Source of the DNA: Candidatus Fimenecus excrementigallinarum
GTDB taxonomy: Bacteria; Bacillota; Clostridia; Oscillospirales; Acutalibacteraceae
DNA: 36,572 nt
Direction of reading: 5' to 3'
Assembly: GCA_018714805.1 (NCBI GenBank)
Contig: DVMW01000006.1
Coordinates: forward strand, 1 to 36,572
The notes under the pieces are model-generated. The model was not told where the DNA came from. It saw only the letters and a program-made list of their open reading frames with translations, and did not search any database. Made by a program: the position numbers and the translations under genes. Each line of letters opens with the position of its first letter. Position 1 is the first letter of the stretch. This document shows positions 1 through 36,572 of the stretch, one piece after another.

Positions 1-2
1 CG

Positions 3-1697
3 TCAGCTTTTGTCCTGTCCGCAGGGGCAGGCGGCCTCGGCGGCGGCGCGCTGGGCGGTTGCGGCGGCGTACTGCCGATACCCGCCCGACAGGTTAAAGC
101 AGGTAAATCCATGCTGCATGAGAATCCGGCAGGCGATGTAGCTGCGCAGCCCGCTTTGGCAATGGACGTAAACCGGCTTGCCGGCGGGCAGCTCCCCAAG
201 GCGTTCGCGCAAGGCGTCCAGTTCGATGTTTCGGAAGCCCTCTATATGCCCGCGCGCATATTCGCCCGGTGTGCGGACGTCCAAAAGCGTCACGCTGCCG
301 TCGCGCGGGAGGCCGTCCGCCTCCTCCCAGAAAAACTGGCGCAGCCTGCCCTTTTGCAGATTGTCCGCCAGATAGCCGACCAGGTTGACCGGGTCCTTTG
401 CGGAAGAATAGGGCGGCGCGTAAGCGAGGTCCAAATCCTTGAGCGCCGTTGCGGGGAGACCCGCCTGCATGGCGGTCGCCAGCACATCGATGCGCTTGTC
501 CACACCCCGGCCCCCGACAATCTGCGCGCCCAACAGGCGGTATGTCCCCTTTTGGAACAGCACCTTCATGGCCATGAGCGTCCCGCCCGGATAGTAGGAG
601 GCGTGGTCGGCGGGCGAAAGATAGATGCGGTCAAAATCGAGCCCCGCCGCCGCGGCCGCGCGCGCGTTGAGCCCCGTAGAGGCGGCGGTCATATCGAATA
701 CCTGCACCACCGCCGAGCCGAACGACCCGCGGTACGCAGCGTCCCCGCCGCAGATGTTGTCCGCCGCAATGCGCCCCTGCCGGTTCGCAGGTCCCGCCAG
801 CGGAATGCAGGCGTTTTCGCCGGTCACGCCGTTTTGCACCTGCACGGCGTCGCCGACCGCGTAAATGTCCGGGTCACAGGTGCGCATATGGTCGTCCACG
901 GCGATGCTGCCCTTCAGGCCCATTTTAAGCCCCGCGTCCTTGGCCAGCGCGGTATCGGGCTCCACCCCGGCAGAGATGACCGCCATATCGGCTTCGACGG
1001 CGGGAAGGCCCGCAAAGCACAGCCGCACGCCGGTCTCCCCGCTTTCGACCCCCTGCACGGCGTGGCCGAACAGAAGGCGCACGCCCGCTTTTTGAAGCCG
1101 GGCGTGAACAAACGCCGCCATATCCGCGTCGAGCGTCGTCAAAAGCTGCCGGCCGCGCTGCACGAGCGTCACCGAGACCCCTTGGCGCAGCAGGTTTTCG
1201 GCAAGCTCCAGCCCGATATAGCCGCCGCCCGCAAGCACGGCGGTACGCGGCTTTTTGGTGGTCACAAAATCGTGAATCCGCAGCGTGTCCTCCACCGTGC
1301 GCAGCGTGAATACCCGCTCGGGAAGCGGCTGCGGCAGACCCAGGCGCACCGGGCGCGCGCCGGGGGACAGCACCAGCTTGTCGTAGCTTTCCGAGAATTC
1401 CCGGCCCGTCGCAAGGTCGCGCACCGTCACGCATTTCGCCCCGCGGTCGATAGAGAGCACCTCGTGGCGCACGCGCACGTCCACCCGGAACCGCTCGCGG
1501 AAGCTTTCGGGCGTTTGCAGCGTCAGCTCGGCTTCGTCCGCGATAACGCCGCCGACATAATAGGGCAGGCCGCAGTTCGCATAGGACACGAAGCCGGTGC
1601 GCTCAAACATCACAATCTGCGCTGCTTCATCGTTCCGGCGCAGGCGCGCCGCGGCGGTCGCGCCGCCCGCCACGCCGCCGACAATGACAACTTTCAT
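3..1697 (-). CDS. FAD-dependent CoA-disulfide reductase-like enzyme with C-terminal rhodanese domain
   Basis: The 564-residue protein starts with an FAD-binding Rossmann motif (VGGVAGGATAA) and carries the single redox cysteine of the CoA-disulfide reductase/NADH oxidase/persulfide reductase group in SYANCGLPYYVGG (Cys about 42). A second Rossmann motif (AGGGYIGLE, about residue 156) would bind NAD(P)H. The last about 100 residues form a rhodanese domain with loop HCQSGLR (Cys about 513), and the tail ends in a CPCG pair. Family knowledge: fusions of this kind reduce CoA disulfide or CoA persulfide and handle sulfane sulfur in the cytoplasm. The exact substrate cannot be read from sequence. 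GGAAGGAGCG precedes the ATG. The gene is complete, its stop being three bases from the window edge. A terminator separates it from the gene upstream, so it has its own promoter or relies on read-through. Confidence 0.9.
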   Translation of the reverse strand: MKVVIVGGVAGGATAAARLRRNDEAAQIVMFERTGFVSYANCGLPYYVGGVIADEAELTLQTPESFRERFRVDVRVRHEVLSIDRGAKCVTVRDLATGREFSESYDKLVLSPGARPVRLGLPQPLPERVFTLRTVEDTLRIHDFVTTKKPRTAVLAGGGYIGLELAENLLRQGVSVTLVQRGRQLLTTLDADMAAFVHARLQKAGVRLLFGHAVQGVESGETGVRLCFAGLPAVEADMAVISAGVEPDTALAKDAGLKMGLKGSIAVDDHMRTCDPDIYAVGDAVQVQNGVTGENACIPLAGPANRQGRIAADNICGGDAAYRGSFGSAVVQVFDMTAASTGLNARAAAAAGLDFDRIYLSPADHASYYPGGTLMAMKVLFQKGTYRLLGAQIVGGRGVDKRIDVLATAMQAGLPATALKDLDLAYAPPYSSAKDPVNLVGYLADNLQKGRLRQFFWEEADGLPRDGSVTLLDVRTPGEYARGHIEGFRNIELDALRERLGELPAGKPVYVHCQSGLRSYIACRILMQHGFTCFNLSGGYRQYAAATAQRAAAEAACPCGQDKS

Positions 1698-1721
1698 CTG
1701 GGAACGCTCCTTCCGTCCAAA

Positions 1722-1753
1722 CCAAAAGCGCCCCGCACACTTGCAGGGCGCTT
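1722..1753 (-). terminator. Rho-independent terminator behind the SDR gene
   Basis: An 8-bp stem (AAGCGCCC at 1726-1733 with GGGCGCTT at 1746-1753) is followed on the minus strand by TTTTGG. It lies between the SDR gene (1777-2796) and the flavoenzyme gene. Confidence 0.75.
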
Positions 1754-1776
1754 GATGTTTGGAGTTTTATCCCCGC

Positions 1777-2796
1777 TTATTCGCCTTTCATCTCCAGCAG
1801 CTTGACCTTGCCGTTGTAGGCGTCCTCGCTGACCTTGATGGAATCGAAAATCGCGGCGCGGATGTCGTCCTCGGTCGCGCCGAGCTCCAGGGAATCCTTC
1901 TGCTCGGTGAAGAGGTTGACGTCCATGATATAGGGCAGATACATCGGGTCCATACCGCTGTCGACCCCGCGGGCGGCGTAGTCCTTGACGACCTTGCCCA
2001 TGCCCATTTTCATCATCCACGGCGGGATGCACACGACCTTGCGGCCCTTCATGCCGCGCGCCTCATAGACAATGGCCAGGAATTCCTTCCAGGTCATGTT
2101 GTACATACCAATCTTCCACGCGCGGAAGCCGCCGACGTGCTTTTCGGCCGCGCCCGCAATGACCTGGCCGACCTGATGGACGGTCAGCATCGTGGTGCCG
2201 CCCTTCGGATACATGGTGAAGGGCCACTTGTCCATGAAGGCAATCTGCTCAATGAGGATGACCCACACCGGACGTCTGCCGGGCTGGGTGCCGAAGATGT
2301 AGGGCAGCTCCAGGACGGACACGTCGAAGCTTTCGTCCGCAAAGCTCTCGCAGACCTTTTCCTGCTCAATGCGGCTGCGGATGTAGGGGTTCTTTTCGCA
2401 AATGGGCATATCCGGGCGCTCTTTGGCAAGCCAGCTGAAATACGAGCCGAGCACCACGGCGCGCTTGAGACCCATCTCCTTGCAGAGGGGCAGCAGGCGC
2501 TTTAAGGGGGCGATGTTGAACTTGTAGTATGCGTCGTACACGGGCGCGGGGAACTCGACGCGCTCATCCACGCCGGCGGCGAAAATGAAGGTGTCGCAGC
2601 CCTTGAGCATCTCGCGGACCTCGTCGTCGGACTTCTTGTTGATGTCGCCGAAGATAATCTCCATCTCCTGCGGGATAGGCGCCCCTTCGGGCAGCGGCGG
2701 AAGCGCGACGCTCTTGACCTCATGACCCTTTTCAATCAGGATTTTGGCAGCTTCGCAGCCCAGAAGGCCGGTGCCGCCAATCATAAAGACTTTCAT
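1777..2796 (-). CDS. NAD(P)-binding SDR family protein (NAD-dependent epimerase/dehydratase-like), substrate unknown
   Basis: A 339-residue protein with the extended/atypical SDR nucleotide-binding motif GGTGLLG near the N-terminus (after MKVFMI) and an FAAGVDER strand end where family members have NAAG. The usual catalytic YxxxK is not clear: the best candidate is YIRSR (about residue 148), with Arg in place of Lys, so it may be an NmrA-like or otherwise atypical member rather than a classic epimerase. The start at 2796 is chosen because GGAGG lies seven bases upstream. The in-frame ATG at 2802 is only one base from that site, and an upstream in-frame start would lie inside the promoter. It is a single-gene unit with its own sigma-A promoter and terminator. 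No neighbour suggests a pathway. Confidence 0.8.
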   Translation of the reverse strand: MKVFMIGGTGLLGCEAAKILIEKGHEVKSVALPPLPEGAPIPQEMEIIFGDINKKSDDEVREMLKGCDTFIFAAGVDERVEFPAPVYDAYYKFNIAPLKRLLPLCKEMGLKRAVVLGSYFSWLAKERPDMPICEKNPYIRSRIEQEKVCESFADESFDVSVLELPYIFGTQPGRRPVWVILIEQIAFMDKWPFTMYPKGGTTMLTVHQVGQVIAGAAEKHVGGFRAWKIGMYNMTWKEFLAIVYEARGMKGRKVVCIPPWMMKMGMGKVVKDYAARGVDSGMDPMYLPYIMDVNLFTEQKDSLELGATEDDIRAAIFDSIKVSEDAYNGKVKLLEMKGE

Positions 2797-2870
2797 ACAC
2801 ATACCTCCGAATTTTGGCAGAAAAAACGGTACGGTAGGCTTTGCCGAATCGCTTCTGCGGGATTGTCTAC

Positions 2871-2899
2871 AGTATAACACACATCTTTGGGAATTTCAA
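2871..2899 (-). promoter_or_regulatory. Sigma-A promoter of the SDR gene
   Basis: On the minus strand TTGAAA (2894-2899) and TATACT (2871-2876) are separated by 17 bases. It is divergent from the queH promoter. Confidence 0.75.
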
Positions 2900-2964
2900 C
2901 CAAAAATGTTGCACATTGTTTGTGGATTATCAAGGTTTTCCGCTGTGGAAAAGCACAAGACTGC

Positions 2965-2993
2965 TTGACATTTGTCCGCTTGGCGCGTACTAT
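2965..2993 (+). promoter_or_regulatory. Sigma-A promoter of queH
   Basis: TTGACA (2965-2970) and TACTAT (2988-2993) are separated by 17 bases. The leader would be only about 16 bases, which leaves no room for a preQ1 riboswitch and places the alternative ATG at 2992 inside the -10 box. Confidence 0.75.
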
Positions 2994-3015
2994 GGGGGAA
3001 ACGGAGGAACGTGCC

Positions 3016-3669
3016 ATGCGGGTCAATTACCAACGGGAAATGGAAGCGGTCGTCGCGTCGCTTGCGGACGCGCGGCCGACGCTTTTGCTGCAATGCTGCT
3101 GCGCGCCGTGCTCGAGCGCGGTGCTCGAGGTCTTATGCGCGCATTTTCAGGTGACGGTGTATTTTTACAACCCGAACATCCACCCGCAATCGGAGTATGA
3201 AAAACGCCTTGCCCAATTCGACAAGCTGCTGCCCGCCGCGCCGTTTGCAGGGGACGTGCGGCGGCTGGCCGCCGACTATGACCCCGCCGCATTTTTCGGC
3301 GCGGTCCGGGGGCTGGAATCGGAGCCCGAGGGTGGCGCGCGCTGCACGGAATGCTTCCGGCTGCGCCTTTTGGAAACGGCAAAAAAGGCGCGCGAGCTGG
3401 GCTTTGCCTTTTTTACGACGACCTTGACCGTCAGCCCCCACAAGGACGCCGCCGTGCTCAACGAGCTGGGAAAGACCGTCGGCGAAGCGGTCGGGGTGCG
3501 GTTTCTGCCCTCGGATTTTAAGAAAAAAGAGGGCTACAAGCGTTCCATTGCGCTTTCCAAGGCCTACGGCCTTTACCGGCAGGACTACTGCGGGTGCGTC
3601 TTTTCCAGGCGCGAGGGCGCAGGCGCGGCAATTTCGGGGGCCGGCGGCGGGAATTTTGACAAGCCGTAA
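3016..3669 (+). CDS. queH: Epoxyqueuosine reductase QueH
   Basis: A 217-residue protein with the QueH (former DUF208) signature: LLLQCCCAPCSS near the N-terminus (Cys 27, 28, 29, 32), NPNIHPQSEY, a CTECFRLR pair, TTTLTVSPHKD, and YCGCVFS near the end. QueH reduces epoxyqueuosine to queuosine at the wobble base of tRNAs with GUN anticodons, using an iron-sulfur cluster and a further metal held by these cysteines. It is unrelated to the cobalamin-dependent QueG. ATG 3016 is preceded by ACGGAGGA at a seven-base gap. The C-terminus runs on about 15 Gly/Ala-rich residues past the last conserved cysteines. The tRNA gene downstream is Arg(ACG), not a queuosine tRNA, so the proximity says nothing about function. 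No terminator lies between queH and the tRNA promoter. Confidence 0.93.
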   Translation: MRVNYQREMEAVVASLADARPTLLLQCCCAPCSSAVLEVLCAHFQVTVYFYNPNIHPQSEYEKRLAQFDKLLPAAPFAGDVRRLAADYDPAAFFGAVRGLESEPEGGARCTECFRLRLLETAKKARELGFAFFTTTLTVSPHKDAAVLNELGKTVGEAVGVRFLPSDFKKKEGYKRSIALSKAYGLYRQDYCGCVFSRREGAGAAISGAGGGNFDKP

Positions 3670-3687
3670 AAAATGTGCAAAAATTTG

Positions 3688-3716
3688 TTGACAAGCGCCG
3701 CGTTCGGTGGTATGAT
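3688..3716 (+). promoter_or_regulatory. Promoter of tRNA-Arg
   Basis: TTGACA (3688-3693) and TATGAT (3711-3716) with a 17-base spacer, 38 bases before the tRNA 5' end. Confidence 0.8.
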
Positions 3717-3754
3717 ATTCGGGCGGTGAAAAGCAATAGCTTGAACCCGCATCT

Positions 3755-3831
3755 GCGCTGCTAGCTCAGTCGGATAGAGTGTTTGGCTACGAACCAAAAG
3801 GTCGGGGGTTCGAATCCCTCGCAGCGCGCCA
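3755..3831 (+). tRNA. tRNA-Arg (anticodon ACG)
   Basis: A 77-nt tRNA. The acceptor stem GCGCTGC (3755-3761) pairs fully with GCAGCGC (3821-3827), followed by discriminator G and an encoded CCA (3829-3831). The anticodon arm is TTTGG / CTACGAA / CCAAA, giving anticodon ACG (A34 would be edited to inosine, reading CGN codons). The T arm has the TTCGAAT loop. Its own strong promoter lies upstream and a terminator hairpin follows five bases after CCA. Two copies of its 3' portion occur downstream, one inverted (3976-3992) and one direct (4103-4118). Confidence 0.97.
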
Positions 3832-3835
3832 GTCG

Positions 3836-3875
3836 AGAGCCTCGACACGCAATTCGCGTGCGGGGCTCTGTTTTT
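3836..3875 (+). terminator. Terminator of tRNA-Arg
   Basis: AGAGCC (3836-3841) pairs with GGCTCT (3864-3869). An inner CACGC/GCGTG stem extends it, and G-TTTTT follows. Confidence 0.8.
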
Positions 3876-3937
3876 ATCTATAGCCTTGTGCACACGCTTA
3901 TTATTGGCATCTGTTTTGTCACCCAAGCGAAAAGGGA

Positions 3938-3970
3938 CAAGCCCGGTTTTGCCGGGCTTGTTCTTTTTTT
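3938..3970 (+). terminator. Second terminator behind tRNA-Arg
   Basis: CAAGCCCGG and CCGGGCTTG form a perfect 9-bp stem with a five-base loop, followed by TTC and a seven-base T-run. It has no gene of its own upstream other than the tRNA. Confidence 0.8.
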
Positions 3971-3975
3971 ATTTT

Positions 3976-3992
3976 GCTGCGAGGGATTCGAA
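3976..3992 (-). repeat. Inverted copy of the tRNA-Arg T-arm/acceptor segment
   Basis: The 17 bases are the exact reverse complement of tRNA bases 3809-3825 (T loop to acceptor strand). RNA made from the plus strand here could pair with the 3' half of the tRNA. Confidence 0.85.
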
Positions 3993-4004
3993 AGCCTGTA
4001 AAGA

Positions 4005-4027
4005 AAACAGTCCTGCGGACTGTTTTT
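4005..4027. terminator. Hairpin with flanking A and T runs
   Basis: ACAGTCC and GGACTGT around a TGC loop, with AAAA before and TTTTT after, so it could stop transcription in either direction. Its CCTGCGG apex recurs in hairpins at 30000-30120. Confidence 0.6.
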
Positions 4028-4102
4028 AGGGCGTCGCGCCGATGGCGCCTGCGTTTTCCGAATTCGTACATTCCGGGGTGAAAACCTCCCCTTTGCGCTT
4101 AC

Positions 4103-4118
4103 CCCTCGCAGCGCGCCA
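4103..4118 (+). repeat. Direct 16-bp copy of the tRNA-Arg 3' end including CCA (att-like)
   Basis: Identical to tRNA bases 3816-3831, offset by 287 bases. This is what an attachment-site pair left by a tRNA-targeting integrase looks like, but no integrase gene is present. Confidence 0.75.
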
Positions 4119-4124
4119 CAAAGC

Positions 4125-4146
4125 GGATACAAAAAAAGATGTATCC
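4125..4146. other. Short hairpin GGATAC/GTATCC
   Basis: A 6-bp stem with a ten-base A-rich loop, right after the tRNA 3' copy and before the terminator at 4151. Confidence 0.4.
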
Positions 4147-4150
4147 CTCA

Positions 4151-4177
4151 AAAACCTCGGTGTTACCGAGGTTTTTT
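4151..4177. terminator. Bidirectional terminator
   Basis: AACCTCGGT and ACCGAGGTT around GTT, flanked by A-run and T-run. On the minus strand it would end the transcript of the gene at 4361-5125. On the plus strand it would catch read-through from the tRNA region. Confidence 0.8.
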
Positions 4178-4360
4178 GCTGTCTATAGGGCGAATTTTTA
4201 AAAGTTCGTTTCGTAGATGTAAAACGGACAAATTCCCTTTGCGTAGAGATTTGAACTCTCACATAATCAAATAAAATTTAATATTTTTTCTGCTTGTAAT
4301 TAAGACCGGCGGGATTAGCAGAGGTGTGTTTTACAGACATATGTTTTAAATTGCCGTAGG

Positions 4361-5125
4361 CTATGCCTTTACCCACGTTTTTAATTTATAGTCGCTGTCA
4401 AACAGCTTTTCTTCTTTTATAAGAGAATAGAGCTGGGGAGTGTTTCTTTCCGTACCCTCGCTAATCCAAATAATATAATTTTCGTGAAGAATTGCAACCG
4501 TCAGGGTCGTAAAATTGTGTTCGCCTTGATGCCAATCAAAGAATGTGCCATCAAATTCCTGGCTTGCGCAAGCTGTGTAATCCGCATCAACAATATATAC
4601 TTTATTTTCCATTGAAATTGCGTTATTCACATCAGGCAAAAAGCTTTGCATAAAGACTTTTTCGGCAGTTTCTGCATCTTCATATTCCGACAGATAATAA
4701 TATATACTGCTGTTCGGCTGATAAAGAACACCTTGCTGTATATCATCCGAATAAAGGGTTTTGCCGTCAATTTGCTCCTCTTTGCCCTTCTCTTCCTGAT
4801 AAAACCATTTTTCGTTATTACGCAAAAAGCTTTTTGTGTCTAAAAATCTATCGTCTTCCAATAAATATTCGCTGAAATCTGCAAGCTCCTGCTGCGTCAG
4901 CTCAACCTCCATATGTGCCGGGCGCAGATAAGCGCTGTAACAGCCGTGCACGATTACAATACACGGAATTATCATCAAAATCACAGAGCATACAAGTAAG
5001 GAAGTCTTTTTGATTTTGAATTTCCAAATCAGAATTAAAACGATTCCGACAGCAAAAACGATAATAGAAATCAGGCTTCTGACGCAATGCAAGGATTCTA
5101 AAAAATATATTAAATTCGATAACAT
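4361..5125 (-). CDS. Hypothetical membrane-anchored protein, AT-rich, probably acquired
   Basis: A 254-residue protein I do not recognise. Two hydrophobic helices near the N-terminus (about residues 15-33, ISIIVFAVGIVLILIW, and 42-60, LLVCSVILMIIPCIVIV) are followed by a soluble region of about 190 residues rich in acidic and aromatic residues. The arrangement suggests the C-terminal domain lies outside the membrane. There are no metal-binding or catalytic motifs that I can name. ATG 5125 is chosen because GGAG lies six to seven bases upstream; a TTG in frame at 5143 has no such site. Base composition is clearly more AT-rich than the rest of the window, and the gene sits behind a tRNA with duplicated 3' end, so I infer horizontal acquisition. 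The hairpin at 4151-4177 is its likely terminator. Confidence 0.75.
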   Translation of the reverse strand: MLSNLIYFLESLHCVRSLISIIVFAVGIVLILIWKFKIKKTSLLVCSVILMIIPCIVIVHGCYSAYLRPAHMEVELTQQELADFSEYLLEDDRFLDTKSFLRNNEKWFYQEEKGKEEQIDGKTLYSDDIQQGVLYQPNSSIYYYLSEYEDAETAEKVFMQSFLPDVNNAISMENKVYIVDADYTACASQEFDGTFFDWHQGEHNFTTLTVAILHENYIIWISEGTERNTPQLYSLIKEEKLFDSDYKLKTWVKA

Positions 5126-5266
5126 GATTTTCTCCACTTCCAATTAGATTTTATTGATGAATAAACACAGCAAAGACAACCAAGCCCCATGCTGTCATTT
5201 CTTGTGCCTCTTTATAACGAGTTCCATATGTTACTCCAGCAGGTATTACACAATTACTTTTATTTG

Positions 5267-5707
5267 TTATTCCGTTTTGCAAAGCCATGCGTTTCTGCTC
5301 TCCAGCAGAAGCAGCAGGACAATCGCAACATTGCAGCAGCACCCCAGAAAAGCGGCAATCAGTCCCGGATACGGCGCGTCCGACGCAATGAAGCACCATT
5401 CCGTCAAAAACATCCAAAGCGCCGGCAGCACGCACCAAAGATAGCCGAACACGTAAAACCGTATCGACAGCCTGGATTTCACCGTTCCATGCACGGTCAA
5501 AACCGCAAGGAGCATCAGAAGCGCGCTCCAAAACGTGAAAGCCCAAAACGGCTCATAATCCCAGAAGCCGCCCACATGGTAATACGGCGCTGTAAACAGG
5601 TCGCTATTTTGTCCGCTGAAAGAAACGAGCTGCAGGATGTGCACCGCGCCCCGCAGCACGGCCACCGCATCGGCAAACAGGAGCAAGCATTTTTGATAGG
5701 CACGCAC
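5267..5707 (-). CDS. Hypothetical four-helix membrane protein
   Basis: A 146-residue protein with about four hydrophobic segments (around the N-terminal CLLLFADAVAVL, the AFTFWSALLMLLAVLTV stretch, FYVFGYLWCVLPALWMFL, and LIAAFLGCCCNVAIVLLLLL) joined by short loops. No family is recognised. The start is taken as GTG 5707 because AGGAGG lies eight bases upstream (5716-5721). A longer frame opening at a TTG at 5773 lacks a ribosome site. GC content rises again relative to the 4361-5125 gene. It stands alone between the AT-rich gene and a broken lipoprotein gene, with about 120 bases on each side that show no gene. Confidence 0.6.
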   Translation of the reverse strand: MRAYQKCLLLFADAVAVLRGAVHILQLVSFSGQNSDLFTAPYYHVGGFWDYEPFWAFTFWSALLMLLAVLTVHGTVKSRLSIRFYVFGYLWCVLPALWMFLTEWCFIASDAPYPGLIAAFLGCCCNVAIVLLLLLESRNAWLCKTE

Positions 5708-5808
5708 AGCGTTTTCCTCCTCTCGGTACGCGGATGGTTCCCGGTAAAACGGGGGCGTCTGCGGGCACTTCAAACCCCGCGGCCTTGGTCATGACGCCCC
5801 GCCGCAGT

Positions 5809-5841
5809 TGCTTTGCCCTATGGACTCTTTTGGGCAAAGCA
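5809..5841. repeat. Perfect inverted repeat, 10-bp arms
   Basis: TGCTTTGCCC (5809-5818) and GGGCAAAGCA (5832-5841) around a 13-base loop. No T-run follows on either strand, so it is not a standard terminator. Function unknown. Confidence 0.5.
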
Positions 5842-5893
5842 AAAAGCCCGGCGTCCGCATGGGAATCCCTTACCTTTGTGTGATTCGACGTTA

Positions 5894-6182
5894 TTACACC
5901 TTCTGCACTTCATAAAGCACCGTCCCGGCGCCGTTTTCCGCCGTGCCGAACGTAAACGTCACGAGCATCTGCGAACCGCCGGAGCCCGTGCACTGCACGC
6001 GAAAGCCGGTCCCGGTCGGCTCGGATGCTCCACGGCACCGAAATGCGGAGAAAGCTCTGCGTGTTATCGGAATACGTCAGGAAAATCTGTGCATCGTACG
6101 GCCGAACACAGCCGGCAAGCAGCGCGATGGCGCAGGCAAGCACACCGCATATCCGGCTAAAATGACGTCTGTTATTTTGCAT
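5894..6182 (-). pseudogene. Small lipoprotein gene interrupted by one frameshift
   Basis: The 5' half reads MQNNRRHFSRICGV, then ACAIALLAGC, a classic lipoprotein signal with a lipobox (LLAGC), and continues to about SFLRISVPW. There the frame turns into Arg-rich nonsense-like sequence. In the next frame a sensible sequence continues from about 6030 (SEPTGTGFRVQCTG, then MLVTFTFGTAENGAG and LYEVQKV) and stops at 5894. Joining the two gives a plausible 95-residue secreted lipoprotein with a beta-rich end. The shift lies near 6024-6032 and equals one extra base or two missing bases. It may be a real mutation or an assembly error. GAGGTGGAG precedes the ATG. The family is not recognised. Confidence 0.65.
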
Positions 6183-6232
6183 ATTTTCTCCACCTCAAAC
6201 GCTTGCCGTGTATGCTTGTGCAGCCCTGCCAT
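6077..6232 (-). other. Possible short leader ORF overlapping the lipoprotein gene
   Basis: ATG 6232 follows a strong AAGGAGG five bases upstream and opens a 51-codon frame that overlaps the lipoprotein start (6182) by over 100 bases in a different frame. It is the first start on the transcript from the promoter at 6258-6286. It could be a leader that couples translation to the lipoprotein, or chance. The encoded sequence (MAGLHKHTRQAFEVEKICK...) resembles nothing I know. Confidence 0.3.
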
Positions 6233-6257
6233 CGGAGCCTCCTCCTTGCTTGATAAT

Positions 6258-6286
6258 AGTATAACAAAATTTTTCTTGTTTGTCAT
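6258..6286 (-). promoter_or_regulatory. Promoter of the lipoprotein locus
   Basis: On the minus strand ATGACA (6281-6286) and TATACT (6258-6263) are separated by 17 bases, within an AT-rich stretch. Confidence 0.7.
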
Positions 6287-6344
6287 CCATAAAAATTATA
6301 GATTTATTTAGAATATTTTGTGCCTGTTTTATAACTTTCGGCTG

Positions 6345-6395
6345 TTAAAAGAAGGAACCGCCCGGCGGCTGCGCCAAAGCACAGCCGCCGGGCGG
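6345..6395 (-). terminator. Terminator of the cytidine deaminase-ABC operon
   Basis: A 14-bp perfect GC stem (6358-6371 with 6382-6395) is followed on the minus strand by TTCCTTCTTTT. Confidence 0.85.
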
Positions 6396-6412
6396 GTATG
6401 AATCAAAATGCG

Positions 6413-8257
6413 TTAGTCCGACTTCCCGTGTGTATCGTCGTCCAGGTAGTACTGCGCCTGGGCGTTCCACAGCGCGGCGTATTTGCCGTTTTGGCGCAGG
6501 AGGTCGCGGTGCGTGCCGAGCTCGCAAAGCGCGCCGGCGTCGAACACGGCGATGCGGTCGCAAAATGCGCAGCCGGACAGCCGGTGCGAAATATATACCG
6601 CGGTTTTGCCGGCAACATAGGTGTGGAAGCGCCGGTAAATTTCCGCCTCCGCCTTCGGGTCGAGCGCGGCGGTCGGCTCGTCGAGCGCCACGACGGGCGC
6701 GTCCTTATACAGCGCCCGCGCGAGCGCCAGCTTCTGCGCTTCGCCGCCGGAGAGCTCCACGCCCGCTTCATCCAGCGTTTTGGTCATGTACGTCCGCTCC
6801 GCGTTGGGCAGCGCTTGCACGCGGGAGAGCAGGTTCGCCTTTTCGAGCGCATCCAAAAGCCTTGCGCGGTCCGCCGTTTCGCTTGCCGCCACGTTGTCCG
6901 CCAGCGGCACGGCAAAAACCGTATAATCCTGAAAGACGACGGCGTAAAGCGCCTCAAGGCTCTCTTTTGTATATTCGGGCAGCGGGTGGCCGTTGAGGAG
7001 AACCACGCCCTCGGTCGGGTCATACAGCCTGCAAAGCAGCTTCACAAACGTCGTTTTGCCCGAGCCGTTGCGGCCGACCGCGGCGAGGCTTTCGCCGGCG
7101 TGCAGCGTAAGGTTCACGTGCCGCAGCGCGTAAGACGCCGCGTTCGGATACCGGAACGAAACATCGCGAAACTCTATCTCGGCCGCGCCGCCGGCAAACG
7201 TGCGCGTGCCGTAGGTCATTTGCGCCTTCGTCTCCAAAATCTCGAAATAGATGCGCGACAGCGGCAAAATTTCCCGCAGCTTGCCGAACGTGTTGGCCAT
7301 CATCATAATCCCGTTGATAATCTGCAAAAATGCGCCGCAGTAAAGCACCAGCGCATGGGCGGGGAACAGCCCCAGAAGCCCCTTGACGCCGATGAACCAG
7401 TAGACGCCGAAGCCCGCGAGCGCCCCGAGCACCGCGACGAACGAGCTGGTCTTTGCGGTGTGCAGGGAGACGCGGCGCAGCGTGGCCTCGCCGTCGGTCA
7501 AAATGGCCGTCGTCGCCAGGCGGTCAATCAGCGGCTGCTCTTTATACAGGCGGATTTCCTTGCCGGTCCGGTAGTCGCCGAACACCTCCAAAAAGCAATA
7601 AAACACGCGGTCGAGCTCGGCGTAGGCTTCGTTGGCCTTGAGATACGACTTGTTGATATGCGCCGCCAGCGCCAGGATAACGCCCGCCATGGCGAGAATG
7701 ACGCCCAGCAGCGCAGCAAGGAACACCGGGCGCTCGAAGAAGCTCTCGCCGGTCGTGCGGAAGCCGAGCCGCAAAAGCGGGAACAAAAGGACGAGCGAAA
7801 TCGAGAAGGTGAAAAGCCCGCTTAAAAACCGGAAGGTGGTCCAGACAAAATACGGGAAGCGCGCCCAGCGGCTCTGCTCCGCTTCGGTGTGCTTGTGCAA
7901 AAGCGTCCGAAAGTCGGGGTCCTCGAGCGTCCGGCAGTCGGCGCCGAACAGCTTGTCCGCGATGCGGCGGTTTTCCTTGGAAAGCAAAAGGCGGCGCTGA
8001 TTTTCGCTGTAATCCTCCAAAAAAGCGGACAGGAAAAACAAAATGAGATTGACCGCAAGCGCCAAAGCAAGCAGCGGCAGCAGCGCGCGAAACGACGCGC
8101 CGGCCGTCAGACGCTCGATAAGCCTTGCCGAAAACAGGATGTTCACGAACGGCTGGACGGCGACGGCGGCGGCCTGCAGCGCCGCCGCGGGCAGAGCGCG
8201 AGGCTCTAAGGCATGAATCTCCCGGTAAATTTTAAAAATCAGCCTTCCCTTACGCAT
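6413..8257 (-). CDS. ABC exporter subunit (fused membrane and ATPase domains), second of a pair
   Basis: A 614-residue exporter half. The N-terminal about 340 residues hold the hydrophobic membrane domain. The ATPase domain has Walker A GRNGSGKTT (about residue 394), signature LSGGEAQK (about 499), Walker B VVALDEPTAALDP (about 517) with the catalytic Glu, and the switch His in YISHRLSG. Its start codon overlaps the last eight bases of the partner gene (ATGCGTAA), so translation is coupled and the two probably form a heterodimer. Both ATPase domains look catalytically complete, unlike many heterodimeric exporters in which one site is degenerate. The substrate is unknown. Cytidine deaminase is the first gene of the operon. 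Confidence 0.88.
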   Translation of the reverse strand: MRKGRLIFKIYREIHALEPRALPAAALQAAAVAVQPFVNILFSARLIERLTAGASFRALLPLLALALAVNLILFFLSAFLEDYSENQRRLLLSKENRRIADKLFGADCRTLEDPDFRTLLHKHTEAEQSRWARFPYFVWTTFRFLSGLFTFSISLVLLFPLLRLGFRTTGESFFERPVFLAALLGVILAMAGVILALAAHINKSYLKANEAYAELDRVFYCFLEVFGDYRTGKEIRLYKEQPLIDRLATTAILTDGEATLRRVSLHTAKTSSFVAVLGALAGFGVYWFIGVKGLLGLFPAHALVLYCGAFLQIINGIMMMANTFGKLREILPLSRIYFEILETKAQMTYGTRTFAGGAAEIEFRDVSFRYPNAASYALRHVNLTLHAGESLAAVGRNGSGKTTFVKLLCRLYDPTEGVVLLNGHPLPEYTKESLEALYAVVFQDYTVFAVPLADNVAASETADRARLLDALEKANLLSRVQALPNAERTYMTKTLDEAGVELSGGEAQKLALARALYKDAPVVALDEPTAALDPKAEAEIYRRFHTYVAGKTAVYISHRLSGCAFCDRIAVFDAGALCELGTHRDLLRQNGKYAALWNAQAQYYLDDDTHGKSD

Positions 8258-10031
8258 GGCGCACCTCCGCTTCCCGGTACGCTTCGCTTTGCAGGCGGTA
8301 CATCCGGTAATACGCGCCCTTTAGCGCCATGAGCTCCTCGTGCGTGCCGCTTTCCAAAATGCAGCCGTCCTCCAAAAACAGGATGCGGTCGCAAAAGCGC
8401 GTAGAGGAAAGGCGGTGCGAAATGAAAAAGGAAATTTTATCGCGCGTCAGCTCCCGGTACTGCAAATACAGCTCGTTTTCCGAGATGGGGTCGAGCGCGG
8501 CGGTCGGCTCGTCGAGCACCAGGACGGGCGCGTCCTTATATATCGCTTTGGCGAGCAGCAGCTTTTGCTTTTCCCCGCCCGAAAAATCCACCGCGTCGGG
8601 ATAAACGTCGCGGCGCAGACGCGTTTGCAGCCCCGCCGGCAAGGCGCGGACCTTATCGGCGACGCCCGCCTGTTCGAGCGCGGCAAAAAGGCGGTCTTCT
8701 TCCCAGCCGCTTTCGGCCGAGAGGTTTTCGGCCAGCGTCATCGGCAGGAAGCTGCTCTCCTGGAATACGACGGAAAAAAGGTCGAAGCGGTCCTCGTCGT
8801 GCCGGCAGCGCACGCCGTTTACCAGAACCGCCCCGTCGTTTGGCGCGTACAGCCCGCACAAAAGTTTTACGACCGTCGTTTTGCCCGCGCCGTTTTCCCC
8901 GACAATCGCAATGTTCTCTCCGGCGCGCACGGTAAAGGACAGGTCGCGCACCGCGGGCGCGTCGGCGCCGGGATAGGCAAAGGTAACGTGGGAAAACGCA
9001 ATCGAGTCAACCGCGCCCGCTTCGGCGGCGGGCTTTGGCTGCGGCGCGTCCTCCTGCACATAGGCGCGGTACGCCGCGCAGTCCATGCAGCAGCGCTCCA
9101 GCCTTGCATAGGACGAGACCAGCCGCACCGTCCAGTTGGAAAATCCGGTCAGGACGCCGAAATAGAAAAGAAAATCCGAAACGGACAGCGCGTTTTGCGC
9201 GGTCAGATACACCAAATACAGATACGCCACGCTTTGGCGCACAAGGTTCAGCAGCGCCCGCGTGCCGCTTGCGGCCGCCGACACGCGCAGATAGGCGGCA
9301 ACCGCGCCCTCCGCCTTGGCAAGCACGGCGGCAAGCGCACGGATGCAATAGGCGGAAAAGCCGTAGATTTTGATTTCCTTGGCGGCCGCGCCGTTTTTGG
9401 AAAGCGCGTAAAAATAATCGAGCTGCTGGGAAAAACGCGCGAACGCCCCGGTGGCCTCCTCCTGCCTGCGGCCGAGGCCGCGCAGCAGGAAAAACTCGCC
9501 GGCGCAGGTCAAAAGCACCAGCGCAATCATCCAGAAGCTGACGCGGTACAGCAGCGCGCAGGACGCTAAGGTCCCGACAGCGCAGACGGAAATGTCGCAG
9601 CAGACCTCCAAAAAGTCCGCCCCCGCCGAGAACCGGGCGTTGTAAAAGGCCTCCGCCCGCGCGCGGCGCTGCCGCCCCGCAAGGCTTTCCAGCTGCGCAT
9701 AGGGAAGCCGCATGGTTTGGCGGAACGCCCCGACGGCATAGCGCATCCGGATAATCCGCGCGCTGCCGCGGATAAGCTCCTTCATGAACGGGTCCATCCA
9801 GATGGTGAGCGCGAGCAGGCAGCTCAAAAGCGCAACCGCCGCCGTCATGCGGCCGATGGAAACGCGGCTGTAAATGCCGTCGAGCAGAACCTTTGGAATG
9901 AGCGCGGTGACGATGGGCTGCAAAACGAGCGCGGGCAGCCGCACCAGGCAGAAGCCGAAACTGCGCGCGTCCCACGCCTTCCAGTTGCGCAGCATATAGC
10001 GCACTTCCCCGTGCATTTCCCGAAGTCGCAT
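8250..10031 (-). CDS. ABC exporter subunit (fused membrane and ATPase domains), first of a pair
   Basis: A 593-residue exporter half with membrane domain (residues about 20-320) and ATPase domain: Walker A GENGAGKTT (about 377), signature FSGGEKQK (about 480), Walker B VLVLDEPTAALDP (about 502) and FISHRLSS (about 534). AAGGGGGGA lies six bases before ATG 10031. It starts 24 bases after the cytidine deaminase stop and overlaps the second subunit by eight bases, so the three genes form one operon. Family knowledge: such pairs export peptides, lipids or drugs. Nothing nearby (no precursor peptide, no peptidase domain) fixes the cargo. Confidence 0.88.
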   Translation of the reverse strand: MRLREMHGEVRYMLRNWKAWDARSFGFCLVRLPALVLQPIVTALIPKVLLDGIYSRVSIGRMTAAVALLSCLLALTIWMDPFMKELIRGSARIIRMRYAVGAFRQTMRLPYAQLESLAGRQRRARAEAFYNARFSAGADFLEVCCDISVCAVGTLASCALLYRVSFWMIALVLLTCAGEFFLLRGLGRRQEEATGAFARFSQQLDYFYALSKNGAAAKEIKIYGFSAYCIRALAAVLAKAEGAVAAYLRVSAAASGTRALLNLVRQSVAYLYLVYLTAQNALSVSDFLFYFGVLTGFSNWTVRLVSSYARLERCCMDCAAYRAYVQEDAPQPKPAAEAGAVDSIAFSHVTFAYPGADAPAVRDLSFTVRAGENIAIVGENGAGKTTVVKLLCGLYAPNDGAVLVNGVRCRHDEDRFDLFSVVFQESSFLPMTLAENLSAESGWEEDRLFAALEQAGVADKVRALPAGLQTRLRRDVYPDAVDFSGGEKQKLLLAKAIYKDAPVLVLDEPTAALDPISENELYLQYRELTRDKISFFISHRLSSTRFCDRILFLEDGCILESGTHEELMALKGAYYRMYRLQSEAYREAEVRHA

Positions 10032-10054
10032 CGAAAGTCCCCCCTTTTTAAATT

Positions 10055-10468
10055 TCAGCCGGTCGGTTCCCCCATGGAAAACGCGTACGGCAAAAGCTCG
10101 GACAAGGTGTGCGCCTCACACGCGAGCGCATCGTCGCCGAAAAAGATTTTGAAATCCGGCGCGCAAAACTCCGCAAACGCCTGGCGGCATACGCCGCACG
10201 GGGTGCAGAAGGGCTGATACGCGCCGTCCCTGCCGCAGCCGACGACGGCGATGGCCTCAAAATCCGTCTCCCCCTCGCTGACCGCTTTAAACAAGGCGAC
10301 ACGCTCGGCGCAGACGGTGGGCGAAAAGCTTTTGTTTTCGATGTTGCAGCCGAGGTAGACCCTGCCGCTTTTTGTCAGCAGCGCCGCGCCCACCCGAAAT
10401 CCCGAATACGGCGCGTAGGCGTGCTTTTGCGCGTCGAGCGCGCACATGACCAGCTCCTGCGGCGTCAT
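10055..10468 (-). CDS. cdd: Cytidine deaminase (homotetrameric type)
   Basis: A 137-residue protein with the zinc site of the small cytidine deaminases: CAE (Cys53, catalytic Glu55) and PCGVC (Cys91, Cys94). AYAPYSGFRVGAAL and GCNIENKSF, also diagnostic, line the substrate pocket. It converts (deoxy)cytidine to (deoxy)uridine for pyrimidine salvage in the cytosol. The start at 10468 is chosen because GGGGAG sits nine bases upstream; the ATG four codons earlier directly abuts that site. It is the first gene of a unit with the two ABC exporter subunits, an unusual pairing. Confidence 0.93.
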   Translation of the reverse strand: MTPQELVMCALDAQKHAYAPYSGFRVGAALLTKSGRVYLGCNIENKSFSPTVCAERVALFKAVSEGETDFEAIAVVGCGRDGAYQPFCTPCGVCRQAFAEFCAPDFKIFFGDDALACEAHTLSELLPYAFSMGEPTG

Positions 10469-10501
10469 GTTTTGCATCTCCCCTTTCGGCTTTCTGCCCC
10501 C

Positions 10502-10530
10502 ATTGTACAAAAGGCGCCGGAAAAAATCAA
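10502..10530 (-). promoter_or_regulatory. Promoter of the cdd-ABC operon
   Basis: On the minus strand TTGATT (10525-10530) and TACAAT (10502-10507) are separated by 17 bases, 34 bases before the start codon. Confidence 0.7.
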
Positions 10531-10602
10531 CCTGTCCGCGCTTCTTTTTGCCGCGGCCGCGCCATATACAATACGGAAACAGTTTGGTTTGGAGGCGGCG
10601 AC

Positions 10603-11877
10603 ATGGATACTTTACGATACGGCAGCCGGGGCACGGCGGTGCAATATTTGCAGCTCGCGCTGCAGCGGGCGGGCTTTTCGATTGCGCTCGACGGCATTTT
10701 CGGGGCGCGCACGCTCGACGCGGTGCGCAGCTTCCAGCAGCAAAACGCGCTTTCCCCCGACGGCATCGTCGGCAAGCGCACCTGGGCTTCTCTTATGCCG
10801 TACTTAAAGGGCTACACGACGCATAAGATTCGCGCCGGGGACACGTTTTTCGCCCTGGCCGAGCGCTACGGCACGACGCTGCGGCGCATTTTGCTTGCCA
10901 ACCCGACGCTTGACCCGCGCAATTTGCAAATCGGCACGGTCGTGTACATCCCCTTTGATTTCCCGCTTGTGCCCGAGAACGTCCCGTACTCCTCGGTGCT
11001 CAGCGAGGCCGTCATAGAGGGGCTTACGGTGCGCTACCCGTTTTTTACAAGCGCCGCCGTCGGGCGCAGCGTCATGGGCAAGCCGCTTTGCGTTCTGCGC
11101 TGCGGCAGGGGCGGCAAGGAAATTTTTTACAACGCCGCGCACCATGCGAACGAATGGCTGACGACGCCGGTGCTTTTAAAATTCGCAGAGGATTACGGCG
11201 AGAGCTACGCGTCGGGCGGGGAGATAGGCGGCGTGCTTGCGGCGGAGCTGTTCCGCGCCTATTCGCTGTATCTGCTGCCGATGGTCAACCCCGACGGCGT
11301 GGATTTGGTGACCGGGCTTCTGCACGCGGGCGGGTACTACAACAGCGCCCTGCGGCTGTCGCAGCGCTACCCGGAAATCCCGTTCCCCGACGGGTGGAAG
11401 GCGAACATTGCGGGGGTGGATTTGAACCTCCAGTACCCGGCGAACTGGGAGGAGGCAAAGCGCATCAAATACGAGCAGGGCTTCACCTCCCCGGCCCCGC
11501 GCGACTTTGTGGGCAGCGCACCCTTAACCGCGCCGGAGAGCTACGCGGTCTATGACTTCACGCGGCGCCACGACTTCAGGCTGACGCTGTCCTATCACAG
11601 CCAGGGGCGGCTTATCTACTGGAAATACCTCGATTATGAGCCGGCGCGCTCGCGGCAGATTGTCGAATTTTTCGGGGGTGTGAGCGGCTACGCGGTGGAG
11701 GAAACGCCGTATGCGTCGGGCTTTGCGGGGTACAAGGACTGGTTCATTGCGACCTTTGACCGGCCGGGGTACACCATAGAGGTCGGCGTCGGGCAGAACC
11801 CGCTGCCGCTGCAGCAGTTCCCGGAAATTTACCGGGAAAATCTCGGAATTCTCGTCGGCGGCATGACGCAAATCTGA
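10603..11877 (+). CDS. Peptidoglycan-binding/LysM/M14 zinc carboxypeptidase (gamma-D-Glu-diamino acid endopeptidase-like)
   Basis: The 424-residue protein has three parts: a PG_binding_1 domain (residues about 5-66, with LDGIFGARTLDAVRSFQ and DGIVGKRTW), a LysM domain (about 73-118, HKIRAGDTFFALAERYGTT to GTVVYIP), and an M14 peptidase domain. Zinc ligands are His181 and Glu184 in HHANE and His332 in SYHSQG, with catalytic Glu393 in YTIEVGVG. This order matches endopeptidases that cut the gamma-D-Glu to diaminopimelate bond in muropeptides, often linked to sporulation or wall turnover. No signal peptide is seen, so it may act in the mother cell or cytoplasm, or leave by another path. GGAGG lies seven bases before the ATG. 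It stands alone, convergent with mtnA, with a shared terminator. Confidence 0.9.
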   Translation: MDTLRYGSRGTAVQYLQLALQRAGFSIALDGIFGARTLDAVRSFQQQNALSPDGIVGKRTWASLMPYLKGYTTHKIRAGDTFFALAERYGTTLRRILLANPTLDPRNLQIGTVVYIPFDFPLVPENVPYSSVLSEAVIEGLTVRYPFFTSAAVGRSVMGKPLCVLRCGRGGKEIFYNAAHHANEWLTTPVLLKFAEDYGESYASGGEIGGVLAAELFRAYSLYLLPMVNPDGVDLVTGLLHAGGYYNSALRLSQRYPEIPFPDGWKANIAGVDLNLQYPANWEEAKRIKYEQGFTSPAPRDFVGSAPLTAPESYAVYDFTRRHDFRLTLSYHSQGRLIYWKYLDYEPARSRQIVEFFGGVSGYAVEETPYASGFAGYKDWFIATFDRPGYTIEVGVGQNPLPLQQFPEIYRENLGILVGGMTQI

Positions 11878-11888
11878 AAAAGCGGCAT

Positions 11889-11920
11889 AAAAAAAGCCCG
11901 AGCGCGTCTCGGGCTTTTTT
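11889..11920. terminator. Bidirectional terminator between the M14 peptidase gene and mtnA
   Basis: GCCCGAG (11896-11902) pairs with CTCGGGC (11908-11914), with an A-run on the left and a T-run on the right, between two convergent genes. Confidence 0.9.
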
Positions 11921-11927
11921 GTATCGT

Positions 11928-12968
<1,041 letters not shown>

Positions 12969-12984
12969 AAGCTCCCTCACGTGG

Positions 12985-13004
12985 GTAAAGCAAAATTGCT
13001 TTAC
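12985..13004. repeat. Intercistronic palindrome at the pnp stop codon
   Basis: GTAAAGCAA and TTGCTTTAC form a 20-base perfect palindrome spanning the pnp stop codon and lying 16 bases before the mtnA start. No T-run follows. It may tune mtnA translation or mRNA decay. Confidence 0.5.
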
Positions 13005-13813
13005 AGATTTTGCAGAATCGCCGTAACAAGCCGTTCCAGCCGCGCGCCGTTTTGCCGGCCCGCTTCGAGCACCTCTTCCTCGGTAAGCTTCTGCGGCAGG
13101 ACGCCCGCCGCCATATTGGAGATTAAAGAAAAGGCGAGCACGCGCATCCCGCAGTGGTTCGCGGCGATAACCTCGGGCACGGTGGACATCCCCACCGCGT
13201 CCGCGCCAAGCGTCCGGAAGGCGCGGATTTCGGCCGGGGTCTCATAGCTCGGCCCCTGGCAGGCAAGGTAAACGCCTTTACAGAGTCGGATGCCGCACGC
13301 GGCGGCGCAGCGCTCGGCCAGCGCGCGTAGCGCCGGGTCATACGCATAGCTCATGTCCGGGAACCGCGGCCCGAGGGTCCCGTCGTTGGGCCCGACAAGC
13401 GGGTTTTGGCCGGTAAAATTGATGTGGTCCTCGATAAGCATCAAATCGCCCACCGAAAAGCCGGTGTTTATCCCACCGGCCGCGTTGGTGGCGAGCAGAA
13501 TTTCCGCGCCGAGTCCCCGCATGACGCGCACGGGCAGCGCGACGTCCCGGGCGGAATGTCCCTCGTACAAATGCAGCCGCCCCTGCATACACACAACCGG
13601 CACGCCGGCAAGGCGGCCGAACAGGAAGCGCCCCCTGTGCCCGGGCGCGGTGGAAACCGGGAAGCCGGGCAGCGACGCGTAGTCGACGGCCGACGCGTCT
13701 TCGAGCCGGTCGCCGAGCGCCCCGAGGCCGGAGCCGAGAATCACGGCGGCCCTTGGCGTTTCTTTGCAATAAGGGCGCAGAAGGTCGAGGTAAGCCCGCA
13801 CCGTATCAGCCAT
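13001..13813 (-). CDS. Purine nucleoside phosphorylase family, candidate methylthioinosine phosphorylase
   Basis: A 270-residue trimeric-type PNP. Motifs are VILGSGLG, the phosphate-binding GHRGRFLFG, GRLHLYEGH, TNAAGG, GPSYETPAEIR (base-binding Glu) and ISNMAAG (the Asn that selects 6-oxopurines). Set against my memory of Bacillus PunA, whose matching segment reads LSHDEV, the His that contacts the ribose 5'-OH is Glu here (LTEEEV). ATG 13813 overlaps the end of the deaminase gene (ATGGCTGA), with GGAGG nine bases upstream inside it; a longer in-frame reading lacks a site. Placed between MTA deaminase and mtnA, it would cleave methylthioinosine to hypoxanthine and methylthioribose-1-phosphate, as in Pseudomonas. 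Ordinary inosine/guanosine phosphorolysis is the alternative. Confidence 0.88.
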   Translation of the reverse strand: MADTVRAYLDLLRPYCKETPRAAVILGSGLGALGDRLEDASAVDYASLPGFPVSTAPGHRGRFLFGRLAGVPVVCMQGRLHLYEGHSARDVALPVRVMRGLGAEILLATNAAGGINTGFSVGDLMLIEDHINFTGQNPLVGPNDGTLGPRFPDMSYAYDPALRALAERCAAACGIRLCKGVYLACQGPSYETPAEIRAFRTLGADAVGMSTVPEVIAANHCGMRVLAFSLISNMAAGVLPQKLTEEEVLEAGRQNGARLERLVTAILQNL

Positions 13814-15104
13814 GGGACGCCACCTCCACGCGAATGCGCGCCGCGCGCGCCTCGACCTCAAATTTTACCTTTTCGATATCTATCGTCGGGAACTTGCCGT
13901 CGCGGTAAAGCACGCGGCCGTCCACCATGGTAAGCAGCACCCCGGCGCCGGAGGCGGCGTAGACCAGGTTGTTGACGGTATCGTGGTGCGGGGTCATGCG
14001 CACCGTATGGAGGTCGACGACCTGCAAATCGGCGCGCCAGCCCTCTTTCACACGCCCGCAGTCCGTGCGTCCCTGGGCGATATATCCGTTTTCGGTCGCC
14101 ATTTTCAGCGCCGTGCGCTCCGAGAGCACGTCCGGCCGGCGCAGAAAGCCCTTGGGCAGCAGGGCGCAGAGGTACAGCTCCTTGTACATATCCAAATTGT
14201 TGTTGGAGGCGGCGGAGTCGGTGCCAATCGCGACGTTGACGCCGTTTTCCAGCAGCCGGACCGTGTCGCACACGCCGCTGCCGAGCTTCAAATTGCTTGC
14301 GGGGTTCGTCGCAACCGAAACGCCGGCGGCGCGGAAAATCTCCACGTCCTGCGGCTCGACCCAGACGCAATGCGCCGCCGTGGTCGGGACTTGGAACACG
14401 CCGCACGCCGAAAACAGCGCGGCGGGGGTCAGCCCATAGCGCGCCTTGCATTCCCTGTGCTCCTTTTCGGTCTCGGACAAATGGATGTGCGCGCGCACGC
14501 CGTGGTCGGCGGCAATTTTGGCAAACTGCTCGATTATCGTACGGCGGTTCGTATACTCGGCGTGCAGGCTCATGTCGATTTGGATGCGGCCGTCCCCCGT
14601 CCCCTGCCATTCGGCCAAAATGCGCTCGCTTTCCTGAAAGCTTTGCAGCGCGTGGATGTCGCCGTCCCGGAAGCTCGTAATCGCGCGGCTGAAATTACAC
14701 TTCATGCCGCTGTCGCGCACGGCGCGCAGGACGTCGTCGGAAAAATAGTACATATCCGAAAACGAGGTTGTGCCCGTCGAGACCATCTCGGCTATGGCGA
14801 GCAGCGCCGCAAAGTACGCGTCCTCGCCCTGTATGCGGTCCTCAAACGGGAACACCCGCTCATTGAGCCACCGGTCGAGCGGCAAATTTTCGGCATAGCC
14901 GCGCAGCAGCGTCATGGGCGTATGGGTATGGGCGTTGACAAAGCCCGGCAGCAGCAGCCGGTTCTGCCCGTCGTACCGCTCGCCGAAGTCACCCGGCGGA
15001 CACGTATCCCCGACATAGGCGATGCGCCCGTTTTGCACGGCGACGTATTGGTGCTCGGCGACGGTCCCGTCCGGCGTTAAAACGGCGATATCCGCAAACA
15101 GCAT
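13806..15104 (-). CDS. mtaD: 5-methylthioadenosine/S-adenosylhomocysteine deaminase
   Basis: A 432-residue amidohydrolase of the MtaD/SSNA type. Metal and catalytic residues sit in GFVNAHTHTPM, HIHLSETEKE, AHCVW and IGTDSAASNNNLD. It deaminates MTA to methylthioinosine and SAH to inosylhomocysteine. ATG 15104 is preferred: GAGG lies six bases upstream. The GTG at 15116 overlaps the upstream stop (GTGA) and is a possible alternative. It overlaps pnp by eight bases, so the two are translationally coupled, and it feeds the next two enzymes of the operon. It could also serve as a broader adenosine-type deaminase, but context favours MTA. Confidence 0.92.
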   Translation of the reverse strand: MLFADIAVLTPDGTVAEHQYVAVQNGRIAYVGDTCPPGDFGERYDGQNRLLLPGFVNAHTHTPMTLLRGYAENLPLDRWLNERVFPFEDRIQGEDAYFAALLAIAEMVSTGTTSFSDMYYFSDDVLRAVRDSGMKCNFSRAITSFRDGDIHALQSFQESERILAEWQGTGDGRIQIDMSLHAEYTNRRTIIEQFAKIAADHGVRAHIHLSETEKEHRECKARYGLTPAALFSACGVFQVPTTAAHCVWVEPQDVEIFRAAGVSVATNPASNLKLGSGVCDTVRLLENGVNVAIGTDSAASNNNLDMYKELYLCALLPKGFLRRPDVLSERTALKMATENGYIAQGRTDCGRVKEGWRADLQVVDLHTVRMTPHHDTVNNLVYAASGAGVLLTMVDGRVLYRDGKFPTIDIEKVKFEVEARAARIRVEVASHG

Positions 15105-15112
15105 ATCCTGCC

Positions 15113-15718
15113 TCACTTTTCTTCATACGGCACAATGGCGACGGATTCCATCACCACGTCGCGCGTGGGCTTGTTCATAAAGAAATCGACCGGCACCGCG
15201 GCTATGGCGTCGACCACGTCCATGCCGTCGAACACCTGCCCGAACACGGTGTGGTGGTAATCGAGCCACGGCGTGCCGCCGAGCGTTTCATAGGCGCGCA
15301 CGCATTCGGTCGGGAAGGCCTCCTCCGAGGCGGCCTCGAGCTGGTCGAGCATATCCGACGACACCTCGCTCGCCTGCACAATGAAAAACTGGCTGCCGTT
15401 CGTGCCGGGCCCGGCGTTCGCCATGGACAGCGCGCCGCGCAGGTTGTGCAGCAGCGGGGTGAACTCATCCTCGAAGCTCTCGCCCCAGATGCTCTCGCCG
15501 CCCATCCCCGAGCCCGTCGGGTCGCCGCCCTGAATCATAAAATCCTGAATCACGCGGTGAAAGATAAGGCCGTTATAGTACCCGTTTTTCGCATGGGTCT
15601 TGAAATTTTCAACGGCCTTGGGCGCGTATTCGGGGAACAGGCGGACGCGCACCGTCCCCATATTGGTCTGAATCTCGGCAATCTCTTCGCCGGCCTTCGG
15701 CAGTTCGGTTTGCAGCAT
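15113..15718 (-). CDS. Cyclophilin-type peptidyl-prolyl cis-trans isomerase
   Basis: A 201-residue cyclophilin with the catalytic [19 protein letters not shown] region (Arg, Phe, Gln), [17 protein letters not shown] and a late [15 protein letters not shown]. It assists proline isomerisation during folding. No signal peptide or lipobox, so cytoplasmic. An insert of about 30 residues ([23 protein letters not shown] region) between the core strands makes it longer than the minimal 165-residue fold. AAGGAGG precedes ATG 15718. It follows pflA at 36 bases and ends next to the mtaD start. No functional tie to the salvage enzymes is evident, so it may simply share the promoter. Confidence 0.92.
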
Positions 15719-15754
15719 AATGCTTCCTCCTTATATAACGCTTTTTCGGCTTTG

Positions 15755-16471
15755 CTACGGGCGCAGCCGTTTCGGCACATACGCATACAGCGCGTCGATG
15801 GTCTCCTGCTTTGCTTCTTCGCGGTCCCCGAAGGGGAATTCGAGACCCAGCGCCGCATATTTTTCCGCGCAGAGCTTGCGAAACGGCAAAAGCTCGACGC
15901 GGTAAACGGCGGGAAAGGCCATTGCAAGCTCGGCGAGCGCCCGCGCGTCTTCGGGCGTGTCGTTGACGCCGGGGGTAACGACCTGCCGCAAGACGACGCG
16001 CTTGTCCTGCCGCTGCGCCTCGCGCAGGAACGCAAGGACCGTTTCGAGCGGCACGCCGATGTACCGCCGGTATTTTGCGTCGTCGGAATACTTGATATCC
16101 AAAAGCACGATATCCGTGACGGCGAGCAGGCGTTTTGCCGCGTCGTCGAGGCGCACGCCGGACGTGTCGAGCGCGGTGGAAATGCCCTCGGCCCTGCAAA
16201 GCGTGAAAAGCTCCGTTACAAAATCCACCTGCAAAAGCGGCTCCCCGCCCGAAACGGTCACGCCGCCCTCGGCGCCGAAATACGGCCGGAAGCGCAGAAG
16301 CTGCGCAAAAACGTCGCCGGCCTCCCGCAGCGTTCCCCCGCCGGTGTCCCAGGTGTCCGGGTTGTGGCAGTACGGGCAGCGCAGCGCGCAGCCCTGCAAA
16401 AAGACGACGCTGCGCACGCCGGGCCCGTCCACCGTGCCGAGGCTCTGGATGGAATGGATGCGTCCGCGCAT
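15755..16471 (-). CDS. pflA: Pyruvate formate-lyase activating enzyme (radical SAM)
   Basis: A 238-residue radical SAM protein with the CxxxCxxC cluster site CALRCPYC (Cys 28, 32, 35) directly followed by HNPDTWD, as in PFL activases. GGEPLLQ (SAM binding), LDTSG and LLDIKYSD follow the family pattern, and the length is normal. It generates the glycyl radical of pyruvate formate-lyase in the cytosol under anaerobic conditions, with formation of 5'-deoxyadenosine. No pflB is in the window; pflA here leads an operon with MTA-salvage genes. GGGGG lies about eight bases before the ATG and the promoter at 16504-16532 is close. Another glycyl-radical enzyme as target is possible. Confidence 0.92.
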   Translation of the reverse strand: MRGRIHSIQSLGTVDGPGVRSVVFLQGCALRCPYCHNPDTWDTGGGTLREAGDVFAQLLRFRPYFGAEGGVTVSGGEPLLQVDFVTELFTLCRAEGISTALDTSGVRLDDAAKRLLAVTDIVLLDIKYSDDAKYRRYIGVPLETVLAFLREAQRQDKRVVLRQVVTPGVNDTPEDARALAELAMAFPAVYRVELLPFRKLCAEKYAALGLEFPFGDREEAKQETIDALYAYVPKRLRP

Positions 16472-16503
16472 AAGCCGGCCCCCTTTTTTACCCGTATGGC
16501 ATT

Positions 16504-16532
16504 AGTATACAGGATTTTCCGTTGGCTTGCAA
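16504..16532 (-). promoter_or_regulatory. Promoter of the pflA-ppi-mtaD-pnp-mtnA operon
   Basis: On the minus strand TTGCAA (16527-16532) and TATACT (16504-16509) are separated by 17 bases. The leader is only about 30 bases, so there is no room for a SAM-type riboswitch. Confidence 0.75.
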
Positions 16533-16572
16533 GAAAAAGAAAGACCCGGCACGCCGTTTGGGGCGCGCCGGG
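16530..16572 (-). terminator. Terminator of the Cys-rich protein gene
   Basis: CCCGGC...GCCGGG (16545-16550 with 16567-16572, extended by inner GC pairs), followed on the minus strand by TCTTTCTTTTTCTT. It directly abuts the next promoter. Confidence 0.8.
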
Positions 16573-16588
16573 CGGATATGGATGCAGT

Positions 16589-17440
16589 TCAGCAGCCGCA
16601 GGGTTTGCAGCCGCCGGACGGTGTGCAGCAGCCGCCCGTCTCCTTCGGCGGGAAAAAGGCGTCCACGGGGAAGCATATCTTGCGGAACGCCTCGCACGGG
16701 TCGTCGGTGTCGCAGCTGCATTCCTTTTGCGGGATGCAGAAGTCGTAGGCGGGAATGAGCATCTGCACGTCGCGCTCGAGCTGGATAATCGTGAAAATGC
16801 CGATGGTCACGGCAACCGCCTTTTCGCATTTCTGCGCGTCGCCGAAATCCGCCGGGAATTCTTCGACAAACGCGCGGCGCACGCAGCGCGGGATGGGCCC
16901 GCAGCAGTCGCAGCAGGGCGCGCAGCAGTCGCACGGGCGGCACAGCTTCGCGTCCAGGCAAAGGGGCTCGGCAACCTGAATTTTCGCGCGCGGGTTCGTG
17001 TTGGTCGGGATGAGCTGGGCGTCGTCATGGTCGGCGCGGTATTCGGACGAATAGACGTGCACGCTGCCGTCGCCGCCGTACAGAATGCATTTTTTTGAGA
17101 ACGTCGCAAAGCCGCTGAGCGTGGCGGGCGGGACGGACGCGATGGAATAGACCTCAACCGTTACCTTGAAAAAGAAGGTGACGTCCACGCTGTAGCAGCC
17201 GCGGTTGAACGGCGCCTTTTCCACATCCATAAACACGTTGAGCAGCTCCACGCCCCGGCTTCGCACGCCGGTTGCGCGGTCGACGGCCTCCTGACACTGC
17301 GGCGGGAAATACACGCGCAGGTCCGCAAGGCAGTCCTTGTCGGCGCATGAATCGTAGACGCGGTTCGTGTCGATGCAGACCGCTTCGCGAATTTTCGGCA
17401 GCCCTTTATCCAGCGGGCCGCAGGCTTTGTTTTCTGCCAT
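16589..17440 (-). CDS. Conserved-looking Cys-rich protein of unknown function
   Basis: A 283-residue protein without signal peptide or membrane helix. The N-terminal part holds AVCIDTNRVYDSCADKDCLADLRVYF, read in two pieces: residues about 20-34 and 35-46, with three cysteines. A mixed beta-rich middle follows. About residues 168-186 form a Cys knot (CDCCAPCCDCC with flanking Cys), and the C-terminus has many more cysteines, ending in CKPCGC. I have the impression that such proteins recur in clostridia, possibly as spore or envelope components, but cannot prove it here. CAGGAGGA precedes the ATG at about seven bases. It is a single-gene unit between two terminators. Metal binding or disulfide/thioether cross-linking are both open. 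Confidence 0.75.
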   Translation of the reverse strand: MAENKACGPLDKGLPKIREAVCIDTNRVYDSCADKDCLADLRVYFPPQCQEAVDRATGVRSRGVELLNVFMDVEKAPFNRGCYSVDVTFFFKVTVEVYSIASVPPATLSGFATFSKKCILYGGDGSVHVYSSEYRADHDDAQLIPTNTNPRAKIQVAEPLCLDAKLCRPCDCCAPCCDCCGPIPRCVRRAFVEEFPADFGDAQKCEKAVAVTIGIFTIIQLERDVQMLIPAYDFCIPQKECSCDTDDPCEAFRKICFPVDAFFPPKETGGCCTPSGGCKPCGC

Positions 17441-17539
17441 ACAGATTCCTCCTGAAAGCCGCGCAGATACGCGGAAAGTAAAGTTTCACAACTTCACTAT
17501 CATTGTATTCGCGCCGCGGCTTTCGGTGACAATGCACGC

Positions 17540-17569
17540 AAAAAAACGGGGCGCAGGTTCTGCGCCCCG
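17540..17569 (-). terminator. Terminator of the dockerin-HD-CmpB operon
   Basis: CGGGGCGCA (17547-17555) pairs with TGCGCCCCG (17561-17569); seven T follow on the minus strand. Confidence 0.9.
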
Positions 17570-17584
17570 AAAGGAGATTGGATT

Positions 17585-18367
17585 TTATTTGTCCTGCGGT
17601 TTTTCGTCTTCGTCCTTGTGTTCGTCCCATTTGTCGAACAGCACCTGCATGGCTTCCTTATAGCGCTTCATGGCGAATTTCGGATACGCGTCGCGCAGGT
17701 GCCGCACCGCGGAAAACCGGCCGCGCGCCGCTTTGGCCACGCGCGAGGAGCGGATGCGGGCCGCGAGCGCGTTCATGTATTCGTCGGTCGTGTCGACGCC
17801 CTTCTGGACGTGCTCGCCGACGGAATCCTGTAGATTTTGCAGCAGCATGACCGTGTTTTTCAGCGCCGCGATGGTGGTGGCGAGGTCCACAAGGAGGATG
17901 GAGTAAAACACGAGCGCCGTGGTAAACAGCGCCGCGTCGGACAGCGACGCGGTAAAGTCCATGACGTACGGCTGGCACACGCGCACAATCACAACCACGC
18001 CAATCCCGAACAGGATGCTGTTTTTCAGGCAGATGCGGCCCTGGAAATTGAAGCGCTTTTCGGAATAGTCCCACCACGTCGCGTGGAACAGCTTTTCGAG
18101 AATGAGATGCGTGAAAAATTCAAGCGCCGTGCAGACCGCCGAGCCCGCGAGGAACAGCAGAAAGACGTTTTCGATGCGGCCGTAAAAGAGGACCGTGCTC
18201 AAAATCGCGCCCACGCCGTAAATGGGACACAGAGGTCCGAACAGGAAGCCGCGCTTGACCACCTTTTTCTGCGCGATGATGTAAAGCAGCGTTTCCATAA
18301 TCCAGCCGCAGACGCTGTACAGCAAAAACCAGAGGAAGCCCTCAGCGAGAAGCCGCAGGACGTGCAT
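17585..18367 (-). CDS. CmpB-like putative ABC transporter permease (PF06541 type) membrane protein
   Basis: A 260-residue protein with about five membrane segments in the first 170 residues and a charged cytoplasmic tail ending in DEHKDEDEKPQDK. The diagnostic stretch is CGWIMETLLY followed by RGFLFGPLCPIYGVGA and later ATWWDYSEKRFNFQGRICL, which matches the family named ABC_trans_CmpB. The transport role of that family is an annotation by association and not proven. It overlaps the end of the HD gene by 26 bases, so it is translated from the same mRNA. No ATPase partner is adjacent. Confidence 0.85.
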   Translation of the reverse strand: MHVLRLLAEGFLWFLLYSVCGWIMETLLYIIAQKKVVKRGFLFGPLCPIYGVGAILSTVLFYGRIENVFLLFLAGSAVCTALEFFTHLILEKLFHATWWDYSEKRFNFQGRICLKNSILFGIGVVVIVRVCQPYVMDFTASLSDAALFTTALVFYSILLVDLATTIAALKNTVMLLQNLQDSVGEHVQKGVDTTDEYMNALAARIRSSRVAKAARGRFSAVRHLRDAYPKFAMKRYKEAMQVLFDKWDEHKDEDEKPQDK

Positions 18368-18869
18368 AGTGTTTCATCTCCGTCTCAATACAGGTGTAAA
18401 CCGGCCGAAAACGTTTGGATAAGCGCAGGAAATCGCGCACCGCGCCGACCTTGTCGGCAAGCGTCAGCGCCAGCCCTTCGCGCGAGCGCGGCGGCATGAG
18501 GTGCAGGGGCCACATATGGCTCAAAATCATGTCGCGCTGCAGCGGCGTCAGGTCGCCGAAATACAGCTCGGCGTTTTTGACCGCCTCTTTCGGGTGATAC
18601 CAGGCGTGGCCTTCGTCGTGCTTGTCGGTGTACCAGTTATACAGGTAAAAATCATGCAGAAGCGCGGCGCGGGTCGCCTCGCGCGTGCGCAGGTGCAGCT
18701 TTTCGCATATGCGGTAGGTCATAAACGACACATACACGCTGTGGTAAAGGGTATCGATAGGCTTGTGGTGCGGATACTGCCGCATTTGCTGCACCTTTTC
18801 ATGCGTCAGCAAATCGCCGACGGTCTCGCAGTATCCGCGCACCCACTTTGCCTGCTTTGGCTGCTGCAT
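18342..18869 (-). CDS. HD-domain metal-dependent phosphohydrolase
   Basis: A 175-residue protein with the H...HD...D pattern of HD hydrolases: His43 in LYHSVYVS, His72-Asp73 in LLHDFYL, further His in SHMWPLH, and Asp in LADKVGA. Family members hydrolyse nucleotides or cyclic dinucleotides; the substrate is not readable. It starts after the dockerin gene stop with no gap to speak of (stop at 18873, ATG at 18869), the nearest GGAGG being about 14 bases upstream, so translation is probably coupled. It overlaps the CmpB-like gene at its end. Cytoplasmic. Confidence 0.85.
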   Translation of the reverse strand: MQQPKQAKWVRGYCETVGDLLTHEKVQQMRQYPHHKPIDTLYHSVYVSFMTYRICEKLHLRTREATRAALLHDFYLYNWYTDKHDEGHAWYHPKEAVKNAELYFGDLTPLQRDMILSHMWPLHLMPPRSREGLALTLADKVGAVRDFLRLSKRFRPVYTCIETEMKHYARPAASR

Positions 18870-18872
18870 GGG

Positions 18873-21800
18873 TTACCGGGTCGCCTCCATACGCTGCTGG
18901 ACATAGAGCATATCGAAGCCGTCGATAACGCCGTCGCCGTTGAGGTCCGCCGCAAGGGTATAGACGCCCGCCGCTATGGCGGAAGCGTCGAAGATGGCCG
19001 CGCGGATAGCCGTCGCGTCGTTTTCGAGCACGCGGCCGTCGCCGTCCACGTCGCCCAAAAGCAGCACGGTCGCATTGTCATACACCACGCTCGGGTCGTC
19101 TGTCGAAACGCATTGCACCACGCAGCCCGTACCGACCAGCGCGTCGCCGGGAAGCGCCGCGCCGTCGCGCAGGACGCGAATCTGTATCGCCTCGTTTTGC
19201 AGCTGGGCGCGGAGCGCGTCCACCGTTGTGCCGGCCGTCATGCCGCGCAGCAGCACCATCGCGCCGGAGCGGTCGACGGAAACGGCGGTCGAGCCGTCCG
19301 TTTTGGGGGTGATGAGCTTCAGCTCTTCTTTTTCAATATGGACAAGGTAGGAAAGGCTTTCGTAGCTTTCCACACCCGCGGCGTTGACCGCCTTGAAGCG
19401 GAACGTCGCTTTCATTTCTTCGGTAAGCGTCAGGGTGTTTGATTCGAGCTGTTCCCACGCGCCGCCGGTCGTGTAGAAGTAGGTCACGCCGGAAAGGCTG
19501 TTGGGCACATACAGCGTAAAGGTCACGGGGCTTGCGGTCTGGGCGTTCACCGTGCCGGTGACGCCGACCTGCAAAAACGGCTTTTCGCTGTCTATCTGCA
19601 CCGTAAAGGCTTCGGACGCCGCGCTTTGGGCGCCGGTGTTGGACACAGCCGTAAATTCGTAGGTGTGCGCGCCGCTTTCCGTCACGGTAAGCGTGCTGCC
19701 GGCAAGCGTCTGCCAGTCGCCGCCGTCCACACGGTAACGGTACGCCGCAATGCCCGCGGCCGCGTCGCTGGAGAGCGTCATCGTAACGGCCTTTGCCGTC
19801 CACGTACCGGACGCATACGCGCCGTCCGCCGTGGAGGCCGTGACAACGGGCGCGGTGGGCGCTTCTGCGTCAACCGTCACGCCCGCAGAGCGGTACGTCT
19901 CGGCCGTTAAGCCGTTCGTGTCGGACGCCGTCGCTTCGACATAGCCGCTAAAGCTTGCCGGGAGCACCGGGGGCTGCGCTTCGTCATAAGCCGTCCAGTC
20001 CCCAAGCGGTTCGCCGTCCGCCGAAACAAACCGGTACTGTACCTGCACGTCGCCGGTGCCGTTGTACGCGGTTTCTACCGTAAAGCTCGGCGCGGCGGTA
20101 TAGTAACGGCCGAATTCCGTTTCGTCCGTCGCCGCCGGTTCTTCGGAGAACGCAATGCCGGTGACCTCGAGAGAGGGTTCATAGAAATTGTCGACCACAA
20201 GGAGCACCGTTTTGCGCAGGCCGTTGCCGCCGGTCACGGTGAACAGATAGTTGCCGTTTTCCGAAACGGTGACCGCCGGCTTATCGGTGATGTCCGCGCC
20301 GTCCATTTCAACGGATTCGACGCCGGACGGCCCGACGAGCGCCTCCACCGCCACGTCATACGGCGTGCAGGTCGGCCCGGTAACGGCGGGGGTCAGCCGC
20401 AGCTCGGGCTCGGTCGTATCAATCATGACGTGGTAGCTGTCGGAGGTGATGCTTTCGGTGCCCGCGCCGTTTATCGCCTTGAAGCTGTATACGGCGTCGG
20501 TGTTTTCGGTCAGGTACAGGTCCGCGCCGTCAAAGTCGTACCAGCCCGTGCCGTCGCTGTAATAATAGGTGATGCCGGAAAGGCTTTCTTCCTCGGTCTT
20601 GAAGCTGAAGTGCGCGCCGGACGCCGTCCAGCGGCCGAACGTGCCGTCGAAGGTGACGCGGATGACCGGCTTCTGGCGGTCGATGCAGACCGTAAGCGAC
20701 GCCGGCTCGCTTTCGAGCGCGGCGTTGGAAACCGCCTTGAATTCGTAGGTGTGCGTGCCTTCCTCGGCCGCGGTAAACGTATTGCCCGCAAGCGGCTGCC
20801 AGTCGCCGCCGTCCATCCGGTACTGATACTCGTAAATGCCGGAGAACGCCGTGCTTTCCAGCGCGATTTCCACATCGCCCGCAACCCACGCGCCGTCCGT
20901 ATACGCCGTCTCGCCGTACGTCGCGGTCAGCTCGACCTGCGTGGGCGCCGTGCCGTCCAAAACATAGCCGTCGGAGGTGACGACTGCGGAGACGTTCCCC
21001 GCGCGGTCAACGGCGCGCACCTCGGCATAGCCGCGGAAGTTGGGCAGCTGCGTCGGCTTTGCGTCGGCGGAATAGGTCTGCCATTCGGTAGTCTCTTCCG
21101 TTTCGTCGTTATAGAAGCGGTACTCGATACGGTCAAGCCCCGCAACACCCGTATCCTCGGCCGCCGCGGTCAGCTCGACCTCCTCGTTGAAGAACAGGCC
21201 GAAGGTCAGCGTTTCGAGCAGCCGCGCGAAGCCGCCGCCGTTTTTGTGCGCGAGCGTAACCTCCGTCACGGTGGGCGCTTCCTTGTCGATGTTCGCAATT
21301 TCAACCGTCTGGCTGAATTGCAGGCCGTTGTTCGCGGTGACCGTTACGGTATAGCTGCCGTTTTGCTCGACCGTGAAGGCCTCGGGCGCGGCGGTGATGT
21401 CCGTTTCGTTCATCGTGACGCGCTGCACGCCGGAAATGCCGGTCGCAAGGCCGGTGATTTCGACCGTGTAGCTCCGGTTCGTAAGCTCGGACACCGTCGG
21501 CGTCAGGGTAAACGACGGGGTCACGTCGTCGCGCCGGACGGTGTAGCCCGCGGTCTCGGCGCTCTCAATCCCGACGGAGTTTACCGCCTTAAAGTAATAG
21601 GTTTCGCTGCTGTTCGTGCTGACCGTGAAAACGTCGCCGGCAATTTCCTGCCACTCTGTATTCGTATCGGTGCGGTAAGAGTAGGTCACGCCGTTCATCG
21701 GGTGCGTCGCGGAAAGGTTCAGCGACACGTCGCCCGTCGCCCAGCCGCCGTCGTATTCGCCCACGTCGACCGAAACGACCGGCGTGCCGTAGACGATAAC

Positions 21801-24503
21801 CGGGAAATATGCCGTTGCGGACCGCCCGGCGTGCGTGTAGGTTACGGGGATTTGCTGCTCCACGTCGAGAAGCGTCGGGTTAAAGGCGCTGTAGTCCACG
21901 GTGTAGTCCGTGACCTGCTCGGAGGCGGCGTTCTCGTAGTTTGCCGTAACCGTAAGGCCCTCCAAATCCAGCTGATATTCGCCCTCGCTGTAAGCGTAGC
22001 GCGGCGGGTCAAGCGTGATGTCCGTCAGCTTTTTCGATTCGAGCGTAACAGGGAACGTACCGTAGTAATTCCTGCCCGCGCGCGTGACCGACACAATGAT
22101 GTACTGCTGGGTATCCAAAATGCTTTGATTGATTTCGCTGACCGTGTAGTCGGTGACCTCCACGGTAAAATCGCTGTCCGACCAGCCGGTCGTGTCGTAA
22201 TACTGCGCGACGTCCTCCGGGTTGTAGCGCAGCTCCACCTTCATGCCGGTAAGGTCCAGTTCGGTCTCGCCCTCGACGTAATTCGTACGCGCAGGCGCGG
22301 TGACCGTGATGTTTTCGGGTTCAAGCTCGACGACGGTTATCGCGTGGGTGTCCTCGGCGACTTTTCCAACGTGAACGCCGGGCGTATCCCAGCCCTTTTT
22401 CCCAACCGCATACAAGGTCGTATCCCCGGCGGCAAGGCCTGTGACCAGGCCGTTGTTGTCCACGCTTGCAAGGCTGTTTTGCTGGTTGCCCCCTTGGATA
22501 TCCTCGTATGCGTCGTCCGTTGCCGTGACCCACGGGCGAGTTCCGTCGTCCGCCGGCAGGCCCCAATAGTATTCATCGACCTCTGTATCCGCCGGCGTAA
22601 AGCTGACGGAATAGCTGCGCGGGAAATCCTTGATAACATAGTCGCTGCCCGAAATGTCCGCGCTTGTCAGTCTGTAAATTTCGCTGCTGCCGCGAACATT
22701 GAACGTAATGGAACGGGAAACGCCGCCGATTGTCGCGGTGATTGTGACGGATTTGCTGTGATACATTGTCCCGCCGCCGGCATCCTTGCCGTATACGGCG
22801 CCGTTCTCAACGGAGGCGACGCTTGCATCGGAGGTCGTCCAGACGACGGTGTCCAGAAGACCTGCGTCATAGTCTGCCGGCACAATGGAACCTATATCGA
22901 TATAGCCGGTATGGCCCTCCTCCAGCGCGCGTTCTCTTTGGAATCCAATCAGCATATCGGAAAAGCCGCCGCCCAAGGACAAGGTAAAGTCCGTAATCGG
23001 GTTGCCGGCGTTAACCGTCACGCTTTTTTCCAGGACCGTCTCGCCGTACGTCGCCCTGCCGTGCAGGGTGATGACGCCGCTGCCTTTGGGCGTGAGCACG
23101 CCGTCGGCCGTCAGCGTCGCGACGCTCGTGTCGGCGGGCGCGTCGGCGGTTGCCCAGACAACCGCGCCGGTTAAGGGCTCCGTCAGGCCCCATTCGCGGC
23201 GGACGTCGTCGCTGTCGTTTAAGCGCGGCGGGGTCACGTCGATGGTATAGGCCGTGGAGCTGTTGTTCGGAACGGTCGTCGGCCCGACAATCTCCATATC
23301 GGTAATCGTGCCGCCGACAAGCTTCTTATTCACCTGAATTTCCACCGTGCGCGTGACGTCGCCAATCGACGCGGTCACGTTGGTTTTGCGGTTGAGCTGT
23401 GTCCAGCTGCTGCCGCCGTCCAGACCCGTCACAAGGCCGGTCTGGTCGACCACGGCGACGGTCGGGTCGGCGCTCGTCCAGACAAGGTCGCCGGTATACG
23501 CGCCCGCAGGCTGCACGTTCGTAATGGCGAGCTGCGTGGTCTCGCCCTCGTCCATTTCCGTTTCGCCCGTAATGTCAAAGCTCTCAACGGGCAGGTCCTC
23601 CCGGCTTACGACGTTAAACGTAATCGTGTCGGTCACGAAGGCATACGCCGCGCTTTCCGGGTTCAGACGCACGGTCACTTCGCCGACCGAGGTAAAGGTC
23701 ACAAGGCCGTCGGAAGAGACGGTCGCGTGCTTGCCGGACTCGGTATCCAAAATCGTGCCGCCCATCGTCCATTTGATACCCTGTTCGAGACGCACGGGCG
23801 TGCACATGCCGTACAGCTGCACCGTCGCGCCGACCGCCACGGTCGTCGGCACAGAGTTCTTGTTCGTAATATGCACCGCGGTCGGGTAAATGCTCGCAAA
23901 ATCCAGCGTGCTCTGCGTCACGACAACCTCGACCGTATCCGTCGCAAGCACCGAGCCGTCGGCCGCGTGCAGCGTGGCGGTGATTTCGACGTTCATGCTG
24001 TCGAGCGTTTCGCGCAGGCTGTTTGCCAGCGATTCGCCGAACGAGCCGCCCATGTCGCCCACAAATTTGATAAGCCGCTCAATGTCCGCCGGGTCGGCCA
24101 GGTCGATGCCTTGGTCCTCGATGTTTTGGAGGATCGAATCCGCCAAGCTGTCGCCGATAAGCGGCAGAACGCGGACGTTCTCATCGAGCCACTGGTGCAC
24201 GATCGCCTCTTTTGAGAAATCGTAGCCGTGCACCTCGCCGTTTGCATCGACGCCGGCCAGCAGCGGCTGGCTCGATTCCCACGTGACGTACGCGCCCTCC
24301 GGCACGTCGCCCGACGTGGTGTAGCCGAGCTTAACGGACTCGAACTCCTTGACTTCGAGCCGCTCGGTGACCTCGACGCCGTCTTCGTTCGTGATGACAA
24401 TCTGCGCGTCCGCCGCAGCGGCTGTGAGCGCGGGCGTCGCCGTCAAAAGCAGCAGCAGCGCGCACAAAAGGACGCTTAAAACCTGTTTCCCTCTTACCTG
24501 CAT
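18873..24503 (-). CDS. Giant secreted multi-Ig-domain protein with C-terminal type I dockerin
   Basis: 1876 residues. Residues 1-33 are a signal peptide (positively charged start, LLCALLLLL core, AAAADA end). Residues about 200-770 hold BIG2-like domains (ends such as VTGLDG and VTGLAAGDTTLYAVGKKG). About 770-960 contain two Big_3-like units (VEGETELDLTGMKVELRYN and SEGEYQLDLEGLTVTANYE). About 960-1740 contain five modules with a tyrosine-rich strand, W and an FKAVNxxGxES end. The tail is a dockerin: loop one DVDGDGRVLEND at about 1818 and loop two DLNGDGVIDGFD at about 1854, both with full calcium ligands. It would be exported and docked to a cohesin on a scaffold or the cell surface. No catalytic domain is visible. 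No sortase or SLH anchor is seen. GGAG lies five bases before the ATG. Confidence 0.92.
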   Translation of the reverse strand: MQVRGKQVLSVLLCALLLLLTATPALTAAAADAQIVITNEDGVEVTERLEVKEFESVKLGYTTSGDVPEGAYVTWESSQPLLAGVDANGEVHGYDFSKEAIVHQWLDENVRVLPLIGDSLADSILQNIEDQGIDLADPADIERLIKFVGDMGGSFGESLANSLRETLDSMNVEITATLHAADGSVLATDTVEVVVTQSTLDFASIYPTAVHITNKNSVPTTVAVGATVQLYGMCTPVRLEQGIKWTMGGTILDTESGKHATVSSDGLVTFTSVGEVTVRLNPESAAYAFVTDTITFNVVSREDLPVESFDITGETEMDEGETTQLAITNVQPAGAYTGDLVWTSADPTVAVVDQTGLVTGLDGGSSWTQLNRKTNVTASIGDVTRTVEIQVNKKLVGGTITDMEIVGPTTVPNNSSTAYTIDVTPPRLNDSDDVRREWGLTEPLTGAVVWATADAPADTSVATLTADGVLTPKGSGVITLHGRATYGETVLEKSVTVNAGNPITDFTLSLGGGFSDMLIGFQRERALEEGHTGYIDIGSIVPADYDAGLLDTVVWTTSDASVASVENGAVYGKDAGGGTMYHSKSVTITATIGGVSRSITFNVRGSSEIYRLTSADISGSDYVIKDFPRSYSVSFTPADTEVDEYYWGLPADDGTRPWVTATDDAYEDIQGGNQQNSLASVDNNGLVTGLAAGDTTLYAVGKKGWDTPGVHVGKVAEDTHAITVVELEPENITVTAPARTNYVEGETELDLTGMKVELRYNPEDVAQYYDTTGWSDSDFTVEVTDYTVSEINQSILDTQQYIIVSVTRAGRNYYGTFPVTLESKKLTDITLDPPRYAYSEGEYQLDLEGLTVTANYENAASEQVTDYTVDYSAFNPTLLDVEQQIPVTYTHAGRSATAYFPVIVYGTPVVSVDVGEYDGGWATGDVSLNLSATHPMNGVTYSYRTDTNTEWQEIAGDVFTVSTNSSETYYFKAVNSVGIESAETAGYTVRRDDVTPSFTLTPTVSELTNRSYTVEITGLATGISGVQRVTMNETDITAAPEAFTVEQNGSYTVTVTANNGLQFSQTVEIANIDKEAPTVTEVTLAHKNGGGFARLLETLTFGLFFNEEVELTAAAEDTGVAGLDRIEYRFYNDETEETTEWQTYSADAKPTQLPNFRGYAEVRAVDRAGNVSAVVTSDGYVLDGTAPTQVELTATYGETAYTDGAWVAGDVEIALESTAFSGIYEYQYRMDGGDWQPLAGNTFTAAEEGTHTYEFKAVSNAALESEPASLTVCIDRQKPVIRVTFDGTFGRWTASGAHFSFKTEEESLSGITYYYSDGTGWYDFDGADLYLTENTDAVYSFKAINGAGTESITSDSYHVMIDTTEPELRLTPAVTGPTCTPYDVAVEALVGPSGVESVEMDGADITDKPAVTVSENGNYLFTVTGGNGLRKTVLLVVDNFYEPSLEVTGIAFSEEPAATDETEFGRYYTAAPSFTVETAYNGTGDVQVQYRFVSADGEPLGDWTAYDEAQPPVLPASFSGYVEATASDTNGLTAETYRSAGVTVDAEAPTAPVVTASTADGAYASGTWTAKAVTMTLSSDAAAGIAAYRYRVDGGDWQTLAGSTLTVTESGAHTYEFTAVSNTGAQSAASEAFTVQIDSEKPFLQVGVTGTVNAQTASPVTFTLYVPNSLSGVTYFYTTGGAWEQLESNTLTLTEEMKATFRFKAVNAAGVESYESLSYLVHIEKEELKLITPKTDGSTAVSVDRSGAMVLLRGMTAGTTVDALRAQLQNEAIQIRVLRDGAALPGDALVGTGCVVQCVSTDDPSVVYDNATVLLLGDVDGDGRVLENDATAIRAAIFDASAIAAGVYTLAADLNGDGVIDGFDMLYVQQRMEATR

Positions 24504-24549
24504 ACAGTCTCCAACTCCTTAAAGTCCTATTGACCGAGTATACAGCCAG

Positions 24550-24578
24550 ATTATAACAAAAAAGCAGGCGGCCCGCAA
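24550..24578 (-). promoter_or_regulatory. Promoter of the dockerin operon
   Basis: On the minus strand TTGCGG (24573-24578) and a perfect TATAAT (24550-24555) with a 17-base spacer, about 45 bases before the start codon. Confidence 0.75.
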
Positions 24579-24726
24579 GAGGATTTCAAAAAAAGTTCAA
24601 GATTTAACTTTTCTTTAATATATATTGGGAAAATCCACAAATTTTCCGGGATTTTTTGGGGAAAGCGCGACCTGTTCTTTTGTTTGGTCGATTTTGCGCG
24701 GACGCGGCGCCGAATGCTTTTTCCGG

Positions 24727-24755
24727 TTGCATATTGCGCGGGAATATAGTACAAT
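24727..24755 (+). promoter_or_regulatory. Promoter of prfB
   Basis: TTGCAT (24727-24732) and TACAAT (24750-24755) with a 17-base spacer. The -35 is weak. The 24580-24720 stretch before it is AT-rich and shows no gene. Confidence 0.55.
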
Positions 24756-24795
24756 ATACAAGTTCAAATCCATTTACAGAAAGGGAAATCCCCGT

Positions 24796-25917
24796 ATGCT
24801 GCAATTTGAAGAGCTGCGCGGGCAGCTGACTGCCCACAAAAACGCGCTTGACGAGCTAGCCGAGGCGCTGGGTCTTGAAAAGATGAAAGAGGAGATTGCC
24901 GCGCTGGAGGCGAAAGCGGCGAAGGAGGGCTTTTGGGACGACCTCAAGGCCTCGCAGGCCGTGCTCAAGCGCACAAGCACCCTGAAAAACAAGGTGGCCG
25001 CCTACGAAAAGCTGCGCGGCGACTATGACGACGCGCTGGTGATGATTGAGCTTGCCGACGAGGAGGGCGACGAATCGCTGTACGACGAATGCGCCGAAAA
25101 CGTCAGGGCCTTTGAAACGGCGCTCGACGACATGACGCTTTCGACGCTTTTGACCGGCGAATACGACGGCAAAAACGCCATCCTCACCTTCCACGCGGGC
25201 GCGGGCGGCACCGAGGCGCAGGACTGGGCGCAGATGCTGTTCCGAATGTATACCCGCTGGGGCGAGCGCCACGGCTACAAGGTCTCGACGCTCGACTATC
25301 TCGACGGGGACGAGGCGGGTCTAAAATCCGCAAGCATCCTGATCGAAGGCGAAAACGCCTACGGCTACTTGAAAAGTGAAACGGGCATCCACCGCCTGGT
25401 GCGCGTGTCCCCGTTCGATTCCGAGGGACGGCGGCACACGTCGTTCGCCTCCTTAGAGGTCATGCCCGAAATCGACGACACCATCGAGGTGGAAATCGCG
25501 CCCGAGGACATCAAAATGGACGTGTACCGCTCGAGCGGCGCGGGCGGGCAGAAGGTCAACAAGACCTCCTCGGCCGTGCGCCTGACGCACATCCCGACGG
25601 GCATTGTCGTCGCCTGCCAGGTGGAGCGCAGCCAGCACCAGAACCGCGAGGTTGCGATGCGGATGCTCAAGTCGAAGCTCGTTGAAATCAAGGAGCGCGA
25701 GCATCTCGAGAAAATTTCCGACATCAAGGGCGACCAGAAGGAGATTGCCTGGGGCAGCCAGATTCGCTCGTATGTGTTCATGCCGTACCAGATGGTCAAG
25801 GACCACCGCACGAACTATGAGACCGGCAACATCCAGAGCGTCATGGACGGCGACCTGGACGGCTTTATCCACGCCTATCTCAAGATGGAGTCGCAGAAAA
25901 ATTTAGGGCAGGCGTAA
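24796..25917 (+). CDS. prfB: Peptide chain release factor 2, encoded without a frameshift
   Basis: A 373-residue class I release factor. SPF (residues 205-207, in VSPFDSEGRRHTSFAS) is the stop-codon recognition tripeptide of RF2 (UGA/UAA), and GGQ (250-252) is the peptidyl-hydrolysis motif. Most bacterial prfB genes have an in-frame UGA at about codon 26, crossed by +1 frameshifting at CTT TGA C. Here the matching place (24871-24882) reads GGT CTT GAA AAG (Gly26, Leu27, Glu28) in one open frame, so this autoregulation is absent. ATG 24796 follows AAAGGGAAA; the frame is open further upstream, but that part contains the promoter and has no family similarity. Confidence 0.96.
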   Translation: MLQFEELRGQLTAHKNALDELAEALGLEKMKEEIAALEAKAAKEGFWDDLKASQAVLKRTSTLKNKVAAYEKLRGDYDDALVMIELADEEGDESLYDECAENVRAFETALDDMTLSTLLTGEYDGKNAILTFHAGAGGTEAQDWAQMLFRMYTRWGERHGYKVSTLDYLDGDEAGLKSASILIEGENAYGYLKSETGIHRLVRVSPFDSEGRRHTSFASLEVMPEIDDTIEVEIAPEDIKMDVYRSSGAGGQKVNKTSSAVRLTHIPTGIVVACQVERSQHQNREVAMRMLKSKLVEIKEREHLEKISDIKGDQKEIAWGSQIRSYVFMPYQMVKDHRTNYETGNIQSVMDGDLDGFIHAYLKMESQKNLGQA

Positions 25918-25937
25918 CGCCCCAAGAAACGTAAGAG

Positions 25938-25980
25938 GCAAAAAGCAGGGCTTCGGGGAAAACCGGGGCCCTGCTTTTTT
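25938..25980 (+). terminator. Terminator of prfB
   Basis: GCAGGGC pairs with GCCCTGC around a GC-rich loop, flanked by A-run and a T-run ending at 25980. Confidence 0.85.
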
Positions 25981-25992
25981 GCATACCATCTG

Positions 25993-26037
25993 TAAAAAAG
26001 ACAAAGCCGCCCCGCCAAGCGGCGAAACGGCTTTGTC
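25993..26037 (-). terminator. Terminator of the feo operon
   Basis: GACAAAGCCG and CGGCTTTGTC (10-bp stem) with an inner GCCGC-type stem; TTTTTTA follows on the minus strand. Convergent with the prfB terminator. Confidence 0.85.
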
Positions 26038-26054
26038 TCTGTATAAAGGAAATA

Positions 26055-26264
26055 TCAAGAGGCGTGGTCAGAAGAGGGCTGCGGCTTTTCGGACTTGCAG
26101 CTGTGACAGCCCCCGGACATCGGGCAGCTTCCGCAGTTGCAGCCGCAGGCGGATTTTCCCGCCCTGCGCCGGCGGACAAGCGCCCAAACGGCGAGCGCCA
26201 CAACCGCCAGAAGCACAAGGGAGATGAGAATGGTCGCTATGTTTTGTGAAAGAAAGGTCAGCAT
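26055..26264 (-). CDS. FeoB-associated Cys-rich membrane protein
   Basis: A 69-residue protein: one N-terminal membrane helix (residues about 8-29, ATILISLVLLAVVALAVWAL), an Arg cluster (VRRRRAG) that places the tail in the cytosol, then a Cys-rich tail ACGCNCGSCPMSGGCHSC. This is the pattern of the small proteins found behind feoB in Firmicutes. They are thought to assist ferrous iron transport; the mechanism is not established. It lies 25 bases after the feoB stop and is the last gene of the operon. Confidence 0.9.
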   Translation of the reverse strand: MLTFLSQNIATILISLVLLAVVALAVWALVRRRRAGKSACGCNCGSCPMSGGCHSCKSEKPQPSSDHAS

Positions 26265-26289
26265 ACGGCAAGCCTCCTAACGGGTCCCG

Positions 26290-28749
26290 TTATTTTGCGG
26301 CCGACGCCGCCGCGCGCATCTGCGCCTGCTTTTTCTTCATGGGGTCGGGCCTAAACAGGAAGAAGCACAGCACGCCGAGCAGCAAAAACGCCGCGATAGA
26401 GCCGACAACATTGCCCTGCCCGGTAAAGAGGAGGCCGAGCTGGTAGACGATAAGCGACACGACGTAGGCGAACACACACTGGTAGCCGATGGCGAACGCC
26501 GTCCATTTGGCGCTGTTCATTTCGCGCTTAATGGCGCCCATCGCCGCAAAGCACGGCGCGCAAAGCAGGTTGAACACCAGGAACGAATAGGCGGACAGCG
26601 GCGTGAAGGCGGCGCGCAGATTCGCCCAGACCTGCCAGCCGTTTTCGGCAACCTCGTCGAAGCCGCCGAACAGGACGCCGAACGTGCCGACGACGTTTTC
26701 TTTTGCGATAAGCCCCGTAATGGTCGCCACGGCGCTTTGCCAGTTGCCCCAGCCAAGCGGCGCAAACAGCCACGCGATGGCGCTGCCGACGGCGGCAAGC
26801 ACGGAGTTGTTGAGGTCCTCCACCATGCCGAAGTGCCCGTTTTCCATGCCGAACGCCTGCAGGAACCACAAAAGGATGGACGACAGCAAAATGATGGTGC
26901 CGGCCTTTTTGATGAACGACCAGGCGCGTTCCCACATGGAGCGCAGGACGCTGCCGACCGTCGGGAGGTGGTAGGCGGGCAGCTCCATCACAAACGGCGC
27001 AGGCTCGCCCGAGAACATTTTGGTCTTTTTCAGCATGATGCCGGAGAGGACAATCGCCGCCGCGCCGACGAAATAGGCGCTCGGCGACACCCACCACGCG
27101 CCGTCGAACAGCGCGCCGGCAATCAGCGCGATAATGGGCAGCTTCGCGCCGCAGGGGATGAAGGTGGTGGTCATGACGGTCATGCGCCGGTCGCGCTCGT
27201 TTTCAATGGTGCGCGACGCCATAACGCCGGGCACGCCGCAGCCCGTGCCGATAAGCATCGGGATAAAGGATTTGCCCGAAAGGCCGAATTTGCGGAAAAT
27301 GCGGTCCATGACGAACGCCACGCGCGCCATATAGCCGCAGCTTTCCAAGAAAGCCAAAAACAGGAACAGCACAAGCATTTGCGGCACAAAGCCGAGCACC
27401 GCGCCGACGCCGCCGACGATGCCGTCCAAAATAAGCCCCTGCAGCCATTCGGCGCAGTTAACGGCGGTAAGGCCCGCTTCCACAAGCACCGGGATGCCGG
27501 GCACCCAGACGCCGTAGTCCTCGGGGACGGGCTCCTCGGCGGCGGCCGCCTTAAGATAGGCCGGATAGTCCACGGGGATTTCGTCGGTGACGTTCCCCTC
27601 GTCGTCATACAGCACCGCCGTGGCGGTGACCTGCGCGGCCTTTTCCGGGATAAGGACGGTCTCTTCCTCGGTCGACGCCTCGAAGTCGACCGCGCCCGCT
27701 TCGGCGGCGGCCTCCAAGAACGCCTCGACCTCGGCGCTCGGCAGCGCGTACGCCTCGACCGCCTCCTCATAAGCCTTTCCGCCGGTTAAGTGCCAGCCCT
27801 CGCCGAACACCCCGTCGTTCGCCCAGTCGGTCGCCCAGGTCCCGACCGTCGTGACGGACACATAATAGACCAGCACCATGACAATGGCGAAAATGGGCAG
27901 CGCGAGCCAGCGGTTCGTCACGACGCGGTCAATCTTGTCGGACACCGTAAGCTTTTCCCGGTTCTTTTTCCGATAGCAGGTTTTCATCAAAGACCCGATA
28001 TAGACGTACCGCTCGTTGGTGATGATGCTTTCGGCGTCGTCGTCAAGCTCTTTTTCCGCATCCCGGATGTCCGCTTCGATATGCGCGGCGACGCTGTCGG
28101 GCAGCTGCAGCTTTTTTAACACCTTTTCGTCGCGCTCAAAAATCTTTATCGCGTACCAGCGCTGCTGCGCCTCGGGCAGGTCGTGCACGGCCGCCTCCTC
28201 AATGTGCGCGAGCGCGTGCTCGACCGGCCCCGCAAAGGTGTGCGGCGGCGCGGCGGCCTCGCTTTTCGCCGCTTCTACGGCGGCCTCGGCAGCCTCCCAG
28301 ACGCCGGTCCCCTTCAGCGCGGAGATTTCGACGACCGGGCAGGCAAGCGCGCGCGACAGCGCCGCCGTATCGATACGGTCGCCGTTTTTGCGGACGACGT
28401 CCATCATGTTAACCGCCACGACGACCGGGATGCCGAGCTCCTGCAGCTGCGTGGTCAGGTAGAGGTTGCGCTCCAGGTTCGTGCCGTCCACAATGTTGAG
28501 GATGGCGTCGGGCCGTTCGTCCAGAAGGTAGTTGCGCGCGACGACCTCCTCGAGCGTGTAGGGCGACAGCGAATAGATGCCCGGCAGGTCCATAATTTTC
28601 ACGTCGCTGTGCTTTTTAAGCTTCCCCTCTTTTTTCTCGACGGTGACGCCCGGCCAGTTGCCGACGAACTGGTTGGACCCGGTCAGGGCGTTGAACAGCG
28701 TCGTTTTGCCGCTGTTGGGGTTGCCCGCCAGCGCAATGCGAATTTCCAT
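26290..28749 (-). CDS. feoB: Ferrous iron transporter FeoB
   Basis: An 819-residue FeoB. The cytosolic G domain has G1 GNPNSGKTT (9-17), G3 DLPG (54-57) and G4 NMMD (about 114-117), followed by the helical regulatory region. The membrane part carries the two FeoB gate motifs with cysteines, IGTGCGVPGV and FIPCGAKLP, and ends in a Lys/Gln-rich tail. It imports Fe2+ with GTP hydrolysis. Between the first and second membrane segments (residues about 305-420) lies an acidic, Ala/Glu-rich insertion of roughly 115 residues that should face outward, longer than in the enterobacterial protein. AAAGGAAG precedes the ATG. A putative metal-repressor palindrome (28769-28784) lies 20 bases upstream. Confidence 0.96.
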   Translation of the reverse strand: MEIRIALAGNPNSGKTTLFNALTGSNQFVGNWPGVTVEKKEGKLKKHSDVKIMDLPGIYSLSPYTLEEVVARNYLLDERPDAILNIVDGTNLERNLYLTTQLQELGIPVVVAVNMMDVVRKNGDRIDTAALSRALACPVVEISALKGTGVWEAAEAAVEAAKSEAAAPPHTFAGPVEHALAHIEEAAVHDLPEAQQRWYAIKIFERDEKVLKKLQLPDSVAAHIEADIRDAEKELDDDAESIITNERYVYIGSLMKTCYRKKNREKLTVSDKIDRVVTNRWLALPIFAIVMVLVYYVSVTTVGTWATDWANDGVFGEGWHLTGGKAYEEAVEAYALPSAEVEAFLEAAAEAGAVDFEASTEEETVLIPEKAAQVTATAVLYDDEGNVTDEIPVDYPAYLKAAAAEEPVPEDYGVWVPGIPVLVEAGLTAVNCAEWLQGLILDGIVGGVGAVLGFVPQMLVLFLFLAFLESCGYMARVAFVMDRIFRKFGLSGKSFIPMLIGTGCGVPGVMASRTIENERDRRMTVMTTTFIPCGAKLPIIALIAGALFDGAWWVSPSAYFVGAAAIVLSGIMLKKTKMFSGEPAPFVMELPAYHLPTVGSVLRSMWERAWSFIKKAGTIILLSSILLWFLQAFGMENGHFGMVEDLNNSVLAAVGSAIAWLFAPLGWGNWQSAVATITGLIAKENVVGTFGVLFGGFDEVAENGWQVWANLRAAFTPLSAYSFLVFNLLCAPCFAAMGAIKREMNSAKWTAFAIGYQCVFAYVVSLIVYQLGLLFTGQGNVVGSIAAFLLLGVLCFFLFRPDPMKKKQAQMRAAASAAK

Positions 28750-28768
28750 AGCGTTCTTCCTTTCATAA

Positions 28769-28784
28769 GTTAGCTTTGGCTAAC
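28769..28784. promoter_or_regulatory. Putative DtxR-family operator before feoB
   Basis: GTTAGC-TTTG-GCTAAC, the same palindrome as at 29318-29333 with a different four-base centre, both inside AAGTTAGC-N4-GCTAACC. On the minus strand it falls between a weak TTTACC and TAACTT at 17-base spacing, so an internal feoB promoter under the same control is possible. Confidence 0.7.
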
Positions 28785-28818
28785 CGTTCGGTAAAAAAAT
28801 TTTTCTCCCGGGGGGGCG

Positions 28819-29040
28819 TTATTCGACCTCGACCGTTTCCGCGTCGCCCTTGCGGATGGACAGCTCGTAGCCGCGCACGGTAAGCTCAATCGGGTCGCCC
28901 AGCGGCGCAACCTTGCGCACGTGGACCTCGACGCCCTTTGTAAGCCCCATGTCCATAATGCGGCGCTTAACCGCGCCCTCGCCGTGGAGCCGCACGACGC
29001 GGCAATTCCCGCCCACAGGCACTTCGCGCAATGTTTTCAT
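28819..29040 (-). CDS. feoA: FeoA family protein (proximal to feoB)
   Basis: A 73-residue SH3-like FeoA domain: VVRLHGEGAVKRRIMDMGLTKG, then VHVRKVAPLGDPIELTVRGYELSIRK. FeoA proteins bind FeoB and support Fe2+ uptake. The start is taken at ATG 29040, with AAAGGGGAA nine bases upstream. An open frame runs further upstream but overlaps the first feoA in another frame. It is the second of two tandem feoA genes, 28 bases from the first; the two copies differ clearly in sequence, so they may not be interchangeable. Confidence 0.92.
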   Translation of the reverse strand: MKTLREVPVGGNCRVVRLHGEGAVKRRIMDMGLTKGVEVHVRKVAPLGDPIELTVRGYELSIRKGDAETVEVE

Positions 29041-29068
29041 ACAAATTTCCCCTTTCGGTAAAGTTCGG

Positions 29069-29281
29069 TCAAACGAAAATGCGGTCCGCCATTTCGCGGC
29101 TGACGGCGATGCGGCAGCCCTTGACGCTGACAATCACATTCCCGCCGTTCGTGCTGACGACCGTGACCGCCGTACCCGGCACAAGCCCCATGTCGCCCAA
29201 ATGCCGCCTGACTTCGTCGCTGCCGCCGACCCGGCGAATCACCGCCTCTTCCCCGTTTGCCGAAAAACGCAGCGGTAGCAT
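29069..29281 (-). CDS. feoA: FeoA family protein (first gene of the feo operon)
   Basis: A 70-residue FeoA domain: EEAVIRRVGGSDEVRRHLGDMGLVPGTAVTVV, given here as two parts (EEAVIRRVGGSDEV and RRHLGDMGLVPG), then GGNVIVSVKGCRIAVSREMADRI. ATG 29281 follows AAAGGAG at six bases. It is nearest the promoter (29341-29369) and operator (29318-29333). Role as for other FeoA proteins: a cytosolic partner of FeoB. Confidence 0.92.
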   Translation of the reverse strand: MLPLRFSANGEEAVIRRVGGSDEVRRHLGDMGLVPGTAVTVVSTNGGNVIVSVKGCRIAVSREMADRIFV

Positions 29282-29317
29282 GGCGTTCTCCTTTCCCGGC
29301 TGCCGGTTTCCTTGCAA

Positions 29318-29333
29318 GTTAGCAGCCGCTAAC
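29318..29333. promoter_or_regulatory. Putative DtxR-family operator at the feo promoter
   Basis: GTTAGC-AGCC-GCTAAC, starting just downstream of the feo -10 box, where a bound repressor would block initiation. It resembles the GTTAG/CTAAC half sites of DtxR/IdeR boxes. The adjacent divergent gene encodes a DtxR/MntR-family regulator. Confidence 0.8.
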
Positions 29334-29340
29334 CACTAAT

Positions 29341-29369
29341 AGAATACGAGTCCGCCGGGCATTTGTCAA
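29341..29369 (-). promoter_or_regulatory. Promoter of the feo operon
   Basis: On the minus strand TTGACA (29364-29369) and TATTCT (29341-29346) with a 17-base spacer; transcription would start at the edge of the operator. Confidence 0.8.
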
Positions 29370-29454
29370 GAGCTGTTTCTAAAAATTCCCGGTTTCGGCG
29401 AAATATACAAATTCTTTTTGAATTTTCGTACAGATTGTCCCCGCCGCCGCTTTG

Positions 29455-29483
29455 TTGCGTTTTGGCGGCGAATGTGCTACACT
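29455..29483 (+). promoter_or_regulatory. Promoter of the DtxR/MntR-family regulator
   Basis: TTGCGT (29455-29460) and TACACT (29478-29483) with a 17-base spacer. No GTTAGC palindrome overlaps it, so autoregulation is not evident. Confidence 0.65.
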
Positions 29484-29516
29484 AAGCTGACAGAAAAAAG
29501 CAAAGGAGGCGGCGCC

Positions 29517-29891
29517 ATGCAGCTGCAGGAATCCGGCGAGATGTACCTCGAGACCATCCTGGTGCTTTCGCAAAAAAAGCCGGCTGTGCGGGCTATTGAT
29601 ATTGTGGAATACAGGCAGTTCAGCAAGCCGAGCGTCAGCCGCGCGCTGGGGCTTTTGAAGGCCGGCGGCTTCGTCACCGTGGAGGAAAACGGGCATATCC
29701 GCCTGACCGAAACGGGCCGCGCCGTCGCCGAAAAAATTTACACCCGCCACACGGTGCTGACCAAAGTCCTCACGTCGCTGGGCGTGCCGGAGGCGGTCGC
29801 CGCCGCGGACGCGTGCAAAATGGAGCACGTCATCAGCGACGAAACCTTTGAAGCCTTGCAGACGCACATCCGCGAGCACACCGCAGATTAA
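29517..29891 (+). CDS. DtxR/MntR-family metal-responsive repressor, short form
   Basis: A 124-residue regulator. The N-terminal winged helix includes YLETILVLSQ, IDIVEYRQFSKPSVSRALGLL (recognition helix around SKPSVSRAL) and the wing FVTVEENGHIRLTETG. The dimerisation part follows with metal-ligand candidates: HTVLTKVLTSLGV, ADACKMEHVISDETFEAL (Cys, Glu and His of the DtxR metal sites). It lacks the SH3-like third domain of IdeR/DtxR and so is MntR-sized. AAAGGAGG lies seven bases before ATG 29517. Divergent from the feo operon, with palindromes of the DtxR type there; I infer it represses feo when Fe2+ is plentiful. Confidence 0.9.
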   Translation: MQLQESGEMYLETILVLSQKKPAVRAIDIVEYRQFSKPSVSRALGLLKAGGFVTVEENGHIRLTETGRAVAEKIYTRHTVLTKVLTSLGVPEAVAAADACKMEHVISDETFEALQTHIREHTAD

Positions 29892-29906
29892 GCTGCCCCA
29901 TGCAAA

Positions 29907-29939
29907 AGACGCGCACCCGGTTTTGCCGGATGCGCGTCT
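29907..29939. repeat. 33-bp terminator hairpin, left copy
   Basis: Identical to 30216-30248. A 14-position stem with one mismatch and a TTTTG loop. AAAA precedes it but no T-run follows on the plus strand; on the minus strand it is followed by TTTT, so it can stop only minus-strand transcripts. Confidence 0.9.
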
Positions 29940-30215
29940 CGGATTGTCAAAAAACGAACCTATATTCGCCATTTGCACGGCGAGCTTTTTAAGCGGCGCT
30001 CCTGCGGCGCTTCGGGGAACCCCCTGCGAGGGTTCCCCGCCGAAAAACATCCCGCCGGGATGTTTTTCGCCCCTCCTGCGCTTTGAGAAGGCAGGGAAGT
30101 TTCGCGTCCTGCGGGACGCGACGGGGGCGCCGCCCCTCGACCCCGCCGCCTTTTGAAAAAGGCGGGCGAAAACTTTTGCAGTCCGTTATATGCAAGAGGT
30201 TTTCTTTCCAAACGC
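29940..30215. repeat. Hairpin-cluster element between two terminator copies
   Basis: 276 bases without a gene, packed with palindromes: a 9-bp stem GGGGAACCC/GGGTTCCCC (30014-30038), a 13-bp perfect stem (30041-30053 with 30057-30069, apex GCC), CGCGTCC/GGACGCG (30103-30120) and CCGCCTTTT-GAAAAAGGCGG near 30146-30165. Outer sequences AAGTTTCGC and GCGAAAACTT (about 30098-30176) could close a larger fold. It looks like a small non-coding dispersed repeat (REP/MITE-like) inserted into a terminator; transcripts from both neighbouring genes would cross it. Confidence 0.65.
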
Positions 30216-30248
30216 AGACGCGCACCCGGTTTTGCCGGATGCGCGTCT
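30216..30248. terminator. 33-bp terminator hairpin, right copy
   Basis: Exact copy of 29907-29939. TTTTTATT follows on the plus strand (overlapping the capG stop codon), so it can end plus-strand transcripts from the repressor gene. No A-run precedes it, so it lacks a U-tract for capG. Confidence 0.85.
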
Positions 30249-30250
30249 TT

Positions 30251-31381
30251 TTATTCGCCCTTGCGCCAGGTCGTGAGGTTCACGATTTTCGCATAGCTTT
30301 GAATGATTTTACAGACCTTGACCGAAACGTTCGTGTCGGCGTAGTCCTCCGCCATCACGGTTTCCTCGCCGTTTTCATACATGGCGACGGCCAAATCCAT
30401 CGCCTGCTTCACGTCCTCGCCGCGGATGCCGCCGACGACGACCGTGCCCTTGTCGAGCACCTCGGGGCGCTCGGTCGAGGTGCGCACAAGCACCGCCGGG
30501 AAGCCGAGCATGGCGGATTCCTCCGACAGCGTCCCGCTGTCCGACAGCACGCAGTAGGCGTTCTTCTGCAGCTTGTTGTAGTCCAAAAAGCCGAACGGCT
30601 TGAGGCTCTGCACCAGCGGGTGGAAGCAAAAGCCGCGCTTTTCAATCCGGCTGCGCGAGCGCGGGTGCGTGGAATAGATAATGGGCATCCGGTACTGCTC
30701 GGCAATCTCGTTGACCGCGTTCATCAGCGACAGGAAATGCGCCTCGTTGTCGATGTTCTCCTCGCGGTGCGCGGACAGGAGGATGTATTTGCGCGGCGTC
30801 AGGCCCAGCGTCTCCAGGACGCGGCTCTGCTCAATTTTTTCGGCGTGGTCGCGCAGCACCTCGCGCATGGGCGAGCCCGTCACGAACACCGTTTTGCCGT
30901 CTATCCCCTCGTTCAGGAGATAGCGCCGGCTGTGCTCGGTGTAGGGCAGGTTGATGTCGGAAATATGGTCGACGATGGTGCGGTTGGTCATCTCCGGCAC
31001 GTTCCAGTCCCAGCAGCGGTTGCCCGCCTCCATGTGGAAAATCGGAATTTTCAGGCGCTTTGCGGAAATCGCGGACAGCGCGGAATTCGTGTCGCCCAGG
31101 ATAAGCAGCGCGTCCGGCCGTTCCTTTTCGAGCACCTCGTAGGATTTGGCGAGGATGTTGCCCATCGTTTCGCCGAGCGTTTTCCCGACGCTGTCGAGGT
31201 AATAGTCCGGCGCGCGCAGGCCCAGGTCCTCAAAGAACACCTCGTTGAGCGTGTAATCCCAGTTCTGCCCCGTATGCACAAGGATATGGTTGAAATATTT
31301 GTCCGCACAGCGGATAACCGCCGACAGACGGATAATCTCCGGACGCGTGCCGAGGATGGTCATCAATTTCAGCTTGGACAT
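30251..31381 (-). CDS. capG: UDP-N-acetyl-L-fucosamine synthase (2-epimerase) CapG/FnlC type
   Basis: A 376-residue member of the UDP-GlcNAc 2-epimerase (WecB) family: GTRPEIIRLSAVI, HTGQNWDYTLN, HMEAGNRCWDWNVPEMTNR, and SDSGTLSEESAMLGFPAVLVR. The WDWNVPEMTNR form of the MEAG loop and the neighbours CapE and CapF point to the C2 epimerase that turns UDP-N-acetyl-L-pneumosamine (2-acetamido-2,6-dideoxy-L-talose form) into UDP-L-FucNAc. ATG 31381 has GGAGG seven bases upstream; a longer in-frame reading crosses the VanZ gene and has no site. It overlaps the VanZ gene by 13 bases. Cytosolic. Confidence 0.9.
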   Translation of the reverse strand: MSKLKLMTILGTRPEIIRLSAVIRCADKYFNHILVHTGQNWDYTLNEVFFEDLGLRAPDYYLDSVGKTLGETMGNILAKSYEVLEKERPDALLILGDTNSALSAISAKRLKIPIFHMEAGNRCWDWNVPEMTNRTIVDHISDINLPYTEHSRRYLLNEGIDGKTVFVTGSPMREVLRDHAEKIEQSRVLETLGLTPRKYILLSAHREENIDNEAHFLSLMNAVNEIAEQYRMPIIYSTHPRSRSRIEKRGFCFHPLVQSLKPFGFLDYNKLQKNAYCVLSDSGTLSEESAMLGFPAVLVRTSTERPEVLDKGTVVVGGIRGEDVKQAMDLAVAMYENGEETVMAEDYADTNVSVKVCKIIQSYAKIVNLTTWRKGE

Positions 31382-31890
31382 GGTGGTTCCTCCCCTGTCT
31401 TTTGTAAAGTTTTGCGCCGGCGCAGCCGTCTTGCGCCGAGGGCGGCGCCGTACAGCAGCCACACAAGCGCCGCCGCGCACAGTGCGCCGCAAAAATCCAA
31501 AAGCACGTCCTGCACGCGCGGGCCGCGGCCGGACAGGATTTGGATGGATTCATCCGCAACGGCAACGGCGAGCGCGGCGGACAGCGTATTCCAAAGCGTT
31601 TGCAGCCGCAGCCTTCGGTGCAGCAGCAGAAACAGCGCCGCGAGCTCCGTGCCCAGCGCGAAAAATTCCACGGCGTGCGCCGCCTTGCGGACGGCCTGCA
31701 CAAAGCTGCGCCAGCCCGCCTTGTCCGACGCGAACGTCTGCGCCTGCGGCAGGACCGAAGCGAGCCGGTCGGCCACGTCCGTCGCGCTTTGCGCGGACGC
31801 TTGTGTCGGGAGCGCGGAATTGTAGAAAATGAACGCGGCCGTGCCGAGCGCGAGCGCCAGGCAGATAAGCAAGGCGGCTTTCCGTTTCAT
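31369..31890 (-). CDS. VanZ-like membrane protein
   Basis: A 173-residue protein with an N-terminal helix (ALLICLALALGTAAFIFY), and a VanZ-type core with HAVEFFALGTELAAL, helix, then DESIQILSGRGPRVQDVLLDFCGAL, which holds the family's conserved acidic/Gln residues, and a last helix before an Arg-rich tail. VanZ-like proteins are widespread in Firmicutes; only a few affect glycopeptide susceptibility and most have no known role. It lies three bases after capF and overlaps capG by 13 bases, thus inside the FucNAc operon. Nothing here indicates vancomycin resistance genes. Confidence 0.85.
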   Translation of the reverse strand: MKRKAALLICLALALGTAAFIFYNSALPTQASAQSATDVADRLASVLPQAQTFASDKAGWRSFVQAVRKAAHAVEFFALGTELAALFLLLHRRLRLQTLWNTLSAALAVAVADESIQILSGRGPRVQDVLLDFCGALCAAALVWLLYGAALGARRLRRRKTLQKTGEEPPCPS

Positions 31891-31893
31891 CGC

Positions 31894-33045
31894 TCACACA
31901 TCCAATGCGTAGGTATCCGGGCGGTCCGGGTCAAAGCATTCGTTGCACCACATAAAGGTGACAAGGTCCCCCTCGCCCAGGTTCTCGATGCTGTGCGTAT
32001 AGCCCGGCGGGATGTCGACGACCTCGGGGCGTTCGCCGCTGACGTAATAGCTGTACACCTTTTCTTCGTCGATTTTGCGGAAGCGGATAACCCCCTTCCC
32101 GCTGACGACCAGAAATTTCTCGTTTTTGGTGTGGTGCCAATGCTGCCCCTTTGTGATGCCGGGCTTCGAGACGTTGACGGAGAACTGCCCGTGGTTCGCG
32201 GTGCGCAGGATTTCCGTAAACGAGCCGCGCGCGTCGGTGTGCGCGGTCAGCGGGTAGGAAAACCCGTGCTCGGGCGGCAGATAGGACAGGTAGGTGCTGT
32301 AGAGCTTTTTGGAAAAGCTCCCCTCCGACAGGTCCGGCACCTGTAAAGTCTTTCGGCTTTCCCTAAACGCGTAAAGCAGGTCGACAATCTCCCCGAGCGT
32401 GGTCCTGTGCTCGACCGGGACGCGGCAGAATTTGCCGTCCTGTGCGGGCCGGCCCGCCGCGGCGCGCAGCAGCTCGGCGACGACGTCGTCAATATAGACG
32501 AGCGTCATTTCGTGCGCGCGGTCGCTGACGGTTATGGGTTCGCCGCGGGCTATATTGTGGCAGAAGGTCGCGACGGCGCTGTTGTAATTCGGCCGGCACC
32601 ATTTGCCGAACACGTTGGGGAAGCGGTAGACGTACACAGGCGCGCCGGTCTCCTCGGCGTACTCGAAAAACAAATCCTCCCCGGCCTTTTTGCTTTCGCC
32701 GTAGGGGTTTTGCAGCGCCGCCTGCGTCGAGGAGGACAGCATGACGGGACAGGTGTTTTTGTGCTTTTTCAGCGCGCCGAGCAGCTGCGACGCGAAGCCG
32801 AAATTGCCCTGCATAAATTCCGCCGGGTTCTGCGGCCGGTTGACGCCCGCAAGGTTGAACACGAAATCACAATCCGCGCAGTACCGGTCCAAATCGGCGG
32901 GGTCGGAATCCACGTCATACGCGCGGATTTCCAAATCCGGCGGCAGCGGCGCGGTTCTGTCCCTGCCGGTGCGGATGTTTTCGAGCGCCGCGGTCAGGTT
33001 CCGGCCGATAAAGCCCTTTGCGCCGGTGATGAGCAGCTTCATCAT
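31894..33045 (-). CDS. capF: CapF-type bifunctional SDR reductase with C-terminal cupin
   Basis: 383 residues in two domains. The N-terminal SDR domain has GAKGFIGRNL and the reductase Tyr-Lys in PYGESKKAGED. The C-terminal about 120 residues are a cupin with zinc-type ligands in GQHWHHTKNEKF and later PPGYTHSIENLG. In CapF the cupin epimerises C3 and the SDR domain reduces C4 of the CapE product, giving the UDP-6-deoxy-L-talose form of HexNAc. The start overlaps the capE stop (ATGA at 33045-33042); a second ATG follows at once. It is one of three enzymes of the UDP-L-FucNAc route in this operon. Confidence 0.93.
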   Translation of the reverse strand: MMKLLITGAKGFIGRNLTAALENIRTGRDRTAPLPPDLEIRAYDVDSDPADLDRYCADCDFVFNLAGVNRPQNPAEFMQGNFGFASQLLGALKKHKNTCPVMLSSSTQAALQNPYGESKKAGEDLFFEYAEETGAPVYVYRFPNVFGKWCRPNYNSAVATFCHNIARGEPITVSDRAHEMTLVYIDDVVAELLRAAAGRPAQDGKFCRVPVEHRTTLGEIVDLLYAFRESRKTLQVPDLSEGSFSKKLYSTYLSYLPPEHGFSYPLTAHTDARGSFTEILRTANHGQFSVNVSKPGITKGQHWHHTKNEKFLVVSGKGVIRFRKIDEEKVYSYYVSGERPEVVDIPPGYTHSIENLGEGDLVTFMWCNECFDPDRPDTYALDV

Positions 33046-34088
33046 GCACGCCCCATTTCCGCAAGCTCTGCGCGAATATACGGAAGCGTCAGAAGCTTTT
33101 CCCTGACCTGCTCCACGGTCATGAGCTCGGTGTTATTGGAATTGAACTCTGTCAAGGGATTGCGCTTTACATCGCCGTCCTTGAAATATTTGTCATAGTT
33201 TAAGTCGCGCTTGTCGCAGGGCACGCGGAAAAAGGCGCCCATATCCACGGCGTTCGCGCACTCCTCGTTGGTCAGGAGCGTTTCATACATTTTTTCGCCG
33301 TGGCGAATCCCGATGATTTTGATTGCCTCCTCGGGGCAGAACAGCGCCTTGACCGCCTCGGCAAGCACCTGAATGGTGCACGCCGGCGCTTTCTGCACCA
33401 AAATATCGCCGCTTTCGCCGTGTTCGAAGGCGAACAGGACCAAATCCACCGCCTCGTCGAGCGTCATGACGAAGCGCGTCATTTGCGGCTCGGTAACGGT
33501 AATGGGGTGGCCGGCTTTTATCTGCTCAATCCAAAGCGGCACAACGCTGCCGCGCGAGCACAGCACGTTGCCGTAGCGCGTGCAGCAGATTTTGGTCTTT
33601 TCGGACGGCACGGTGCGGGATTTCGCGACAATGACCTTTTCCATCATCGCCTTGGAGGTTCCCATGGCGTTGACGGGGTAGGCCGCCTTGTCCGTCGACA
33701 GGCAGACGATGTTGCGAACGCCCGCGTCAATGGCGGCGGTTAAGACGTTTTCCGTGCCGAGCACGTTGGTCTTGACCGCTTCAATCGGGAAAAATTCGCA
33801 GGAGGGCACCTGCTTGAGCGCGGCGGCATGGAAAATATAGTCTACGCCGTGCATCGCGTTTTTGACGCTTTGCAAATCGCGCACGTCGCCGATGTAAAAC
33901 CGAAGCTTCTCGCTGGCCTGCGGCATTTTCGCCTGGAACTCGTGGCGCATATCGTCCTGCTTTTTCTCATCGCGCGAGAAAATGCGGATTTCGCCAATCT
34001 CCGTATTGAGGAACCGGTTGAGCACCGCGTTGCCGAACGACCCGGTCCCGCCGGTGATTAAGAGCGTTTTGTTTGCAAAAATGGACAT
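33042..34088 (-). CDS. capE: UDP-GlcNAc 4,6-dehydratase/5-epimerase CapE (FnlA) type
   Basis: A 348-residue extended SDR: GGTGSFGNAV for NAD(P), FHAAALKQVPSCE, and LSTDKAAYPVNAMGTSKAMMEK, given as STDKA plus AMGTSKAMMEK, where Met replaces the usual catalytic Tyr. Met in this place is the mark of inverting 4,6-dehydratases (FlaA1/PseB/CapE). The C-terminal FNSNNTELM stretch is typical of CapE/FnlA. It makes the 4-keto-6-deoxy-L-arabino intermediate from UDP-GlcNAc, the first step to UDP-L-FucNAc. AAGGAG lies eight bases before the ATG. PseB-like activity is excluded by the CapF and CapG partners rather than by this sequence alone. Confidence 0.93.
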   Translation of the reverse strand: MSIFANKTLLITGGTGSFGNAVLNRFLNTEIGEIRIFSRDEKKQDDMRHEFQAKMPQASEKLRFYIGDVRDLQSVKNAMHGVDYIFHAAALKQVPSCEFFPIEAVKTNVLGTENVLTAAIDAGVRNIVCLSTDKAAYPVNAMGTSKAMMEKVIVAKSRTVPSEKTKICCTRYGNVLCSRGSVVPLWIEQIKAGHPITVTEPQMTRFVMTLDEAVDLVLFAFEHGESGDILVQKAPACTIQVLAEAVKALFCPEEAIKIIGIRHGEKMYETLLTNEECANAVDMGAFFRVPCDKRDLNYDKYFKDGDVKRNPLTEFNSNNTELMTVEQVREKLLTLPYIRAELAEMGRA

Positions 34089-34132
34089 ATATGTCTCTCC
34101 TTATGCGTAAATTCAGCGGAAGAGCGTTCGTC

Positions 34133-35668
34133 TTAGCGGCGCACGAGTTTGTGCCATGCTTTTTTAACAGTTCCGAACAGCAGTTCCTTTTCGTAGGCAT
34201 TCATCCCAAAAAGCAGCATAAGCGCAGCAAATACCGTGACTATGAGCAAACCGTTGACGCCGAAGCGCAGGTAGCGGTTTGTAATAGGGTTGATATATTC
34301 CGCCAAAAGTCCGACCAGCAAAGTCAGAAACAGATATGGGGACAGCGCCCCGAAGGTGCGCTTGGCAAAGCGTGCCATATCCAGTTTTAGAACGCGCTGA
34401 TAAATCACACCCATCAAGATGGTACGCACCATATATGCGATGAAAATAGAGAGAGAGGCCCCCAGCGCGCCAAAGTAATGGGAAAGCCCCAGCGAAAAAA
34501 CGATATTGGTTACGCCCATCACAACAAACACGCCAGCTTGCAGCTTAACCTTATTTTCGACGATTAAAGTCGTGTTAGCGATTTGCATGGGCAGATAGAA
34601 AAAGCTCGGAATGATAAGTAAAACAGCGCATAGATAGCTGTCAACAAAATCCGCCTTATTCCAGATATCAACAATAAAGGACTTCCCGACCGCAATAAAG
34701 CCAACCACCAGCAAGCCGATAATCATGCATTGTATGCGCCCAATTCGAATCATTAGCGGCATCAATTCCTCTTCCCGCTTACCATCATGAACAATGCGGG
34801 CGATACGCGGCATAAACATCCCGTTGATGGCGGTTGCAAAGGTGTAGACATACCCTTCAATGGTCGAGGCGAGACCAAACACAGCAACACCCACCGAGCC
34901 GGTCGCCGATACAGCAGCGATAATGGACGGTGTGATGTTAAAAATCAGGCGCTGTGCCAGGCTGCCGACAGTCGTCCATAGCGAAAATCCGAAAATCTCA
35001 CGCAGAAGGCCCTTGTCAAAATAGCGGAAATTGACTCGAACCTTTGTGTTCCGGCGGATTAAGAACAGTTTGATAGCAATGGTCAAAAGCCCTGCAACGG
35101 CGTTAACCAGCACCAGCGCATATACCCCATAGCCCAGCAGCAAGCATACGACCATAGCCGCAATGATAAAGACTTTATGGAACAAGTCGCAGCCTTTAAG
35201 CTCTACAAATTTTTCGTGGGCATTCAAAATGCCGTTCAAATTGGTGAACGGGAACGAAATCACGCTAAACAGCCCGACAATCACATATAAGACTTTAAAG
35301 ACCTCTAACTCCTCAGACGTCAGCTGCGTATATACGCTGTCTATGAAGAAATAGACAACAACAAGCACAAGAAAAATAACGACGTCAATGACAAGATATA
35401 ACTTGTACACGACACCGAGAAAATCATTGACTTTCTGCTGCTCGCCTTCCGCGTTGTATTTCGACACAAAACGCGTAACCGCCGCGCTCATTCCGAAATC
35501 CATTACAAACATGGTGATAAGCGATGTTGCGAGCGTATACAACCCGTAGCTGCTCTGCCCGATTTGCGAAATCATCCATGGGGTATAAAGCAGTCCCGCG
35601 AGCATATTAAAGGCAATCGCAAAATAGGAAAATAGCGCGCCGAGTTTTATTTGTTTGGAACCGTTCAT
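34133..35668 (-). CDS. Wzx-type polysaccharide flippase (MOP superfamily)
   Basis: A 511-residue membrane protein with about 14 hydrophobic segments, an N-terminal KLGALFSYFAIAFNMLAGLLYTPWM typical of Wzx/RfbX-type proteins (segments GALFSYFAIAF and GLLYTPWM), and DFGMSAAVTRFVSKYNAEGE in the second loop. Such proteins flip lipid-linked repeat units across the membrane. GCAGGTGA precedes ATG 35668. It lies between the acyltransferase and capE, 44 bases before capE. It is clearly more AT-rich than capE, as expected for the variable part of a capsule or exopolysaccharide locus. Confidence 0.9.
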   Translation of the reverse strand: MNGSKQIKLGALFSYFAIAFNMLAGLLYTPWMISQIGQSSYGLYTLATSLITMFVMDFGMSAAVTRFVSKYNAEGEQQKVNDFLGVVYKLYLVIDVVIFLVLVVVYFFIDSVYTQLTSEELEVFKVLYVIVGLFSVISFPFTNLNGILNAHEKFVELKGCDLFHKVFIIAAMVVCLLLGYGVYALVLVNAVAGLLTIAIKLFLIRRNTKVRVNFRYFDKGLLREIFGFSLWTTVGSLAQRLIFNITPSIIAAVSATGSVGVAVFGLASTIEGYVYTFATAINGMFMPRIARIVHDGKREEELMPLMIRIGRIQCMIIGLLVVGFIAVGKSFIVDIWNKADFVDSYLCAVLLIIPSFFYLPMQIANTTLIVENKVKLQAGVFVVMGVTNIVFSLGLSHYFGALGASLSIFIAYMVRTILMGVIYQRVLKLDMARFAKRTFGALSPYLFLTLLVGLLAEYINPITNRYLRFGVNGLLIVTVFAALMLLFGMNAYEKELLFGTVKKAWHKLVRR

Positions 35669-35736
35669 AAATTCACCTGCAGAGCACCGCGTTTATCCAA
35701 GCGGCAGAACGCATCGCTCACCTATATAAACTGACC

Positions 35737-36572
35737 TTAACCGTTCGCACTCGGGAATTTCTTTTTGCCAAACGCCTCGAAGGCTACACAAATCCGGCTC
35801 CAAAGCTTCGAGGTTTCCCACTTGTCGTACAATCGGCTACGCACAAATTCAATGGCGGCTGACATTACAAAAAGCATCAGAATAATACCGAAGCCATATA
35901 GGAAAAACCACGGTTTGTTGAGATAGGCGGTCGGGTGCAAGGTCTGCCACAGCCAGTCGCGAATGGTAGGATTGTTATGGACCAGATAAACGCCAAAAGT
36001 CATCGGTGCAACCGCTTGAATAATTCGTGCCGCAAAATGGGATTTAATTTTCACATTTAAAAATACAACCAAAAGCGCTACGGCTGACAAACAGACAAAA
36101 ACCGAATTATTTTTATAGAAAAATTTACTGTATGCTGACAAATCCAATGGTAAAAATTGGTTTGCAAAATCGATGCCAAACCGGCTAAGCGGCAGCAAAA
36201 TTGTTGGCGCAAAATAAAAGAAAATGATTTTCCAGTTAAGCTTGCCTGCCGGCTTATAATACAGTCGCAAATAGGCTCCGAACACATATAAGGCCAACAT
36301 CCATGCAATGCCGTAGCCATTGACCACCAACGCTGTTGACGGCAAATACAACGTAAACAACGCAAACAGAACAAGGCAAAGAATACGATGCTGTTTTTCA
36401 TTCATAGCTTGCAGCGCCTTGTTCACAAACGGGAACAAAATGTACATCCCTACATAAACGCTTGCAAACCAATACTGACCGGTCAGCAACGGCAAACAGG
36501 CATTTAGCAATCCTGAGAAGCTGAAAGAAGCTTGTCCCAGTACAACGAACAATATATAGAATCCAAAAGAAT
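35737..36572 (-). CDS. Acyltransferase family 3-like membrane protein, 5' end cut by the window
   Basis: The frame is open to the window edge, so the N-terminal part, including the usual catalytic His region, is missing. About 278 residues are visible with around eight hydrophobic segments. GQYWFASVYVGMYILFPFVNKAL, in pieces YWFASVYVGMY and LFPFVNKAL, and APMTFGVYLVHNNP near the end are typical of acyltransferase 3 (OatA/WfgX-like) proteins that O-acetylate surface sugars. It lies upstream of the flippase gene in the same direction, 68 bases away, and is AT-rich like it. It ends in a basic tail (EAFGKKKFPSANG). Confidence 0.85.
   Translation of the reverse strand, partial: SFGFYILFVVLGQASFSFSGLLNACLPLLTGQYWFASVYVGMYILFPFVNKALQAMNEKQHRILCLVLFALFTLYLPSTALVVNGYGIAWMLALYVFGAYLRLYYKPAGKLNWKIIFFYFAPTILLPLSRFGIDFANQFLPLDLSAYSKFFYKNNSVFVCLSAVALLVVFLNVKIKSHFAARIIQAVAPMTFGVYLVHNNPTIRDWLWQTLHPTAYLNKPWFFLYGFGIILMLFVMSAAIEFVRSRLYDKWETSKLWSRICVAFEAFGKKKFPSANG

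Follow-up and report, generated by a model that had tools for sequence, protein, structure and literature searches.

How did one terminator stem-loop come to stand on both sides of a block of DNA without recognisable genes? The question arises in a stretch of 36,572 nucleotides from Candidatus Fimenecus excrementigallinarum (contig DVMW01000006.1), hereafter the window, where a metal-dependent repressor gene and a UDP-N-acetylglucosamine 2-epimerase gene converge around such a block (Table 1). A sequence-only reading had suggested that a non-coding element entered a bidirectional terminator at this place and duplicated its hairpin, and we have followed this suggestion through the genomes of the genus.

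The duplicated terminator and its neighbourhood

The two 33-nt copies of the stem-loop are identical, have a spacing of 309 and each form a hairpin with 14-nt arms, exactly where the sequence-only reading had placed them. Their tracts are divided between the two sides, as that reading had also described: the left copy has AAAA on its left and CGGATTG, without a T-run, on its right, and the right copy has TTTTTATT on its right and CAAACGC, without an A-tract, on its left. With up to 3 mismatches allowed, the 33-mer occurs in its own genome (1.87 Mb) at these two places only and is therefore specific to this locus rather than part of the element's repeat family. The block was indeed found to be free of genes insofar as none of the three open reading frames of at least 100 aa that overlap it has a Pfam match, and two Pfam domains show that the repressor is DtxR-like. 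Folded as RNA, positions 29890-30260 reach -188.2 kcal/mol (z -9.5). At another place of the window (18873-24503) lies the gene of an 1876-aa protein in which a Big_2 domain was recognised, together with dockerin type I at the C-terminus.

Neither 33-bp copy was flagged by a simple terminator scan, for which a C/A mismatch within the stem is the probable reason. On the + strand, the same scan reported one weak site within the element (29965-29984, with shuffled sequences averaging 1.5), so that it is not certain that rightward transcripts cross the entire element. As far as the sequence can tell, both mRNAs would carry structured 3' tails.

Table 1. Features at the duplicated terminator (positions in the window)
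Feature	Positions	Strand	Evidence
DtxR/MntR-type metal-dependent repressor gene, left of the block, rightward	29517-29891	+	PF01325 and PF02742 above cut-off
A-tract, serving as U-run for leftward transcripts on the - strand	29903-29906		sequence
Terminator stem-loop, left duplicate (target site duplication)	29907-29939		exact 33/33 repeat and hairpin
Non-coding element, 276 bp; right boundary uncertain by 2 nt	29940-30215	+	263/276 in sister genome G037; family ends abut repeats
Left terminal inverted repeat CGGATTGTCAAAAAA	29940-29954	+	2 mismatches to YAGNNTGTMGAWAAA; sister genome G037 has CAGATTGTCAAAAAA
Conserved core: five covarying hairpins, invariant unpaired TCCTGCG at 30074-30080	30014-30177	+	core alignment
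Right terminal inverted repeat, degenerate	30201-30215	-	5 mismatches (4 with 30217 as end)
Terminator stem-loop, right duplicate	30216-30248		exact 33/33 repeat
T-tract for rightward transcripts	30249-30256	+	sequence
UDP-N-acetylglucosamine 2-epimerase gene, right of the block, leftward	30251-31492	-	PF02350, E 9.7e-88

A dispersed element family

The sequence-only reading would have been contradicted by a block found only here, yet the core of the element occurs at five places of its own genome, the window included, besides one additional partial core, and 19 of the 39 genomes from the genus have it, this one included. One genome has at least 26 matches, and all such per-genome counts are lower bounds drawn from no more than 19 candidates scored per genome. 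Being short, gene-free and present in many copies, the element has the properties of a MITE, to which target site duplications and empty sites in relatives can be added (see below); terminal inverted repeats (TIRs) are a property of the family that is weak in the window copy. Among viral contigs, a 23-base core pattern had no match, and the phage records searched contained no element. The plasmid records yielded a single module match, in which 37 bp of Anaerotruncus colihominis plasmid NZ_CP094683.1 (L323, 1501-1537) are identical to hairpin 5 and the GAAAACTTTT core end; the match lies in an intergenic stretch with other repeats, and the module thus exists beyond the copies studied.

The two ends of many copies are formed by CAGnnTGTmGAwAAA in inverted orientation. 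Compared with a reversed control, this TIR pattern is in excess in G033 (37 versus 2), G034 (65 versus 1) and G019 (6 versus 1). No excess was seen in G032 (4 versus 4), in G025 (1 versus 1) or in G038, G037 and the window's own genome (each 0 versus 2), which we ascribe to drift of the copies. The family also appears modular: two copies (L269, L284) contain internal cargo of 260-270 bp at nearly matching points in the core, and both ends are retained in mini forms that measure 109 bp (G034:C18:18757-18865 and G034:C24:9154-9262).

Copies of the element are not spread evenly over gene arrangements. Of the 97 copies that could be classified (3 of 100 being unclassified), 38 have convergent, 53 tandem and 6 divergent neighbours, whereas the 55 other gene pairs comprise 11 convergent, 34 tandem and 10 divergent ones (Fisher tests gave p = 0.019 for the convergent and 0.028 for the divergent class). 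According to a rough ORF caller, an open frame of at least 100 codons is found at the approximate edge of the element in 33 of 100 copies and 400 bp further left in 76 of 97, so that copies are depleted in genes and some genes may be interrupted.

Stem-loops as target site duplications

Other copies of the element have hairpins of their own. The copies studied come from 113 copy-bearing loci that were taken from best-scoring lists and not at random. A profile matched 117 times in them, and omission of four partial and four short-flank matches together with merging of nine duplicates left 100 near-full cores, 99 of which could be scored (one has an unreadable flank of Ns). A direct repeat common to the left and right flanks, called at a score of at least 13 with the right copy starting 19-46 bases past the core, is present in 39 of these 99 copies, among them the orthologous pairs L004/L028 and L002/L180, and 32 of the 39 repeats fold as hairpins with z < -2. 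Of 2934 control pairs of flanks from different loci, 0.6% reach a score of 14.

A stricter test fixed the element ends by allowing up to 3 mismatches in each and up to 4 in both together, which gave 48 copies from 133 loci. The window copy falls outside this set because its right TIR is poor. Direct repeats abut the element in 32 of the 48 both-ended copies (24 exactly, 8 within 3 nt), compared with none of 2256 mismatched pairs, and measure 19-36 bp. In 29 of the 32, the repeat is a whole stem-loop with its feet no more than 2 nt from both ends and an energy of -6 or lower. Shuffled repeats pass this foot test in 1.5 of 32 cases on average and 5 at most; with the windows displaced by 5, 10 and 15 nt, the numbers are 1, 1 and 0. 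One of the remaining repeats (L195) does not fold. The 32 repeats, which stem from four genomes only (2 from G019, 5 from G032, 8 from G033 and 17 from G034), are mutually unlike, with no pair above the score cut of 0.6. Immediately outside of them, a mean of 5.0 of 8 bases on the left are A and 5.1 of 8 on the right are T, falling to 3.0 and 3.5 in the next eight, a composition that resembles bidirectional intrinsic terminators. No repeat passed the cut in the other 16 of these 48; visual inspection showed related, diverged hairpins on both sides of six (L188, L214, L219, L220, L287, L010) and no hairpin pair at two (L196, L227). Entry of an element into a terminator, as proposed for the window, is supported there and applies to the family as well.

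Relatives with and without the element

The same locus in related genomes shows what such sites look like before or without the element. CGGGGACGCAAAATGCGTCCCCGC stands on either side of the element in G024 (L230), whereas G025 has this hairpin once at the same locus, with A-tract and right flank intact and no element. In a second case, G000 (L005) has a truncated copy between two near-identical hairpins, and the corresponding site of G037 is empty with one hairpin of another stem sequence. As a side observation, G038 has ca. 500 bp of other sequence (G038:C2 ~4212-4712, L311) beside the same hairpin at this site, which G024 has filled and G025 empty; another hairpin stands on the far side of that sequence, and terminators in these genomes may thus be repeated insertion targets.

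At the window site itself, G038 and G025 have no element and a single hairpin in the ca. 65-70 bp between the protein matches; G024 likewise has one hairpin and no element, with an extra open reading frame of ca. 1 kb. The worry that relatives never had one joined terminator is thereby answered, though the stem sequence differs in all three genomes so that a joined ancestor of exactly the window hairpin is not seen. Sister genome G037 contains the entire block at the same site, with a right hairpin identical to that of the window (33/33) and a left one matching at 26 of 33 positions, which speaks against the reading and implies that one left copy was rewritten. The seven differences include paired changes, in a block that is 95% identical, and point to palindromes being rewritten in concert, perhaps by template switching.

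A core selected for base pairing

Alignment of 38 diverse cores over 171 columns revealed five hairpins in which 97.9% of cells are paired and 25 of 40 pairs show compensatory changes. The covariation score of 0.394 compares with 0.138 for shuffles and a maximum of 0.104 for slid partners, so that base pairing itself is under selection, whether as RNA or as DNA. The unpaired TCCTGCG that separates hairpins 2 and 3 is invariant in 38 of 38 cores, mostly after a C; read as RNA, it is similar to the anti-Shine-Dalgarno stretch (CUCCU), so that a role as RNA is possible. At gathering score, Rfam has no family over the element and finds only a tRNA in the window. The sub-threshold matches over the element, of which RNAI is best (31.9 versus 47 bits, E 0.00031), were dismissed as chance hits in a hairpin-rich stretch.

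Search for a mobiliser

No transposase with matching ends was found among the candidates with PF13751, of IS1634 or with PF00665. A resident mobiliser of IS1182 type was rejected because PF13751 occurs in only 1 of 39 genomes, at a locus (L260) without a matching pair of ends, and IS1634 because its transposase model (NF033559) matches none of the 39 genomes of the genus. PF00665 was found at seven places, distributed over 5 of 12 genomes, and the scans of its loci for ends gave none that match. Family tests of three of the proteins assigned L261 to IS3 and L262 and L266 to IS481-like elements (L262 with 219 bits, slightly below the cut-off of 224); L264 looks IS3-like from its similarity to L261, L263 was inspected as a list of ORFs, and L265 and L267 were scanned for the end pattern. 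An autonomous copy was also sought in G034, where 20 regions at unpaired TIR matches showed no second inverted end at a distance of 1-3 kb; they contained full or partial cores, short forms, two forms with 260-270 bp cargo and, in L270, a truncated left end.

Across the bacterial family, IS481-like elements are flanked by duplications of 24-28 bp at 8 of 24 loci. Such duplications are unusually long for IS481 elements and tell us that long staggers occur in these bacteria, though not bounded by hairpins. As mobilisers, IS481-like elements were rejected for their different ends and because their duplications fail the foot test. The loci of interest include G000:C5:27629-28567 (L288), L266, L289, L293, L295, L298, L301, L302 and L305; L266 and L289 lie at terminator-like hairpins as judged by eye, and the IS481-like copy of the window's own genome runs off the contig end.

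Weighing the explanations

Dispersed copies, imperfect TIRs, abutting repeats that are specific to their locus and match entire stem-loops, single hairpins at empty sites and a core under selection for pairing were all observed, and the window block is very probably a copy of a MITE-like non-autonomous family, belonging to this uncultured genus of Clostridia, that inserted in a bidirectional terminator and duplicated the stem-loop as its target site duplication (TSD). That an insertion took place is almost certain. The hairpins do abut the element and might for this reason be its own ends and not target DNA, but we give this practically no credence and have rejected it given that they vary by locus, that the 33-mer lies nowhere else in the genome and that G025 has the hairpin of the G024 site without the element. 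Alternatively, two earlier terminators could have been made alike by gene conversion or template switching, with the block arising or entering between them and nothing being duplicated. The rewritten left hairpin of G037 beside an identical right one is what such a process would leave, but duplicated repeats of individual sequence at two-thirds of the TIR-bounded copies (32/48) and the one hairpin of element-free relatives make this account very improbable.

Two further possibilities concern how the insertion was made. Structure-directed insertion by a non-DDE route, e.g., into lagging-strand hairpins or via an RNA intermediate, would fit a target that is a hairpin as well as a core that covaries as strongly as expected of functional RNA or single-stranded DNA. 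However, the family has inverted terminal repeats and abutting two-sided duplications, which are the usual marks of DDE transposition, and we regard a non-DDE route as unlikely. Instead, a transposase with a long fixed stagger of ca. 24-28 bp (IS481-like or of the IS1202 group) could simply prefer terminators, leaving the match to hairpins as a by-product. The IS481-like duplications described above, two of them by eye at hairpins, lend some plausibility to this idea, as do the duplications of 16-28 bp without known target in the IS1202 group, according to the portions of PMC10132070 used here. Yet a near-constant duplication length independent of hairpins is not what we see: duplications of the element range over 19-36 bp and end at hairpin feet, none of the eight IS481-like duplications passes the foot test, and IS481-like ends (TGTAGGT...) differ from CAGnnTGTmGAw. 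A fixed-stagger enzyme is accordingly quite unlikely in our view.

Relation to known systems

Group IIC introns insert at terminator hairpins using a reverse transcriptase and are not known to duplicate the hairpin; the Rfam search of the window, with a tRNA as its only result, gives no such intron. The closest known parallel is IS1272 of the IS1182 family, whose stem-loop-replacing transposition is described in the consulted parts of PMC5678879: the element encodes its transposase, and the target stem-loop, recognised by structure in unrelated sequences of variable size, is deleted without duplication. In four gene-near cases the target lies immediately downstream of genes, and the same portions of the paper attribute the mention of palindrome targets in the IS1182 family to Siguier et al. 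(PMC5678879). Our element shares the stem-loop target whatever its sequence (29 of 32 duplications, all unrelated), and its variable size, but the stem-loop is here kept and duplicated on both sides and not replaced. In the model of Wan et al., insofar as these parts of the article present it, stem-loop duplication is drawn only as possible pathway b (PMC5678879).

The bacterial MITEs RUP, BOX and MITEAba12 resemble the element in being short, gene-free, multi-copy and structured with TIRs and target duplications, as far as the relevant excerpts of PMC10969869, PMC3049150 and PMC6382973 describe them. By the same excerpts, it differs from them in its GC-rich core, its terminator stem-loop target and its stem-loop-sized duplications of 19-36 bp, as well as in that no partner IS was found among the transposase families searched. 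The IS1202 group has long duplications (16-28 bp) and a TGT in its ends, as the element has in its inner TIR, a resemblance that need not mean kinship; its members encode a transposase, and its authors found no target according to the excerpted text (PMC10132070). IS1634/IS1549 likewise make long, variable direct repeats (8-514 bp), unlike the element without a tie to hairpins in the excerpts of PMC2266710, and the IS1634 transposase is absent from all 39 genomes. In those parts of the open-access literature that our search covered, no described element has a terminator stem-loop as its duplication.

Proposed mechanism and implications

The window site is one of dozens, belonging to a MITE family with the terminator stem-loop as its target duplication. 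Sister elements at dozens of other terminators suggest an enzyme that recognises hairpin shape in DNA, in which case the stem-loop structure would be what is recognised, and we lean towards a structure-directed attack. In our model, the element would have entered a single bidirectional terminator between the two convergent genes while its hairpin was extruded from the DNA, with attack at the 5' feet of the hairpin. Gap repair would then copy the entire palindrome, so that the length of the TSD tracks that of the hairpin and not a fixed stagger. We propose that duplications are variable and hairpin-sized because the feet would be adjacent in the four-way junction at any stem length. The outcome would be an A-tract with hairpin on the left flank and a hairpin with T-tract on the right, and since each flank keeps a hairpin and its own U-run, a complete terminator would, by its sequence, remain within reach of each gene once the element has been transcribed.

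More tentatively, a transposition system may read terminators by the shape of their DNA hairpins and attack the extruded 5' feet, with a palindrome of any length or sequence becoming the TSD. If true, this would be the natural counterpart of the stem-loop-duplicating pathway that was drawn for IS1272 as one possible route. What such a system transports is a five-hairpin structure under selection, whose unpaired UCCUGCG is invariant and which may be a functional RNA brought to gene 3' ends.

The family provides a natural data set of target duplications that are terminator stem-loops, sized by the hairpin and not by the enzyme, and with it structure-directed transposition becomes testable. It suggests a way for an element to settle at gene 3' ends while sparing termination, by leaving a complete terminator for each neighbour. 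It also hints at a class of shape-defined insertion sites and at a means for bacterial 3' UTRs to gain conserved structured sequence.
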